Part shown: piece after piece, positions 1-64,000 of the stretch
How positions within the stretch are numbered: position 1 is the stretch's first letter
How the letters are laid out: each line of letters starts with the position of its first letter
Origin: Timonella senegalensis JC301
GTDB lineage: Bacteria > Actinomycetota > Actinomycetes > Actinomycetales > Cellulomonadaceae
DNA: 64,000 nucleotides
Direction of reading: 5' to 3'
Assembly: GCF_000312125.1 (NCBI RefSeq)
Contig: NZ_HE978644.1
Coordinates: 345,873 to 409,872, forward strand
Made by a program: the position numbers and the translations under genes
Notes under the pieces: model-generated
What the model saw: the letters and a program-made list of their open reading frames with translations, nothing else
The model's database searches: none
What the model was told of the DNA's origin: nothing

Positions 1-1
1 C

Positions 2-475
2 CAGATCGGCTTTGATCGGCTCTACGAGTACTGCGGTGATGACACGGTCATCCTGTTCCGAATGCACCACTTCATTCACGAGGAAATCCCGATTCCTGGG
101 CAGTACAGGGACAAGTTCCTCAATTTCACGCACTTTGCTGACGGACTGAACCTGCTGCACGTCACTGACATTATGATCACTGACTACTCATCAATCATTT
201 ATGAGTTCTCGATGCTAGACCGCCCAATGCTCTTCTTCTCATATGACCGTGAAGTATACGAGGCTACCCGCGGCTTCCACAGGAACTACATCGAATCGGC
301 CCCAGGCAAGGTCTGCGACACTTTTGATGACCTGATGACCGCACTCGAAACTCACGACTATGAGATTGAACGCGTCGAAAAGTTCCGCAAGGAGAACTTT
401 GACAACATCGACCGTGGGTCAAGTGACAGGTTCATTGACTGGATCCTCCTCAAGCACCTAAAGCCACTCAACTAG
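2..475 (+). CDS. CDP-glycerol:poly(glycerophosphate) glycerophosphotransferase family, C-terminal part
   Basis: The gene enters from the left edge; 157 residues of its C-terminus are present, so no start can be chosen. The reading frame stays open to base 2. The segment has the hallmark of the TagB/TagF superfamily: a GT-B-like C-terminal lobe with ITDYSSIIYEFSMLDRP at about residues 59-75 of the visible part, where the DYSS motif binds the CDP-polyol phosphate. Such enzymes transfer glycerol- or ribitol-phosphate units to a lipid-linked wall polymer at the inner face of the membrane. The neighbours support a surface polymer locus. Whether the substrate is CDP-glycerol or CDP-ribitol cannot be read from this fragment. 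Confidence 0.85.
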   Translation, partial: QIGFDRLYEYCGDDTVILFRMHHFIHEEIPIPGQYRDKFLNFTHFADGLNLLHVTDIMITDYSSIIYEFSMLDRPMLFFSYDREVYEATRGFHRNYIESAPGKVCDTFDDLMTALETHDYEIERVEKFRKENFDNIDRGSSDRFIDWILLKHLKPLN

Positions 476-616
476 TAGTAGATCCAACAGGGCGCTGCCG
501 CCGCAACCACATAGCGAGGATGTCTCGAGATTCTCGTGGTGAGCGGCTGAAAACTTCATGTATTTGAGGCGTGATTGGGTAGCTCAGTACCCATCAGTAC
601 AACTGTCGTAGCGCGC

Positions 617-622
617 TATGAT
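617..622 (+). promoter_or_regulatory. Candidate -10 element before the pyruvyl transferase gene
   Basis: TATGAT sits 62 bases before the GTG start. No good -35 hexamer is visible at 16-18 bases, so this is a weak call. The 208-base gap 476-683 holds no gene I can support. Confidence 0.3.
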
Positions 623-683
623 GTACTGCAAACCAACCGCGGGCCGAGCCGGCGTGTCGATTTCGAATGTGAGACGTGAATAA

Positions 684-2249
684 GTGACCGCTTACAACAT
701 CCTGCTTTTGACCAACCGTGACTCTGACAACGTCGGTGATCAGCTTATTGAAGCCACCGTCATGTCATTGATTTCGGCTGCTATGGCGAATATTGGTGTC
801 CGACCACGTGACTTCAAGATCAACTCCCGGGCCGCGGGGATCATTTCGAAGAAGTACATGAGCACTGGCGACGAGGCTCTGCTGGCAGATGCTCGCGATG
901 CGATCCTTAAAGCTGACCTCATCATCTTTGGTGGCGCACCACTGTTCAACTACTCGTACCAGAACTTTTATCTCCGGACGATCCGCACGTTGGAACTCGC
1001 TCAGGAGTACGGCGTTCCCGTGATCTTCTCGAGCATTGGAGTTGAACCGTATTCCGACTCGAATCCAAAGAGTCAACGCCTCAAGCAGGCGTTGCACCTT
1101 CCAGTTGTCCGCCAGATTACAACGCGCGATGACATCGAAGCGGTCGAGCAGTACCTTGCCGGTACCCGGGTCCCACGATCTCTCGTCTCGGACCCTGCAG
1201 TCTTCACCGAGCAAGTGTTCGACGGTGTCGTGTCTGCTCGTAAAGAGAAGACCAACGGCGGTGGAAAGAAGACGATTGGCCTCGTGGTAACGAGGGCCGG
1301 GATCTTTGCGGACAACGGAATTGATTTTCCTGAGGCAAAGCAGCGTGAGTTCTGGCTCGATGTGATCGCGGAGCTCGAAGCCCGTGGAGATGACTACAGG
1401 TTGTTCACTACCGGTCACTTCACTGACGAAGTCTTCCTAGATTCACTTGTACGCGATCATGGAATCCCTACGAAGAAAGTCAAGTTTGCGGTTAACTCTC
1501 CAGAGGAGATGCTGAAGCAGTTGAATGACTGCGACGGCGTTATTGCATATCGCCTGCATGCAAGCATTGCTGCCTTCTCCTACAAGATTCCGGCTATCGG
1601 ACTTTCTTGGAACTTTAAGGTGCCATACTTCTACGAAACTATGGGTTACGGTCAGCGCGCGCTCCCCGCCGAAAAGTGGAACGCAGCAACAGTGCTCGCT
1701 GCCCTCGACATCGCGATGGAAGAGGGAGTTGTCCACAATGATGAGTTCACCTTCTCTGTGTACGAAACCCTGTTCAATGGAATAAAGAGCGTGTTTGCGC
1801 CGCGGTCCAAGGCAAAGGTCTACACGATTGAGCAGCTCCGCGCGGAGATTCCGCGCTACCAGGGCACTACATATGCTCAATACACCGAAAAGATGCACCG
1901 AAAGTTGCGTCGCACCTACGAGTCGTACCAAAAGATTGCTCGTAAGGCGGCGGCACAGCCAGCACCCGCTGTGAAGAAGGATGCGAGCGCTAGCTCGGTG
2001 AAGCCACAAGCCAGTGAAGGCGCCGTGGCTAACGCTGTTACGGGAGCCCCCAAGGACGCGACTTCTGCATTGGATGTGAGGCTAGCGTCGGTTGAAAAGA
2101 GGCTTGTCGCAGCGGAACTACGAAACGCTTCGCTCGAAAAGCGCCAGGCATCGTTTGAACTGCGCCAAGAAGACACGGACAGGGCCATCAGGAAGTTGAA
2201 GAACATCCTGCCGATCCGGTTGTGGCACAAACTGCGTGGACACAAGTAA
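684..2249 (+). CDS. Polysaccharide pyruvyl transferase family protein with coiled-coil tail
   Basis: 521 residues. The N-terminus (residues 5-25, with NVGDQLIEA) and the body match the polysaccharide pyruvyl transferase (CsaB/WcaK) fold, which moves pyruvate from phosphoenolpyruvate onto a sugar of a surface glycan. A conserved YRLHASIAAFSYKIPAIGLSW segment near residues 290-310 is the usual C-lobe signature. After residue about 430 comes an Ala/Pro-rich linker, then a heptad-like coiled coil and the tail LPIRLWHKLRGHK. A related tail closes the next two genes, so it looks like a shared targeting or docking module. The start is GTG with a weak ribosome site; no earlier start fits. The substrate is unknown. 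Confidence 0.8.
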   Translation: MTAYNILLLTNRDSDNVGDQLIEATVMSLISAAMANIGVRPRDFKINSRAAGIISKKYMSTGDEALLADARDAILKADLIIFGGAPLFNYSYQNFYLRTIRTLELAQEYGVPVIFSSIGVEPYSDSNPKSQRLKQALHLPVVRQITTRDDIEAVEQYLAGTRVPRSLVSDPAVFTEQVFDGVVSARKEKTNGGGKKTIGLVVTRAGIFADNGIDFPEAKQREFWLDVIAELEARGDDYRLFTTGHFTDEVFLDSLVRDHGIPTKKVKFAVNSPEEMLKQLNDCDGVIAYRLHASIAAFSYKIPAIGLSWNFKVPYFYETMGYGQRALPAEKWNAATVLAALDIAMEEGVVHNDEFTFSVYETLFNGIKSVFAPRSKAKVYTIEQLRAEIPRYQGTTYAQYTEKMHRKLRRTYESYQKIARKAAAQPAPAVKKDASASSVKPQASEGAVANAVTGAPKDATSALDVRLASVEKRLVAAELRNASLEKRQASFELRQEDTDRAIRKLKNILPIRLWHKLRGHK

Positions 2250-2297
2250 GTCGTCACCAGCACACTGTAACTAGTACCTCGCAGGAGATAGGTCTAC

Positions 2298-3149
2298 TTG
2301 GAGACAATAAGCACCCTTCAGGAATATTCAGATGAGCGTGGCAACACGATTGAAGTTCATGGAGAAATATCGGACTTTCCCGTAAAAATTCAATTTCGAG
2401 GATCCAACAATCGTTTGATTGTTCAAGATACTTCGATGCTTCGTCGTCTGCACGTTTTCTTCCTCGGAGACAACAGCGTGGCAACGGTCGGAAAATTCAC
2501 TCGCAATACCAACGCGAGTTGGACATTCACGTTGGGATACGATTCGGAAATTCGAATTGGAACGAACGTGAGCACCGCGAGCACATGTTCTGTGTTCGCT
2601 GCTGAGGGCGCGCAGGTGCGAATCGGAAATGACTGTATGATTGCTGCGGATTGTCGGATTCGAGCCGACGATGCGCACCCCATCTACGATATTGAGTCCG
2701 GTGCGAGGCTCAACCCCTCCCAGAACATTGTCCTGCGTGAACACGTGTGGCTCGCATATGGCGTCATGGTCATGCCCGGCGTAACGATTGGCCAAGGGAC
2801 CGTAGTGGGGACATTGTCTGTTGTTACGAAGAGCCTGCCAAACAACGTTGTCGCAGTTGGGACCCCTGCTCGGGTAGTCCGACAGAACGTTGCGTGGGAG
2901 AGGACCGACATCAAGAAGACCAGGATTGAGCTCGACGAAGACGGCTTACCGCCTCGTCGGGAGAAGTACTGGAATCCGACCGTGGACAAGAATGGCCGTG
3001 CCGCCAAGTACGCTCGTAGCTCCAACTCGGCGCTAGACCGCCGAGTTGGCGAGCTTGAGCAAGATCTCGACCGTGCGTTGCGTGCGTTGGGGAAGTTGGA
3101 ATCGCTGTGGCCGATTCGAGCGTGGGTTCGCTTGCGCAAGCGTTCCTGA
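2298..3149 (+). CDS. Left-handed beta-helix (hexapeptide) O-acyltransferase with C-terminal tail
   Basis: 283 residues, TTG start 10 bases after AGGAG. Residues about 90-200 carry hexapeptide repeats (VRIGNDCMIAADC, VMVMPGVTIGQGTVVG) and a DDAHPIYD loop that supplies the catalytic His of the CatB/WbbJ-type xenobiotic and sugar acetyltransferases. The likely role is acetylation of a sugar or polyol in the surface polymer. The N-terminal 90 residues are also beta-rich. The last 45 residues form a short coiled coil ending LWPIRAWVRLRKRS, close to the tails of the genes on both sides. Acetyl-CoA is the likely donor by family; the acceptor is unknown. Confidence 0.82.
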   Translation: METISTLQEYSDERGNTIEVHGEISDFPVKIQFRGSNNRLIVQDTSMLRRLHVFFLGDNSVATVGKFTRNTNASWTFTLGYDSEIRIGTNVSTASTCSVFAAEGAQVRIGNDCMIAADCRIRADDAHPIYDIESGARLNPSQNIVLREHVWLAYGVMVMPGVTIGQGTVVGTLSVVTKSLPNNVVAVGTPARVVRQNVAWERTDIKKTRIELDEDGLPPRREKYWNPTVDKNGRAAKYARSSNSALDRRVGELEQDLDRALRALGKLESLWPIRAWVRLRKRS

Positions 3150-3324
3150 TTCGCCGCCAGTTCGCGTTCACTTTCGTATGCTGTACCGAAGCGGTTTCAA
3201 TGTAGTGTCAATGGGCACTAGTTGAGTGGCGTCGTTGAAATGATGTTGCTGGAGCTTGCTTGGTTACAGAGTAGTATCGCTGTCGAACAGATACCTCCCA
3301 GCTTCATCACCGATAGGCGCACGC

Positions 3325-4575
3325 ATGGTTTCGATAACCCATATCAGCATCAACAAGGATGTCGATGAGACCGTCGTCTCTGCTCTAATCAAGTTGCCGG
3401 GGTTCGAGGACCGCGCGTGGTTTCGAATTCCAGCAGGTCAGTTCCCGGATCACGAGGCAGCAGCCGACGCATTCTTCGTGCTTGGTTTGGTACTGGCTAT
3501 GGGGACCGACGGCCGTCTCAGCATGGACGTCCGGGTCTCCAAACGCTTGATCTACAACGCGGACGCAATTCAGAGCATTATCGTAGGTTGGTACCCCAAA
3601 CGGGTACGCAGAATCGATCACGTTGACGTCGCGGCACGGGACGTAGACAAACCCCTCATCCAAGGTAAGAAGATCTCGTGCTTCACGGGTGGAGTCGATT
3701 CCTTCGATACTTTGGTCCGCAACAGACACGACATTGATGCACTTCTCTACGTGCATGGATACGATGTGCCTTTGCACCGAACTGAGATTCGTGAAGCGAC
3801 CTCGAAGCACCTGAAAGAGGTTGCCCAAGAAACGGGGATCGAGCTCCTTGAAGTATCTACGAATATTCGCGTTTTCCTCAACAGGGCCGCGACGTGGTCT
3901 GTCATTGCCCACGGGCCGGCGCTGGCTGCAGTAGGCCATTTGCTTTCAACTCGATTTGGAACGCTTGTCATTCCAGCGTCGCACACATTCGCTGATAAGT
4001 ACGCGTGGGGCTCGCACCCCTTGCTTGACCATTTGTGGTCGAGTTATCGCTTGTCGGTCGTTCACGATGGAGCTGGATCAACACGTGTGCAAAAGACCCG
4101 CAGACTGGCGCAGGAGCCAACTGCTCGTGATCACCTGCGTGTTTGTTGGCAAAACACAGGAAAATACAACTGTGGAAGGTGCTCCAAGTGCGTGCGCACC
4201 ATGATTGCGTTGGAACTCGCTGGTGTGCTTGCTGATTTCAAGACGTTTGATTCGCACATCAATCTTGACGATGTCCGCGAGCTCAAACTAACCAACATGA
4301 GCGGTCGCTCGTTTGTGAAGGAGAACCTTGACTTTGCGACGGAGCAAGGGCACCTGGAGATCAAAGAAGTTCTTCAGGCGGTCATCGATGAGTTCGATCA
4401 AAGCCGAGGTGCGGTTGCGCCACAGAATGTGGCCAACGGAGGGGCATCGGTCGCAACTGAGCAGTCTCAACTACGAGCGGTCGAAAAGCGCATCGCCGGA
4501 CTCGAACGCAAGGTAGACAAACTAGAGCGCCTATGGCCAGTTCGAGCGTGGCGAAAACTCAGAGGGCGCAGTTAG
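3325..4575 (+). CDS. QueC-like PP-loop ATPase in a surface-polymer locus
   Basis: 416 residues from ATG 3325; an in-frame TTG at 3256 would add 23 residues with no clear family content. The PP-loop FTGGVDSF is at residues 120-127. A cluster C274-x8-C283-x2-C286-x2-C289 matches the zinc site of QueC, which makes 7-cyano-7-deazaguanine by ATP-dependent amidation and dehydration of a carboxylate. No QueD, QueE or QueF gene is nearby, and the protein has an extra N-terminal domain of about 110 residues and a coiled coil ending LWPVRAWRKLRGRS. I infer an ATP-dependent amide- or nitrile-forming step on a polymer precursor or protein. The true substrate is unknown. Confidence 0.65.
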   Translation: MVSITHISINKDVDETVVSALIKLPGFEDRAWFRIPAGQFPDHEAAADAFFVLGLVLAMGTDGRLSMDVRVSKRLIYNADAIQSIIVGWYPKRVRRIDHVDVAARDVDKPLIQGKKISCFTGGVDSFDTLVRNRHDIDALLYVHGYDVPLHRTEIREATSKHLKEVAQETGIELLEVSTNIRVFLNRAATWSVIAHGPALAAVGHLLSTRFGTLVIPASHTFADKYAWGSHPLLDHLWSSYRLSVVHDGAGSTRVQKTRRLAQEPTARDHLRVCWQNTGKYNCGRCSKCVRTMIALELAGVLADFKTFDSHINLDDVRELKLTNMSGRSFVKENLDFATEQGHLEIKEVLQAVIDEFDQSRGAVAPQNVANGGASVATEQSQLRAVEKRIAGLERKVDKLERLWPVRAWRKLRGRS

Positions 4576-4716
4576 GCCTACTCCGAGTGCTGGGCACCTA
4601 GAGAAGCCACGTCGCACGTCATGGGCAGCCTGCGCGCGTGGAGGGCTGTATGCCCAAGCCTAATGTGTCACCACATGGGTAGATCTGGTGGGAGATTACT
4701 TCCATTGCATGGACTT

Positions 4717-4746
4717 TTGTTGAATTTCAGGGAAGAAACCTAACGT
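4717..4746 (+). promoter_or_regulatory. Candidate sigma-70 promoter for the nucleotidyltransferase gene
   Basis: TTGTTG (4717-4722) and TAACGT (4741-4746) are 18 bases apart in the 235-base gap after the QueC-like gene. The start codon is 64 bases on. Match to consensus is moderate. Confidence 0.35.
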
Positions 4747-4810
4747 ACACTTGGGGTTGGTTTCTTGTTCACTTCAACCTGATATGTCCGCCTCAAATCG
4801 AAGGAAAGTC

Positions 4811-5503
4811 ATGCAAGTTGTTATTCTCGCTGCTGGTCTTGGTACTCGACTTGGCAACCCCTTCCCAAAGGCACTGACGCCTTTAGTTGATGGTCGCACG
4901 ATCATGGGGCAGCAACTCGAGAACATTCACTCGCGTCACAAAGATGCCCAAGTCTACATCGTGGTCGGGTTCAAGCTCGACATGATCCTTGAGGCGTTCC
5001 CGCACAATCTCTTTGTGTACAACGAGATGTTTGACTCGACGAACACGTCGAAGTCGCTGTTGAGGGCGCTTCGTTCGTCAGGTCCTGGAGGCGTGCTCTG
5101 GCTCAACGGTGACGTTGTGTTTGACCCACGTGTGCTCGACCGTGTCCAGGAATTCATCGAAAGTGACCAGTCGTTCGTCTGCGTGAACACAGCTTCAGTT
5201 GGTGACGAAGAGGTCAAGTACACGACGAACGAGGCCGGGCACATCAACGCTCTTTCCAAGCAGGTCACCGGAGCTTTTGGCGAAGCGGTGGGCATCAACT
5301 TTGTTGCGGGTAAGGACAAGGAAGCGCTCATCACTCGCCTCGCAGAGGTGGAGGATCAAGACTACTTTGAGCGTGGTATCGAAGTGTCAATCGAGAAGGA
5401 CGGGCTAGTCGTCGTTCCCGTCGATATTTCAGATCTCTATGCGGTTGAAGTGGATTTCGCAGAGGACTTGGCTGCCGCCAACAGCAAACTCTTTGTCGGA
5501 TAG
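4811..5503 (+). CDS. Sugar/choline-phosphate nucleotidyltransferase (LicC-like)
   Basis: 230 residues. The protein starts directly at the nucleotide-binding signature VILAAGLGTRLG, with AAGGAAAG just before ATG 4811; an in-frame GTG-type start 60 bases earlier adds residues unlike the family. The order G-x-G-T-R-L, PKALTPL, and a later NGDVVFDP with its metal-binding Asp identifies the NTP_transferase family. The NEMFDSTNTSKSL segment resembles LicC, the CTP:phosphocholine cytidylyltransferase, rather than glucose-1-phosphate enzymes. It probably activates a small phospho-alcohol or sugar phosphate for polymer decoration or synthesis. The substrate is an inference. Confidence 0.75.
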   Translation: MQVVILAAGLGTRLGNPFPKALTPLVDGRTIMGQQLENIHSRHKDAQVYIVVGFKLDMILEAFPHNLFVYNEMFDSTNTSKSLLRALRSSGPGGVLWLNGDVVFDPRVLDRVQEFIESDQSFVCVNTASVGDEEVKYTTNEAGHINALSKQVTGAFGEAVGINFVAGKDKEALITRLAEVEDQDYFERGIEVSIEKDGLVVVPVDISDLYAVEVDFAEDLAAANSKLFVG

Positions 5504-5571
5504 TACTTTGGGCTAGAGCCTCCTTTGGAGAACGCGAAGCTCTGCCCCTCAAGTCGTAAGGATGCGTGAGA

Positions 5572-7497
5572 ATGATTCAGTCCGAGAACTTGTTGGACGA
5601 CCTGCTCTTGTCAGAGGGGCTCTCGACCTCTGAAGAGATTGAGGACTTCTGGCGAAAATCAGTCGGCGATAACCTTGCAGTCACGCGACTCTTTGACCGG
5701 TACTCTCAAAACGTTCCGGTTAATCCGCGGGTAATCTTCTACGAAGCTATGGCGGGTTCTCGAATGGGAGATAACCCGTACGCGATCTTTGAGTATCTTC
5801 GTAGTCACCCGGAGTACGGCGAGTTCGTACACGTCTGGTCCTTTGACAAGCACAGCACCATTCCGGAGAAGTACCGTGGGCTAAAGGACGTCGCATTCGC
5901 TGCCAAGGGAAGCGCGGCCTTTTCCTATTTTCTTGCGACCGCTGGTTACGTTGTGTGCAACGCCAACCTTCCGGGGTTTTACGCACCGCGCCCTGAGCAG
6001 AAGTACTTGAACACCTGGCACGGGATTCCGTACAAGAAGCTTGGGCGCGACTCGCCCAAGGCTAGATGGGGAGCTCCACGTAGCACCGCGAGCTTCTTGA
6101 AAGCAACGCACGTCATTACGACCTGCGAGTTCATGACTCAATCTGTCATTTCCGCGTACTCAATGGCTGGAACCTCGAACGCCATCATCGCTGAAACCGG
6201 CTACCCGCGAGTAGACATCACTGTGAACAAGGATGCCGACCGGATGCAGGAAATCCGGGAAACGGTGGGGCTTGCGGTGGCTGGTGCGGAAGCAGCCAAG
6301 CCAGTGGTGCTTTACGCCCCTACGTGGCGGGCAGAGGAAGGTGAAGATGTCGTCGACACAGATCAACTCGTCTCAGACTTGCGCGCGCTAGCTGCGCTCG
6401 ACATCGTGGTTCTGTATCGAGGCCACCACCGGATGGACCGTATCATTCAGGACCAGACGGTTGGCGATGAACTGAGTGGGGTACTTATCCCGTCACATGA
6501 CATCAGTTCTAACGAACTGTTGACAGTCGTCGACGTGCTCATCACAGACTACTCGAGTATCTTCTTTGACTTCTTGCCAACGGGCCGTCCGATCGTTCAG
6601 TATCTTTACGACTTCGATGAGTATGCAAGGACTAGGGGGCTGAACCTCACGATTGACGAGTTGCCCGGCTCGGTCGCCTTCACACGAGAAGACTTTGTTT
6701 CGGCTGTTGAAGAGGCTGCATCCCTCGTGCGTAACGCGGGTCCTGACTCTGACTGGAGCTCGAACCCACTGCAGGGGAGCAAGTACGCGATTGCTCAGCA
6801 GCGGTTCTGCTCGCATGAAGACGGCCATGCCTCGAAGAGGGCAGCGGACTTTCTGTTTGGGCGGACAGCACAGGAAGTTCCTGTGCGGGTCACTCGTGAT
6901 GCGCGCCCGACAATTGTCTTTTGGGGTGGATGCCCCGGTGAAGAGACCCCCGCAGACGAGTTCTTCCACGAAGTGATCGCGTCGGGGAAGCATAAAGCTA
7001 CCCAGACCACAATGCTGAGTGACCGCAGTGCCCACATGCCACGGGGCGCTGTAAAAGCAATCAAGGCGTTGCGTGGCGGGGTATCGACCATCGCGTACAC
7101 GCCGGTTTCTCCTGCACTCCAGCCATCGGAGACCGAAGCCTACGCACAGTTTGTTGCGTGTGAGGACTTGGCTCCGGAACAAGTGATCGCGATGGTCCGA
7201 GCGGATGCAGATCTGCACCGGATCTTTGAGCGCGAGTACCGACGCAGGCTTGGCAGGAACTACTTCGATACAGTCGTTCTGGATAGTGGCCTCTCGAACT
7301 ACGAGGTCGCTCTCGCATCGATGGCGGGGAAGTGTATCCCGCTGTCTGAGTTCACCAGGGCTAGGATTGCTCGTGAACCCAGATTCCGTCGATCCGCTGC
7401 GTTCAAGTGGGGTGCACCGCGAGTTCGACGCATTGCACGAAAACTTGCCCGTGCGCTGCCCGCGGGCATGCAGGACGTGCTCCGCGGCAGGAGATAG
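5572..7497 (+). CDS. CDP-polyol phosphate transferase (TagB/TagF family), full length
   Basis: 641 residues from ATG 5572, which lies 9 bases after AAGGA; GTG 5566 is possible but too close to that site. The catalytic region starts near residue 55. It has the family motifs NTWHGIPYKKLGRD (with the HG pair), VLYAPTWR and ITDYSSIFFDFLPTGRPIV. About 200 residues follow the transferase domain. They include a Rossmann-like stretch with no clear family, then a basic tail. It likely polymerises or primes a poly(polyol phosphate) chain on undecaprenyl-linked glycan at the membrane. The divergent-facing operon makes CDP-ribitol, so ribitol phosphate is the favoured unit, but this is inference. Confidence 0.88.
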   Translation: MIQSENLLDDLLLSEGLSTSEEIEDFWRKSVGDNLAVTRLFDRYSQNVPVNPRVIFYEAMAGSRMGDNPYAIFEYLRSHPEYGEFVHVWSFDKHSTIPEKYRGLKDVAFAAKGSAAFSYFLATAGYVVCNANLPGFYAPRPEQKYLNTWHGIPYKKLGRDSPKARWGAPRSTASFLKATHVITTCEFMTQSVISAYSMAGTSNAIIAETGYPRVDITVNKDADRMQEIRETVGLAVAGAEAAKPVVLYAPTWRAEEGEDVVDTDQLVSDLRALAALDIVVLYRGHHRMDRIIQDQTVGDELSGVLIPSHDISSNELLTVVDVLITDYSSIFFDFLPTGRPIVQYLYDFDEYARTRGLNLTIDELPGSVAFTREDFVSAVEEAASLVRNAGPDSDWSSNPLQGSKYAIAQQRFCSHEDGHASKRAADFLFGRTAQEVPVRVTRDARPTIVFWGGCPGEETPADEFFHEVIASGKHKATQTTMLSDRSAHMPRGAVKAIKALRGGVSTIAYTPVSPALQPSETEAYAQFVACEDLAPEQVIAMVRADADLHRIFEREYRRRLGRNYFDTVVLDSGLSNYEVALASMAGKCIPLSEFTRARIAREPRFRRSAAFKWGAPRVRRIARKLARALPAGMQDVLRGRR

Positions 7498-7503
7498 CCG
7501 GAG

Positions 7504-7572
7504 AGCTCAATGCAGACGAGGGGTGGCTCCCAGTTCAATGAACTGGGAGCCACCCCTCGTCTGCATTGAGTT
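7504..7572. terminator. Very long bidirectional hairpin between convergent operons
   Basis: A perfect 30-base inverted repeat (7508-7537 with 7539-7568) is separated by a single base and extends by further pairs to about 7504/7572. It lies between the stop codons of the forward TagF gene and the reverse epimerase gene. It should end transcription from both sides. The apex GTTCAATGAAC recurs in the hairpin after secA. Confidence 0.85.
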
Positions 7573-7578
7573 GACTAA

Positions 7579-8643
7579 CTAGCCGTTGTACAGGGCGATG
7601 GTTTCACGCATGCCGTCTAGGACCGAGTATTTGGCTTCCCAGCCGAGCTCGCGTAGACGAGTGCATTCAGGAACTAAGCCGCCCCGGTTCGAGCTCCACA
7701 TAGCTTGACCATCAGGAATATCGAAAACGAGGTTTCCTGGCTCTTGACCTGCAGCCTCGAGCGTAAACTCTGCCAGTTGGCGGATGGAAATCATGTTTTG
7801 CTCAGCGGCAATGTTGTAGGTTCCGAGAACTTCAGTGTTTGGACGAGCCATGATCGTTAGCAGTGCGCTGGCAACATCGAGGCTATAGGTGTAGGTACGA
7901 CGCATGGACCCGTCAGACTGCAGCACAATCTCTTGACCCGCGGCGGCCTTGCGAATGAACTGGTTTTGCACACGATCATCGGTAGCTGCGAACCCTGGGC
8001 CAAATGTGTGAGAGATTCGAGCGATGCTGGCTCGTCCACCATTCATACCTGTGTGGATCGCGCAGAGGTTTTCTGCCAGTCGCTTGGTTTCCGGGTAGAT
8101 GGACCGCGGATTGAGGTTGTCGATCTTGCCTTGCATCTCCTCAGTTACGTGCAGGTCGGTTCCCTCGTCCTCGAGCGGGATATTCCCGTAGATCTCAAGG
8201 GTAGAGGCCATAACGAAGTGAGCATTCGCTGCTGAAGCAACCTCGAGAAGCTTGTTTGTTTGATTGACGTTTGCCTCTAGGACATCCATTATGTGGAGGT
8301 TGAAGTCATGTGGAGTCGCTGGGCTGGCCATATGTACGATGTGCGAGAACGATGTGCCTTGAACGACCAGTGGCTCGACATCATCAAAACTGATGAAGTG
8401 AATGGCTTTGGTTCTCAGGTCTTTGAAGGTCGCCTGCGCGCGTTCCTTGTTGCGCACAACCAAGTAGATTGCGCCTCCGCTGGCGGAGGTCAGCGCGTCA
8501 AGCGCCCACACGAAAGCCTGACCAACCAGACCCGTCCCCCCTGTGACGAGTACCGAGGTGCCCGAATCGAACTGCTCCCGGAGGGAGTCGGGGAGCGAAT
8601 CTACGTGAGCTTGTGCGTAGTCGCGGAAGTTACTCAATTTCAT
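7579..8643 (-). CDS. NAD-dependent epimerase/dehydratase (extended SDR)
   Basis: 354 residues from ATG 8643; it overlaps the 3' end of the upstream cytidylyltransferase gene by 14 bases, which suggests coupled translation. The glycine motif GGTGLVG near residue 34 binds NAD(P), MASTLEIYG holds the active-site Ser/Thr region, and YPETK gives the catalytic Tyr-x3-Lys. The family includes UDP-glucose 4-epimerase, UDP-glucuronate decarboxylase and dTDP-glucose dehydratase. It is the last gene of the bcs1-like operon and probably makes a nucleotide sugar for the wall polymer. The exact sugar is not evident. Confidence 0.83.
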   Translation of the reverse strand: MKLSNFRDYAQAHVDSLPDSLREQFDSGTSVLVTGGTGLVGQAFVWALDALTSASGGAIYLVVRNKERAQATFKDLRTKAIHFISFDDVEPLVVQGTSFSHIVHMASPATPHDFNLHIMDVLEANVNQTNKLLEVASAANAHFVMASTLEIYGNIPLEDEGTDLHVTEEMQGKIDNLNPRSIYPETKRLAENLCAIHTGMNGGRASIARISHTFGPGFAATDDRVQNQFIRKAAAGQEIVLQSDGSMRRTYTYSLDVASALLTIMARPNTEVLGTYNIAAEQNMISIRQLAEFTLEAAGQEPGNLVFDIPDGQAMWSSNRGGLVPECTRLRELGWEAKYSVLDGMRETIALYNG

Positions 8644-9385
8644 TGCGGTAGTTCCCGTTTGGGTGCTTCGAGACAAGGTACTCGAACTGTTGGATGTCAT
8701 TCTTTACTGTCAGCTTGATGTTGCCACGGATGCCAGCCACCAGGTGCAGGTCGTGTCCGTATGTGCGCGCCATGTGGGCGTGGTCGATAAATGTGCCCAT
8801 TTCGCCTCGCTCAATGGACTGGCGGTGCAGTGCGAGTGCGGTATCCAGATTGAAGCACTGGGGGGCTTGCAGCACATACATTAGGTTACGGTCTGGAACA
8901 TCGGCGACCATCTTGCCGTCCGGAGTGGTGATAGCTACGGTTTCGAACGCAGGGATAGATGTAATTGCGTTTCCGTGCTCGACCACGCCAGCTAGGCAGC
9001 GCTCGATCAGAGCGTCTGGGATGACTGGGCGAACTCCATCGGAGATCAAAGCGATCGTCTCACCGGTGTTTACACCAGCGGCCTCCGCAGCGACGAGCGC
9101 GCGGTAGGCAGACTCTTGGGCGCTCGCGCCACCTTCAGTGACCGTCTTGACCTTGGTATATCCGTATTGCTCAACGAGGTCCTCAGTGGCTTCGATCCAG
9201 TCCGGGTGGGTAGCCAAGTAGATCTCGTCGATGTGGGGATTCTGTTCAAAGCAGTCAAGGGTGTATGCAAGGATCTCCTTGCCGTTGACCTTGATGAACT
9301 GCTTGGGAATCTTGTCTGCGCGGCGCATCCTGCTCCCGACACCCCCGGCAAAGAGGGCGACGATTACGTGCTTTCCGGAAAACAT
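8630..9385 (-). CDS. IspD/TarI-type cytidylyltransferase
   Basis: 251 residues from ATG 9385, which has AGGAG five bases upstream; an in-frame extension to 9445 lacks family content. The N-terminal FAGGVGSRM and KIPKQF motifs are the CTP-binding signature shared by IspD (2-C-methyl-D-erythritol 4-phosphate) and TarI (ribitol 5-phosphate) enzymes. VTEGGASAQES and a C-terminal KNDIQQFE follow the family. It lies between a CDP-ribitol synthase-like fusion and an epimerase, so a polymer role is favoured over isoprenoid synthesis. That leaves two cytidylyltransferase domains in one operon, so this one may act on a different polyol phosphate. Confidence 0.78.
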   Translation of the reverse strand: MFSGKHVIVALFAGGVGSRMRRADKIPKQFIKVNGKEILAYTLDCFEQNPHIDEIYLATHPDWIEATEDLVEQYGYTKVKTVTEGGASAQESAYRALVAAEAAGVNTGETIALISDGVRPVIPDALIERCLAGVVEHGNAITSIPAFETVAITTPDGKMVADVPDRNLMYVLQAPQCFNLDTALALHRQSIERGEMGTFIDHAHMARTYGHDLHLVAGIRGNIKLTVKNDIQQFEYLVSKHPNGNYRNEIE

Positions 9386-9484
9386 GGGTCTCCTGAGAAT
9401 CGGGAAATTAAAGCCTATTGGTTCACTGATGTCTAAGTGCGACAAGGGAGCAAGACAAAGTGACTTGCTCGTGCACGGTTGTTA

Positions 9485-10867
9485 CTAGTATGTACGGTCA
9501 GGGTTGTTCTTGACGTCGATGACGGCGCCAGTCAGATCGGAGGCAAGGACCTCTAGTGAGGTCTCGGCTACTTGCTCCGCGGAGAGCAGAGTTCCGGGTG
9601 GTTCCTCACCGAAGGCTTTGCTACGCATTGGTGTCGCGGTGCGTTCTGGGTTGATGACATTGACCTTGATGTCGTGCGCGGACCATTCCTCAGAAAGCGC
9701 CTGGGTAAGGTTCACGACAGCGGCCTTTGTGGACGAGTAAAGCGAGTAGTTCTCTCGGCCACGGGTATAGCTTGACGAGGTGAAGAACAGTAGGTGACCC
9801 TTTGACTCTCGAAGGTAAGGGTATGCGGCTTTTGCAACGTTGATCGGAGCGAGGTAGTTCACTTCGATGGTTTCCATGACCTCGTCGTGGCTGGTCTCGC
9901 TCAAGCGGTTCATACGGAGCACACCGGCAGTCAGAACAATAGCGTCAATCGATCCAAATTCCTGGGCCGTCTTGCTCAGGGCCATGCCGATTGATTCGGC
10001 GTCCTGAACATGTAGTCCCGTGGTCGATCGGCCATGCGATGCAACGTTTGCTCCCGCGGCAGTGGCAAGCCTGCAAATCTCGGCGCCGATCCCGTATGAA
10101 CCACCCAGCACGACTATTGTCTTACCGGTCAGGTCGGGTGCGGATTCTGAAGCGCCGTCGTCGTCCGAGAGAGAGACGGACGCTAGTTGGAAGAGCTTGT
10201 CAGCAATGTAAAGATCAACCGGATGGGTAACCTTGATGTTGTGCTCTGCGCCCTCCACGGTCTTGATTGGGACGTGTGGAAGGTACTTAAGCACAACTCC
10301 GCAGTCATCTGTTGCGGCGAAGCCAGGATCTGATTCCGCAAGCGCGTACGCCTCGCGGAGGACAGAGAGCTTAAAGGCCTGAGGGGTTTGCCCCCTGCGC
10401 AGGGTGGCTCGGTTGGGGATCGAACGGATTATTCCATCGTCATCGACCTCGACGATAGTGTCAGATGAAGGAATGACAACGTCGACCGCAGCGTAGGTTT
10501 CGAGTGCATCGACGCATGACTTGATGATCCGGTCCTCGAGGAGAGGACGGACGGCGTCGTGCAGGACGACATTGAGGTCATCCGGTCCGAGCGAGTCCAG
10601 AACGCGGCGAGTGGTTTCGTTCCTAGTTGCCCCACCCTCAAGGATCTTGGTGAGTTTGGAGAACTTGTTTCCCAGAAGGGTGTCCACGTGCTCTGACCAA
10701 CCCGGCGTGATCATCACGACGACCTCGTCAATGTATGAGCTATTTTCGAAGATTGAGACAGTGTGTTCGAGGATGGTCTTGCCGGCAACCTTTACCATTT
10801 GCTTTGGCACGCTCAGGCCCAACCGGGCACCGACGCCCCCAGCGAGAATGACACCTACGGTTCGCAA
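9485..10867 (-). CDS. Bifunctional cytidylyltransferase / short-chain reductase fusion (Bcs1-like CDP-ribitol synthase)
   Basis: 460 residues, TTG start fixed by a stop codon immediately upstream. Residues 1-230 are an IspD/TarI-type cytidylyltransferase (ILAGGVGARLGLSVPKQM, EGGATRNETT, HDAVRP). Residues about 247-460 are an SDR domain with VVLGGSYGIG and the catalytic pair Y377-x3-K381. This order matches Haemophilus influenzae Bcs1/Acs1, which reduces ribulose 5-phosphate with NADPH and then makes CDP-ribitol. It argues that the wall polymer of this organism contains ribitol phosphate. It is the first gene of a three-gene reverse operon with a good promoter. Confidence 0.82.
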   Translation of the reverse strand: MRTVGVILAGGVGARLGLSVPKQMVKVAGKTILEHTVSIFENSSYIDEVVVMITPGWSEHVDTLLGNKFSKLTKILEGGATRNETTRRVLDSLGPDDLNVVLHDAVRPLLEDRIIKSCVDALETYAAVDVVIPSSDTIVEVDDDGIIRSIPNRATLRRGQTPQAFKLSVLREAYALAESDPGFAATDDCGVVLKYLPHVPIKTVEGAEHNIKVTHPVDLYIADKLFQLASVSLSDDDGASESAPDLTGKTIVVLGGSYGIGAEICRLATAAGANVASHGRSTTGLHVQDAESIGMALSKTAQEFGSIDAIVLTAGVLRMNRLSETSHDEVMETIEVNYLAPINVAKAAYPYLRESKGHLLFFTSSSYTRGRENYSLYSSTKAAVVNLTQALSEEWSAHDIKVNVINPERTATPMRSKAFGEEPPGTLLSAEQVAETSLEVLASDLTGAVIDVKNNPDRTY

Positions 10868-10918
10868 TTACATGGCCTTTCCACCGGGCGTTTAGCCTTG
10901 GAGCAAGTATTTTTCCAA

Positions 10919-10947
10919 AGTACACTCTACCGTTACCGGCCGGTCAA
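10919..10947 (-). promoter_or_regulatory. Sigma-70-type promoter of the CDP-ribitol operon
   Basis: On the reverse strand TTGACC (10947-10942) and TGTACT (10924-10919) are 17 bases apart, about 52 bases before the TTG start codon. Both hexamers and the spacing are close to consensus. Confidence 0.6.
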
Positions 10948-11061
10948 CTTGTGCCGAAGGCAAGTGAAGTTGCAGGTACAAGCGGCGAGTTTGTGCTGAT
11001 GGCGTGCTCGTTGTGGAGCGTTTGTGTGGGCGAGTTCGCCGTACAGTTTCGCGCAAATGCA

Positions 11062-11099
11062 CGGAGGGGCGGGCACCATGAGTGGCGTCCGCCCCTCCG
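11062..11099 (-). terminator. Terminator hairpin after the SpoIID/LytB gene
   Basis: An 11-base inverted repeat (CGGAGGGGCGG with CCGCCCCTCCG) lies 26 bases beyond the reverse-strand stop codon at 11125. No strong T-run follows. Confidence 0.6.
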
Positions 11100-11124
11100 A
11101 CGCGTGAAGGCGCTAGTCCTGAGA

Positions 11125-13740
11125 CTATCCGTTAAGGGTTATGGAGTTGATCCAAGTACCCGGAATCGAACTCGAAGAACTCGACGAGGAGATCTTGCTG
11201 TTCTTCCCCTTGAGAATTGTTCGCCAGCCCATTACTGAACTGGTTCCAGAATCGCTACGTGTGACACTCTGGGTGGCTCCGCTAGCGGACTTGGCACGCA
11301 GCGTCTTGATCTGCCCGGACTCGTAACGGCTGATGATCTCAACCGATTCGATGTCGCTCAACGAGGAGAATGTCTTGCGTAGTTGGGCCTCGCTGACAAC
11401 GTGCGTCCACGTGCCCGGAACTCCAGGTGCCTTTGCCGAGTATGGGTCAGCGACACTCTGCTCATAACTCAATACCCCTCCGGGGGTCACCCCGTTGGTC
11501 CACACGTCCTGAGAGTTGGCAGTGCGGCCACCGGAGTACGAGTAGTAGTGAGCGGACTTGACCACGGCGGAGCCGTTGTACAGGACCTGAGCCGATGTGT
11601 TGCTGCTCTTCGTTGCATTGACCGCGTTGACCCAGTACTCGCCATATGCGCCGTTCTCCTTGGTCCAGCCGCTGAAGTACTGGTCGGTGGTGGTGTCCAC
11701 GACGTTGCAGTTGCATGAGGTCGACTTGGTGGTGCCCTTGCCGATCACGTAGGAGCGCGCGGCGATGGCCTGTGCCTGAAGGGCAGCGTTGCCGGAAACA
11801 CCCCACGATGAAGGCATCTCCCCGAGACCGTACAGGTACTCTGTGTTGAGCCGCAGGTCATTGACTACGTTGATTTTGCCGCCCACAACGGTAACCGTGA
11901 TTCGGCCGTGGCGGTACTTGCCCTGTGCGCCCGTCAGCGAAAGCACAGCGTCCGTTCCAGACGGGTCGTAGTAGGTGGTTCCACTCCAGTGCATGCGAAT
12001 GGTGGAATCCGTTGCCGTAGTGATGGTGGTTCCAGCCGAGTTCTTCACTGTGGCCTTAACCAGCCCATTGCTTACGGTAAACGTGACCTTGTTTCCCGCT
12101 GCCAGACCATCAGTCTTGGCGATGGTCGCGCCCGCCGAGTTACGTAGCCGGAACTTTCCAGCAGAAATGCCGGCTGTGGTGCCGCTTGAGGTTGAAGCAC
12201 CAGTGAGCTTGACCGAGACCACCTCCGGGGTAGTTGTCGTCTTCACGGTTGTGCCGGTGTAGTAGTAACTCAGAATCTTGGACGCGGAGTTGCCCTCACG
12301 TGCCATTTGGTATGCACCGTACTGCGGCATTCCCACACCGTGTCCAAAGCCCGAGCCTGTGAAAGTGAAACTACGCGTTGCGGGGATGACGGGTGGCGGC
12401 GTGGTCGACAGGTAGGCAGTGGTCACCCATCCGGTCTTTCCAGATGGGGCCTTGATGTTTACCCAGGTGAGGCCCCCGACTTCCTTCTTCACGCTAGAGA
12501 TCGTGGTGACCTTGGTGCCATACGGCAGCTTCTCGACCACGGCATACGTGGTGCCCGCATCACTGCGCATGTTGAGCGCGGAGTCCTCGGACGTCACGTA
12601 GTAGGTAACAGGTGTGAACGTGCCGATCGGGTTAGTAGTGGAGAGGTAGCTATTGGCTACCCAACCGGTTTTACCCGAAGGTGCCTTGATGTTTACCCAG
12701 GTGAGGCCCCCGACTTCCTTTTTCACGCTAGAGATCGTGGTGACCTTGGTGCCGTGTGGCAGCTTCTCGACCACGGCATACGCGGTGCCCGCACCGCTGC
12801 GCATGTTGAGGGCGGAGCTTGCTGAGTCAACGTAGAAGGTCTGGGGAGTGAAGACGTTGACTGGGTTGGTCTTGGTCAGGTACTTGTTCACTACCCACCC
12901 GGTCTTTCCAGATGGCGCCTTGATGTTTACCCAGGTGTAACCGCCAGAGGACTTTGTTGTGGCGGAAACTGTGGTGACCTTGGTGCCGTGTGGCAGCTTC
13001 TCCACCACGGCATACGTGGTGCCCGCACCGCTACGCATGTTGAGCGGGGTGCTTGCCGAGTCTACGTAGTACGTGACAGGGGTGAACGACGGAGTTGAGG
13101 CTTGGATGCTCACCTTGACGGTGGGACTGACCTTGCCTGAGGAGGTGTGGCGCCAGCGCCACTCGCGCGTGTTCTTGGGCTTAACTGTGGCTGAAGCAGC
13201 ACCGCTCTTGAGAGTCTTGGTTGTGTAGTTCTTCCACTTAGTCCCTGACTTGTACTGGAGCGCAACGCTTCCAGTCTTAGCTACTCCGGCGGAGAAGTAA
13301 CTGGTCTTGAACGTGACGGAACTGCCCGGCTTGATTACCTTGCTCGACACCGTGTTGGTGAAGCCCGACTTCAGCTTCACACTGATGGAGGGGCTTTTGA
13401 CCTTCATGTCTGTTGTGGCGAATCGGTAGACGCGATTCTTTGGTGGCCATACCGTGCTCTTGGTCGTTCCCGTGGAACTGATCGACACAGTTCGAGCTGT
13501 AGACCACTTGGTCCCATTCTTGTACTGGAGATAGAGCTTTCCAGACTTCTGCAGCTTCCCCGACTTGTAGTACTTGGTTGTGAGGGTGGAGGACTGGCCT
13601 TTGAGTACGGTTGTCTTGGATGCGCTTATAGAAACGGAGGTTGTGCCGGCTGCTTGTGCTTGCTCAGGCGCGCCAATTACTACCCCCACCGCGACCAGAG
13701 CAGATGCAAGAAAAACCGTCAATAGTTTCATGTATCGCAT
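11125..13740 (-). CDS. Secreted SpoIID/LytB-domain protein with SH3 repeats
   Basis: 871 residues. A signal peptide runs from residue 1 to about 30, ending AQA. Residues 31-220 hold two or three beta-rich, Lys/Ser-rich repeats with LQYKSGTKW motifs. Residues about 220-445 are three SH3 domains (LNMRSGAGT, WVNIKAPSGKTGWV), almost identical in DNA and protein. A SpoIID/LytB domain follows from about 450 (GFGHGVGMPQYGA, LGEMPSSWG, ALQAQAIAARSYV). The family binds or cleaves denuded glycan strands or activates amidases during cell-wall remodelling; here it is exported and probably wall-bound. This is not evidence of sporulation. It may begin at M4. Confidence 0.85.
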   Translation of the reverse strand: MRYMKLLTVFLASALVAVGVVIGAPEQAQAAGTTSVSISASKTTVLKGQSSTLTTKYYKSGKLQKSGKLYLQYKNGTKWSTARTVSISSTGTTKSTVWPPKNRVYRFATTDMKVKSPSISVKLKSGFTNTVSSKVIKPGSSVTFKTSYFSAGVAKTGSVALQYKSGTKWKNYTTKTLKSGAASATVKPKNTREWRWRHTSSGKVSPTVKVSIQASTPSFTPVTYYVDSASTPLNMRSGAGTTYAVVEKLPHGTKVTTVSATTKSSGGYTWVNIKAPSGKTGWVVNKYLTKTNPVNVFTPQTFYVDSASSALNMRSGAGTAYAVVEKLPHGTKVTTISSVKKEVGGLTWVNIKAPSGKTGWVANSYLSTTNPIGTFTPVTYYVTSEDSALNMRSDAGTTYAVVEKLPYGTKVTTISSVKKEVGGLTWVNIKAPSGKTGWVTTAYLSTTPPPVIPATRSFTFTGSGFGHGVGMPQYGAYQMAREGNSASKILSYYYTGTTVKTTTTPEVVSVKLTGASTSSGTTAGISAGKFRLRNSAGATIAKTDGLAAGNKVTFTVSNGLVKATVKNSAGTTITTATDSTIRMHWSGTTYYDPSGTDAVLSLTGAQGKYRHGRITVTVVGGKINVVNDLRLNTEYLYGLGEMPSSWGVSGNAALQAQAIAARSYVIGKGTTKSTSCNCNVVDTTTDQYFSGWTKENGAYGEYWVNAVNATKSSNTSAQVLYNGSAVVKSAHYYSYSGGRTANSQDVWTNGVTPGGVLSYEQSVADPYSAKAPGVPGTWTHVVSEAQLRKTFSSLSDIESVEIISRYESGQIKTLRAKSASGATQSVTRSDSGTSSVMGWRTILKGKNSKISSSSSSSSIPGTWINSITLNG
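12400..13085 (-). repeat. Three tandem near-identical SH3-coding repeats
   Basis: Blocks at about 12405-12605, 12645-12850 and 12880-13083 each encode one SH3 domain and share long identical DNA stretches, for example around 12450-12560 and 12690-12790. Such similarity points to recent duplication or gene conversion, so copy number may vary between strains. Confidence 0.75.
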
Positions 13741-13920
13741 GCTCTCAGTATCTCAGGGTTGAACTCCCCATGATCTCGAATCTAGAAATATTGTTCGAGT
13801 TGTAATGAAAACAGGGGTGGTTTAGGAGGATTCCTCCTTGCGGGTCCAGAAAAGCCCAAGACCAGCAACGATGTGTGGCAATTCGGCCCGAATGGGGGTA
13901 AGAACTGCCAGCGGAATCAC

Positions 13921-14739
13921 CTAGTTTTCAGGGTTGCTAATCCCCACGGGCAGTCGCTCGAGGCGCTCCCGGACATGGCTCGCACGGTCCAAGCGTTGCG
14001 ATTCTAAAGAGGCCTCACGTCGTGCTCGTTCCGCTATGACACTCACAATGTAGTCTTCCGGGTGCACCGGGACAGGCGGGGCGGGCGCAACGTACTGCGA
14101 CAGTTGCCGCATGTATTCTTCCCCTGTGCTCTGGCGCGACCCCGGGTGCATGGTTGCGGACCGAGCCAAAAACTGCCGCGCGGAGAGCGCGAGACCGTCG
14201 GGAAGTTTGCCGATCTCAGCGTTCGTAATCCAGTTCACGAGGTGGCTTGGAGGCGCGAGGTTAACCGGGGGCGTCTTGGGCACCCGCACGCGCACGGCGT
14301 AGGTGCCCGCAAGAAAGTCCCCGAGGCGCTTGCCCTTGTTGTTCAGGACTGCGGATCCAATCGCTACTACGCCAGAGGTCAGCCAGAGCTCGCCCACGCC
14401 AACGAGCGCACGGATAAAGGCTTGCCTCGAACCGACCGGGCCACCATCATCGCGAATGATTTGGATGCCCATGGCGTACTTGCCCAGCGAACGTCCCCGA
14501 GTCAGGGTCTCCACTGTGGCGGGCAGGATCACCAGGGCAAACACGACCGCCAGAATCGCGAACGCATCGCTGAACTGACTGAGAAAGATCGAATCGATAG
14601 GCAGATTTGCCACGATGATGAAGAGGACGACCAAGACGAGCACATCGATTGTGAATGCGAGGCCACGAGTCAGGAAAGACGCTGGTCGGGTGTCGAGGAC
14701 AACGCCCTCACCAATGACGTGCTGTTCTTCCATGCTCAT
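13921..14739 (-). CDS. RDD family membrane protein
   Basis: 272 residues if begun at ATG 14739 (or 266 at ATG 14733). The RDD domain starts near residue 25 (RPASFLTRGLAFTIDVLVL) with membrane helices at about 30-50, 60-85 and 120-145. RDD proteins are small transport- or stress-related membrane proteins of ill-defined role. The C-terminal 120 residues are soluble and contain charged helices. The frame stays open upstream through a 16-bp minisatellite to TTG 14928, so a low-complexity N-terminus is formally possible, but no family member needs it. The divergent neighbour encodes a SpoIIM-family protein, a common actinobacterial pairing. Confidence 0.75.
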   Translation of the reverse strand: MSMEEQHVIGEGVVLDTRPASFLTRGLAFTIDVLVLVVLFIIVANLPIDSIFLSQFSDAFAILAVVFALVILPATVETLTRGRSLGKYAMGIQIIRDDGGPVGSRQAFIRALVGVGELWLTSGVVAIGSAVLNNKGKRLGDFLAGTYAVRVRVPKTPPVNLAPPSHLVNWITNAEIGKLPDGLALSARQFLARSATMHPGSRQSTGEEYMRQLSQYVAPAPPVPVHPEDYIVSVIAERARREASLESQRLDRASHVRERLERLPVGISNPEN

Positions 14740-14771
14740 CCGTTCGTCCAGTGCGTGTCGCTGAATTCTTG

Positions 14772-14883
14772 CCCGCGGTCCTTCGGTCCCGCGGTCCTTC
14801 GGTCCCGCGGTCCTTCGGTCCCGCGGTCCTTCGGTCCCGCGGTCCTTCGGTCCCGCGGTCCTTCGGTCCCGCGGTCCTCCGGT
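14772..14883. repeat. 16-bp minisatellite, seven units
   Basis: The unit CCCGCGGTCCTTCGGT is repeated six times perfectly from 14772 to 14867, then once with a T-to-C change (14868-14883). A degenerate eighth copy follows. It lies between the divergent RDD and SpoIIM genes. Sixteen is not a multiple of three, so each gain or loss of a unit would change the frame of anything read through it. Confidence 0.95.
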
Positions 14884-15047
14884 CCCGCTATCCCATGAAC
14901 CCGCGGTCTTTACCACGATCGATACCAACGAGTCCTGATCGCGAAACGCGCTCGCGACCCAGACCGCGAGCAGTTCCCGCAGTGCAAGTATGCATTCCCT
15001 TTGCCGTGTCTTGCCCCAAGCGTAGCGCGATGTGGGAAGGTAGGTGA

Positions 15048-16034
15048 GTGGATTTCGACGCGTTCTCCAAGGCCCACCGCGAAGAGTGGGACCGGCTCAA
15101 CCAGCTCACGCGCACGCGCCGGCTAACCGGTGCCCAAGCGGATGAGCTGATTCGCCTCTACCACTCAACGGCAACGCACCTGTCGATGTTGCGCTCGAGC
15201 GCGCCAGATCCAGCATTGATCTCGGAGCTATCGCTCCTGTTGGTGCGGGCGCGGGCCAAGATCGTGGGTTCGCCCGATCCTCAGTGGTCAGTGGTGGGGA
15301 AGTTCTTCACAGTCTCGCTGCCGGCCGCCCTGTATCGGTGCCGCTGGTGGACCCACGGCGTGACCGCCGTGTGCCTGATCTTCGCCATTGCCATGGGCGT
15401 TTGGGTCGCCACGACCCCCGAGGGTATTGCGTCCATGGGGTCTGAGGCGGAGCGACTCGAGTATGTCAATAACGCCTTCGCCGAGTACTACGAGCCAGGC
15501 GCGGGGTTTGCCTCGATGGTGTGGACCAATAATGCGTGGATTGCGGCACAGTGCGTCGCCTTCGGGATAACCGGGATCTGGCCGGCTTTTGTCCTGACCA
15601 ACAACGCGATCAGCGTGGGTGCGATCGGCGGGATGATGGAGTACCACGACGCACTCGGGACGTTCTTCGCGCTCATCCTGCCCCATGGATTCCTCGAGTT
15701 GACCTCAATCTTCGTGGCAGGTGGCGCGGGCCTCAAGCTGTTCTGGACCGTGGTCTCTCCTGGTCGTCGCCCGCGTTCCGTCGCGATCGCTCAGGAGGGC
15801 CGCGCATTGATGACCGTTGCGCTCGGTCTCGTTTTTGCCCTCGCCCTGTCCGGAGTGATCGAGGGGTTTGTGACTGGTTCACACATGTACTGGTGGCTCA
15901 AGATTGTGATCGGGGCGCTCGCGCTCGCAGCGTTCTGGACATACGTATATGTGCTCGGCCGCCGTGCAGTCGCCGCTGGCGAAACCGGTGACTTGTCCGC
16001 CGATCGCGCCGGCTACGGCCAGATTTACGCCTAG
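15048..16034 (+). CDS. SpoIIM/DUF95 family membrane protein
   Basis: 328 residues, GTG start after GGAAGGTAGG. A soluble helical N-terminus of about 95 residues is followed by membrane helices near 100-125, 160-190, 205-235, 250-275 and 280-305. The family contains SpoIIM of Bacillus, part of the septal DMP peptidoglycan-hydrolase complex. In actinobacteria these genes sit beside RDD, DUF58 and MoxR genes with unknown common function. It is the only forward gene in the cluster and diverges from the RDD gene across the minisatellite. Confidence 0.8.
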   Translation: MDFDAFSKAHREEWDRLNQLTRTRRLTGAQADELIRLYHSTATHLSMLRSSAPDPALISELSLLLVRARAKIVGSPDPQWSVVGKFFTVSLPAALYRCRWWTHGVTAVCLIFAIAMGVWVATTPEGIASMGSEAERLEYVNNAFAEYYEPGAGFASMVWTNNAWIAAQCVAFGITGIWPAFVLTNNAISVGAIGGMMEYHDALGTFFALILPHGFLELTSIFVAGGAGLKLFWTVVSPGRRPRSVAIAQEGRALMTVALGLVFALALSGVIEGFVTGSHMYWWLKIVIGALALAAFWTYVYVLGRRAVAAGETGDLSADRAGYGQIYA

Positions 16035-16067
16035 TTCCTAGGCTTCTTAACTACCTGATTAACGACG

Positions 16068-16115
16068 ATACCCGCCACTTCCAGCACCACATTGAGTGGG
16101 CTGGAGGGCGGGTAT
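16068..16115 (+). terminator. Hairpin after the SpoIIM-family gene
   Basis: ATACCCGCC (16068-16076) pairs with GGCGGGTAT (16107-16115), with an inner CCAGC/GCTGG stem. It lies 33 bases after the stop codon. The rest of the gap up to 16268 shows no gene. Confidence 0.6.
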
Positions 16116-16268
16116 TTCCGTGTGCCGGAGTCGAGCGCCGAGGACGCGAGTCACCGTACCCGCGCCGGGAAGTCTTCAGTGTGATCGAGCCACAACGTAC
16201 CTAGCCGGACGGCGGGAACCTAGGACGTGGGTGAGCTTCTGAACTGCTGAAGACCTCGAAGTGTGACC

Positions 16269-16463
16269 CTAGAAAAGACTGACGAGCGCAGGAAGGAACA
16301 GCGTGCCCACGAGTGCACCGATCAGCACGATGGCAACGTTGCGTGCGAAACGCGCGTTGCGCTCGCCCGGGGTTGGGCCCTCGTCGGTAACTGCCGGACG
16401 CTTCGCCTTGGAAGGGACCATGCCTGGGGTGGTCGATGGGGAAGTGTTCTTCTTGGTGCTCAC
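16269..16463 (-). CDS. Small single-pass membrane protein, cluster tail gene
   Basis: 64 residues with a hydrophilic Lys/Thr/Pro-rich first half and one membrane helix at about 43-63. Its GTG start overlaps the stop of the DUF58 gene by four bases (GTGA), a sign of translational coupling. I recognise no family. The coupling makes it a probable sixth or seventh member of the DUF58-MoxR operon rather than a chance frame. Confidence 0.6.
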   Translation of the reverse strand: MSTKKNTSPSTTPGMVPSKAKRPAVTDEGPTPGERNARFARNVAIVLIGALVGTLFLPALVSLF

Positions 16464-17764
16464 AATTGCCCTGCCGCTTTGAGGTCTAGATACTTATCGC
16501 TGAGTCGAGGTGCCAGGTCTGCCGGGAGTGCGCTCAAGACGACCACGCCGGAACCGGACAGCATAGCGGACGCAGCGTGATCGTCGAGAATTGCACGTTC
16601 TGCAGCAGCGGCGTCATACACGGACGTGGATGAATCGCGCTGCAGCGCGAGCTCAGCCACTTCCGGGTCGGCCACTGACGCAAGCACAACGAGGTGCGAC
16701 TTGGTTAACGAACCAATAGACGTCAAGATTCCCACATCCGCAGAGGTGATATCAGAGTTAGTGAGGAACACAACCAGCGAGCGGCCGGAGATCTGGGTTC
16801 GAATGAGGGACGTGAGACCTGTCCAGTCTGCCTCGACCAGCACTGGTTCTACCGTGGACAGCGCTGAGGCAAACTCGCGCAGGACGTTGGAACGGTTGCT
16901 TGAGGACACGCGGGCACGCTGCACGCGGTCGTAGGCGATCAGCTCGACTCTGTCGCCGGCCTTGGAGGCGAGCGCACCTAACAGCAGCGCCGCCTCGATG
17001 TAGGAGCCCAACCGCGGCTCGTCGTTCACTCGGGGTGCCGAGGTGCGCGAGGTGTCCACCACGATGACGACCCTGCGGTCACGCTCTGGCCGCCACGTGC
17101 GCACGACGATCTCGCGGGAGCGCGCAGTGCCACGCCAGTCGATCGAGCGGACGTCATCCCCATCCACGTACTCGCGCAGCGAGTCGAACTCGGTACCCTC
17201 ACCGCGGATGTTCACGGCGGATCCGCCGTCCAGTTCGCGCAACCGGGCAAGCCGCGAGGGCAGGTGTTTGCGGGCCCGGAACTCGGGGAGCACCCGCAGG
17301 GAAGAGGAGGCCCTAAACGTGAACTGACGCGCGCCAAGCCCCAGAGGGCCAAATAGGCGCACTGTGACGTGCTCGGCGGTGCGGGTGCCTCGACGCGTAG
17401 GCTTGAGCGAGACCAAGTAACGGCGAGCACCGCCCGGCCGTACGTTCACCTTCTGTACATTGTTGCGAGCACCCGCGGACGGCTGCCACGCATCGTGAAT
17501 GACGCCTCGAGCACGCCGACGGCCACCATTTCGAACGATGAGCTCGGCCTGCACCTCCTCGGAGAGCCTGACCTGGAACGGTACGACCCGCTCGACGGTA
17601 AGCGCGCGCGGCGATGCCGCAAGCACGATATCCACGATGACGGCAAGGACCGCGAGGGCAATCCACGCCACGACCACGATCCACTCGCGCAACAGCAGGA
17701 GCGGTATGAGGCCAAGCAGGACCACAAGCGGGAGCTTGCGGCTCAGCGCGATGTTGAGGAACAC
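16460..17764 (-). CDS. DUF58 domain protein (VWA-like, membrane anchored)
   Basis: 434 residues. Two membrane helices lie in residues 10-55. The DUF58 core is at about 190-240 (GTEFDSLREYVDGDDVRSIDW), followed by a VWA-like segment with VVDTS that resembles a metal-ion adhesion site. DUF58 proteins are partners of MoxR ATPases and are thought to assist assembly or maturation of protein complexes. Start is GTG 17764. It sits 12 bases after the MoxR gene and is coupled to the small gene after it. Confidence 0.85.
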   Translation of the reverse strand: MFLNIALSRKLPLVVLLGLIPLLLLREWIVVVAWIALAVLAVIVDIVLAASPRALTVERVVPFQVRLSEEVQAELIVRNGGRRRARGVIHDAWQPSAGARNNVQKVNVRPGGARRYLVSLKPTRRGTRTAEHVTVRLFGPLGLGARQFTFRASSSLRVLPEFRARKHLPSRLARLRELDGGSAVNIRGEGTEFDSLREYVDGDDVRSIDWRGTARSREIVVRTWRPERDRRVVIVVDTSRTSAPRVNDEPRLGSYIEAALLLGALASKAGDRVELIAYDRVQRARVSSSNRSNVLREFASALSTVEPVLVEADWTGLTSLIRTQISGRSLVVFLTNSDITSADVGILTSIGSLTKSHLVVLASVADPEVAELALQRDSSTSVYDAAAAERAILDDHAASAMLSGSGVVVLSALPADLAPRLSDKYLDLKAAGQL

Positions 17765-17776
17765 GGGACGGCCCGA

Positions 17777-18745
17777 TCAGCGCGGCACTGGCACGGAGTT
17801 GAGTACCGTGGCCAGGACGTTGTTCACTGTGACGCCCTCGAGTTCCGCCTCGGAGCGCAGCGCGATGCGGTGGCCGAGGGTTGAGTAGGCAAGCGCCTTG
17901 ACGTCATCCGGGGTGACGAACGTGCGTCCGGAGAGCCACGCCCACGCCCGCGAAGTAGCGAGGAGCGCAGTAGCACCACGAGGGGAGGCGCCCATGAGGA
18001 GCGAGGGGGACTGCCTCGTAGCACGCACGATATCGATGATGTATGCGAGGACCTCCGAGGAAACCTGCACGCGGGCGACCTGCTCGCGTGCGGTGTCGAG
18101 GTCAGCGATGGATGCGACAGCGCCGATGCCGGCGCCCGCGAGGTTGCGTGGGTCAAAGCCCTGCGCGTGTCGGGAGAGGACCTCAAGTTCGACGTCGCGC
18201 TCCGGGAGGGGAAGCGTGACCTTGAGGAGGAAGCGGTCGAGCTGGGCCTCGGGAAGCTGGTAGGTGCCGGCGTGCTCGATTGGGTTCTGGGTTGCGATCA
18301 CCATGAACGGGGTGGGGAGCTGGTGGGCGACGCCATCCACGGAAACTTGGCGTTCCTCCATGGCCTCGAGCAAAGCCGCTTGGGTCTTGGGTGGCGTGCG
18401 GTTGATCTCGTCCGCGAGCAGAAGGTTGGTAAACACAGGACCCTTCTTGAACGAGAACTCCTCCGACTTTGTGGAGTACATGAGAGAACCCGTGATATCG
18501 GACGGCATGAGGTCAGGCGTGAACTGGACGCGCTTGGTGTCCACCTCGAGCGATGCGGCGAGGGAACGCACAAGCAGTGTCTTTGCCACGCCGGGCACGC
18601 CTTCCAGCAGGACATGGCCTCGGCAGAGCAGAGCGATGAGCAGGGTGGTCACCGCGGAGTCCTGGCCAACCACGGCCTTGGCAACCTCGGAGCGAACCCT
18701 CATGAAGGCCTCGACGGCCGAAGTCTGGCTGACGTCCTGTGTCAT
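17777..18745 (-). CDS. MoxR-family AAA+ ATPase
   Basis: 322 residues. Walker A EGVPGVAKT is at about 48-56, Walker B LLLADEINR at 108-116, and the AAA lid follows the sensor regions. MoxR ATPases act with VWA/DUF58 partners as chaperones for complex assembly. The start codon overlaps the stop of the DUF4350 gene (ATGA), and DUF58 follows at once, so the genes are co-transcribed and probably co-translated. Confidence 0.92.
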   Translation of the reverse strand: MTQDVSQTSAVEAFMRVRSEVAKAVVGQDSAVTTLLIALLCRGHVLLEGVPGVAKTLLVRSLAASLEVDTKRVQFTPDLMPSDITGSLMYSTKSEEFSFKKGPVFTNLLLADEINRTPPKTQAALLEAMEERQVSVDGVAHQLPTPFMVIATQNPIEHAGTYQLPEAQLDRFLLKVTLPLPERDVELEVLSRHAQGFDPRNLAGAGIGAVASIADLDTAREQVARVQVSSEVLAYIIDIVRATRQSPSLLMGASPRGATALLATSRAWAWLSGRTFVTPDDVKALAYSTLGHRIALRSEAELEGVTVNNVLATVLNSVPVPR

Positions 18746-19917
18746 ACCGAAATCTCGCTTTCTAGTTTCTGCACTTGGAGTGCCAGAGCTGTGAGCTCAC
18801 CGTCATCGGCGGGCGGTGGACCATAGAACAGGGTGTGAAGCTGTAGTTCCGAGCGGCCTGTCGCCCGAGCAGCGGCCGAGGTGAACGCCTCGGGAGTGGC
18901 GCTGGTAGGCAGGCCCAATCGTCGAGAAATTCGCGCTGCACTGCCCGCACGAAGTGCGGCCGCGGCGCGACCACGCGCGCCGGCCGAACGGTACAGGCGC
19001 GCGCGTCCAAGCGTGGACTCGGACGCCTTGACCACGACGGGCAGGTCCTCGCTCACCACTGGACCGAGCCTGCGCCCGAACGACAGCATGGCCGCAACCA
19101 CAGCGGCCAGCGCGAGGGCGCCGATCATCATCACGAGGCTGGGGGTCGAGACTGCTCCCGAGTCGAGATCTGGGATGGGTTCAATCTCGGGGATGTACCA
19201 GACAAGGTCCCCCGCACCGCCGAGAAGGTGAATCGCTAGGGCCGCGTTCCCCTCCGTTGTGATCTTGGCGTTCGTCCACTGGTCGGTCGAGTCGATGAGC
19301 GTGAAGCTTTGTCCGTTCAGACCCGTGACCTGAACGAGGTGGTGCCCGATGGCAGCGGGGAAGCACAGCGTAGTGGCTGCCTCGCCTTCGGGCGCCGTGA
19401 ACCCGGCCCCGTTTGAGGTGATAGTTCCCGCCGCAACCGCCGCAGGAAGCGAGCACTCGGCAGCAACGGGCGAATCGTCGAGGGGTGAACCGGTCTGCGT
19501 CAGGTTTGCCCCGGTGGCCTCGCTGATCGCAGCGACGAGCTCGCTGCGCGGATTAGCCGCAACGATGTTCGCGCCCGACTCGATTAGTTGTGTTGCGCGC
19601 TCGAGAGTGAGTCCCGGATCGTTTGCGATGAGCAGTGTGTCGGCGGGCCCAGTGGCGCGCAGAGCCTTGGTGAAGACATCCTCATACTGGACATCCACCC
19701 CGCGCGAGCCCAGTACCTGGGCGAGCGCGCGACCACCCGGAGAACCTGCATTATTGGGGGCAAAGCGAACGGATGACTGGTCCGGTGCAGCCAACGAGAA
19801 CAAGTACGCGGTGGTCACGATGATGGCAACGATGAGGAGCGGAAACTGGATTGCTTTGCCGCGGCGTACCCAGTCCTGGGTGGCCGTGGAGTCTGCGGTC
19901 ACGATGGTGGTGCTCAT
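18742..19917 (-). CDS. DUF4350 domain membrane protein
   Basis: 391 residues from ATG 19917, chosen because it overlaps the previous stop by four bases (ATGA). Membrane helices lie at about 22-42 and 265-285. The segment between them, with FAPNNAGSPGGRALAQVL, is the extracytoplasmic DUF4350 domain, related to a GldG/Rossmann-like fold. The cytoplasmic C-terminus is helical and Arg-rich. It is a regular member of the actinobacterial MoxR-DUF58 cluster; its biochemical role is not known. Confidence 0.82.
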   Translation of the reverse strand: MSTTIVTADSTATQDWVRRGKAIQFPLLIVAIIVTTAYLFSLAAPDQSSVRFAPNNAGSPGGRALAQVLGSRGVDVQYEDVFTKALRATGPADTLLIANDPGLTLERATQLIESGANIVAANPRSELVAAISEATGANLTQTGSPLDDSPVAAECSLPAAVAAGTITSNGAGFTAPEGEAATTLCFPAAIGHHLVQVTGLNGQSFTLIDSTDQWTNAKITTEGNAALAIHLLGGAGDLVWYIPEIEPIPDLDSGAVSTPSLVMMIGALALAAVVAAMLSFGRRLGPVVSEDLPVVVKASESTLGRARLYRSAGARGRAAAALRAGSAARISRRLGLPTSATPEAFTSAAARATGRSELQLHTLFYGPPPADDGELTALALQVQKLESEISV

Positions 19918-20609
19918 GGGCGTCCTACCTGCGATAGGGCGGTTGACTCGCCAGAATCGCCCACCATGGACTTTGGCGCGCGCGAGCTCTCCACCTTGTC
20001 TACGAGCGCGATCATGCGTGCGCAATCTTCCGCGCTCGCGGTCCCCGAGCCGTACTCAATCCCGTCAAAGAGGTTTGCCGCCCACGAGGTCTCGTTGCTT
20101 AGTGTGGGCCGTGCTGAGGCGATCTCTTTGGCAGCCTCCGAGGCAGTACGCCCGGGTGACAGCGAAATAACCACGTTCTCCTCCGCGCTCCGGATGACGC
20201 CACGGAAGCCGTCCACACACGCGGCGGCATAGTCGCGGCGTCCCGCGTGTGAACGTGCAAGGGCAAGGTAATCGTGAGCTGTCAGTGTTGGATCCAGCAG
20301 ACTCACATCGCCAGACTTTTTGGCGCGAACGGACCGTCGAACTGGCCCCATGACGAGATACCCGATAACGCCGACAACGAGCAGGCCCACCACGACAAGC
20401 ACGAGGAACCATGGGTTGAAGTCAGCACCGGAGAGTGAATCGAGCCATTCCGTGATGCGGCGCCAGATCCGGGAAAACCAGGACTCACGGTTGTTGTAGA
20501 TCGGATTGCGCAACTCGCTCTCGAGCCACGTGCGCGCAGCATCCGCATCAGGGGTCAGCGGAGGAGCATCCAGACCTTGGTGGACACTCCAGCGGGCGTA
20601 ATTCAGCAC
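19914..20609 (-). CDS. DUF4129 domain membrane protein
   Basis: 231 residues, GTG start. One membrane helix lies at about 68-90 (FLVLVVVGLLVVGVIGYLVM). The cytoplasmic part contains the DUF4129 region (DYLALARSHAGRRDYAAACVDGFRGVIRS), in which helices hold the conserved Arg. DUF4129 proteins co-occur with MoxR and sometimes with transglutaminase-like proteins. It sits 11 bases after the preceding gene. Confidence 0.8.
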   Translation of the reverse strand: MLNYARWSVHQGLDAPPLTPDADAARTWLESELRNPIYNNRESWFSRIWRRITEWLDSLSGADFNPWFLVLVVVGLLVVGVIGYLVMGPVRRSVRAKKSGDVSLLDPTLTAHDYLALARSHAGRRDYAAACVDGFRGVIRSAEENVVISLSPGRTASEAAKEIASARPTLSNETSWAANLFDGIEYGSGTASAEDCARMIALVDKVESSRAPKSMVGDSGESTALSQVGRP

Positions 20610-20620
20610 GGGATGCGGTT

Positions 20621-21937
20621 CTAGATGTTCTTGGCCGCGGCGTTTGCAAGCTCAATGTCCAGCGCCTCGCGGCGGATGCGGACGTCGATGTACAGCAACG
20701 TCATGACTGCAGAGAGGAACGAGGCAAGCAGAGTGCCGGAGATGATCTGCACGATCACGGTTCCCATGAGCGCCGGGAAACTCGTGGCGGCATCCATGCC
20801 GACCGCAATGCCCACGATCGCTCCAAGAACCCCGCTCACAAGGCTAACAACCACGTTGAGTGCCAGGCTGGTCAGCAGGTAGATCCCGAAGATGCGCCAG
20901 AAGCTGCCCTTGGACAGCTGCCAGGAGCGCTTGAGCGCCCCCATCACGCTGCGTTCTTCGAGGACGAGGGCCGAAGGCGCAAACATGAAGCGCACAACAA
21001 AGAGGAGTGACACCACGATCAACGCAATAAACAGCACAACGAGCAGAATTACTCCGAGCGCTTCGTTGAGGTTGATCGCAAACACCGCTAGGGCCATCAA
21101 GACGGTAAAGACAACGTAGAGCGCCAGCATCGGAAGAAGCGACACTCCGATCAGGGCGAGGATGCGTGGACGCACCTTTTCCCACACGGATGCGGCGTCG
21201 GTTGGACGGTTGATGACGAGCTGCCCGATGGCTACGACCACGAGCCCGGTCGCGATCGTAGCAGCGAGCGACGATGCGAGCGCCAGAAGCAGACCGAGGG
21301 ACAACTCACCCATCGATCCTTCCGTGGACATGTCGAAAATCCCGCCCTGCATGAGGGTGTCGTCGAGCTGGCTTGTGATGTCCATGGCCCACTGCGATCT
21401 GTTGATCAGTGGTGCGATCAGATAACCGACGATTCCCGCAGTAAGGGTGGCTACGGCAACTACCGCTGCAACGAGTCCGATGAGCACCTTTGGTGCTCGG
21501 CGAACAGCGGCGAACGCTCCTTCAAAGATGTCGCCCATGGACAGCGGGCGAAGAGGGATGATCCCCGGCTTGTTGCTTGCCTGGTATCCGTTGAACCGCG
21601 GGGGAGTGCCGTTTCCATAGCGAGGAGCCGCTGGCTGCCCGTACTGCGGCTGCGCGGGCTGGCCGTACTGGGGCTGTGCTGGCTGGCCGTTCTGGCTTCC
21701 GGAAGGTGGGGCGTACTGCCCGTACTGCGGCTGTGCTGGCTGGCCGTTCTGGCTTCCGGCAGGTGGGGCGTACTGCCCGTACTGCGGCTGGGCTGGCTGT
21801 CCGTACTGCGGACCTGGAACGCCTCCGGGCGCGGCAAACCCGCCCGACGATGGTGTGGGCTGCCCGTACTGTGGTGCCCGTTCGTGGTCTACCGGCTGCT
21901 CAGAACCATCATTCTTCGGAGCGTCTGGCGTGGTCAT
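20621..21937 (-). CDS. Multi-pass membrane protein with QYGQP-rich N-terminus
   Basis: 438 residues. Residues 1-120 are low-complexity Pro/Gln/Tyr/Gly with repeated QPQYGQ units, encoded by repeated DNA near 21640-21800. The rest has IIPLRPLSMGDIFEGAF and about six membrane helices, as in actinobacterial proteins labelled glycerophosphoryl diester phosphodiesterase membrane domain. No catalytic phosphodiesterase domain is present. It is the first gene of the reverse MoxR-DUF58 operon and may set up a membrane platform for it. Function is unknown. Confidence 0.72.
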   Translation of the reverse strand: MTTPDAPKNDGSEQPVDHERAPQYGQPTPSSGGFAAPGGVPGPQYGQPAQPQYGQYAPPAGSQNGQPAQPQYGQYAPPSGSQNGQPAQPQYGQPAQPQYGQPAAPRYGNGTPPRFNGYQASNKPGIIPLRPLSMGDIFEGAFAAVRRAPKVLIGLVAAVVAVATLTAGIVGYLIAPLINRSQWAMDITSQLDDTLMQGGIFDMSTEGSMGELSLGLLLALASSLAATIATGLVVVAIGQLVINRPTDAASVWEKVRPRILALIGVSLLPMLALYVVFTVLMALAVFAINLNEALGVILLVVLFIALIVVSLLFVVRFMFAPSALVLEERSVMGALKRSWQLSKGSFWRIFGIYLLTSLALNVVVSLVSGVLGAIVGIAVGMDAATSFPALMGTVIVQIISGTLLASFLSAVMTLLYIDVRIRREALDIELANAAAKNI

Positions 21938-22093
21938 GGCTGCGGTTCTCCGGATCTGTGTTCGTGGAAGTATGTGCCAAGTTTCTCAAAGAGTTGCAGA
22001 TAAATCTCATACCGGCGCCCAAAAATGTCCAAAAGTATGGGAAATCGAGTGACGCTCCTAAAAAGGTGGACAGAAAAATGGCAAGATAGCGAC

Positions 22094-22776
22094 ATGACCC
22101 AACGTGTGCTGGTTGTTGACGACGATACTGCTCTTGCGGAAATGATCGGTATTGTCCTCGAGAGCGAAGGCTATGCCGTGTCGTTCTGTGCGAACGGTGA
22201 CGAAGCCTTCAAGGTATTCCAAGAAACCGAGCCGGACCTCGTCCTCCTCGACCTTATGCTCCCGGGCAAGGACGGAACCGTGGTGTGCCGCGAGATCCGT
22301 TCCGAGTCCGGTGTTCCTATCATCATGCTCACTGCCAAGTCCGACACCGTTGATGTTGTCGCAGGACTTGAGGCCGGCGCCGACGATTATGTGCCCAAGC
22401 CATTCAAGCCCAAGGAGTTGGTGGCTCGCATCCGCGCACGCCTGCGCCGCATCGACGAGCCCGCCCAGGAGATCCTGCCGATCGGTGACCTCGCGATCGA
22501 CGTCACGGGCCACAAGGTGTCCCGCGATGGTGTCCCTATTCCGCTCACTCCGCTCGAGTTCGATCTGCTCGTGGCCCTCGCCCGCGCACCGTGGCAGGTA
22601 CTGTCCCGCGACGTGCTCCTTGAAAGGTCTGGGGTTACCGGCATGCTGCCGACACTCGACTGGTGAACGTGCACGTCCAGCGTCTACGCTCCAAGATCGA
22701 GCACGACCCGGAGAAGCCAGAGATCGTTCTGACCGTCCGCGGCGTCGGGTACAAGGCAGGCGTTCGTAAGGGATGA
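22094..22776 (+). pseudogene. mtrA: mtrA response regulator, interrupted by a one-base loss
   Basis: MtrA is an OmpR-type regulator that controls cell-wall hydrolase and division genes. The receiver domain (VLVVDDD, phosphorylated D53 in LLDLMLPG, K in PKPFKP) and most of the winged helix are intact. After DVLLE, near 22624-22625, the frame breaks and stops at 22666 after 190 codons. Restoring one base gives VWGYRHAADTRLVNVHVQRLRSK and a normal end at 22776 (227 residues), whose TGA overlaps the mtrB ATG as ATGA. MtrA is usually important for growth, so a sequencing error is as likely as a true mutation. ATG 22094 is chosen over in-frame 22025 by family length. Confidence 0.85.
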
Positions 22777-24530
22777 GTAACGGTGAGCAGGACGCTTCCC
22801 CCACCGTTCTCGCGCACGTAAAGAGCTTGGGGAAGGCCATCGCGCGGCCTTTCCGTTCGTCCGTTCAGTTCCGTGTCATGTTCACGGCGATAGCGATCGG
22901 GCTGGTCGCCCTGACTGCGCTTTCGGTCGGCCTTTCGGCTTCGATTCGTGATGGCCTGTTCTCCCAGCGCGTCGACGACATCCTCATCGAGTCCGAACGT
23001 TCGATCGCGCAATCTCAGACGATCCTGAACTCGTCGACCGCAACAACTGCCAGCCAGGTCCAGTCGACCCTGAACGATCTATTGCGCTCACTGCAGTCCT
23101 CCGGCACGTCCGGCCGGGAAGTCTTCTTGCGTCGTGCTCTGGACAATACGAGCTCGCTTCGCTTGCTTGATCAGTCCACCGCGCCTTCGCTGGAACCTCT
23201 TATTACCAACGAGATGCGGACTGACGTTGTCACGGTCACCAACCAGCAACACTGGCAGAGCGTCGAGATTCCGGGAGTGAACCCGCAGCCTGGACTCGTG
23301 GTTGGCTCAATCCTCGAGGTCCCCGTTGCGGGAAAGTTCGAGGTCTACTTTGTCTATGACCTCGCCGCGCAGCAGGAGACACTCCGATTCCTGCAGGGCA
23401 TCGTCGGAATCGCGGGTCTCGCGCTCATCGGTGTGCTCGCTGCGATCACCTTTGCCGTGACGCGTCAGGTGGTGCGCCCGGTCAAGCAGGCCTCAATCGT
23501 TGCCGAGCGCATTGCGGATGGACACCTCGACGAACGCCTTGTGGTACATGGAGAGGACGAGGTGGCCAAACTCGCCGGATCGTTCAACGAGATGGCTTCC
23601 TCTCTTCAGATTCAGATCGACCAGCTCGCAGAACTTTCAGCAGTGCAGCGACGGTTCGTCTCGGACGTGTCCCACGAGCTGCGGACGCCACTCACCACGG
23701 TGCGCATGGCATCCGAGATGATCTACGAGAGCCGGGACGACTTCTCGCCGGTGATCAAGAGGTCCTCGGAACTCCTGCACACGCAGATCGACAGGTTCGA
23801 GGACCTACTTGCGGACCTCCTCGAGATCTCCCGGTTCGACGCGGGCGCCGCAGTCCTCGACGCGGAGGCCCGCAACCTCGCCGAGGTTATGACCGTGGTT
23901 ATCGACAACTCGATGCCACTTGCCGAACGCAAGGGAGTATGGATCTCTGCCGACTTCGGCGAGAAAATGGGTCGAGCGGACTTCGATCCGATCCGCGTTG
24001 AACGCATCCTCCGCAACCTGTTGGTCAACGCAATTGAGCACGCTGAGGGTAACCCAGTCGAGATCCTTATTCGCACGGACGACGAGGCAGTGGCTGTTCT
24101 CGTGCGGGACCACGGAATCGGCATGGACAAGGAACAGGTCAACCGCGTGTTCGACCGCTTCTGGCGGGCGGACCCTGCCCGCGCACGCACCACGGGTGGT
24201 ACCGGGCTCGGGCTGTCGATCGCACGGGAAGATGCTCACCTGCACGGTGGCTGGCTCGAGGTGTGGGCGCGACCCGGCTTCGGATCGTCATTCCGGCTCA
24301 CGCTTCCCCGTCGCGCGGGAATCACGCTTACGAGCTCCCCGATCCCGATCGATCTGGGTCGAGAGCAGACGCCCACCGATCCCGTGCCAGGAACTCATTG
24401 GGACTCGCACGGGCCGTCGTCGGTTCCGGCGTTCGACCCGTCCCAACTCTCACACCCAACTGCACACCCAAAGAAGGACAGCAATCCAGACCAGCACGAA
24501 GCCGACCGGACTGGAGGACCAGATGCGTGA
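22773..24530 (+). CDS. mtrB: Sensor histidine kinase MtrB
   Basis: 585 residues. Two membrane helices (about 35-58 and 208-230) flank an extracytoplasmic sensor domain. A HAMP region (VVRPVKQASIVAERIADG) follows, then the phospho-acceptor site VSDVSHELRTPLTT near residue 300, and an ATP-binding domain (NAIEHAEG, DHGIGM, GGTGLGLSIA). The C-terminal 60 residues are Pro-rich and unstructured. MtrB is the partner of MtrA and sits at the septum in actinobacteria. Its ATG overlaps the restored mtrA stop, and its end overlaps lpqB by eight bases. Confidence 0.95.
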   Translation: MSNGEQDASPTVLAHVKSLGKAIARPFRSSVQFRVMFTAIAIGLVALTALSVGLSASIRDGLFSQRVDDILIESERSIAQSQTILNSSTATTASQVQSTLNDLLRSLQSSGTSGREVFLRRALDNTSSLRLLDQSTAPSLEPLITNEMRTDVVTVTNQQHWQSVEIPGVNPQPGLVVGSILEVPVAGKFEVYFVYDLAAQQETLRFLQGIVGIAGLALIGVLAAITFAVTRQVVRPVKQASIVAERIADGHLDERLVVHGEDEVAKLAGSFNEMASSLQIQIDQLAELSAVQRRFVSDVSHELRTPLTTVRMASEMIYESRDDFSPVIKRSSELLHTQIDRFEDLLADLLEISRFDAGAAVLDAEARNLAEVMTVVIDNSMPLAERKGVWISADFGEKMGRADFDPIRVERILRNLLVNAIEHAEGNPVEILIRTDDEAVAVLVRDHGIGMDKEQVNRVFDRFWRADPARARTTGGTGLGLSIAREDAHLHGGWLEVWARPGFGSSFRLTLPRRAGITLTSSPIPIDLGREQTPTDPVPGTHWDSHGPSSVPAFDPSQLSHPTAHPKKDSNPDQHEADRTGGPDA

Positions 24531-26394
24531 ATCGTCGAAAATAAGGCACACGCTGGGACGCGCCGCTCTCGCCGTGGCTGTCCTTGTGGGAGCAACGGGC
24601 TGTGCCCAGATTCCAACGGAATCTGGCGTATCGGGCCGGCCCATCGGCGAGATTGACTCAGGCGATGTGTTCTTCAAGGCAACGGGCCCACGGGCGGGCG
24701 CAACGCCGCAGGAGATCGTGGACGGCTACATCTTTGCGCAGGCTGACCTTACCGATAACTGGCAGGTCGCCCGCGAGTTCATGACCGCAGAGGCCTCCGC
24801 TAAGTGGAACCCGAATCACGGGGTCTCCATCTACTCCGGAGACGTGGAACTCAAGGTGGCAGAGGCGCTGAGCGACTCCGCAGGTGAGGAATCTGCGGGC
24901 GGCGAATCCGAGTCAACTGAGTCCGAAGACAGCGAACCAACCGGTGAACCCGCGGGCGAGGGCGAGACGAGCGGAAGCGAGCGTCCAGTAGACCCAGCAA
25001 AGATCGACCCGGACGACTCGTCGATCGTGTCCGTGGTGATCTCAGGGAAGGCGAAGTCCTCGGGCTCCGTCGACTCGGTTGGCCACTTCACCGAAGCGTT
25101 GAGCGGAGCCAACTTCGACCAAACCTATGAGCTCGTCCGCGATGCACAGGGCGAATGGCGTGTTGACTCAGTGAGCGAGGGCATCATCATGTCCGTCTCC
25201 AACTTCCAATCGGTCTACCGTGCTGCCTCCGTCTACTTCCTAACCGCAGATCAGAAGTTCCTCGTGCCCGAGGTCCGGTGGGTGCCACGCGTGAAATCTG
25301 AGACCTACGCGGTCACTGCACTCCTTGCGGGCCCGTCGCCGTGGCTGCGGGACGCCGTGCACACCGCAATCCCGGAATCCACCCGACTCATGTATGACTC
25401 GGTTTCTACTGAAGCAGGCCAGGCAGTGGTGAACCTGTCGTCCGAGGTACTCAGCGCGCAGGCCACCCAACGGGCGCTCATTGTGAGCCAGCTCGAGGCC
25501 ACCCTGACCAAACTTCCAGGGATTAGGAGCGTCCTCGTCGAATCGAACTCCATCGTTATGGAGAAGGACGTGGACCCGAACCTCATCAAGGACCCGATCC
25601 TCGCAACCTCGCCACTCGTGCTTGTGGACGACACGCTCAAACAACTCAACGGCAGGGTCGCGGACGAACTGCCGGGCGTTGGTTCTCTCTCCAAGTACCA
25701 CCCCACCGCGCTCGCCCTCATGAACGACGTCGGCCAAGGAGTGTTCCTCGACGGGGAACAACTCATCCGAGAGATTCCGAATGCCAAGGACGAGACCGAC
25801 GTCCTGCTCCAAGGCGCCAGCCTTGTTACCCCCTCAATCGATCGTTTTGGCTGGGTGTGGAGCGGGGAAAGCCGCCAGGTAGGCAAGTCCAACGGTGTGC
25901 TCTCGGTCGTAACTTCCCCTGACGAGAAGATTGAGGTCTCCGTGCCGTGGCTTTCGGGGCGTAGGGTCAACGCCTTGCGCGTATCGCACGACGGTGCGCG
26001 ACTAGCAGTCATCTCGACCGATGGTTCGTCCCCACAAATCGACGTGGCAGGTATATCCCGGGACGACAAGAATCGGCCGGTAGGCGTGTCAGACCCCATT
26101 GCGGTGGGCGGCCAACTTGCCGGCGCGTCATTCCTGCAGTGGGTTGACGAATCGACCCTCGGCGTCATCGGGCATAGTGCAACCTCCGACGGCTCGGGCT
26201 TCTACTCGGTTCCACTCTCCGGCAAGAGCGAACTCATTGCTCCCGTTGAACAAGTGACCTCACTGGGAATCGGCCGGGGCCTGCGCTCAGTGTTTGTAAG
26301 CACAGAGGACGGACGGATCCTGACCAGAAGTTCCTCAGGCTCAACCTGGACCGAACTGGTGAATAACGCAACGCTTCCCACCTTCCCGGGTTAA
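24523..26394 (+). CDS. lpqB: Lipoprotein LpqB
   Basis: 623 residues from ATG 24523 with GGAGGA five bases upstream. A signal peptide ends in the lipobox ATGC, with lipid-modified Cys at about residue 27. A GerMN domain lies mid-protein and the C-terminal half is a beta-propeller-like region, the normal LpqB order. LpqB modulates MtrB in the mtrAB operon. An acidic Ser/Glu-rich insertion of about 55 residues (near 120-175) is unusual and looks like a flexible spacer. The first codons contain a copy of the recurrent motif around GAATCGTCGAAAAT. Confidence 0.92.
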   Translation: MRESSKIRHTLGRAALAVAVLVGATGCAQIPTESGVSGRPIGEIDSGDVFFKATGPRAGATPQEIVDGYIFAQADLTDNWQVAREFMTAEASAKWNPNHGVSIYSGDVELKVAEALSDSAGEESAGGESESTESEDSEPTGEPAGEGETSGSERPVDPAKIDPDDSSIVSVVISGKAKSSGSVDSVGHFTEALSGANFDQTYELVRDAQGEWRVDSVSEGIIMSVSNFQSVYRAASVYFLTADQKFLVPEVRWVPRVKSETYAVTALLAGPSPWLRDAVHTAIPESTRLMYDSVSTEAGQAVVNLSSEVLSAQATQRALIVSQLEATLTKLPGIRSVLVESNSIVMEKDVDPNLIKDPILATSPLVLVDDTLKQLNGRVADELPGVGSLSKYHPTALALMNDVGQGVFLDGEQLIREIPNAKDETDVLLQGASLVTPSIDRFGWVWSGESRQVGKSNGVLSVVTSPDEKIEVSVPWLSGRRVNALRVSHDGARLAVISTDGSSPQIDVAGISRDDKNRPVGVSDPIAVGGQLAGASFLQWVDESTLGVIGHSATSDGSGFYSVPLSGKSELIAPVEQVTSLGIGRGLRSVFVSTEDGRILTRSSSGSTWTELVNNATLPTFPG

Positions 26395-26466
26395 GAGTCG
26401 CGGCGGTTGCTCTCAATCCTGAGAGAGTGTCGCCCGCAGGGGCAAACGTGATGCACAGGGAGCCTT

Positions 26467-27453
26467 GTGTTGCCGCTGTCCCCAGAAACGTGCCCCTACA
26501 AGGCGTTGCAGCATTCCCTGGTGCCGCGCGCAACTACTCTCGAGCGCATGTCAGCCCAGAGCAAGAAGCGCACCGCACCACGTGACAACCCGGCGATGGC
26601 GCACCGGCAGCACGGCCCTGCCCGAGCGATGGCCTACCTCCGTGCGCTCGCAATAGAGCTGTTTCGCTTGGTCCTACCACTGCATTGTGCAGGGTGCGAT
26701 ACGGCAAACCACGTGCTGTGCCCATCCTGCCGAGGTGAACTAGCGCCCAGGGTGTTTGTGGCGCTCGATGACCCACTCCTCGAAGTCTGGGCGGGGACGC
26801 TCTATGAGGGGTCAGTGCGAAACGCGGTCGCGCGCTGGAAGGACAGAGGGCGGGCAGACTGCACGCCCCACATCGCGCACGCAGCCTACCTCGCAGGCCA
26901 CCAACTCACTCACTTCCTCTATGCACGAACACGCACACAGGAAACACACACCCACCCCGCCCGAACCGCAGCCGATGCTGAGATCGCGCGGGAATCGTCG
27001 AAAATCAAGACAATCACGCTGGTGCCGATGCCCTCACGACCCGCCAGCAGACGGGCCCGAGGATTCGTTCCTGGACACGTGGTTGCACATGGGCTTGGGC
27101 GCTCACTCGCCGAACACGGCTGGAACGTAACCATCGCAGACAACCTAGCGATGGCACGAACCAAGCAGGACAACGTCGGGTTGGGAGCCCGGGAACGGCG
27201 CGCAGGAGCCGCAGGCGCGCTCAATGCACCTGAACGGCTTCGAGTGCTCGTGGCCCAAAGTCGGGTCGTGCTCCTCGTCGATGACGTCGTAACAACGGGC
27301 TCAACGCTAGGGCAAGCGAAACGCGTTCTGAGGGTGCCATCTGGGACCTTAGCCGCTGGTTTTGCGCTCGCAGCGACCCCCTCGATCAAGTCACGGGCGA
27401 AACCTGGACCGAAACACCGTGATCAAGGTGACCGGGGACACAAAAGGATATAG
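26467..27453 (+). CDS. ComF family phosphoribosyltransferase-like protein
   Basis: 328 residues from GTG 26467, which has AGGGAG four bases upstream; ATG codons at 26548, 26596 and 26629 would give a length nearer the family norm of 220-250. Two CxxC pairs (CAGC, CPSC) form the N-terminal zinc ribbon near residues 74-91. The type I PRTase motif VVLLVDDVVTTGSTLG is near residue 270. ComF proteins are linked to DNA uptake and repair; in actinobacteria comF commonly follows lpqB, as here. The frame contains a low-complexity insert with HTHPARTAAD. Confidence 0.85.
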   Translation: MLPLSPETCPYKALQHSLVPRATTLERMSAQSKKRTAPRDNPAMAHRQHGPARAMAYLRALAIELFRLVLPLHCAGCDTANHVLCPSCRGELAPRVFVALDDPLLEVWAGTLYEGSVRNAVARWKDRGRADCTPHIAHAAYLAGHQLTHFLYARTRTQETHTHPARTAADAEIARESSKIKTITLVPMPSRPASRRARGFVPGHVVAHGLGRSLAEHGWNVTIADNLAMARTKQDNVGLGARERRAGAAGALNAPERLRVLVAQSRVVLLVDDVVTTGSTLGQAKRVLRVPSGTLAAGFALAATPSIKSRAKPGPKHRDQGDRGHKRI

Positions 27454-27454
27454 T
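27449..27454 (+). promoter_or_regulatory. Candidate -10 element for hpf
   Basis: TATAGT lies 115 bases before the hpf start, just after the comF stop. No clear -35 hexamer is seen. Confidence 0.35.
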
Positions 27455-27475
27455 CTAAAAAACCAGATCCCACCG

Positions 27476-27526
27476 ATGGCAGGAGGTGATAGGAACCGCG
27501 TTTGCTGCTTGAACGCTCACACCTAA
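27476..27526 (+). CDS. Possible 16-residue leader ORF before hpf, with Cys-Cys
   Basis: ATG 27476 opens MAGGDRNRVCCLNAHT and stops at 27526. It follows a candidate -10 box by 22 bases. Its second to fifth codons contain AGGAGGTGAT, a perfect complement of the 16S 3' end, which could pause ribosomes. Tandem Cys codons resemble cysteine-responsive leader peptides of actinobacteria, but there is no homologue to prove it. Confidence 0.3.
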   Translation: MAGGDRNRVCCLNAHT

Positions 27527-27568
27527 CGTCCGGCGCACTCAGCGCCCAACACATGCCAGGAGGCCCTC

Positions 27569-28219
27569 ATGGAGATCGTAGTTGTTGGTCGGCACACCGA
27601 AGTCGCAGACCGTTTCCGCCGCCACGCAGAAGAGAAGCTCGAGAAGATCGAGCAATACTCCCCGACAGTGCGAAGGGTGGACGTGGAAGTAACCCACGAA
27701 AACAACCCAAGGCAAGCTAACGTCAGAGAACGCGTTGAAATAACCGTTCGAGATAAAGGACCAGTAGTGCGAGCTGAAGCATCAGCCGACGACCGGTTCG
27801 GTGCGTTGGATCTTGCTCTCGACAAACTGCAAGAACGCCTCCGCCGAGTACACGAACGGCGCAACTCTAAGCGCCGCGTACAGCGAAACTTCATTGAACC
27901 CGTAGATGTCCGAACCTTCGAGCAATCCCTCGCGGCCGAAAAGGTCGAGGAAACCGAAGAGGCACCTGTGCACCTGGTGAACCCGGGGGAAGTCGCGGAA
28001 ACGCAAATGGGCGACTCGCCAGTGATGATCAGGCAGAAACTTCACTCGGCAGAGCCAATGTCGCTCGATGACGCAATCTACGAGATGGAAATTGTCGGAC
28101 ACGACTTCTTCCTCTTTGTGGACAAGGAATCGAAGCGCCCAGCTGTTGCCTACCGCCGCCACGGATGGACCTACGGAGTCGTCGAACTCAACACTCAATG
28201 TGGCTGTGAGGGAGACTGA
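27569..28219 (+). CDS. hpf: Ribosome hibernation-promoting factor, long form
   Basis: 216 residues, with AGGAGG five bases before ATG. The N-terminal ribosome-binding domain (residues 1-100, with VVGRHTEVADRFRRHAEEKL) is followed by a linker and the C-terminal dimerisation domain (about 150-212, DDAIYEMEIVGHDFFLFVD). The long form joins two 70S ribosomes into inactive 100S particles in stationary phase. It ends in CGCEGD. Expression is probably stress-linked; a short leader ORF precedes it. Confidence 0.95.
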   Translation: MEIVVVGRHTEVADRFRRHAEEKLEKIEQYSPTVRRVDVEVTHENNPRQANVRERVEITVRDKGPVVRAEASADDRFGALDLALDKLQERLRRVHERRNSKRRVQRNFIEPVDVRTFEQSLAAEKVEETEEAPVHLVNPGEVAETQMGDSPVMIRQKLHSAEPMSLDDAIYEMEIVGHDFFLFVDKESKRPAVAYRRHGWTYGVVELNTQCGCEGD

Positions 28220-28278
28220 AACGAGAGGGCTGTAACGCGGTAAGTGAACAAAACTAACCGCATTCCAAGCCAACTGGG

Positions 28279-28312
28279 CGAGGGCCGAAACCCCTAAAGG
28301 GTTCGGCCCTCG
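28279..28312 (+). terminator. Terminator hairpin after hpf
   Basis: CGAGGGCCGAAACCC and GGGTTCGGCCCTCG pair with one bulged A. It lies 60 bases after the stop codon. The remainder of the 304-base gap to secA shows no gene and only a weak TAATAC box near 28455. Confidence 0.75.
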
Positions 28313-28523
28313 TCCTATGCCCATGGATTGTTCTACGTAGTAGCAGAGCAGGCAGCACATCGGCCTAGTTCGCCATGGGGGTTACTGACAACGTAAGATG
28401 GCCGGAAATTAGGCTTACGGCTTACCGTTTTGGTGCCAGGTGCCTGAAAAAACTAATACGATTGAGTGTTGAACACCTCGCCACGGTTGGCGAGCAATTA
28501 AAGCGCTCACATGGGAGTTCCGC

Positions 28524-31217
<2,694 letters not shown>

Positions 31218-31252
31218 TCGGCTGGCAAGCTGTTCTCTTAGAACGCTAACCG

Positions 31253-31295
31253 CACAGCGAGGGGCCCAGTTCAATGAACCGGGCCCCTCGCTGTG
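31253..31295. terminator. Hairpin between secA and the convergent Rv3235-like gene
   Basis: A 21-base inverted repeat with one mismatch (CACAGCGAGGGGCCC... with ...GGGCCCCTCGCTGTG) lies 36 bases after secA. Its apex GTTCAATGAAC is the same as in the long hairpin at 7504-7572. Confidence 0.85.
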
Positions 31296-31325
31296 TTCGG
31301 GCAGAGTGAAGTGGAGTAGTCGCGC

Positions 31326-31853
31326 TCAGAGGATCTGGAGAACGCAGATGCGCCAGCGTCCGCGGAACTCCTCGGCGCGTAGGGCGGCCGCACGAACGCG
31401 GTTGCCATCCTGCAAGAGAACGGTGCCCTCGGCGGCCACGGCACTTACGCGAACTACCCGAGCGCGCACGATGCGAGTTGGGACCCGGCGGAGTGCTGGT
31501 GTGTGAGCCCTGGGCTGTTGAGCCGACACCGCTGCGCGTTGTGTGGCGCGCGCAGGCGTCGAAGTGCGCCGCTTCCCGTTTGCGAGGTCAAGGGAAGTCT
31601 GGGCGCGCACCTGACTGTGGAAACTCTGGAAGACATCGGGGGAGAGAATGCCCGCGAGCTGCTGGACTGGTCGGTGTCCGTGTAGAGCCTCGATCGCTGC
31701 GTGCGCGGTTGCGCACATGACAGCAGTCGGGTCGGCTAGTTGTGTCGCGCGGGCGATGCGTTCGCGGGCTTCGCTGGGGTCGTTGGCCAGACGAAGGTTT
31801 GGATCTCCGGGCAAGCAGTTCAGGAGCGCTGGTGTTTCGAGTACTGCGGTCAT
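31326..31853 (-). CDS. Rv3235-like protein
   Basis: 175 residues. The C-terminal region, ending RGRWRICVLQIL, and the AAAIEALHGHRPVQQLAGILS helix match the actinobacterial Rv3235 family, short cytosolic proteins found near secA and LysM genes. The middle is Arg/Ala-rich and probably disordered. No catalytic motif is visible and the function is unknown. Its stop faces secA across a shared hairpin. Confidence 0.72.
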   Translation of the reverse strand: MTAVLETPALLNCLPGDPNLRLANDPSEARERIARATQLADPTAVMCATAHAAIEALHGHRPVQQLAGILSPDVFQSFHSQVRAQTSLDLANGKRRTSTPARATQRAAVSAQQPRAHTPALRRVPTRIVRARVVRVSAVAAEGTVLLQDGNRVRAAALRAEEFRGRWRICVLQIL

Positions 31854-31955
31854 GTCTCTCTCGATTCGGTGAGTGCCGGGCGTGCTCAGTGAATGGGTGC
31901 GGGGTGGGGGATTGGTACTTGGTCTTAGGCGTGTTTGCTGCGCTCGTCGTAAGTG

Positions 31956-32924
31956 TCAGGCAGTGGAGCTGGGGAGCGCCAGTGTGATTCCGGTAGGAAG
32001 GAAGTCGGGGTCGTCCCCGATGATGGAGCGGTTCGATTCATAGATCGCGGACCATGCGGTAGCGATCTCACTGTTCGTTGCACCCTGTGGGAGACGCGAC
32101 TGGGCGATGCTCCACAGGGAGTCACCCGGCTGCACCGTGTATGCCTTTGCCCGCGTTGTGGGCTTCGGGCTGCGGGTCTCTTCCGTGGGCGTGCTTTCCA
32201 TTTGATTGACCGTCTGGGTGGGCTTGCTGGGCTCTGCTTGCGCGCCGGCGGGTTGTGTCTGCGCTGATGCGGATACCGCACTGTTGGTCTGCGGCCGTTT
32301 GCCTGTGGGCTCAGGCGCGTTCGAGGAGTGTTCAGTGGAGAGGAAGCCTAGGCTCACGGGGGTGCCCTTGGCGAGGCTCTCCTGGTGAGGCGCATCGCCA
32401 CGCACCGACGCAGGGGTATCTGTGGCAGCCATTCTGGCGGACGGGGCTGTGGCCTGAACTTGGGTGGGAGCCTTGTGGGTCTTAACAAAGCCGAGGTGCA
32501 GGGTGCTGGGCGATGCAAGGACGCCGATCTGCTGGCTTGCACCTACCGAGTCTGTGTTGTGGGCTGGTGCTGCACCTGCGGGTGCGATTCCTGCGACGAT
32601 GGAGGCGCCCGCAATCGCGGCCACGAGGCTCTTCACCAGACGTGGCGCTAGGGCGTCGAAGGCCTTTCTCCATGGGTTCCGGCGGGCGCCGGAGTTGAAG
32701 TCTGCCACGAGGGCAAGCGTCAGGCATAGCGTCCACCATGCGCCGACGACGGCGCCAGCACCCATGATCATGAGCTCGACCCAGTTGGTCAGCGTCCGGG
32801 CAGTGACTGCGGTGTCGCTTGAGATGAGCGGCAGGAGGTGCAGGAATCTGCTGGTGAGTGCATAGGCGATTCCTGTGCACAACGCCCAGACCGCAACCAG
32901 TGCAAAACGGTTCCTAGTACCCAT
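31956..32924 (-). CDS. LysM-domain membrane protein
   Basis: 322 residues. Membrane helices lie at about 6-25, 50-75 and 97-117, then a long Ser/Thr/Pro-rich region, and one LysM at about 262-318 (YTVQPGDSLWSIAQSRLPQG) that binds peptidoglycan. The arrangement anchors the LysM to the membrane on an extended stalk. It lies 102 bases upstream of the Rv3235-like gene in the same direction, a common actinobacterial pair. No catalytic domain is present. Confidence 0.82.
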   Translation of the reverse strand: MGTRNRFALVAVWALCTGIAYALTSRFLHLLPLISSDTAVTARTLTNWVELMIMGAGAVVGAWWTLCLTLALVADFNSGARRNPWRKAFDALAPRLVKSLVAAIAGASIVAGIAPAGAAPAHNTDSVGASQQIGVLASPSTLHLGFVKTHKAPTQVQATAPSARMAATDTPASVRGDAPHQESLAKGTPVSLGFLSTEHSSNAPEPTGKRPQTNSAVSASAQTQPAGAQAEPSKPTQTVNQMESTPTEETRSPKPTTRAKAYTVQPGDSLWSIAQSRLPQGATNSEIATAWSAIYESNRSIIGDDPDFLPTGITLALPSSTA

Positions 32925-33065
32925 TCGACTAACCCCTTGAGCGATTTTGATGTTGTTTGATGTCGTTTGCTGTTCCTTGATAAAACTACAGCGCTCCGAT
33001 TTTGTCTACAGTGAGTTCTGCATGTGAATACGCAACGACGCCACGAAGCAAGTGAACGGATAGAA

Positions 33066-33647
33066 ATGGACCGCTGGGAACAGCTCTTGATGCATCTCGA
33101 ATCGGAGTTTGCATTTCAAGACATGATGTCTAGATCGGCGGTGGCTACAGACCTCTCACGTGCAGAAATGTCCCGCATTGACGCGCGGCAGAGGCTCAAA
33201 GCAACGGCCGGGCAGATCGTGGAGATTCATCTCGCCAGCGGCAGCACACTCTCCGGACAGGTCGTCAACTGCCATCAGGAATGGCTACTTCTCACCATCG
33301 GTGCTCAGGGAATCATCGTTCCGCACGACGCAATGGTCGGAGTCAGTGGGCTTTCGGCAAAGGCACTTGCGGAACCTGACAAGGGGTCCGAGGATGCCGG
33401 GGCCCCTGCAAGGATGATCCTCTCCGCGCGCGAAGTAACGCTGAACTCCGCTCTGAGAGCGGTATCGCGGGGACGGGGAATCGTTAGGGTGCATGCCAAA
33501 GGGCACGAGTATCGCGGAAGGATCCAGCGAGTGGGCAAAGACCACGTAGACGTGCTGAGCGGCGGCGTAGGCGAATGGGAAGAACGAAGAAACACCCTTA
33601 GCTCGACGGTCTTGCTCAGTGGAGTTGACTACGTCGTGCTCGAGTAG
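33066..33647 (+). CDS. Conserved actinobacterial protein with two SH3/Sm-like halves
   Basis: 193 residues from ATG 33066 (MDRWEQLLMHLESEF, the typical N-terminus of this family); GTG 33024 would add 14 residues. After a helical start, two beta-rich segments at about 65-95 (IVEIHLASGSTLSGQVV) and 150-175 (GIVRVHAKGHEYRGRIQ) look like duplicated small barrels. Such proteins are often annotated as Fis-like, without support in the fold. It is convergent with the BldC-like gene and the two stop codons share a small hairpin. Function unknown. Confidence 0.6.
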   Translation: MDRWEQLLMHLESEFAFQDMMSRSAVATDLSRAEMSRIDARQRLKATAGQIVEIHLASGSTLSGQVVNCHQEWLLLTIGAQGIIVPHDAMVGVSGLSAKALAEPDKGSEDAGAPARMILSAREVTLNSALRAVSRGRGIVRVHAKGHEYRGRIQRVGKDHVDVLSGGVGEWEERRNTLSSTVLLSGVDYVVLE

Positions 33648-33666
33648 CGAGGGGCAGGGGCTACTC
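33642..33666. terminator. Small hairpin spanning two convergent stop codons
   Basis: GAGTAGC (33642-33648) pairs with GCTACTC (33660-33666). It contains the stop of the forward gene and the stop of the reverse BldC-like gene, so it may serve both. Confidence 0.45.
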
Positions 33667-33876
33667 CTCGAAGTGACCAGACTTGACCCGCTGACGAGTC
33701 TGCTCGTACATGCGCGAGATGTAGGCCTCGAGTTCAGCTGCCTCCACCCGCCACTGTCCACGGCCACCGACTTGGATGGCGGGGAGTTCTCCTGAGCGAA
33801 CCAGCGCGTACGCCTGCGCGGACGAGATGTTCAGGGTCTCGGTGACGTCGGCAAGGGTAAGGAAACGTGGAGCCAT
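33661..33876 (-). CDS. BldC-like MerR/excisionase-type DNA-binding protein
   Basis: 71 residues, a single winged helix-turn-helix of the HTH_17 type: LTLADVTETLNISSAQAYALVRSG, then IQVGGRGQWRVEAAELEAYI. This size and pattern match BldC-family regulators of actinobacteria, which bind DNA cooperatively and control development and cell-wall genes. The C-terminal HFEE is acidic. It may also simply be an excisionase-like protein, but no phage genes are nearby. Confidence 0.8.
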   Translation of the reverse strand: MAPRFLTLADVTETLNISSAQAYALVRSGELPAIQVGGRGQWRVEAAELEAYISRMYEQTRQRVKSGHFEE

Positions 33877-33998
33877 GAGCCAATTCTTTCACGATCTGCC
33901 CGTGCGCAGAGTTATTCACAGATTTGGGTTTTGCACACACGGCCCGGCCGCTATGCGAAAACCTGTATGCACAGTTACTGACGGAGGGGATTGAGGTC

Positions 33999-34673
33999 AT
34001 GTCAGGCCAAGCTACTTTGGCGCGTCCGGCGCCGCACACACCCGTGGAGCACGCGCCGCGTCTCCGAAAGCCAAGCATCAGGGATCCCAAGCTCATCATC
34101 GGCGTCCTACTCATCGCACTGTCCGTAATGGTGGGCTCATGGGCGGTCAATGACGCCAAGGGGCTGAGCGTGGCCTATGTTGCAGTGAAGCCGCTCATCC
34201 CGGGCCAACCGTTCACCTCCGAAGACGTGAAGGCTGTTGAGCTGAATCTGGCTGGGCAGTCCGGGCGGTACTTATCAGCTGCTCTCGAGCAGGGCGAGAC
34301 CGCAATCGCCCTGCGTGCGATCGGCGAGAACGAGATCATCCCGCTCGACGCCATCACAAGCCAGGCCAACTCCGACACCCGAATCGTGGCACTACCCATC
34401 TCAGAGGACCTCTCCCAGTCGATCATCGTGGGATCCCAGGTCGACCTCTGGCACATCCCCAAGAGCGGACTAGTCGATGGCGGGAGCGAGCCCAAGGAAG
34501 TGGCGCGCGGCCTGTACGTGAGTGAGGTCCCCGGAAGCGAGGGTGCCTTCTCAGTGGGATCGGGAAAGATCGTTCACGTGGTTGTCCCCACCACTCAAGT
34601 CTCGGCCGTGCTGAGCGCTGTGAAGGAAGAGGGGTCCTTGACCCTCTTGAGCATTCCGGGCGGACTGAAGTGA
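33999..34673 (+). CDS. SAF-domain protein, CpaB/RcpC-like
   Basis: 224 residues from ATG 33999, with GGAGGGG upstream. One membrane helix lies at about 37-56. A SAF domain follows (VAYVAVKPLIPGQPFTSED, ENEIIPLDAI), then a beta-rich region. This order is that of CpaB/RcpC in Flp/Tad pilus loci. The next gene is coupled by a GTGA overlap and encodes a CpaE-like protein. No Tad secretin, ATPase or pilin genes lie in the window, so the pair may serve another envelope function. Confidence 0.75.
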   Translation: MSGQATLARPAPHTPVEHAPRLRKPSIRDPKLIIGVLLIALSVMVGSWAVNDAKGLSVAYVAVKPLIPGQPFTSEDVKAVELNLAGQSGRYLSAALEQGETAIALRAIGENEIIPLDAITSQANSDTRIVALPISEDLSQSIIVGSQVDLWHIPKSGLVDGGSEPKEVARGLYVSEVPGSEGAFSVGSGKIVHVVVPTTQVSAVLSAVKEEGSLTLLSIPGGLK

Positions 34674-36103
34674 GCTGGGACGAAGCCCTCCCGCAATGGC
34701 CCGGAGCCAACTTCGAGGGCTCGAACGTAGATGACCTAAGGCTCGACCAGTACGACGTCCGCGTGCTGACGGCAGTCGTTGGCCCCTCCGAGGGAGAGGT
34801 GGCCCGTGCCGTCAACGAGGCCGCAGGACTGACTCTTGCGCGACGCTGTGCGGACAGTGCAGAGCTCCTCGGCGCTGCCCAAGCGGGCCTGGGTGCGGTC
34901 GCGGTCATCTCCAGTGACCTCGTGGGCTTTGACCGCACGCTCATTGCCGATCTCGCACGTGAATCGGTGCGAGTTGTCGCAGTGAACGACCCGCTCGACC
35001 AGTTCTCGGCCGACCGGCTCGCCGCGCTCGGCGTCCAGCGCTCGGTGAGCCTCGGTGACATTGAGGAGCAACTTGCAACTGCGATCGAGGCTGTCCTGGG
35101 AAGGCACAACGATCTGTTCCCTGCGGGAATCGAACTCAGAAGGGAGGCCGCGGCAGGATCGTCGAGAATCAGTGCGGCGGGGGCAGCAAACGCGGCGACC
35201 CCGACCAAACGGGGCAACGTTATCGCCATCTGGGGGACGCACGGCGCTCCGGGGCGCTCGACCCTAGCGGCCGGGATCGCGTTCGCGCTAGCGGACGCGA
35301 GAGAGACAGACAAGCGGGGTCGTACGCGGCGCGGTGTGGGCCGCAAGAAGACGGAAACCGCGGGCCCGAGCACCGCAATGCGGGAGCGCGCCTCGGTTCT
35401 CCTCGTAGACGCGGACACATACGCGCCTAGCCAGACACAGGCCCTCGGGCTTTTGGAAGAATCTTCGGGACTCGCGATGGCCTGCCGCGCAGCGAGCATG
35501 GGCACCCTGGGTGCAGAAGCGTTGCAGCGTTCTACTGCCCAGATCACCGACACGGTCGGCCTTCTCACAGGGCTTCCACGGACCACACGATGGCCCGAAC
35601 TGAGCGCAACCGCGATGCGGGACGTGCTCGACGCGTCCACCGCGCTGCACGACTGGGTGGTCGTAGACTGCGCGGCCTCGATCGAAGAGGACGAGCTAGC
35701 CGTGTTCGACACCCACGTCCCGTCCCGAAACGCGGCCACGCTCACCGCGCTCGACCGCGCAGACCTCGTTGTGGTCGTGGGAAAGGGCGACCCGCTGGGA
35801 GTCCGCAGGCTCGTGGGCCAACTGGAACTTCGTCGTGAACGCGAGAGCCTCGCCGAGACTCCGTACGTGGTGGTTGTGAACGCGGTTCCACACGGGCGGT
35901 CTGCGCAAGTGCGGCGGGCGGAGATCACCGATGCTTTGGCGAAGTACAGTGGCGAGTTAGGGCCAATCCTGATCGGCTACGATCCCGCAACAGCGGAAGC
36001 CGCCATGAATACGGGCGTCGCGGTCACAGAGGGAAAGGCCTCGGGCCTCTCGAGCGACTTTCGCTCGCTCGCCCAACTGATCTCGAACGGCTTTGGTTCC
36101 TGA
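34670..36103 (+). CDS. CpaE/TadZ-like MinD-superfamily protein
   Basis: 477 residues, GTG start overlapping the previous stop. Residues 30-140 form a receiver-like domain without clear acidic pocket. The MinD/ParA fold starts near residue 184 with GTHGAPGRSTLA, a deviant P-loop in which Arg stands where Lys is usual. VLLVDADTYAPSQTQ, VVDCAASI and VVVGKGDP give the remaining motifs. CpaE/TadZ proteins place the Tad pilus machine in the cell. ATP binding may be weak or absent. A copy of the recurrent motif is at 35156-35169. Confidence 0.75.
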   Translation: MSWDEALPQWPGANFEGSNVDDLRLDQYDVRVLTAVVGPSEGEVARAVNEAAGLTLARRCADSAELLGAAQAGLGAVAVISSDLVGFDRTLIADLARESVRVVAVNDPLDQFSADRLAALGVQRSVSLGDIEEQLATAIEAVLGRHNDLFPAGIELRREAAAGSSRISAAGAANAATPTKRGNVIAIWGTHGAPGRSTLAAGIAFALADARETDKRGRTRRGVGRKKTETAGPSTAMRERASVLLVDADTYAPSQTQALGLLEESSGLAMACRAASMGTLGAEALQRSTAQITDTVGLLTGLPRTTRWPELSATAMRDVLDASTALHDWVVVDCAASIEEDELAVFDTHVPSRNAATLTALDRADLVVVVGKGDPLGVRRLVGQLELRRERESLAETPYVVVVNAVPHGRSAQVRRAEITDALAKYSGELGPILIGYDPATAEAAMNTGVAVTEGKASGLSSDFRSLAQLISNGFGS

Positions 36104-36172
36104 ACCGGCATGCCACCTTGGCCTGAAGGCCCCAAGTCACGCTTGTGCGCGGGAAGATGGCACACTTAAGAC

Positions 36173-36658
36173 ATGCGAATCTATGTTCCTGCCACCCTGA
36201 ACGAGCTCGACACCGTGGCGGGATCGACCATCGACCTAGAGCCACGGCGTGCGCACACCGCGACCAAGGAACTCGTGGCGCAGTACGCGGCCGAGGACGT
36301 CACGGACATTGAAGAGGTCGAGTACGGTGCTCACCTTGCCGCCGCTGCGGACTCACTCATGCTCATTGCTGCCAACCCGGACGTCCCGTGGCTTCGGCTG
36401 ATCATCTCGGTTGATGTCCCGGATGCGGCGGTTGGCCCAGCGGTCCCAGGTTCCGACGAGGAAGAGCTGTCCGCGTCCGCCGTTCAGATACTCGAACCAC
36501 TTAAGGGCGTCGAGATCGCGTGCGTTCATGTGGATGAAGCAGAGGCCGCCGGCGACGTGCAGGGCATGTTTGAGGGGAAGGACGAAGCAATCGACTCGCT
36601 CTTCGAGCGCGAACTGCTGTGGTACGCAACCTCAGAGATTGCCGATATTCCGCGCTGA
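36173..36658 (+). CDS. DUF6912 family protein
   Basis: 161 residues, acidic and soluble. MRIYVPATLNELDTV at the start and ELLWYATSEIADIP at the end are typical of this actinobacteria-specific family. No function is known. It lies upstream of, and convergent with, hisN; the 65-base gap holds no clear terminator. Confidence 0.78.
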   Translation: MRIYVPATLNELDTVAGSTIDLEPRRAHTATKELVAQYAAEDVTDIEEVEYGAHLAAAADSLMLIAANPDVPWLRLIISVDVPDAAVGPAVPGSDEEELSASAVQILEPLKGVEIACVHVDEAEAAGDVQGMFEGKDEAIDSLFERELLWYATSEIADIPR

Positions 36659-36723
36659 CGCGGCTACTTCCTCACGAGAGGTTTTGACCGTGCTCCGGCT
36701 GCATGGCTCAGCCGCGCATGCCG

Positions 36724-37548
36724 TCACTCCCAGGCGTCGTCACCGGTTGCCGGCATGGTGGGCGTGAGTCGCTCAAGGATGTCCCTGTGCAGTAGGCCGT
36801 TACTTGCCACTGCGTTTGGCCCCCACGGGCCCTCGTAGTTGCCGTCCACGGACGTGAAGGTTCCTCCGGCCTCGGTCACGATCGCCACGAGCGCCGCCAT
36901 GTCGTAGAGCTCGAGCTCGGGCTCCATCGCGGCGTCCACAGCCCCCTCAGCCACGAGCATGTAGGACCAGAAATCACCGTAGGCGCGTGAGCGCCAGACC
37001 TCGTCGGTCAGACTTAGGAACTGGTTGTAGAGGCCGAGGTCCTTCCAGCCGTTGAGTGACGCATAAGAAATCGAGGCGTCTTCGATGCGTGCGACTTTGG
37101 ACACTGAAAGGCGAGTTGCGTTAGCGAGGGATCGCCCAGTCCAGGCTCCTGCGCCCTTGGCGGCCCACCAGCGACGGTTGAGTGCGGGGGCCGAAACGAC
37201 TGACACGACGATGTCGTCGCCCTCCGCGAGTGCGATGAGCGTTGCCCACACGGGGACTCCGCGTACAAAGTTCTTGGTGCCATCGATGGGATCAATGATC
37301 CAGCGGCGCGAGGAATGGCCAGTGGTGCCGTACTCCTCGCCGACGATCGCGTCACGCGAGCGGGACCGAGAGAGCTGTGCGCGGATGACTTCCTCTACCG
37401 TACGGTCCGCGTCCGTTACCGGGGTGGTGTCTGGCTTGGACTCCACCTTGAGGTCGATCGCCTTGAACCGGGACATCGTAATGGAATCCACTTGGTCGGC
37501 GAGGATAAGGGCGAGGCGCAGGTCGTCGTCATAACGCGAAGAGGTCAT
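36724..37548 (-). CDS. hisN: Histidinol-phosphatase HisN (inositol monophosphatase family)
   Basis: 274 residues. Metal-binding motifs GEEYG (near 72), DPIDGTKNF (about 87-95) and YDMAAL (near 215) define the inositol monophosphatase fold. In actinobacteria this form, next to rsgA and aroA, removes phosphate from L-histidinol phosphate in histidine synthesis. An inositol phosphatase role cannot be excluded by sequence alone. It is the third gene of the aroA-rsgA-hisN series. Confidence 0.85.
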   Translation of the reverse strand: MTSSRYDDDLRLALILADQVDSITMSRFKAIDLKVESKPDTTPVTDADRTVEEVIRAQLSRSRSRDAIVGEEYGTTGHSSRRWIIDPIDGTKNFVRGVPVWATLIALAEGDDIVVSVVSAPALNRRWWAAKGAGAWTGRSLANATRLSVSKVARIEDASISYASLNGWKDLGLYNQFLSLTDEVWRSRAYGDFWSYMLVAEGAVDAAMEPELELYDMAALVAIVTEAGGTFTSVDGNYEGPWGPNAVASNGLLHRDILERLTPTMPATGDDAWE

Positions 37549-37618
37549 GGCCTAAACATATCGTGAGCATCAAACATTCTTTGGCGCGGCCCGCCCACTG
37601 GTCCGCGGAAAATCGCGG

Positions 37619-38719
37619 CTACTCGGGGCGTGCCGCTAGGAGTCGCCGGAGCGACTCAATGCGTTTGATTCTCGACGATACTGTCAGGTCGTCTTCGTCG
37701 GTCTCGTTCTTCTGTGCTCGCTCGAGCCACTCGTCGAGCGCGCAGTCTGGCGCTGACTCCAGGTGCGTGCACCCGCGGGGGCAATCCTCGACGATTTCTT
37801 CGAGGTCCTCGAAAGCTGCGAGGACGCGGTCAAGGTCGATGTGAGCGAGCCCAAAGGAGCGGACACCGGGAGTGTCGATGACCCAGCCGGACTGCGCTTC
37901 TTTGGAGTCTGCAGGTGTGAACTGGGGGAGGCGCAGGGCCACAGCGGAGGTGGAGGTGTGGCGGCCACGGCCAGTTACGTCGTTGACCCGACCGGTTGCA
38001 CGGAAGGCGTCCGGTACGAGGGCATTGACCAGCGTTGACTTGCCCACACCCGAGTGACCCACGAACACAGAGGTCTTGCCTGCGAGCTGTGTCCGCACGG
38101 CATCGAGGTCGTGGAGTTCAGAGGGCACGAAGTCCTCACTTGGTGCCTGCTCGGAGGCGAGCGACGTGACGAGGACCTTGACGCCCACGGGTTCGTAGAG
38201 GTTGCGTAGCTCCTCGGGGGAAGCCAGGTCGGCCTTGGTGAGGCACAGGACCGCCTCCATGCCGGCGTCATACGCCGCGACGACGCACCTATCGATCATG
38301 CGGGTACGGGGCTCAGGGTTGGCAAGGGCGGTGACGATGACCAACTGGTCTGCGTTGGCCACGATGATGCGCTCGTATGGGTCGGTGTCATCGGCTGTGC
38401 GACGCAGGACGGTGGCGCGTTCTGTGATGCGCACGATCCGGGAGAGGGTCCCCTCGTCGCCGGAGACGTCTCCGACCATGTCCACGCGGTCGCCGCACAC
38501 GATGCGATCTCGAGAGAGTTCACGCGCCTTCATTGCCGTGATCGTGCGCTCGTCGGGACCGTCCTCATCCACCAGCACGGTGTATCGTCCGCGGTCCACG
38601 CCGGTGATAAAGCCGGGCACAGCATCTTTGTGGTCTGGGCGGTTCTTTGAGCGCGGGCGCGAATTTCGCTTTCCGGGCCGTGAAGAAAAGTCCGACTCGT
38701 CAAAGATTCGTGGCGTCAT
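37619..38719 (-). CDS. rsgA: Small-subunit ribosome GTPase RsgA
   Basis: 366 residues from ATG 38719, preceded by AGGAAG. After an OB domain, the GTPase motifs come in circularly permuted order: LTKAD (G4), then GHSGVGKSTL (G1) near 222, then DTPG (G3). A zinc knuckle CPRGCTHLESAPDC follows. RsgA helps late 30S maturation and is inhibited by (p)ppGpp in other bacteria. It starts 25 bases after aroA. The C-terminus encodes SSRIKRIE over a copy of the recurrent motif. Confidence 0.93.
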   Translation of the reverse strand: MTPRIFDESDFSSRPGKRNSRPRSKNRPDHKDAVPGFITGVDRGRYTVLVDEDGPDERTITAMKARELSRDRIVCGDRVDMVGDVSGDEGTLSRIVRITERATVLRRTADDTDPYERIIVANADQLVIVTALANPEPRTRMIDRCVVAAYDAGMEAVLCLTKADLASPEELRNLYEPVGVKVLVTSLASEQAPSEDFVPSELHDLDAVRTQLAGKTSVFVGHSGVGKSTLVNALVPDAFRATGRVNDVTGRGRHTSTSAVALRLPQFTPADSKEAQSGWVIDTPGVRSFGLAHIDLDRVLAAFEDLEEIVEDCPRGCTHLESAPDCALDEWLERAQKNETDEDDLTVSSRIKRIESLRRLLAARPE

Positions 38720-38744
38720 ACTTCCTGTTTCGTTAAGTGTGCGG

Positions 38745-40067
38745 TTAGGCGTGCTGGTCGAGCATGGCCTGCCACATCGCGTCGAACCCTGGCAGGGTCT
38801 TGCCGGTCGTCGCAATGTTTTCCACGAGGACATCAGGTGTCCTCAGTCCAATGATCGCACCTGCGGTGGCCATTCGGTGATCGTGGTAGGTGTGGAACAC
38901 GCCTCCATGCAGCGGGGCTGGCTCGATCTGCAGGCCGTCCTCGAGTTCGGTGACCTTGCCACCCAACGCGTTGATCTCGGCCGACAGTGCAGCCAAGCGG
39001 TCGGTTTCGTGACCGCGCAGGTGTGCGATTCCGGTGATTGTGGTGGGCGAGTCGGCGAGCGCCGCCAGTGCTGCAAAGGTCGGGGCGAGTTCACCCGCTG
39101 CCGAAAGGTCGAGGTCACCGGCACCGGTGATTGCACCCGTGCCGCTGATCGTGAGGACACCGTTTTCAAGCGAGGTCGTGGCACCCATGCGTTCAAAGAT
39201 CCTAGGAGCAAGTGCGCCGGGCTGCGTGGTCTGGCTGGGCCAGGCTGGGATGTGCACTGTTCCTCCCGCCACGAGCGCCGCTGCCATGAACGGTGTGGCG
39301 TTGGAGAGATCAGGCTCGATATCTACATCCCGTGCACGGATCGGCGCAGGGGCAACGTACCACTGAGTGCGTGAAGGCTGTTCAACGTTGACAGAAGCCT
39401 CGCCCAGGACTTTGACGGTCATATCAACGTGCGGGAGCGATGGGAGGGAGACACCCTCGTGGGTGAGCCGCACACCCTGGTCAAATCGGCTCGAGGCAAG
39501 AAGTAGGCCCGATACGAATTGACTTGAGCCCGACGCATCCACGGTGATGTCTCCGCCGGGGACCTCGCCGCGCGCGTCGATTTCGAAGGGCAGGAAGCCA
39601 TTCGAGAGGTCGTTGACGTTGACCCCCAGATCGCGCAGTCCGCTGATGATGGGGAGCATCGGGCGCACGCGGGCGCCCTCGTCACCATCGATGACGATGC
39701 GACCCACAACGAGCGATGCCACTGCGGGGATGAAGCGCATGACTGTGCCGGCCAGACCACAATCGATATGGACCTCGCCCACATCGGTGCCAACCGTCAG
39801 CGGAGTGACACGGTACTCACCCTTGTGCTCACCGGGTTCAATGATTGCCCCGAGCTGCCGCAGCGCGGCAATCATGAGGTCGGAGTCCCGTGACGCGAGA
39901 GTCCCACGCACCACGCTCGGTCCGTCGGCTAGAGCAGCTAACACGAGGTACCGGTTGGTCAGCGATTTTGACCCGGGAACCGGCACCAAGGCGTCCAAAG
40001 GTTCCGATCCCGCGAGGGGTGCTGGCCAGAGCGCAACGGAAGGAGTGGAGGTGAGTGCGTCAGTCAT
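38745..40067 (-). CDS. aroA: 3-phosphoshikimate 1-carboxyvinyltransferase (EPSP synthase)
   Basis: 440 residues. PGSKSLTNRYLVLAAL near 28-43 and LRGHETDRLAAL near 350-361 are the two family signatures; the former binds shikimate 3-phosphate and PEP. It catalyses the sixth step of the shikimate pathway in the cytosol. The first motif shows no obvious glyphosate-tolerance change. It leads the aroA-rsgA-hisN series. Confidence 0.95.
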   Translation of the reverse strand: MTDALTSTPSVALWPAPLAGSEPLDALVPVPGSKSLTNRYLVLAALADGPSVVRGTLASRDSDLMIAALRQLGAIIEPGEHKGEYRVTPLTVGTDVGEVHIDCGLAGTVMRFIPAVASLVVGRIVIDGDEGARVRPMLPIISGLRDLGVNVNDLSNGFLPFEIDARGEVPGGDITVDASGSSQFVSGLLLASSRFDQGVRLTHEGVSLPSLPHVDMTVKVLGEASVNVEQPSRTQWYVAPAPIRARDVDIEPDLSNATPFMAAALVAGGTVHIPAWPSQTTQPGALAPRIFERMGATTSLENGVLTISGTGAITGAGDLDLSAAGELAPTFAALAALADSPTTITGIAHLRGHETDRLAALSAEINALGGKVTELEDGLQIEPAPLHGGVFHTYHDHRMATAGAIIGLRTPDVLVENIATTGKTLPGFDAMWQAMLDQHA

Positions 40068-40216
40068 GCCACCAGCCTAGTAGATCGCCAGTGCCAGCAG
40101 CGGTGCGGTCTCGCGGAGCAGAACCGCGTGCCAAGAGGGCTACTCCGGACGGTCCATAACCACGCTCCACCACGCTCAGCCTCGCCGCCCCACCACGCAC
40201 GAAGCGGCAGATACCG

Positions 40217-40696
40217 CTAGGCCTTGGTAGCGCTCGCGGCCGCGGCCACCTCGCGCCGTTCTGTTCGCGCCTTTTGGACTCGCCACGCCATGGAGGGCTG
40301 GCCTGCGGTGTCCGCCGCCACGAGTAGGGCGGCGCCGAGCGCACCCAGCTTGGACACGAACGGGCCAGAGACCTGCGGAGAACGAAGGTCCGCCACGGAG
40401 CGCGGAGCGCGCACGGCAACCTGAGGAACAGTGGACAGTGCGAGCAGGAGGCCCGCAGTGCGAGGCGTCTTCGACAGTGCGAGCGCGCCACCAAGCGCAA
40501 CGGTAGCGGCACCCTGGAACTGGACTATGCGCTTGACGGTCTTGTCATCGAGTGGGTCCATGCCAATGAGGCCCGTTGCCTTGGCTAGGGGTTCGCGTGC
40601 GGCTTCGACGTGCTCGGAGGGGTGGCGTACAGCGTTGTAGCCGTCGTGGATGAACCACGTGGCAAGGAGTGGGCGGGCAACTTTGCGCAACATCAT
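40217..40696 (-). CDS. DoxX-like membrane protein
   Basis: 159 residues from ATG 40696, eight bases after GGAG; the frame is open further upstream but without family content. MLRKVARPLLATWFIHDGYNAVRHP matches the N-terminal helix of actinobacterial DoxX proteins, and about four membrane helices follow. DoxX proteins are linked to redox stress and sulfur metabolism in mycobacteria. It is divergent from the SigR-like gene, which fits a thiol-stress context. The 149 bases between its stop and aroA hold no gene. Confidence 0.72.
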   Translation of the reverse strand: MMLRKVARPLLATWFIHDGYNAVRHPSEHVEAAREPLAKATGLIGMDPLDDKTVKRIVQFQGAATVALGGALALSKTPRTAGLLLALSTVPQVAVRAPRSVADLRSPQVSGPFVSKLGALGAALLVAADTAGQPSMAWRVQKARTERREVAAAASATKA

Positions 40697-40923
40697 TCCA
40701 GTAACTCCAATGTTCGACGAGTCGTTTCTTACACAATAGTCGCCGCGTGCGAGGTGTACAGGGTGGATGCCGACGCGCCCCGGGCCAAATGGATACGACG
40801 TCACGAAATAAAGCGGACGACGGTGCGGTTGAACATGGTGTGACTTCCGCAATTTTGGACCGCTCGATCTCGCCACAGTTGACTACAGAACTGGGCATTG
40901 GTCGGTCCCACACCGTAGGCTCT

Positions 40924-41712
40924 ATGGTGATGTCCACCGATGAGCTGAACCAGCACCCTGAGTCTGTCCTCGTGCCTGCCACGCGATCCAAAGACCATCC
41001 CATAGCGCAAGAGAACCCGGCGTCGAAAACGCCGGCAGCAGCGTTCGAGGATGACCTTGAGATTGAGCCCGGCGAGGCAGTGGTCCGCGCGCCCGAAAGC
41101 GAGACCGATGCAGAGCGCTCGCTCCGCTTCGAACGCGACGCGCTGGGCTACCTCGACCAGATGTATTCCGCGGCGATGCGCATGACGCGCAATCCCTCGG
41201 ACGCCGAGGACCTACTCCAAGAGACGTTTGCAAAAGCGTTCGCAGCCTTCCACCAGTACCGCCCTGACACAAACCTCAAAGCGTGGCTCTACAGGATCCT
41301 CACCAACACCTACATCAACAGCTACCGCAAGAAGCAGCGCGAACCTCAACAGTCACACTCGGACGACATCGAGGACTGGCAGATCGCGCGCGCGGCGGAA
41401 CACACTTCGACCGGGCTCAAGTCCGCAGAGGCGGAAGCGCTTGAGCGCCTTCCCGATTCGGACATCAAGCGTGCCCTGCAGGAACTGCCGGAGGACCGCC
41501 GCATTGCGGTGTACTTGGCGGACGTTGAGGGCTTCCCGTACAAGGAAATCGCCGAGATCATGGGTAGCCCGATTGGCACAGTGATGTCCCGCCTGCACCG
41601 AGGGCGAGCACAGCTGAGGGACAAGCTCCGCGACTACGCAGCCGACCGAGGCTTCTCCGAGAAAGACTCGAAATCCACCAGCACGACAGGTTCGGAAAAG
41701 GACGCACGATGA
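40924..41712 (+). CDS. sigR: ECF sigma factor, SigR/SigH group
   Basis: 262 residues from ATG 40924; ATG 40930 is equally possible. Residues 1-65 are an acidic extension. Region 2 ([27 protein letters not shown], then [12 protein letters not shown]) and region 4 ([31 protein letters not shown]) match the group that answers thiol-oxidative stress. The stop overlaps the start of an RsrA-type zinc anti-sigma gene. Typical targets include thioredoxin and mycothiol genes; none are in the window. Confidence 0.88.
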
Positions 41713-41990
41713 CCGAGCACTCCCACTCCAACGACCACGGTCACGTACCCACAAGCAACGAGTGCGAGAACGTAGCCGAGCACATCTACGAGTATCTCGA
41801 CTCCGAGATGACCGAGGCCGATGCGGCACGCATGCGCGCTCACGTAGCTGAATGCAGCCCGTGCCTTGCCGAGATGTCGATCGACGAGCTCATCCGCGGA
41901 GCACTCAAGCGTTCTTGCGCTGAGCAGGCACCGGAGGAACTACGCATTCGCATCCGCGCCCAGTTTACCTCGGTGCGCTACGAGGCCTGA
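41709..41990 (+). CDS. rsrA: RsrA/RshA-type zinc anti-sigma factor
   Basis: 93 residues, ATGA overlap with sigR. The redox switch H-x3-C-x2-C (HVAECSPC) sits near residues 46-53, with another Cys at about 19 (NECENV) and one in KRSC. On oxidation, zinc is lost and the sigma factor is freed. The His-rich N-terminus ([10 protein letters not shown]) may be a flexible metal-binding tail. This is the mycothiol-associated form of the family. Confidence 0.9.
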
Positions 41991-42140
41991 TCCGTCCGCG
42001 CCTAACGGCGCGCGGCTTCACCTCATTTTCGACGATCGAGTCGCGTTGCGTTCGCACATCTCAACCAGCCCGGCTGGGACCGTAGATGCTCCAGCGGCGC
42101 AGGTGAATCGTCGATAATGGGGACGATACACAGACAAAGC

Positions 42141-42172
42141 TGATGGGCCACACCCTCGGGTGTGGCCCATCA
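42141..42172. terminator. Perfect hairpin between rsrA and the lipoprotein gene
   Basis: A 15-base perfect stem TGATGGGCCACACCC / GGGTGTGGCCCATCA with a two-base centre lies eight bases beyond the reverse-strand stop at 42180. It can serve both convergent genes. Two inverted copies of the recurrent motif (42025-42037 and 42105-42118) lie before it. Confidence 0.85.
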
Positions 42173-42179
42173 GTGCGTG

Positions 42180-42691
42180 TCAGGGGCGGGTCAGGATTGC
42201 GAAGCCGGAGGCGACGCCCGCGCTAGTGGGCTGGGTGTGCAGCAGGACCGCGGACTGCGCGGGCACGGCGATGTCGACGGTGGTGACGGTTCCATCGCAC
42301 ACGGTGCGGCCCGAGGACACCTCGGCGAACGAATCTGTAGACCTTTTCGCGCCGAGCCCAGCGGACTTGTGCGCGAGTTCTGGCGACCCGGTCGAAACCG
42401 TGTAGGTCAACTCGCCACCATCCTCGGCAACGCACGCAACCGAGAGTGAGAGCGTGCCGTCCTGCTCGACGAGCACGGGGCTGGGATTCTCAACCACTGT
42501 GCTCGACACCCAAGAACGGGCGATCTCCTGATCCGACCGCTGCGGCACGGCAAGTCCGTGAGGGGCAGAAGCGGACAGCGCTGATGGGGACGCGGCGTGG
42601 TCAGCCTCTGCCGAACATGACGTGAGGGTGCCAACGGCGAGGACGAGCGCAGCGGCAGCGAAGAGAGAGTGTGGGGGAGTGGGCGTGCCAT
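42180..42691 (-). pseudogene. Small lipoprotein gene, apparently one base short near its start
   Basis: The reading frame ending at 42180 is open up to 42701. It encodes a convincing lipoprotein: hydrophobic AAAALVLAVGTLTSC with the lipobox LTSC, then a Ser/Ala linker and about 125 residues of beta-rich domain with two Cys. However no ATG, GTG or TTG starts that frame. ATG 42691 is in another frame and meets it if one C is added in the run of five C (G on the plus strand, 42672-42676). Only an internal GTG at 42548 is in frame. A lost base, by error or by slippage, is the simplest reading. No family recognised. Confidence 0.6.
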
Positions 42692-42729
42692 AGAACTGAG
42701 CCTATCTGAAGTCCCGTGGAGAAAAAGAG

Positions 42730-42763
42730 AGAGCCACAGAACGAGGTTTCGTTCTGTGGCTCT
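42730..42763 (-). terminator. Rho-independent terminator of the bL37 gene
   Basis: AGAGCCACAGAACG (42730-42743) pairs with CGTTCTGTGGCTCT (42750-42763). On the reverse strand a T-rich run (CTCTTTTTCTCC) follows. It lies 17 bases after the bL37 stop. Confidence 0.85.
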
Positions 42764-42780
42764 TCGTCAAAACGCCGAAC

Positions 42781-42855
42781 TCAGGTGTTTGGACGCTTGC
42801 CGTGGTTTGCGCCCTTACCGGCACGGCTGCGACGCTTACGACCGCGCTTGCTCAT
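42781..42855 (-). CDS. Ribosomal protein bL37, 24 residues
   Basis: The reverse strand from ATG 42855 encodes 24 residues, beginning MSKRGRKRRSRAGKG and ending ANHGKRPNT, with AAAGGAG a few bases upstream. This matches the tiny basic 50S protein bL37 found in mycobacterial ribosomes (MAKRGRK...ANHGKRPN pattern). It is too short for normal gene finders. A good terminator follows at once. Location near the sigR-rsrA pair is consistent with actinobacterial gene order. Confidence 0.9.
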   Translation of the reverse strand: MSKRGRKRRSRAGKGANHGKRPNT

Positions 42856-42966
42856 AGTGATCTCCTTTTATTGAAGGCATGCTCCCCAGTGGGATGAACC
42901 CGTAAACCGAGATGTCCTTGCGGAACAACGGCACTACCGTTCAACAGCTTTGGCTCACATGTTTAC

Positions 42967-42986
42967 GCGTGTGCATAGACACACGC
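42967..42986. other. Short inverted repeat in the bL37-pilT gap
   Basis: GCGTGTG and CACACGC are separated by six bases. It is in the 286-base gap 42856-43141 between the divergent bL37 and pilT genes, which shows no further gene. It could be an operator or a leader stem. Confidence 0.35.
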
Positions 42987-43141
42987 CCTCAACCATTTTT
43001 CCATAAAGCCCGCCAGCGAAGAAATGCACTGCCAAAGATCACACGCGCGAGCCACCGCCGGTAGGGAGCGATGCGGCATATTCTGGGACTTTCACACCAC
43101 AGGTTGGTCAAGAAATCGGGCCGTGTGCCGATAATCCTGAT

Positions 43142-44227
43142 GTGAACCAACGACAGTCAATTACCCCACTTCTCAAAGCACTCGCGGCGTCCGGCGGCTC
43201 GGACCTCCACGTCAAGGCGGGGTCTGCGCCGAGAGTTCGACTCGACGGCCGGCTGCGGCGACTGCAGGTTCCTGAACTCACGCCCGAGGACACCGTGAGC
43301 ATGCTCTCCGAGGTCCTCCCGGAAAACCAACTTGTGCAGTTTGAACAGACGCACGAGGCGGACTTCGCGTTCCAACTCGAAGACACCGGTCGATTCCGCG
43401 TCAACGCATACCAAGCGCGCGGAACCGTTGGCATGGTCTTCCGCCAAGTGGCAGAAGGAGCAAAGACGCTCGCAGACCTCTCCCTGCCGGAGGTCATCGG
43501 CGAACTGGCGCTCGAACCGCGTGGCCTCGTGCTGGTCACGGGCCCAACAGGATCGGGAAAGAGTACGACTCTTGCGTCCATGGTTGACCTGGTCAACACA
43601 CTGCGCGAGGTCAACATCGTGACGATCGAAGACCCGATCGAGATCCTGCACAGCGACAAGAAGGCGATCATCTCGCAGCGCGAGGTTCGACACGATACAG
43701 CCGACTTCAACACTGCTCTACGCGCGGCGATGCGCCAGGACCCCGACGTGATCATGGTCGGTGAGATGCGTGACCCGGAAACTGTCCGCGCTGCGCTCCA
43801 AGCGGGGGAGACCGGTCACCTCGTGTTCTCAACCCTGCACACCAACAACGCCGAGGAAACGATCAACCGAATCGTTGACTTCTTCCCTGCGGAGGAACAG
43901 CAGCAGATTCGCATGGCACTCGCGCAGCCCCTGCGCGGGATCGTGTCTCAGCGTCTCGTGCGCACCGCAGACGGCGCGGGACGATGCGCGGTCACGGAAG
44001 TCATGGTCAACACCGGGCGCACAGCAGAGGCGATCGTCAACCCGGGCGAGAACCCACCCATTACGGACCTCATCGCCGAGGGCGAGTACTACAAGATGCA
44101 GACGTTCGACCAGCATCTGTTCAAGCTCATCAGCGCAGGTAAGGTCGCCTACGCGGACGCGCTAAGCGCCTCTTCCAACCCGCAGGACCTCTCGGTGCAA
44201 CTCCGCTCAGCTGGTATCGCGATCTAG
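43142..44227 (+). CDS. pilT: PilT-type twitching/retraction ATPase
   Basis: 361 residues, GTG start. The PAS-like N-domain (GGSDLHVKAGSAPRVRLDG) is followed by Walker A GPTGSGKST near 138-146, the Asp box, Walker B DPDVIMVGEMRD near 200-211 and the His box TGHLVFSTLHT. These place it in PilT rather than PilB/GspE. PilT retracts type IV pili. No pilin, PilB or PilC gene is in the window, so its partner machinery must lie elsewhere. Confidence 0.9.
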   Translation: MNQRQSITPLLKALAASGGSDLHVKAGSAPRVRLDGRLRRLQVPELTPEDTVSMLSEVLPENQLVQFEQTHEADFAFQLEDTGRFRVNAYQARGTVGMVFRQVAEGAKTLADLSLPEVIGELALEPRGLVLVTGPTGSGKSTTLASMVDLVNTLREVNIVTIEDPIEILHSDKKAIISQREVRHDTADFNTALRAAMRQDPDVIMVGEMRDPETVRAALQAGETGHLVFSTLHTNNAEETINRIVDFFPAEEQQQIRMALAQPLRGIVSQRLVRTADGAGRCAVTEVMVNTGRTAEAIVNPGENPPITDLIAEGEYYKMQTFDQHLFKLISAGKVAYADALSASSNPQDLSVQLRSAGIAI

Positions 44228-44316
44228 GTCAAAAGCGACCACAGGAAGACGGGTGGGGCGCCGGAACAGACGTGAATCGTCGAGAATCCGGCCCCGAGCC
44301 CCAAGAATATGAGGGA

Positions 44317-44919
44317 CTAAACGTCCTCAGGCAGGCCCAGCCAGGTGTGCCAGCCCGAGTGCAGCACCAACCAAGCCATCAGGCCGTATCCGGCCTGGCC
44401 TGGGAACGGGCCACGGTTCACCGCGAGGTCGGAGTTCCACTGCTCGTGGTCCACGAGCGGGGTAAACGTATCCACAAACGGCACGCGGCGTCGCTGGGCA
44501 ACGTCCGCAAACGCCGCAGACAGTTCCTCGATCTCGCGAGCGCGGTGCGGAACTGTGGGTGGAGGCCCCACCACGAACGTCGAAATTCGCCGCTCATCCG
44601 CGATGTCGAGGATGTTCGCCAAGTTCAGGCGCGACCGCGCCACCGACAGGCCCGCAACAATGTCGTTGTGACCCAGCGAAATAACGAGACGCTGATCCAC
44701 ATCCGGAGCCGAAATGACGCGACGGTTGAACTCGTCCTCCCAGCGTGCAGACAGCCCCGTTGTGGTCTCGCCCGGAACAGACAGGGGCAGGAGAACGGTG
44801 GCGGCGTCCGTGCGGGTCCTTGCAACGACGCGTCCCAGCCAACCCAGCGCGCGGGCATCTCCCACTGTGGACAACAGTTCGTCACCAACCGCGCAGATAC
44901 GAAGTTCGGATGCGCTCAC
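44317..44919 (-). CDS. SGNH-hydrolase-like protein with altered GDSL block
   Basis: 200 residues from GTG 44919, with AGGAG upstream. The fold pattern of SGNH/GDSL esterases is visible: block I AVGDELLS, block II VPGETT, block III LGHND. But block I has GDE where the nucleophile Ser of GDS should be. The C-terminal Asp-x2-His is also not obvious. It may be inactive, bind a ligand, or use another residue. Convergent with pilT. Confidence 0.65.
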   Translation of the reverse strand: MSASELRICAVGDELLSTVGDARALGWLGRVVARTRTDAATVLLPLSVPGETTTGLSARWEDEFNRRVISAPDVDQRLVISLGHNDIVAGLSVARSRLNLANILDIADERRISTFVVGPPPTVPHRAREIEELSAAFADVAQRRRVPFVDTFTPLVDHEQWNSDLAVNRGPFPGQAGYGLMAWLVLHSGWHTWLGLPEDV

Positions 44920-44950
44920 GGGGTACTCCTCAAAGATGTGGACAAACAAG

Positions 44951-44985
44951 TCGGGTCACCACGGAAGCAATCCGTGGTGACCCGA
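44951..44985 (-). terminator. Terminator hairpin after kgd
   Basis: TCGGGTCACCACGG pairs perfectly with CCGTGGTGACCCGA around a seven-base loop, 41 bases beyond the kgd stop. On the reverse strand CTTGTTTGT follows. Confidence 0.8.
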
Positions 44986-45025
44986 CACGTCACGATTAGC
45001 CAGCAGACAACTAAGTGTCAGTAGA

Positions 45026-48000
45026 TCAGCGAGCCAGTGCCCGCTCGATCAGGCTGTTTTGCTCCTGCTTGTGCAGTTTAGCCGTACCAACCGCAGGAGA
45101 TGCGGAGGCAGGCCGTGCAACTACGCCAACTGGGCGACCAAGGTCGCCTGGCAGGTGAGCTGCGAGGAACGGCCAGGCACCCTGGTTCTCCGGCTCATCC
45201 TGGACCCAGACAACCTCAGCGTCACCGAACGGAGCAAGCGCCTCGGCGATCTGGTCGGAAGCGAGCGGGTACAGCTGCTCGAGCCGGACGATCGCTACGT
45301 TCTTGACGTTGCTCTTCTCCGCCTGGGCGAGGAGGTCGTAGTAGACCTTGCCCGAGCAGAGGAGAACGCGGTCGATCCGGGTGCCCTGAGCCGCACGTGC
45401 CGCTGCAGCATCGTCGCCGATGATCTCGCGGAACGTACCCGAGGTGAACTCCTCAGGCGCCGACGCAGCGGCACGCAGACGAAGCATTGACTTGGGCGTC
45501 ATGACAACGAGTGGACGGCGTGGTCGGATGTACGCCTGGCGGCGCAGCAGGTGGAAGTAGTTTGCAGGCGAGCTCGGGTGTGCGATCGTCATGTTGTTCT
45601 CAGCGCACAGTTGCAGGAAGCGCTCGATGCGGGCGGACGAGTGGTCCGGACCTTGGCCCTCGTAACCGTGAGGCAGGAGCATGACCACGGACGAGTGCTG
45701 CGACCACTTCTGCTCAGCGGAGGAAATGAACTCATCGATGACGGTCTGAGCGCCGTTGATGAAGTCACCGAACTGGGCTTCCCATAGCACGAGAGCGTCT
45801 GGACGCTCAACCGAGTAGCCGTACTCGAAGCCGAGGCAGGCGTACTCAGAGAGCGAGGAGTCGTAGACCCAGAACTTGGCCTGGTCGGCCGAGAGGTACA
45901 GCAGCGGAGTCCACTCGGCACCCGTGTTGCGGTCGTGCAGCACGGCGTGGCGCTGGACGAACGTGCCGCGGCGAGAGTCCTGGCCGGCGAGGCGGACCGG
46001 TGTCCCCTCCATGAGGAGCGAACCGAACGCGATGAGCTCCGCGTAGCCCCAGTCGATGCCACCCTCGGCGGACATGTGGTGGCGCTTCTCCAAGAGCTGT
46101 TGAAGTTTGGGGTGCACAGTGAACCCTGCGGGTGGGTTGAGGTGTGCGTCCCCGATACGGTCGAGCATGAACTGCGGAACCGCGGTCTGCCAACCCACCA
46201 TCGTGCCGGCGTCTTCGCGCTGCGACTCCGGCCGCTCCAGGCCTGCAACGGCCTCAGAATCGGTTGGAGGCATGAAGCCACCGTCACGGGTCTCAGTGAA
46301 CGCGCGCTCGAGCTGTGCCTGGTAGTCCTGAAGGACTTCCTCAGCCTCAGCAACAGAGATATCGCCGCGAGATACAAGCGTCTCAGTGAACAACGTACGA
46401 ACCGAGCGCTTTTGCTCGATCAGGTTGTACATCATTGGCTGGGTCATCGATGGGTCATCGCCCTCGTTGTGGCCGCGGCGGCGGTAGCAGACCATGTCGA
46501 TGATGACGTCGCGGTTGAACTCTTCGCGGTACTCAAACGCGAGTCGAGCAACGCGGACGACAGCCTCTGGGTCGTCTCCGTTCACGTGGAAGATCGGAGT
46601 CTGGTAACCCTTGGCAATGTCGGTTGAGTAGAAGGTCGAACGGGAGTTCGCGGGACCGGTAGTGAATCCGACCTGGTTATTGATGATCACGTGGATCGTT
46701 CCACCCGTGCGGTAACCTCGCAGCTGGGACAGGTTCAAGGTCTCCATGACGACACCCTGGCCCGCGAATGCGGCGTCACCGTGAATCAGGATCGGCATGA
46801 CGGAGAAGCCATCTCCACCTAGGTCGATGCGGTCCTGCTTGGCGCGGACGATTCCCTCAAGCACGGGGTCGACTGCCTCGAGGTGCGATGGGTTAGCAGC
46901 GAGCGAGACCTTGGTGGTGGCGCCACTCTCGGCGGTGAAGACACCCTCAGTGCCCAGGTGGTACTTGACATCACCGGAGCCCTGGTAGGTGCGCTGGTCG
47001 AGGTTGCCCTCGAACTCGGCAAAGATCTGGCCGTAGCTCTTGCCTGCGATGTTCGCGAGCACGTTCAGTCGGCCACGGTGAGCCATGCCGATGGCCACCT
47101 CGTCGAGGTTCGCCTCCGCGGCACCTGTCAGGATCGCGTCGAGAAGAGGAATGACCGACTCGCCGCCCTCGAGCGAGAAGCGCTTCTGGCCCACGAACTT
47201 GGTCTGGAGGAAGGTTTCAAACGCCTCTGCGGAGTTCAGGCGGCGGAGGATGCGCAGCTGCTCTTCGCGCGGGGTGCGCTCGTAGCCGGCCTCGAGGCGT
47301 TCCTGCAGCCACTTGCGCTGAGCGCGGTCGGCGATGTGCATGTACTCAACGCCCACGGTGCGGCAGTACGAGTCGCGCAGCAGACCAAGGATCTCGCGCA
47401 GGGTCGCCTTTGGCTTGCCGCCGAACCCGCGGGTTGGGAACGTGCGGTCGAGATCCCAGAACGTCAGCCCGTGGGTCTGGATGTCGAGGTCAGTGTGCTT
47501 GCGCTGGCGGTATGCGAGTGGGTCGGTCTCCGCCATGAAGTGACCGCGCGAGCGGTAGGCGTGGATGAGTTCAGCGATGCGTGCTGGCTTCTCGGCCTCG
47601 GTGTCTGCGTCAACCGTGTTGTCGCGGACCCAACGGACTGGCTCGTAAGGGATACGCAGCGCAGCAAATACGCGGTCGTAGAAGTCATCCAGTCCGAGGA
47701 GCTTGTTGTTAATGATGCGCAGGAAGTCACCCGACTGGGCGCCCTGAATGATGCGGTGGTCGTAAGTCGAGGTAAGCGTCAGGACCTTGGAGATGCCCAT
47801 CTTGGCGAGTTGCTCGGTGGACGCGCCAGCGAACTCCGCTGGGTAGTCCATCGCGCCAACACCAATGATGGCACCCTGTCCCTTCATGAGGCGTGGGACG
47901 GAGTGGACCGTGCCGATTGTGCCTGGGTTGGTCAGCGATACGGTGACGCCCTGGAAGTCTGAGACCTCGAGCTTGCCGGCGCGTGCCTTGCGAACGACGG

Positions 48001-48886
48001 CCTCGTACGCGGCCACGAACTCTGCAAAGTCCATGGTGTCGGCCTTCTTGATGGCAGGCACGAGGAGCTGACGGGTTCCGTCTGGCTTCTGGATGTCGAT
48101 TGCCAGGCCGAGGTTGACGTGCGCGGGGGTGAGCATTGCGGGCTTGCCCTCGGACTCGAGGTAGCCGGCGTTCATTGCTGGCATTTCTCGGAGTGCTTCG
48201 ACGAGTGCAAAGCCAATGATGTGCGTGAACGAGACCTTGCCACCGCGGGTGCGCACGAGGTGGTTGTTAATCACGATGCGGTTGTCGACCATAAGTTTGG
48301 CCGGGATGGCACGAACCGAGGTGGCGGTAGGCACCTCGAGGCTCGACTCCATGTTCTTGATGAGGCGCGCAGCTGGGCCGCGAAGCTTCTCGACGTTGTC
48401 TGGGGTGTCGTCGTCGGATGCTGCTGCCGTCCGTACACCCTGATCGGCGTAGGGAGCGGTCGCTGGCTGTGCTGTTGCAACTGGACGCTCTGACTGCTCG
48501 GCAGCCGCAGCGTGCGCAGCGACGGTTGCTGCCTGTGCTGCTGCCTGAGCGCCCGCCTGAGAAAGGTTGTTGACGGGGAGCGGGGTTTCTGGTGAATCGG
48601 TCATAGTCACGCGTGGGGCCTTTGGTGCATTGGTTGGAACTGGCGAGGTGGCTGGTGCCGAGTCGGCGGGCGCAGGAGTAGAGCTGCTGGCTTCCCTGCC
48701 CTGGGGTGCTCCTACGGAGGGGGTGTAGTCCTTGAAGAACTCCCACCAAGCCGGGTCAACGGAGTTCTTGTCTTCGAGGTACTGATCGTAGAGCTCGTCG
48801 ACAAGCCATTCGTTGGCGCCGAAGGCTGCACCGTCCGTGCCGATCGACTTTGAGTCAGCATTGGAGGTCACTGAGGGATCGCCCAC
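45026..48886 (-). CDS. kgd: Multifunctional 2-oxoglutarate metabolism enzyme (Kgd/SucA-type)
   Basis: 1286 residues, GTG start. The N-terminus (NEWLVDELYDQYLEDKNSVDPAWWEFF) is the OGDH tail. Residues about 110-400 are a dihydrolipoamide succinyltransferase catalytic domain with TSTYDHRIIQGAQSGDFL; no lipoyl domain is fused. Residues from about 420 to the end are the ThDP-dependent E1o. This fused form serves 2-oxoglutarate dehydrogenase, decarboxylase and carboligase roles in actinobacteria and is usually controlled by the FHA protein GarA/OdhI. A Pro/Ala-rich linker lies near 70-150. Confidence 0.96.
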   Translation of the reverse strand: MGDPSVTSNADSKSIGTDGAAFGANEWLVDELYDQYLEDKNSVDPAWWEFFKDYTPSVGAPQGREASSSTPAPADSAPATSPVPTNAPKAPRVTMTDSPETPLPVNNLSQAGAQAAAQAATVAAHAAAAEQSERPVATAQPATAPYADQGVRTAAASDDDTPDNVEKLRGPAARLIKNMESSLEVPTATSVRAIPAKLMVDNRIVINNHLVRTRGGKVSFTHIIGFALVEALREMPAMNAGYLESEGKPAMLTPAHVNLGLAIDIQKPDGTRQLLVPAIKKADTMDFAEFVAAYEAVVRKARAGKLEVSDFQGVTVSLTNPGTIGTVHSVPRLMKGQGAIIGVGAMDYPAEFAGASTEQLAKMGISKVLTLTSTYDHRIIQGAQSGDFLRIINNKLLGLDDFYDRVFAALRIPYEPVRWVRDNTVDADTEAEKPARIAELIHAYRSRGHFMAETDPLAYRQRKHTDLDIQTHGLTFWDLDRTFPTRGFGGKPKATLREILGLLRDSYCRTVGVEYMHIADRAQRKWLQERLEAGYERTPREEQLRILRRLNSAEAFETFLQTKFVGQKRFSLEGGESVIPLLDAILTGAAEANLDEVAIGMAHRGRLNVLANIAGKSYGQIFAEFEGNLDQRTYQGSGDVKYHLGTEGVFTAESGATTKVSLAANPSHLEAVDPVLEGIVRAKQDRIDLGGDGFSVMPILIHGDAAFAGQGVVMETLNLSQLRGYRTGGTIHVIINNQVGFTTGPANSRSTFYSTDIAKGYQTPIFHVNGDDPEAVVRVARLAFEYREEFNRDVIIDMVCYRRRGHNEGDDPSMTQPMMYNLIEQKRSVRTLFTETLVSRGDISVAEAEEVLQDYQAQLERAFTETRDGGFMPPTDSEAVAGLERPESQREDAGTMVGWQTAVPQFMLDRIGDAHLNPPAGFTVHPKLQQLLEKRHHMSAEGGIDWGYAELIAFGSLLMEGTPVRLAGQDSRRGTFVQRHAVLHDRNTGAEWTPLLYLSADQAKFWVYDSSLSEYACLGFEYGYSVERPDALVLWEAQFGDFINGAQTVIDEFISSAEQKWSQHSSVVMLLPHGYEGQGPDHSSARIERFLQLCAENNMTIAHPSSPANYFHLLRRQAYIRPRRPLVVMTPKSMLRLRAAASAPEEFTSGTFREIIGDDAAAARAAQGTRIDRVLLCSGKVYYDLLAQAEKSNVKNVAIVRLEQLYPLASDQIAEALAPFGDAEVVWVQDEPENQGAWPFLAAHLPGDLGRPVGVVARPASASPAVGTAKLHKQEQNSLIERALAR

Positions 48887-49082
48887 TTTCGCATTGTTTG
48901 CCCGCCGTCATCATGGCGGCTATCACTCTAAGGTTAGGGCCTAAAGGCCTATGTGTGTGGACAAGTTCGTCACGTTTGAAGACCCGGCGAAGGGTCTTTC
49001 GCGGGTGAAGAGCGGACGGGTAAAACCTAGGTAATGTGCGCCCGGCCTACGGGTAAAGTCAGGGGTGTTTTTCGCCGCGGTC

Positions 49083-49110
49083 AGTATAGTTTTGCCAGCC
49101 TTGCGGCAAA
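49083..49110 (-). promoter_or_regulatory. Candidate kgd promoter
   Basis: Reverse strand TATACT (49088-49083) with TTTGCC 16 bases upstream, about 200 bases before the kgd start. The 439-base gap 48887-49325 otherwise shows only a dubious 39-codon frame. Confidence 0.4.
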
Positions 49111-49325
49111 CCGGGCGCCCGAACCGGGGGTCCTACTGCCTGTTCGCTTGCAGCGAAATCCGTGTGGTGTGATCGAGGGCAAGGCCGAGGGTCCGATCAC
49201 TCACGGCACTCAGCCAAGTGGACGCGGCGCGAGAAAGTTCTGTGAACGACATGCGGACCGCGGTCACGACCTCACATAGGAGCGGTGGCAGTGGACCGAA
49301 TGGCTGGGCCCAAGACCGAGCGTGT

Positions 49326-50117
49326 TTAGCCGATATCGCGGCCGAGAACAGTCGCGCGCCCAATGATGGCGAAGAGCGCCGCGTAGCCGAGGAGCGCCGC
49401 GACACCACCCCACATCGGCAGGAGTGTCCCCGTGCTCATGGCGGAGTACAGGGAACCGCCTGCAATGGCATCGCCGGCAGAGCCCGGTAGGAACTTGGCC
49501 ACATTCTCACCCCACGAGGTCGTTGCGAGGGTGATCCGAGCGATCGGTTCGATGAACTGCGTGAAGACCAAGAGCGTGACGATTGCTGCGACCTGATTGG
49601 TGAGTAGCGCGCCAAGCGCCACGCCCACCACAAGCCAAACGGTCAGGGCGAGCACCGAGCGGGCGATGATCTCCCATGTGTGGCCATGCCCGAGAAGAGG
49701 GTCTAGGTTGTTCAGCTTTAAGATCGCAGCCCCAGCTAGAACAGAAGCGGCGGTTCCCACCAAGCCGTAAATGAACCCCATGGGAAGCGCCGAGACCATC
49801 TTTGCCAGCAAGACCTTGGTGCGGTTAGGGGTGGCCAGGAAGGTCGGTGAGATCGTCTTGTGTCGAAACTCGCCGGCAAAGGCGAGCACACCGATCAGAG
49901 CCGGGAAGGCGTAGCCCAAGGAAGCGGCCGTGGTGTAGACGAGCTCAGGCACCCTAGACGGATCCATGGGTGGCCCCGACTGGCTGGGGGACATCGTGTA
50001 GCTGAATGCTAGTCCTCCTGCGGTCATTCCCATATATACAGCCATGATGATCAGCAGAACCCACCACAGGCGAGTGGACGTGAACTTGCGGTACTCGGAT
50101 ACGAGCAGGGCGGTCAT
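49326..50117 (-). CDS. ABC-2 type transporter permease
   Basis: 263 residues. About six membrane helices, starting with LWWVLLIIMAVYMGMTA after a short cytoplasmic N-terminus (EYRKFTSTRLWW, typical for ABC-2 permeases). The start overlaps the stop of the ATPase gene (ATGA). With its partner it should form an exporter of a lipid, drug or peptide. The substrate cannot be told from sequence. Confidence 0.85.
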   Translation of the reverse strand: MTALLVSEYRKFTSTRLWWVLLIIMAVYMGMTAGGLAFSYTMSPSQSGPPMDPSRVPELVYTTAASLGYAFPALIGVLAFAGEFRHKTISPTFLATPNRTKVLLAKMVSALPMGFIYGLVGTAASVLAGAAILKLNNLDPLLGHGHTWEIIARSVLALTVWLVVGVALGALLTNQVAAIVTLLVFTQFIEPIARITLATTSWGENVAKFLPGSAGDAIAGGSLYSAMSTGTLLPMWGGVAALLGYAALFAIIGRATVLGRDIG

Positions 50118-51118
50118 GCGCGTGCCTCCGTGGTGTGAGTTGGGCCGTGGGGATCGCCAGATTGTGCGGCAGTACCTTCCGGTCCCACGGCGTCCGCTTC
50201 CGATGCGTTCTTGTCGCTCGGCGCAGTCAGCCTCAGGAAGGACTCCTCGAGAGGCTCGGTCAGATCGGCGAGCTCGTGGATTTCCAAGCCCGCAGCAAAA
50301 GCTGCCGTGCCCACAGAGGTGAGGGACTCGTCGTAAATCACGAACGCACCATCCTCCTGCGTGACCTGCCAGCCCGAGCGGGCCGCCAGTTCGGCGGCCG
50401 CAGTGACCTGAGGGGAGCGCAGACGAACCCGAGGGCGCGCGAACTGGTGGAGTTCAGCGATGGGAGCGGCGAAGCGAAGGGTGCCCTCAGCGATGATGAC
50501 TACGTCATCAACAGACTGCTGGACCTCGGACAGGATGTGGCTGGACACGAGGACTGTTTTTCCCGATGCGGCCAGGTGGCGCAGGAACTCGCGCAGCCAC
50601 CGGATGCCCTGCGGGTCGAGCCCATTTGCGGGCTCATCGAGGACCAGATATTCGGGGTCTCCGAGCAGTGCGGATGCGAGCGCAAGGCGCTGAGTCATGC
50701 CGAGCGAAAACTCGCCAACACGCTTTGTGGCGGCGCTGCTGAGCCCGACGAGTGCAAGGAGCTCGGCGATCCAGGCGTCGCTGGCACCAGTGAGTGGAGC
50801 GTAGGCGCGGAGGTGATCGCGCGCCGTTCGGCCCGGGTGGAAGCTCGAGGCGTCGAGAGCGGCGCCGACCGTGCGCGATGGGTGCTTGAGGTCGGCGTAG
50901 CGGGTGTTCCCGAACGTTGCAGTGCCCGCCGTGGGCTTGCTCAGCCCAAGGAGCATGCGTAGGGTCGTGGTCTTTCCGCTCCCGTTCGGCCCGAGGAACC
51001 CAGTCACGCGTCCGGGGGCGACCGTGAAGGAGAGGTCGTTGACAGCAGTGAGGGTCCCGAAGCGCTTGGTCAGGTGCGAAAAGCGGATCTCTTCGTGCGC
51101 AGGTGTGTTCTGACTCAT
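50114..51118 (-). CDS. ABC transporter ATP-binding protein
   Basis: 334 residues. Walker A GPNGSGKTT near 41-49, signature FSLGMTQRLALASALLG near 137-153, and Walker B YLVLDEPANGLDP near 157-169. The C-terminal 100 residues form the accessory domain common in exporter ATPases. The signature is SLGMTQR instead of LSGGQ, as in many drug and lantibiotic-type exporters. A palindrome overlaps its promoter area. Confidence 0.9.
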   Translation of the reverse strand: MSQNTPAHEEIRFSHLTKRFGTLTAVNDLSFTVAPGRVTGFLGPNGSGKTTTLRMLLGLSKPTAGTATFGNTRYADLKHPSRTVGAALDASSFHPGRTARDHLRAYAPLTGASDAWIAELLALVGLSSAATKRVGEFSLGMTQRLALASALLGDPEYLVLDEPANGLDPQGIRWLREFLRHLAASGKTVLVSSHILSEVQQSVDDVVIIAEGTLRFAAPIAELHQFARPRVRLRSPQVTAAAELAARSGWQVTQEDGAFVIYDESLTSVGTAAFAAGLEIHELADLTEPLEESFLRLTAPSDKNASEADAVGPEGTAAQSGDPHGPTHTTEARA

Positions 51119-51132
51119 ACCCTTAGCCTACT

Positions 51133-51151
51133 GTTATAGATTCCCTATAAC
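51133..51151 (-). promoter_or_regulatory. Palindrome upstream of the ABC transporter genes
   Basis: GTTATAG and CTATAAC are separated by five bases, 15 bases before the ATPase start codon. On the reverse strand TATAAC can act as a -10 box, so a protein bound here would block the promoter. No adjacent GntR- or TetR-type gene is seen. Confidence 0.5.
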
Positions 51152-51220
51152 AAGTAGATCAGCGGTGGGTGCTGGAACCGCTAGTTCTGCGGTAACCAAG
51201 CGGAACTACACCGAGAGGTA

Positions 51221-52321
51221 TTACTGAGAGGCCACATCATCTGTACTCAGCACGGCGTGTGACTGCGGTAGGCGAATCTGGATTCGTGCACCGTGGAGCG
51301 CATCCAGAGCGCGCACAGTCCCGCCGTGCAGGTCCACAGCCCAGCGCACGATCGCGAGGCCAATGCCCGTGCCGCCAGAGGTGGGGTGGTTGACGATCGT
51401 CGCGTTGGCGCCGCCGCGCGCAAAGCGTTGGAAGATCTTCTCGCGGTCTTCCTTGCGGATACCGGGGCCCTCATCAAGGAACTCAAGGACAACCTCGGTG
51501 CCCTCCTGCCGCGCAGTCACCGTGACCGAACCGCCATAGGGGGAGTGGCGAATGGAGTTCTGCACCAGGTTGGTCACGATCTGACGCAGCCGCTCCGGGT
51601 CTGAGTGAAGTTCGAGTTCCGCCGGCTGGACGTCAACAACGAAGTCGATGTTCTTTCCGGCGTCCAGCATGGTCAGCGATCCCACGGCGTCGTCAAGGAA
51701 ATCCATGAGCGGAATCGGTACGATTTTGAGCTCCGCGGCTCCGGCCTCAATCCGGGACAGGTCAAGCAAGTACGAGATCAGGCGGGACAAGCGTTCCGTC
51801 TGGACCAAAGCCGTATTCAGGGTTGCAGGGGTCGGCTCGACTACGCCATCCACAAGGTTCTCGAGTTGCGCGTGCAGCGCGGCAACCGGCGTCCGCAGCT
51901 CGTGCGAGACGTTCGCGATCACATCTCGGCGAATCTGGTCAGCGTGGGCGATCTCCGCGGACATCGAATTAAAGGCCTCGGCCAGCTGCCCGACCTCGTC
52001 CCGCGACGTGGCCCTGACCTGCTGGGAATAGTCGCCGGCTGCCATTGCCCGGACCGCGGCCGTCATCTCTCGCAGGGGAGACGTGATGCCACGGGAGATG
52101 AGCAGCGTGAACGCGAGTGAAAACGAGATCGCCAGTGGGAACGTCTTGGTCGGTCCCAGTCCGGAGCGCAGACCCAGCCACGTAATAAACGCAGCGAGTG
52201 TCACTGAAACCACCACAATGATGGATAGTTTCGCCTTCATCGACCGCATGCGATCTAGCGGACGCATGTCGGGTAGCGAGGGGGTGTGGATCCGCTTTCC
52301 GGAACCGGGGGCGTCCGTCAT
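51221..52321 (-). CDS. Sensor histidine kinase
   Basis: 366 residues. Two membrane helices lie close together at about 29-52 and 60-75, so the outside loop is only a few residues. HAMP follows (RGITSPLREMTAAVRAMAAGDY), then the phosphorylation site NVSHELRTPVAAL and the ATPase domain (NSIRHSPYGG, DEGPGIRKEDREKIF, GGTGIGLAI). The lack of a sensory loop suggests that it senses the membrane or a partner protein such as the adjacent ABC transporter. Its start overlaps the regulator stop (ATGA). Confidence 0.9.
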   Translation of the reverse strand: MTDAPGSGKRIHTPSLPDMRPLDRMRSMKAKLSIIVVVSVTLAAFITWLGLRSGLGPTKTFPLAISFSLAFTLLISRGITSPLREMTAAVRAMAAGDYSQQVRATSRDEVGQLAEAFNSMSAEIAHADQIRRDVIANVSHELRTPVAALHAQLENLVDGVVEPTPATLNTALVQTERLSRLISYLLDLSRIEAGAAELKIVPIPLMDFLDDAVGSLTMLDAGKNIDFVVDVQPAELELHSDPERLRQIVTNLVQNSIRHSPYGGSVTVTARQEGTEVVLEFLDEGPGIRKEDREKIFQRFARGGANATIVNHPTSGGTGIGLAIVRWAVDLHGGTVRALDALHGARIQIRLPQSHAVLSTDDVASQ

Positions 52322-53055
52322 TGAGCTGGCGGCTCAAACGCGTAACCGACACCGTGCACGGTGCGGATGAGGTCCGCACCAAGCTTCCGGCGCAGTGCCT
52401 TGATGTGGGAGTCCACGGTGCGCGTGCCACTCGCGTCGACCCAATCCCAGACCTCCGCAAGGAGGTGCTCACGGGTCTGCACGGTCTTGGGTGAACTTGC
52501 GAGCATGACCAGGAGTTCAAACTCCGTGGGGGTCAGGTGGATCTCTTCCTCGCCGCGGTGCACTCGCCGCTGGGCGCGGTCAATGACCACGTCGCCCACG
52601 GTGATCAACGCGTCGGCGCCACTCGTGTTCGAGGCCTGTGCTGCGCGGTCGACACGGCGCAGGAGCGCCTTGAGTCGCGCAACGAGCTCGCGCATGGAGA
52701 ACGGCTTGGTCATGTAATCGTCCGCTCCGACACCGAGACCAATGAGCATGTCGGTCTCGTCATCGCGTGCGGTCAGCATGAGCACTGGGACGGGGTTTTC
52801 CGCTTGGATGCGACGGCAGACTTCAAGGCCATCGATACCGGGAAGCATCACGTCGAGAACAACGACGTCCGGCTTGATGCGGTTTGCCGCCTCGACCCCG
52901 CTGAGGCCGTCCCGAGCAACCTCGGTGCGCCAGCCCTCAGAAGTAAGTCGTTGAGCGATCGCCGTTGCGATCGCTGGCTCGTCTTCGACAATGAGGATTG
53001 TGGCCCCCATGCCCGGACGCGTGGAAGCGTCATTGTGCGCGTTTTGGTAACTCAT
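52318..53055 (-). CDS. OmpR-family response regulator
   Basis: 245 residues. The receiver begins after an 18-residue extension (ILIVEDEPAIATAIAQRL) with the phosphorylated Asp in VVVLDVMLPG and the conserved Lys in MTKPFSM. The winged helix follows (LTPTEFELLVMLASSP, DSHIKALRRKLG, VHGVGYAFEP). It forms an operon with the kinase after it. Likely targets are the ABC transporter genes downstream, by position only. Confidence 0.92.
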   Translation of the reverse strand: MSYQNAHNDASTRPGMGATILIVEDEPAIATAIAQRLTSEGWRTEVARDGLSGVEAANRIKPDVVVLDVMLPGIDGLEVCRRIQAENPVPVLMLTARDDETDMLIGLGVGADDYMTKPFSMRELVARLKALLRRVDRAAQASNTSGADALITVGDVVIDRAQRRVHRGEEEIHLTPTEFELLVMLASSPKTVQTREHLLAEVWDWVDASGTRTVDSHIKALRRKLGADLIRTVHGVGYAFEPPAQ

Positions 53056-53156
53056 ACTTCAAACTTTGGCACAACTAGAATGGAAAGTGCTTGATATTCG
53101 CTGAAAATTAACTGTGAAGGCTTAAGGCCCGGTGTGAGGACAAGGCGTGAATCCCC

Positions 53157-53162
53157 TAAAAT
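53157..53162 (+). promoter_or_regulatory. -10 element of the CNNM operon
   Basis: TAAAAT is close to TATAAT, 10 bases before ATG 53173. A transcript from it would begin almost at that ATG, which would make the first short frame leaderless. Confidence 0.5.
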
Positions 53163-53172
53163 GAGAGCCACT

Positions 53173-53301
53173 ATGACACCTGTTGATCTGCCTCGACATA
53201 TTGGTTCCCGGGTTGCGGCCGCGCCGCGTCCGCTCGTTTGTCTGGACGCCGAGGCGTCCATGAGGGGAACCATGCTTTGGAGTGCGATGCCCCGTGGATG
53301 A
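53173..53301 (+). CDS. Possible 42-residue leader ORF overlapping the CNNM gene
   Basis: ATG 53173 opens a 42-codon frame (MTPVDLPRHIGSRVAAAP..., ending LWSAMPRG) that stops at 53301, seven bases past the GTG 53294 of the next gene. The DNA also forms a structured leader: GGTTCCC (53203-53209) pairs with GGGAACC (53265-53271) around an inner GGACGCC/GGCGTCC stem (53244-53259). It may be a leader peptide or a regulatory RNA for a metal-linked operon. No homologue recognised. Confidence 0.35.
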   Translation: MTPVDLPRHIGSRVAAAPRPLVCLDAEASMRGTMLWSAMPRG

Positions 53302-54625
53302 TTGGTTACTCATCGCCTTTGGCGTATTTCTCACGATCGGTACCGCGATCTTCGTGTCCGCCGAGTTCGCGCTCGTCACGATCGATCCCGCAACTGCGGG
53401 CGAGGGCGCGGAAGCTGACAGTAAGAGGCGCGACGGGTGGCGCACGCGGAGCCTCAAGCACTCCCTCAAGCACCTTTCCACTGAACTCTCGTCGAGCCAG
53501 GTTGGAATCACATTAACGACGATTTTGCTTGGCTACACTACTCAGCCCGCGTTGGTGCGGGTGCTGAGTTCCGCCCTGGGCGACACCACGCTGACGAAGG
53601 CCACGGCCGGAGTCTTGGCCGGTGTCTTGGCATTCATAGTGGTCAACCTCTTCTCAATGTTGTTTGGAGAGTTGATCCCCAAGAACTTTGCGCTGAGCGC
53701 TCCGATGGCTACTGCCCGGCTGGTAGTGCCTCTGCAACGGATCTTCACGGTGTTGGCCAAGCCGATCGTCCTAGCCCTCAACGGCTCCGCAAATGCGATC
53801 CTGCACAAAATGGGAATCGAGCCCAAGGAGGAGCTTTCCGGCGCCCGTTCCTCCACGGAGCTTGCTTTCCTCGTCCAACGGTCAGCGGAGCAGGGCACGT
53901 TGGACTCATCGGTTGCGCAGCTCATCACCAACGCGGTTGAGTTCAACGAACTGACAGCGGTGGACGTCATGACTGACCGCATGAGGATGGCGGTGGTGTC
54001 TCGCGAGGACACTGCCCAGGACGTAGTGCACCTCGCCAGATCCACGGGGCACTCTCGCTTCCCTGTCATTGGTGATTCTCGAGACGAGGTCATCGGGCTT
54101 GTTCACCTGCGCAAGGCAATTGCCGTGCCGTACGAGAAGCGTTCATCTGTGCCGGCCATGGCATTCATGGACGACGCGCCGCAGATCCCGGAGACGCTTC
54201 AACTGGGGCCACTGCTCGTGGAGCTTCGCGGCCTCGGCATGCAGATGGCCATCGTGGTCGATGAGTACGGAGGGACCTCCGGTGTTGTCACCCTCGAAGA
54301 TGTGGTTGAGGAACTCGTTGGGGACGTTGCGGATGAACACGATGCCCGGCGCTCGGGTGTCCTCCTGGCCTCAGACGGCTCCTGGGGGGTGCCCGGCCTG
54401 CTACGTCCAGACGAGCTTGAGGAACGGACCGGGATTTCACTACCCGAAGGCCCTGAGTACGAGACGCTCGGTGGCCTAGTTATGAAGGAGCTCGGGCAGG
54501 TACCCAAGATTGGTGACAGCGTGCGAATCGAGAATGCCCTCGGCGACCGTGCCGTGGTGCTTATGGTCGAGGTGATGGACGGACGCCGTGTCGAGCGTGT
54601 CCGAGTCCGATTGGTGGCCGAGTGA
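53294..54625 (+). CDS. CNNM/CorC-type membrane protein with CBS domains (first copy)
   Basis: 443 residues from GTG 53294 (VDDWLLIAFGVFL matches family N-termini better than the in-frame GTG at 53282). The DUF21 membrane domain has about four helices in residues 1-165 (VSAEFALV, SSQVGITLTTILLG, ELIPKN). Two CBS domains follow at about 210-330 and a CorC/HlyC C-terminal domain at about 345-440. The family is tied to Mg2+/Co2+ export. Old annotation as hemolysin is not supported by function. Confidence 0.9.
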   Translation: MDDWLLIAFGVFLTIGTAIFVSAEFALVTIDPATAGEGAEADSKRRDGWRTRSLKHSLKHLSTELSSSQVGITLTTILLGYTTQPALVRVLSSALGDTTLTKATAGVLAGVLAFIVVNLFSMLFGELIPKNFALSAPMATARLVVPLQRIFTVLAKPIVLALNGSANAILHKMGIEPKEELSGARSSTELAFLVQRSAEQGTLDSSVAQLITNAVEFNELTAVDVMTDRMRMAVVSREDTAQDVVHLARSTGHSRFPVIGDSRDEVIGLVHLRKAIAVPYEKRSSVPAMAFMDDAPQIPETLQLGPLLVELRGLGMQMAIVVDEYGGTSGVVTLEDVVEELVGDVADEHDARRSGVLLASDGSWGVPGLLRPDELEERTGISLPEGPEYETLGGLVMKELGQVPKIGDSVRIENALGDRAVVLMVEVMDGRRVERVRVRLVAE

Positions 54626-55668
54626 TGAGTACTGGGGCAGCAATCGTCATTGCAGTTCTTCTGCTCGCAGGCAATGGGTTCTTTGTTGCGGCAGAGTTCT
54701 CGATCCTGTCTGCGCGCAGGTCTTCGATAGAACCACTTGCCTCCGCAGGTGACCGCCGGGCAAAAACTGTCTTGTGGGCGATGGAGCACGTGTCCCTCAT
54801 GCTTGCTGCCTGCCAGTTGGGGGTCACCATCTGCTCTGTCAGCCTTGGCGTCGTCGCAGAACCTGCCGTTGCGCGCCTCATCGCGCCGTTGCTTGATGTC
54901 ATCAATGTGCCGCACGCTCTGGTGCACCCCATCGCGTTCGTGGTTGCTCTCGTGATTGTTGTGTACTTGCACGTTGTTGTCGGTGAAATGGTCCCGAAGA
55001 ACGTTTCCGTCTCCAGCCCGGAGAAGTCGGTTCTACTCTTCGGCCCGCCCCTTGTGGTCTTTGGACGCCTAGTTAAGCCGATCATCGTCACCCTCAACTG
55101 GTTGGCCAACCACGCAGTGCGGCTTGCCGGAGTTGATCCTAAGGACGAGGTTTCGAGTGCGTTCACGGCGCAGGAAGTACAGTCGATCCTTGAACACTCG
55201 CAAGCTGAAGGCATGCTTGCGGACGAACAGGGTCTGCTCAGCGGTGCACTTGAGTTTTCTGCAAAGACTGCCGAGGAGGTCATGATCGCCAATGACGACT
55301 TGATTACCCTCCCACTCGGCTTCACGCCCAGTGACCTCGAAGCGCTCGTGGCAAAGACTGGATTCAGTCGTTTCCCGGTGCGCGACGAGCGCGGTGATGT
55401 GATTGGCTACGTCCACCTTAAGGATGTCCTCCACGCGCACGGAGAGCAGCGCGACCAGCCACTTGCCCGGTACCGTTACCGCAACCTTGCGGTGAGCCGT
55501 GATAGCGACGAAGCCGAGGAGGCGCTCGTGGCGATGCAGCACTCGGGAGCGCACCTCTCACGGGTCCTCAAGGATGGTAAGACGGTAGGAGTTGTGTTCC
55601 TTGAAGACATTATCGAGGAGCTGGTGGGGGAGGTCAGGGACTCCATGCAGCGCACCCAAAGGCTGTAA
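54625..55668 (+). CDS. CNNM/CorC-type membrane protein with CBS domains (second copy)
   Basis: 347 residues from ATG 54625, sharing one base with the previous stop (TGATG). DUF21 is at about 1-165 (NGFFVAAEFSILSARRSS, CQLGVTICSVSLG, EMVPKN) with two CBS domains after it. The CorC/HlyC C-terminal domain of the first copy is missing, which makes this the shorter partner. Adjacent long and short CNNM genes are common in actinobacteria and may form a heteromer. Confidence 0.88.
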   Translation: MSTGAAIVIAVLLLAGNGFFVAAEFSILSARRSSIEPLASAGDRRAKTVLWAMEHVSLMLAACQLGVTICSVSLGVVAEPAVARLIAPLLDVINVPHALVHPIAFVVALVIVVYLHVVVGEMVPKNVSVSSPEKSVLLFGPPLVVFGRLVKPIIVTLNWLANHAVRLAGVDPKDEVSSAFTAQEVQSILEHSQAEGMLADEQGLLSGALEFSAKTAEEVMIANDDLITLPLGFTPSDLEALVAKTGFSRFPVRDERGDVIGYVHLKDVLHAHGEQRDQPLARYRYRNLAVSRDSDEAEEALVAMQHSGAHLSRVLKDGKTVGVVFLEDIIEELVGEVRDSMQRTQRL

Positions 55669-55869
55669 CGCTTGAGGAGCCCACTCGCTAGCGCTCGAAA
55701 TATGATTCTCGCCACGTCGATGGCTTGATGATTGGGGTGTCGAGCCATTGACCTCGCAAAACGCCAGTCAATGCCCTCGGAATCCGAGCTGCAGGATCTC
55801 CCGCGTGTCGCAGGGATTTCGCACGTGGGAAGGGGTGAAAATCCCCATGTAAAAGTCCATGTGCGGGGC

Positions 55870-55898
55870 TTGGTTTCACCCGCCAATTTGGCTATGCT
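55870..55898 (+). promoter_or_regulatory. Promoter of the VanY-type gene
   Basis: TTGGTT (55870-55875) and TATGCT (55893-55898) are 17 bases apart. The transcript would have a leader of about 230 bases before the start at 56139. I see stems in it (for example near 55970-55995) but no known riboswitch pattern. The 470-base gap 55669-56138 shows no other gene. Confidence 0.5.
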
Positions 55899-56138
55899 GG
55901 CACAAGCGTTTATTCCAAGATTTCCACACATGAGCGGATGCTGCGCCCTGTTGGACTCGAGTTCGGGTGCATACGGGTTGGTGGACTTTGGCCCGTAGCG
56001 GGTCAAGTGCCAAGTAGTGGTTCGTGAAAGTTGAAACACGTGAGCCGCCTGTGAGCGTGTGCGGTGGACAACTTGGTGAGTTCAGTCCGTCTTCAACTGC
56101 ACTCGCGCAACCTGGACAGAGTTAGTTAAGGAGTGCCC

Positions 56139-57899
56139 GTGGATCAGCCACGCCCGGCTTCAGCCTTGCCTACTCGTCGCTCGCTTCGAGAGCACGAGGG
56201 CAGCGGCCAAGCAACCGGTCTGGCGACCCCTCCCGCACGTTCCCTGGACTTTGCTTCCGAGAATGGACTCGGGCAAAATGAGCCAGCTACGCGTGTGAAC
56301 CCCATCGCGGCTCCAGTGACCAAGAACCTGGTTGACGCCCTGCCAACGCGCCGCAGTTCTCGCGCGATGACCAATGCAAACGTCGGCACACCGGTTCCCC
56401 CTCCATTGGGTACCGCCCTTCCTGTCCACACGTCGGTTAATCCTCGCGTGCCCGCCGCAGCAAGCATGCAGGCAACGACCAGCCCACATTCGTCGGGCGC
56501 TGGACTCACTCGCGCACAACTACGTGAACTGGCCCGTGGAAACGAGCCGACACCTACCGTAATTCCAAGCCCGGCCTCTACCAAGACCACGGCCAACCCC
56601 GAACCTTCCGGTGAGCACGTCCACGCACATCGCGTACTGTCATCGGCTGCAGCGGTCCCTCCGATCAATGCACCAGCGCATGTTTCGGACGTGCAAGCAC
56701 CCGCCGCGGCGCAGGAACAGGTCGCCCCTGTGGCGCGAGAGGTCGAACAACACCTCGCGCCGGTACCTGTACCTCGTCCCGCTCAAGTTCCTGCGGCGGT
56801 CGAGCCATCGACTAACACGATGGACGTACTCGCTGAGGTCGAAGCCGTCATGGCACAGGTCGAAGCACGAATTGCAGCAGCAGGAACAATCCATGATGAC
56901 GAGGCCGGACCGCTCGTCCTGCACGCTGGCCGAGAAGAGCCGGTGGACACCCTCGCTCCTCGCTGCCCTGAACACGACGTCATGCCGGTCGAGCCGCTCA
57001 ACGTGATTCCCGGGACGTCCGTAGTGCTTCCAAGCGAATCCTCGGCAACCAACATCTCATTCGCAGCCTCGCCTTCCTCCTCCGTGTCCTACTCTGGCAA
57101 CGACCCAGATGGGTCCACATTCAGTGAGTCTGCGTTTGCTGAACTGGTTGCTGAGCACAACTCCACGTCAGTCCCGGGGGCTGGCGCCTCCACGACTGCG
57201 TCCACCAAGAGCGGTTGGGCCCCACGCCTCGCCGTACTCGGATCGATCGGTCTGGCCACCGTCGCAGTTCCGATCCTCGCGGGCGGTGCTGACATTGAAG
57301 GACCCGCCGCTGCAGAACAGAACCTTGTTGAGGTGGCGCCACAGGGACCTTCCGCGATTGACTTGGTGGGTGGAACCAAGAAGGCGGCACCCATTCCTGC
57401 CGAGGTTGCGCAGAGCGTGAGTGAGGAAGAACGTACCTACCTGACGGCCTCCCGTACAGAAGAGCGAGAAGTGCTCCGCGGCTGCGACAGCAGCAAGCTC
57501 GTCACGGGATCGAACGGTGGGCTCAAGGAGAGTGAACTCTGCCAGGTTGTTGACGGTGAGCTCCTGCAGCCAGAGGCTGCGGTTGCGTTTACTGCTCTCA
57601 ACGAGGCGTACACGGAGCGTTTCGGGCACTCGATGTGCCTCGTTGACGGATATCGCAACCTAGAATCTCAGTACGCGGCGAAGAGGACCCGCGGCTCGTT
57701 TGCAGCACCTCCGGGATTGTCCAACCACGGTTGGGGATATGCAATAGATATCTGCGCCGACACGTACCAGTCGGAGGCAAAGTGGGCGTGGCTGCACGCG
57801 AATGCGCCATCGTTCGGCTGGGCCCTCCCTGACTGGGCGAGCCGCTCCTACGAGCCATGGCACTGGGAGTACACCGAGGGCGTAGAATCGCAAAAGTAG
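56139..57899 (+). CDS. Membrane-anchored D,D-carboxypeptidase of the VanY/M15B family
   Basis: 586 residues from GTG 56139, five bases after AAGGAG. Residues 1-355 are Pro/Ala/Thr-rich and probably disordered, with two repeats of ALPTRRS. One membrane helix lies at about 362-382 and there is no signal peptide, so the long part is cytoplasmic. The C-terminal catalytic domain (about 480-582) has the zinc motifs SNHGWGYAIDIC and EPWHWEY and the GYR motif. It trims the terminal D-Ala of peptidoglycan stems outside the cell. Confidence 0.87.
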   Translation: MDQPRPASALPTRRSLREHEGSGQATGLATPPARSLDFASENGLGQNEPATRVNPIAAPVTKNLVDALPTRRSSRAMTNANVGTPVPPPLGTALPVHTSVNPRVPAAASMQATTSPHSSGAGLTRAQLRELARGNEPTPTVIPSPASTKTTANPEPSGEHVHAHRVLSSAAAVPPINAPAHVSDVQAPAAAQEQVAPVAREVEQHLAPVPVPRPAQVPAAVEPSTNTMDVLAEVEAVMAQVEARIAAAGTIHDDEAGPLVLHAGREEPVDTLAPRCPEHDVMPVEPLNVIPGTSVVLPSESSATNISFAASPSSSVSYSGNDPDGSTFSESAFAELVAEHNSTSVPGAGASTTASTKSGWAPRLAVLGSIGLATVAVPILAGGADIEGPAAAEQNLVEVAPQGPSAIDLVGGTKKAAPIPAEVAQSVSEEERTYLTASRTEEREVLRGCDSSKLVTGSNGGLKESELCQVVDGELLQPEAAVAFTALNEAYTERFGHSMCLVDGYRNLESQYAAKRTRGSFAAPPGLSNHGWGYAIDICADTYQSEAKWAWLHANAPSFGWALPDWASRSYEPWHWEYTEGVESQK

Positions 57900-57938
57900 G
57901 TACGCGCTACCTCCGATTATCTCCACTAGATCATGCAG

Positions 57939-57974
57939 AAGCGCCCCTCCTGGCAATGCCGGGGAGGGGCGCTT
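57939..57974. terminator. Bidirectional terminator between VanY-type gene and adhE
   Basis: AAGCGCCCCTCC (57939-57950) and GGAGGGGCGCTT (57963-57974) form a perfect 12-bp stem between the two convergent stop codons. Confidence 0.85.
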
Positions 57975-58003
57975 TGCGTTGTGTGTTCGCCTCCGGGAAG
58001 CGA

Positions 58004-60775
58004 CTACTTCTTGCGGCCCAGGCTCTTCCTGGCCTTAGGCGCAGGTGAGGTCTCTTCTACCAGGGCGGCGTCAGCTGCTCGGGTTGATTCGATCTGTTCC
58101 AGCGCCGCGGCCCTGCGCTGTGCCTTGACCTCCTTGAACGAGGTTCCGTAGTACGCAGCCTCCATGATGACCTTCATGTCCTCAAGCATCGGCATACGAG
58201 GGTTTGCCGGCGCGCACTGGTCCTCGTAGGCGCCCATGGCCAACTCGTCAAGGATGGAGATGAACGCGTCCTCGGCGACTCCTTGGGCTTGGAAGGACCC
58301 GGGGATGCCCACGGCCTCACGCAGTTCCTCGACCGCGCGTGCGTACGATTCCACACCCTCCTCCGGGGTGGAGGCGGGCAGTCCTAGGTGGCGAGCGATC
58401 TCTTGGAAACGCTCTGGAGCAACGTAGTGCTCGTACTTGGGCCACGAGGTGAGCTTGGTGGGCACGGTGCCGTTGTAGCGGATGACGTGCGGCAAGTACG
58501 TGGCGTTGGTGCGTCCGTGGACAAGGTGCAGCCTAGAGCCGGTAACGTGGGCCATGGCGTGGACGATTCCCAAGAAGGCGTTACCAAAGGCCATGCCCGA
58601 GATGGTCGACGCGTTATGCATCTTCTCGCGGGCCTTCACCACCTTGGGGTCCTGGGAGCCGGGGCCACCCTGCACCGAGATCACGATGTTCTCAAAGATC
58701 AACTTGATCGCGTGCAGGCACAGGCCGTCCGTGTAGTCATTCGCGTACACCGAAACGAATGCTTCGGTTGCGTGAGTCAGTGCGTCGAATCCGGAGTCTG
58801 CCACGAGGAAGTCAGGCATCATCGCGGTGAGTGCGGGGTCAACGATTGCGACTGTTGGGGTCAGCGCGTAGTCGGCGAGAGGGTACTTCTTGCCCGCCTC
58901 CGGGTCGGAGATGACGGCGAACGGAGTCATCTCGGAGCCCGTGCCCGAGGTGGTTGGGATGCAGACGAGTGCAGCCTTTTCGCCGAGGTCGGGGAACTTG
59001 AATGCACGCTTCCGGACGTCGAAGAACTTTTCCTTCATGTCTGAGAACTCGATCTCCGGGTGTTCGTACAGCAGCCACATCACCTTGGCCGCGTCCATGG
59101 GCGATCCGCCGCCGAGCGCAATGATCGTGTCCGGGTTGAAGTCGCGCATCTGCTCGGCGCCCTTGTGGACGTACTGAACAGTTGGCTCAGGCATGACGTC
59201 ATCGATGATCTGGAGCGCGATCCGGTTGTTCCTGCGGTTCAGGACGTCCATGATCTTGTCTACGAACCCGAGCTTGGTCATCGTTGCGTCTGTGACGATC
59301 GTGACGCGGTTGATGCCGCGCATGTCTTCGAGGTAGCGGATGGCGTTTGGCTCGAAGTAGGTCTTGGCTGGGACTTTGAACCACTGCAGGTTGTTGTTCC
59401 GTCTGCCGATGCGCTTGATGTTCACGAGGTTGATAGCCGAGACGTTGTTGGAGACGGAGTTGTGACCGTAGGAGCCGCAACCGAGTGTCAGGGATGGGAT
59501 GAACGAGTTGTAGATGTCCCCGATGCCGCCCAGCGAGGAGGGGGCATTCGTGATGATGCGGACTGCCTTAACGCGAGAACCGAACTCCTCGATGATTTCC
59601 GTGTCTTCGGAGTGGATGGCGCCAGAGTGGCCGAGGCCATCGAACTCGACCATCTGCTCGGAGAGCTTGATGCCCTCCTCTGGGTTTGCCGCACGAAGTA
59701 CCGCAAGCACGGGGCACAGCTTCTCCCGGGTGAGAGGTTCAGCGGGTCCGACCTCGGAGACCTCGGCAAGGATGATGTTGGTGTCCTCAGGCACAGTGAA
59801 TCCGGCTTGCTCCGCGATCCACACGGCTGACTGTCCAACGACCGCCGCGTTCAGCTTGGCCTCGCCGCAGTTCACGCTCATGGCGTTGACTCCGAAGATG
59901 AAGTCCTCAAGCAGGAGCTTTTCCTGGGCGGATGCAACGTATGCGTGCAGGTGCTTGAACTCCTCGAGGGCCTCGTTGTAGATGGGTTCCTCGATGATGA
60001 CGGCCTGCTCGGAGGCGCAGATCATGCCGTTGTCGAACGCCTTGGACAAGACAACGTCGTTGACCGCACGCTTGAGCTTTGCGGACTTCTCGATGAACGC
60101 AGGAACGTTGCCGGCGCCAACTCCCAGTGCGGGCTTGCCGCACGAGTAAGCGGCTCGGACCATTCCGTTTCCACCGGTCGCGAGGATGAGTGCGATGCCC
60201 GGGTGGTTCATGAGCGTGCTCGTGGCCTCAAGCGAAGGCTGCTCAACCCACTGGATGCAGTTCTCAGGGGCACCCGCGGCTACGGCAGCGTCGTACACGG
60301 CCTTGGCTGATGCCACGGAGGACTTCTGCGCGGAGGGGTGGAACCCGAAGATGATGGGGTTACGAGTTTTGATGGCGATGAGCGCCTTGAAGATCGTGGT
60401 GGAGGTTGGGTTGGTTACCGGGGTGACGCCGCAGATGACGCCGACGGGCTCCGCGATCTCGGTGATTCCTGTCAGCTCGTCGCGGTTGATGATTCCCACG
60501 GTCTTGAGGTTGAGCATGTTGTTGGTGACGTGCTCGCAAGCGAAGATGTTCTTCACTGCCTTATCCTCAAATACGCCTCTGCCGGTTTCTGCAACGGCCG
60601 CTACGGCGAGTTCGCCGTGGACGGAGAGCGCGGCTACGGAGGCCTTCTTGACGATGAAGTCGATCGTTTCTTGGTCGAAGGACATGTACTCTTTCAGAGC
60701 CGCCTGTCCCTTTGCTACGAGTTCATCGATGTCGCCGAGTACTGAAGATTGTGTCGTTACTTCGGTGGCAGTCAT
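58004..60775 (-). CDS. adhE: Bifunctional aldehyde-alcohol dehydrogenase AdhE
   Basis: 923 residues. The N-terminal half is acetylating aldehyde dehydrogenase, with the catalytic Cys in FDNGMICASEQAV near residue 255. The C-terminal half is iron-dependent alcohol dehydrogenase with metal ligands in DALTHATEAF and FLGIVHAMAHV. It turns acetyl-CoA into ethanol and reoxidises two NADH during fermentation, probably as spirosomes. It is about 40 residues longer than most AdhE proteins because of an Ala/Lys-rich C-terminal tail. A divergent MarR gene lies next to it. Confidence 0.96.
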   Translation of the reverse strand: MTATEVTTQSSVLGDIDELVAKGQAALKEYMSFDQETIDFIVKKASVAALSVHGELAVAAVAETGRGVFEDKAVKNIFACEHVTNNMLNLKTVGIINRDELTGITEIAEPVGVICGVTPVTNPTSTTIFKALIAIKTRNPIIFGFHPSAQKSSVASAKAVYDAAVAAGAPENCIQWVEQPSLEATSTLMNHPGIALILATGGNGMVRAAYSCGKPALGVGAGNVPAFIEKSAKLKRAVNDVVLSKAFDNGMICASEQAVIIEEPIYNEALEEFKHLHAYVASAQEKLLLEDFIFGVNAMSVNCGEAKLNAAVVGQSAVWIAEQAGFTVPEDTNIILAEVSEVGPAEPLTREKLCPVLAVLRAANPEEGIKLSEQMVEFDGLGHSGAIHSEDTEIIEEFGSRVKAVRIITNAPSSLGGIGDIYNSFIPSLTLGCGSYGHNSVSNNVSAINLVNIKRIGRRNNNLQWFKVPAKTYFEPNAIRYLEDMRGINRVTIVTDATMTKLGFVDKIMDVLNRRNNRIALQIIDDVMPEPTVQYVHKGAEQMRDFNPDTIIALGGGSPMDAAKVMWLLYEHPEIEFSDMKEKFFDVRKRAFKFPDLGEKAALVCIPTTSGTGSEMTPFAVISDPEAGKKYPLADYALTPTVAIVDPALTAMMPDFLVADSGFDALTHATEAFVSVYANDYTDGLCLHAIKLIFENIVISVQGGPGSQDPKVVKAREKMHNASTISGMAFGNAFLGIVHAMAHVTGSRLHLVHGRTNATYLPHVIRYNGTVPTKLTSWPKYEHYVAPERFQEIARHLGLPASTPEEGVESYARAVEELREAVGIPGSFQAQGVAEDAFISILDELAMGAYEDQCAPANPRMPMLEDMKVIMEAAYYGTSFKEVKAQRRAAALEQIESTRAADAALVEETSPAPKARKSLGRKK

Positions 60776-60846
60776 GGTTCCCTCTCTGGGGGGATTTCTC
60801 TTTTTCTTTGGTGAACAATTCCAGCCTAGGTGGACCGTCCAGCGAT

Positions 60847-60854
60847 CACATGTG
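60847..60854. promoter_or_regulatory. Short palindrome in the adhE-marR gap
   Basis: CACATGTG is the centre of a palindrome about 72 bases before the adhE start. A GATAAT box at 60901-60906 could be the -10 of the MarR gene. A regulator site is plausible but the sequence alone is weak. Confidence 0.25.
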
Positions 60855-61006
60855 CCAAACGTCCCATGAATTCTTCACGGAAAAAGATGCCCTGACCTGC
60901 GATAATGTGTCTTGAGGAAAGTAGTGGGATCATTAGGGGAAATGCGCGATGATGTGACAGTTGCATTGCAGTATTGAGCTTAGAAACGAACTTGAAAGGT
61001 AGAACG

Positions 61007-61471
61007 ATGATTCGACAGCCGTCAGAAGGTATTCAGCCAAACTCTGAGCTCAAGGTCCTACGAGCGATGCTCAGGTTCACACAGGGGTGGACGTCGGGAT
61101 CGTCCTACGAGCGTTGGTGCGGGGCGGCGGAGCTCGAAATCGACTCGCAAGACCTTAAGCACTTCTACCCGCTTGCGACCTCGGGAATAGTCAAGCCGAG
61201 CGAGTTTGCGCTGCACCAAGGCATCGGCGCGTCCGCAGTCTCCAAGATCATTGCCCGCTTCACCGCAGTCGGATACGTGACGCGTCGGGCTAACCCTGAG
61301 GATGCGCGTTCGAACTACATCGTACTCACGCAAAAGGGTATGGATGCAGCCCAGCGACTGTTTGACGTGGTCGAAGAGGAACTCAAACTCACGCTCGAAA
61401 CGTGGAGCCAGCGCGACATTAGCGCGATCGGAGCGTTAGTCACCCGACTCGCCGACGATTCTGGGTACTAG
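61007..61471 (+). CDS. MarR-family transcriptional regulator
   Basis: 154 residues from ATG 61007, seven bases after AAAGG. The winged helix is at about 65-115 (SEFALHQGIGASAVSKIIARF, then the wing YVTRRANPEDARSNYIVLTQKG). MarR proteins are dimeric repressors released by small ligands or oxidation. The divergent position suggests that it controls adhE, itself, or both. Confidence 0.85.
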   Translation: MIRQPSEGIQPNSELKVLRAMLRFTQGWTSGSSYERWCGAAELEIDSQDLKHFYPLATSGIVKPSEFALHQGIGASAVSKIIARFTAVGYVTRRANPEDARSNYIVLTQKGMDAAQRLFDVVEEELKLTLETWSQRDISAIGALVTRLADDSGY

Positions 61472-61561
61472 ATCCACCGAAACCACGTGCTGGAACCCAC
61501 ATACTCGTCGATAGTTTTGCGGCGTATGATGATGGGGTGATGCGCACAGTGCATCATATGT

Positions 61562-61690
61562 GCTCCGGGGTCGGTGAAATTCCGAACCGGCGGTTATAGT
61601 CCGCGACCCGCACAAACCCGCAAGGGTTTGCGCGGTTGAGCTGGTGAAATTCCAGCACCGACAGTCAAAGTCTGGATGGGAGAAGCACTC
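61562..61690 (+). ncRNA. FMN riboswitch (RFN element)
   Basis: The conserved core is clear: GGTCGGTGAAATTCCGAACC, then GGCGGTTATAGTCCGCGACC, a variable stem with ACCCGCAAGGGT, then GGTGAAATTCCAGCACCGAC and AGTCTGGATGGGAGAAG. It binds flavin mononucleotide. It precedes the riboflavin transporter gene. Confidence 0.97.
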
Positions 61691-61752
61691 AAACGGCCTT
61701 GCCGTACCTGCGTTTTGTGTATTCCGACGCGGGCACGATCGGCATGCGCCCG

Positions 61753-61795
61753 TCCTCCCCGAAAGTGCAGTTCGATTTCGGAAGGAGGATTTTTT
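61753..61795 (+). promoter_or_regulatory. Riboswitch expression platform: terminator that hides the ribosome site
   Basis: TCCTCCCCGAAA (61753-61764) pairs with TTTCGG-AA-GGAGGA (61776-61789), giving a 12-bp stem with a two-base bulge. Six T follow (61790-61795). The same right arm contains the AGGAGG ribosome site of the transporter gene. FMN binding could thus end transcription and block translation with one hairpin. Confidence 0.8.
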
Positions 61796-61800
61796 AGTTT

Positions 61801-62472
61801 ATGGGCATCATCGAGTGGCTATTCAACGCCCAACTCCACATTGGCGACCAGGCGATCATGTGGCGTGAACTCATCGGAAACCTGTTCGGCCTCGCCTCCG
61901 CGCTCGGCGGCATGCGGCGCAAGGTGTGGGCGTGGCCCGTGGGAATCGCAGGAAACCTTCTGCTCTTCACTGTGTTCATGGGTTCCCTGTTCAATGACAC
62001 CAACCACGTCAACCTGCTTGGGCAGGCCGGGCGTCAGGTCATGTTCATCATCGTGTCGATCTACGGTTGGTACCAGTGGAAGACCCGCACGGACCAGACC
62101 AGCCAGGAAGCGGTCGTGCCCAAGTGGGCCGGCACCTGGCAGCGGGTCGGCCTCGTTGCGGCGATGTTCGGTGGAACCCTCGCTCTGACCCCGTTGTTCC
62201 GTGCTCTGGGCTCCTATGAGCCCGTGTGGGCAGACGCCTGGATCTTCATGGGCTCCCTGCTTGCAACCTGGGGCATGGCTAAGGGGTGGACCGAGTTCTG
62301 GCTCATCTGGGTAGCAGTTGACATCGTGGGAGTGCCCCTGCTGTTCTCCGCGGGATACTACGCAACAGGTCTCATGTACGTGTTCTACGGAGTCTTTACG
62401 CTCTCCGGATTCTTTGTGTGGTGGCGAGTCCAACGCAAGGAAAAGGCGGAAGGAACGGTCCTCGCGCACTAG
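61801..62472 (+). CDS. pnuX: PnuC-family riboflavin transporter (PnuX/RibM)
   Basis: 223 residues with about seven membrane helices. WRELIGNLFGLASALGGMRRKVWAWPVGIAGN and the WYQW segment are typical of the PnuC family. The FMN riboswitch identifies the substrate as riboflavin, as for RibM/PnuX in Corynebacterium and Streptomyces. Transport is by facilitated diffusion with trapping by phosphorylation. Confidence 0.92.
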   Translation: MGIIEWLFNAQLHIGDQAIMWRELIGNLFGLASALGGMRRKVWAWPVGIAGNLLLFTVFMGSLFNDTNHVNLLGQAGRQVMFIIVSIYGWYQWKTRTDQTSQEAVVPKWAGTWQRVGLVAAMFGGTLALTPLFRALGSYEPVWADAWIFMGSLLATWGMAKGWTEFWLIWVAVDIVGVPLLFSAGYYATGLMYVFYGVFTLSGFFVWWRVQRKEKAEGTVLAH

Positions 62473-62483
62473 CGAAGATGGTC

Positions 62484-62525
62484 AAACGTGGGGGCGGGGC
62501 GCACATGCGCCCCGCCCCCACGTTT
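62484..62525. terminator. Perfect 20-bp bidirectional terminator
   Basis: AAACGTGGGGGCGGGGCGCA (62484-62503) pairs exactly with its complement at 62506-62525. It lies between pnuX and the convergent glycerophosphotransferase gene. Confidence 0.88.
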
Positions 62526-62607
62526 GCCAAGAGCTAGGTCATAGCCGCTATGTCCGACCGCTCAACTCTTCATTTCGTGGAAGACTCACGTTTCAAAAGG
62601 TCCGCGA

Positions 62608-63732
62608 TCAGGCCCCAGCGCCGTCGATGAGTTCCCGGGCGATCCGGACGATCTCGCTGGTTGCACCGGCAGCTGGGACCTCCACGTATTTGCGCGTGAA
62701 CTCGCGAATCGCAGTGCGGTCGCCGGTGTCTGCTTCCAAGTCTGCAAGCAGTCCGTCGAAACTCTTTGAGATAGGGCCGGGCATCTCCTGCACAAAGTCG
62801 ATGTAGAAGTTCCGGTCCTTGGTGTACTGCTCCAGGTCGGGCGCAAACACGAATACAGGAACATCCGCGACCCCCGCCTCAAACATGATTGAGGAGTAGT
62901 CGGTCACGAGGTAGTCGGCGATCGCGAGGAACTCGAACGCGGTGAAGCTCCTGTACCTCTGGGCAATCACGTCGTCACTACGCAGCGCCACGGGGTGAGG
63001 CTTAGCAATGAGGTTGTAGCCACTGCGCGCAAAGTACTTGTGCAGCTCGTCGGCGGCGAACTGCTGCCCCTTGTGGAACGTAGGGGCAAAGAGCACGTTT
63101 TTGCCCGTGGCCAGCTCGGGAAATGCTTCCATCAGAGCAGCGCGCCGTTCGGCCCGCCATGCGGGATCGCGCAGCACATCGACGCGGGGGAGCGGTGCCG
63201 CATAGACCTTCTCCACGGGGGTGTCAAAGGCCTCTGCGAACGGAATCCTGCACGGCTCGGCGCTAGTGAGCACGGCGTCGTAGTTGCGGTGCATGCGCAT
63301 CGCGCGTGCGATCTCGGAACTTGAGCCCTCCCCGACGTCAAGGATCGAGTAGCCGAACTTTTTCAGCGACCCGAGAGCATGCCACATCTGCAGGACCCTC
63401 AGCTCGCGCTTATGGCGTAGGACGGACACGGGGATGCAATAGGTGTCGAGAACGATCAACCGCGACGTAGCAATGTGCCTCATCTGAGTAAACACGTGCC
63501 CGAGGTATCCGACCTTCTTGGCGATCGAGGTGTGGAACTCGTAGCACAGGACCTCCACCTCCCAGTGCGGCAACTCCTCACGCAGCGCCGCTTCTAGTCG
63601 CTGAAAGTCCACGGACGGGTTGTCGCCCTGTCGTGAAATCATCGTGATCTTGTTGCGCGTGCGCATCAGCTTCATGGGCGCGTAGCACGCCGCGAGAAAC
63701 GTTCTGATCAGAAATGCAATGAGGCGCTTCAT
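62608..63732 (-). CDS. CDP-glycerol glycerophosphotransferase-like protein
   Basis: 374 residues from ATG 63732, which overlaps the upstream stop by four bases (ATGA). The membrane-associated N-terminus (LIAFLIRTFLAACYAPMKLM) is followed by the GT-B-like fold with LQMWHALGSLKKFGYS, VLFAPTFHKGQQF, LIAKPHP and VTDYSSIMFEAGVADVPV. These match the TagB/TagF superfamily, in the shorter form that primes or extends the chain. A product cannot be assigned. It forms an operon with the partial gene beyond it. Confidence 0.87.
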   Translation of the reverse strand: MKRLIAFLIRTFLAACYAPMKLMRTRNKITMISRQGDNPSVDFQRLEAALREELPHWEVEVLCYEFHTSIAKKVGYLGHVFTQMRHIATSRLIVLDTYCIPVSVLRHKRELRVLQMWHALGSLKKFGYSILDVGEGSSSEIARAMRMHRNYDAVLTSAEPCRIPFAEAFDTPVEKVYAAPLPRVDVLRDPAWRAERRAALMEAFPELATGKNVLFAPTFHKGQQFAADELHKYFARSGYNLIAKPHPVALRSDDVIAQRYRSFTAFEFLAIADYLVTDYSSIMFEAGVADVPVFVFAPDLEQYTKDRNFYIDFVQEMPGPISKSFDGLLADLEADTGDRTAIREFTRKYVEVPAAGATSEIVRIARELIDGAGA

Positions 63733-64000
63733 ACCTGGTCCACACCCGTTCCGGTGCCCAAAAACGGGGCGATGAGTTGGTCGATGACGCGAGCCGTGGA
63801 CCTGCCATCGCAAGCTCCCACAAAGAACTCAACAAAATCGTCGAGAGTCATGTCGCCGCCATCGGCGGCGGTGACCGCCTCCATCAGGGAGGCGTGGTCC
63901 CGTGCCAGGGGACCAAACGTGTAGCGGTCGTACGGGTAGTAGAAGTCCCGCGCGGCCACATACTCCTCCAGGTCAGGGCAGAAGAACACGGTTGGCCTGC
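63729..64000 (-). CDS. CDP-glycerol glycerophosphotransferase-like, C-terminal fragment (runs off window)
   Basis: 90 complete codons are visible; the gene continues past 64000. The visible RPTVFFCPDLEEYVAARDFYYPYDRYTFGPLA follows the pattern that comes just after the DYSS motif in TagB/TagF proteins. The stop overlaps the next start. A copy of the recurrent motif sits at 63835-63848. Confidence 0.75.
   Translation of the reverse strand, partial: RPTVFFCPDLEEYVAARDFYYPYDRYTFGPLARDHASLMEAVTAADGGDMTLDDFVEFFVGACDGRSTARVIDQLIAPFLGTGTGVDQV

Follow-up and report, generated by a model that had tools for sequence, protein, structure and literature searches.

Gene content of the locus

The window, by which we mean the whole analyzed stretch of 64,000 nucleotides from contig NZ_HE978644.1 of Timonella senegalensis JC301, contains a gene for a QueC-like PP-loop protein that is surrounded by genes for the synthesis and decoration of a surface polymer (Table 1). 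Directly upstream of the window lie genes for an ABC-2 permease, an ABC ATPase and another PF04464 protein. Based on the functions of the families present, this gene set appears to fit a polyol-phosphate-type teichoic acid and its exporter. The initial annotation had described the neighbors as enzymes that pyruvylate, acylate and polymerize a glycan, and this description holds for the PF04230 pyruvyltransferase, the hexapeptide acyltransferase and the PF04464 glycerophosphotransferase. Pyruvate ketals are known on the teichoic acids of the actinobacteria Nocardiopsis and Brevibacterium (PMC6801904). The window pyruvyltransferase retains the RLH motif of the PEP site of CsaB and Pvg1, which matches R306/H308 of CsaB (H308 examined by mutagenesis, R306 positioned by docking). 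The lysine in the following ‘NFKV’ may equal CsaB K328 in a match made by eye.

Several further features were recorded in this region. The TarI-TarJ-like fusion at 9485-10867 adjoins the second TarI-like gene at 8630-9445, and the upstream phosphotransferase gene (L105:17886-19388) contains a stretch of N, so that the beginning of the operon was read only in part. A 234-bp repeat at 12425-13087 (2.8 copies, 80% match) lies inside an 871-aa ORF on the minus strand (11125-13740) and gives near-identical protein repeats, which are SH3-like by reading. A 16-bp tandem repeat at 14772-14888 (7.3 copies, 99% match) is located within the 5' end of a minus-strand ORF of 335 aa; it translates as DRRTAGPKDRGTEGPR repeats, which may form a variable leader or reflect a misplaced start codon.

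Table 1 Features of the QueC-like gene and its surroundings in the analyzed window of T. senegalensis.
Feature	Position	Strand	Remarks
PF04464 phosphotransferase (second), C-terminal end	62..475	+	gene start lies upstream of the window
PF04230 polysaccharide pyruvyltransferase, CsaB type	684..2249	+	E 4e-19; shared tail at C terminus
Hexapeptide-repeat acyltransferase, WbbJ/WcaF type	2298..3149	+	with shared tail
QueC-like PP-loop protein, 416 aa	3325..4575	+	domains from AlphaFold model
PP-loop FTGGVDSF, residues 120-127	3682..3705	+	homologue alignment
Loop WGSHPLLD, residues 228-235, where QueC has its YPDC substrate loop	4006..4029	+	register by eye
Zinc-type cluster C-x8-C-x2-C-x2-C (C274, C283, C286, C289)	4144..4191	+	
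C-terminal coiled coil and tail of the QueC-like protein, KLERLWPVRAWRKLRGRS	4462..4572	+	
MobA-like nucleotidyltransferase	4751..5503	+	
PF04464 CDP-polyol phosphotransferase, TarF/TagF type	5566..7497	+	
NAD-dependent epimerase/dehydratase	7579..8700	-	
IspD/TarI-type cytidylyltransferase	8630..9445	-	best NCBIfam name D-ribitol-5-phosphate cytidylyltransferase, below cut-off
IspD/TarI-type domain fused to short-chain dehydrogenase, TarI-TarJ-like	9485..10867	-	

A C-terminal tail shared by three enzymes

Three consecutive and otherwise unrelated enzymes (encoded at 684-2249, 2298-3149 and 3325-4575) end in a common tail (at 2136-2246, 3036-3146 and 4462-4572, respectively), in which a coiled coil precedes the sequence (L/I)(W/L)P(I/V)R(A/L)W-x2-LR (‘LWPVRAW’). 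The pairwise tail scores exceeded those of all 2000 shuffles, and a tail profile matched exactly three places in the genome (E 3e-17 to 4e-16; next 0.45). When applied to Brevibacterium and Brachybacterium, this profile matched the QueC-like gene only. The simplest reading of these sequences is that the tail may be a docking or membrane-targeting element, and hence a candidate docking tag, which gathers the three decorating enzymes.

Reading frame, conserved motifs and predicted fold

The QueC-like gene occurs as a single copy in the T. senegalensis genome. From the ATG at 3325 to the stop codon ending at 4575 it encodes 416 amino acids. Its longest frame starts at TTG 3256, but the ATG is the better start because two family-level homologues begin there, with ‘MV-I’ at an ATG. 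Across 57 homologues, the F, GG and D of the PP-loop and all four cysteines of the zinc-type cluster are invariant. The pattern [ST]GGxDS is present in 55 of the 57 relatives, nearly all of which have Thr in place of Ser. The exact x8 spacing of the cysteines, found in 19/57, is less common than x9 and thus is not the norm of the family.

An AlphaFold2 model built with 57 sequences reached a mean pLDDT of 91.8 and a pTM of 0.86. Its domain layout comprises an N-terminal domain (residues 1-112), a QueC-fold core (113-300), a helical extension (301-361), and a coiled coil with an amphipathic tail (376-416). An N-terminal domain of ~110 residues had already been proposed, and the modeled domain has about this size. 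Together, the confidently predicted fold and the conservation among the 57 homologues show that the ORF with the PP-loop and the C-x8-C-x2-C-x2-C cluster, as first read from the DNA, is real and far beyond chance.

The top structural match of the model was QatC (Z 15.5, 289 residues, 16% identity), followed by QueC (12.9, over 177 residues, and 12.8), Cap9 (11.6) and LarE (10.5), and PP-loop structures from outside the QueC family had Z scores of 10.5 or less. As the alignment with QatC starts from residue 1 of the full model and extends over residues 1-353, the predicted likeness extends past the core. On its own, the N-terminal domain showed a weak RNase-H-like topology (best Z 5.5, too low for assigning a fold) in a comparison with chains that did not include QatC and that thus speaks neither for nor against a QatC-like N-terminal domain. 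The structure comparison with QueC that had been suggested for this protein hence led to QueC-family proteins and not to another PP-loop family. The predicted PP-loop core together with the C-terminal Cys cluster places the protein in the QueC-fold ATP pyrophosphatase superfamily.

In scans against Pfam and NCBIfam the protein had no match above the cut-off. The sole hint was PF19932 (DUF6395), which matched close to where the Cys region begins, with an E value of 6e-4, below the cut-off; a weak match to this family near the start of the zinc region was seen in seven of ten members scanned. PF19932 is uncharacterised, with no paper found in our literature search, and may be a neighboring branch of the same superfamily. 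In PHROGs, the window protein weakly matched a ‘QueC-like’ family.

Comparison with known QueC-fold systems

QueC (PF06508, TIGR00364) shares with the window protein the PP-loop, the C-x8-C-x2-C-x2-C motif and the aligned core. However, the window protein is nearly twice as long, has no queD/queE partners, and lacks the substrate motifs YxQxHxxE, VPxRN and YPDC, which are hallmarks of QueC besides the PP-loop and the zinc motif (PMC13329287) and were each found in 0/57 relatives. The initial naming as QueC-like therefore stands insofar as the protein is a QueC-fold PP-loop enzyme; its nearest known relative is QatC, and none of its homologues has the substrate motifs of QueC.

QatC, from the anti-phage system qatABCD, likewise has an N-terminal extension before the QueC core, has lost YPDC and carries ‘(S/T)HP’ in the substrate loop. 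With a register set by eye, the ‘SHP’ in WGSHPLLD resembles the QatC ‘THP’, and the window protein also shows the QatC architecture of a QueC core extended at both termini and a length of about 400 aa or more. In contrast, the QatC zinc motif C-x19-CGxC-x2-RR is absent (CGxC-x2-RR in 0/57 relatives), and the window protein falls far below the cut-off of the QatC model NF041925, to which its own genome has no match. No qatA, qatB or qatD was seen in the window. The partner here is a pyruvyltransferase, and in place of a qatB-type adjacent gene with the N terminus MGTS there are glycan enzymes, none of which starts with Met-Gly.

Cap9 of type IV CBASS has the QueC-fold core in common with the window protein, but it is a minimal core with a retained Y.DC substrate site and with a CD-NTase as its partner (PMC13329287). 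Instead of a ~185-residue core with Y.DC beside a CD-NTase, we found 416 aa, Y.DC in 0/57 relatives and no adjacent CD-NTase. The N-acetyl-sugar amidotransferases WbpG and PseA are also PP-loop enzymes in surface-glycan loci (PMC13329287), but by description their Cys motif and order differ from those of the window protein (PMC13329287), which had no such NCBIfam match.

A 2026 survey of PF06508 covers QueC, QatC, Cap9, LarE, WbpG-type proteins, GMP synthase and a PfkB-linked group, and describes no pyruvyltransferase-linked group (PMC13329287). Since the window protein lies below the PF06508 profile (no match at E 0.1 or better), such proteins would largely escape that survey. Our literature search returned nothing relevant that joins QueC or the PP-loop with pyruvyltransferase or exopolysaccharide. 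We conclude that the window protein represents a new branch, as yet without a name, within the QueC/QatC fold, and thus a known fold in a new setting.

No indication of a role in queuosine synthesis, defence or phages

The absence of any further queuosine gene nearby, as pointed out initially, was confirmed and extends to the whole T. senegalensis genome, in which neither QueC (sole PF06508 match a GMP synthase; TIGR00364 without match) nor QueD/PTPS was found. PTPS was absent from 16 and present in 15 of the 31 other carrier genomes, which were reached through the loci, and wherever contigs could be matched the PTPS gene was located on a different contig from the QueC-like gene. Homologues beside queD/queE, which would have spoken against the earlier interpretation, are thus not the pattern observed. 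The motif loss and the missing QueC and QueD make 7-carboxy-7-deazaguanine unlikely as a general substrate, with uptake from outside being possible. A displaced queuosine or preQ0 enzyme would account for the PP-loop and the zinc-type cluster, but given a genome with neither QueC nor QueD and three QueC motifs missing from all 57 relatives, we consider the probability of this explanation negligible and reject it. These results agree with the previous placement of this QueC-fold enzyme outside tRNA modification.

A defence-system role was rejected as well, based on the lack of a PADLOC match for the window protein and on the glycan neighbors. Phage cargo was also rejected, as no match occurred in phage records or in viral contigs, the latter being only a weak negative because the patterns used there were weak; BFVD contained remote QueC-like phage proteins only.

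Distribution and architecture of the family

A single-sequence scan of genome contigs retrieved no relatives, and a profile search of genome contigs from a three-sequence alignment yielded 60 loci from Actinomycetota, Pseudomonadota, Verrucomicrobiota, Planctomycetota, Acidobacteriota, Gemmatimonadota, Campylobacterota and others. Relatives on plasmids, detected by tblastn in Azospirillum, Gloeothece, Gemmobacter, Priestia, Pseudobutyrivibrio and haloarchaea, were all annotated as hypothetical. The family is patchily distributed, with carriers in 3 of 200 genomes of the window's own taxonomic family. Tandem copies and double-domain QueC-like proteins are common: double-domain proteins of about 830-855 aa or triple tandems occur in L024, L036, L046, L047 (Verrucomicrobiota), L062 and L064, which suggests obligate pairs of the QueC-like domain.

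In Pseudomonas and relatives (L033, L038, L042, L043 and L051), the QueC-like gene lies in an operon that resembles an LPS core operon and contains Kdo/WaaP kinases, GT2, PF04230 and a carbamoyltransferase, with a Mur-ligase-like gene in two cases; L033, L038 and L051 each harbor two diverged QueC-like copies. In Brachybacterium halotolerans (L016:9854-11401), the QueC-like gene is broken into three ORFs and is whole in related species, indicating either recent decay or sequence errors.

Association with PF04230 pyruvyltransferases

Across 62 loci, the density of PF04230 near the QueC-like gene was 1.87 per 10 kb in the first kb, 0.38 in the second kb and 0.05 at 2-6 kb. No comparable peak was observed in the same loci for GT2 and GT4 (0.1-0.6) or epimerases (0.0-0.4). 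The local PF04230 profile had been seeded partly with adjacent genes, which may bias the densities, and neighboring ORFs were called mechanically, so that some listed ones are spurious; a whole-genome scan with the curated Pfam profile agreed with this result. It detected PF04230 in 26 of 31 carrier genomes, and coordinate matching placed a copy close beside the QueC-like gene in 14/31, compared to ~0.08 expected under random placement; the Poisson value for this comparison treats related genomes as independent and is indicative only. The sole PF04230 copy of the genome adjoins the QueC-like gene in six genomes (L024, L026, L033, L038, L051 and L057).

Directly adjoining PF04230 genes were found in Azospirillum, where no other glycosyltransferases are close, as well as in Gloeothece, Priestia and many others. 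In a Planctomycetia MAG, one frame (L053:1-1653, open at the contig start) joins the QueC-like domain with a C-terminal part that matches PF04230 at E 1.6e-13. The association spans more than ten phyla, and the phylogenetic tree shows PF04230 linkage scattered over many distinct clades, with 15 changes among 65 scored rows. In this tree, the window gene and its counterparts from Brevibacterium and Brachybacterium form one group (support 99), all members of which are PF04230-linked, and the trio of pyruvyltransferase, acetyltransferase and QueC-like genes is repeated in Brachybacterium. The RLH motif is kept in most PF04230 partners; those from the Pseudomonas loci are divergent, lack RLH and may not be pyruvyltransferases. 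In about 60% of the sampled loci, for example in Sulfuricurvum and Demequina, no PF04230 was detected nearby, which implies that the enzyme has other targets or that its partner sits elsewhere.

The adjacency, the fusion and the genomes with a single PF04230 copy argue for a direct functional link between the QueC-like enzyme and PF04230. A survey of the gene neighborhoods of homologues had been proposed along with the initial annotation, which had missed the tight and widespread pairing that this survey brought to light and that is our strongest clue.

Proposed function and alternatives

Taken together, the QueC-like enzyme probably acts on surface glycans in an ATP-driven finishing step and not in queuosine synthesis. 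In the reactions of QueC and Cap9, ATP serves to activate a carboxylate, which then reacts with ammonia or an amine (PMC13329287; PMC13279940). The pyruvate ketal formed by PF04230 enzymes retains such a carboxylate in free form, and both points are most simply reconciled if the QueC-like enzyme amidates or conjugates this group. In the sequence of events that we infer for T. senegalensis, the pyruvyltransferase would place a pyruvate ketal on a unit of the teichoic-acid-type polymer, leaving a free carboxylate; the QueC-like enzyme would hold Mg-ATP at FTGGVDS and activate the carboxylate, most likely that of its partner's ketal, as an adenylate; and attack by ammonia or a small amine would give an amide, AMP and pyrophosphate, by which the negative charge would be removed or capped. 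The shared C-terminal tail may hold the pyruvyltransferase, the acetyltransferase and the QueC-like enzyme together. Mur-ligase-like and asparagine-synthase-like genes, which represent other ATP-dependent amide-forming families, recur in some loci; this fits amide chemistry without proving it. Nothing in our data specifically favors a nitrile, the other product that had been considered, and a report of an amidated pyruvate ketal was not found in our literature search. We assign this reading a probability of about 0.42, because many loci lack PF04230, because the reaction of QatC is not settled (PMC13279940), and because the product is deduced. The carboxylate is also not certain as the target, because PP-loop enzymes activate amide or carbonyl oxygens as well.

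Among the alternatives, the enzyme could use the same chemistry to amidate or aminoacylate a carboxylate elsewhere in the polymer, for instance that of a uronic acid or N-acyl acid, with the pyruvyltransferase being a co-inherited decoration gene. The many loci without PF04230 and the sugar-acid-type genes in haloarchaeal and other loci are in line with this explanation, but a direct link is favored by the close spacing of the genes, by the fusion and by the genomes with a single PF04230 copy, and we regard this alternative as rather unlikely. Slightly less plausible still is that the QueC-like enzyme acts before PF04230 and makes or activates a donor or acceptor that PF04230 would then transfer or use, in which case some PF04230 proteins would not depend on PEP. 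The Pseudomonas partners, which are divergent and lack RLH, and the variable gene order are in line with this, whereas the PF04230 protein of the window and most partners keep RLH. The occurrence of the PP-loop enzyme WbpG in a surface-glycan locus (PMC13329287) also brings to mind the formation of an amidine or the insertion of sulphur on a sugar, as by WbpG/PseA or LarE-type sulfur transferases. This is improbable, as the Cys motif and order are unlike those described for WbpG (PMC13329287), and LarE aligns less well (Z 10.5) and has no C-terminal zinc cluster (PMC13329287). With QatC as the closest structure, one may finally think of a modified N terminus of a partner protein, as produced by Cap9 and probably QatC. 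However, the adjacent window genes encode proteins starting with MTAY (from a GTG start) and METI and lack the Met-Gly start used by Cap9 and QatC partners, which makes a protein substrate less likely; furthermore, the partner in L053 is fused in and there is no 7-deazaguanine pathway, so that we consider this highly improbable.

Amidation of a pyruvate ketal is hence the reading that we prefer for T. senegalensis. Even more tentatively, PF04230 and a QueC/QatC-fold ligase could form a two-enzyme module across bacterial phyla, which would attach pyruvate to a surface sugar or polyol and then convert its carboxylate to an amide or amine conjugate. Such a module would carry out a glycan modification not described so far, and would add a third role of the QueC fold to those in base synthesis and immunity.

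Implications

The known uses of the QueC fold are the synthesis of a nucleobase and the attachment of a nucleobase to immune proteins. If our interpretation is correct, a widespread branch with links to pyruvyltransferases would demonstrate that this fold also acts on cell-surface glycans, and many proteins that are currently annotated as ‘hypothetical’ would gain a function. Teichoic acids, capsules and LPS cores would then carry some pyruvate groups that are chemically capped. Such caps could go unnoticed when lost during polymer extraction, and they would alter both the charge of the surface and the way in which pyruvylated polymers are recognized.
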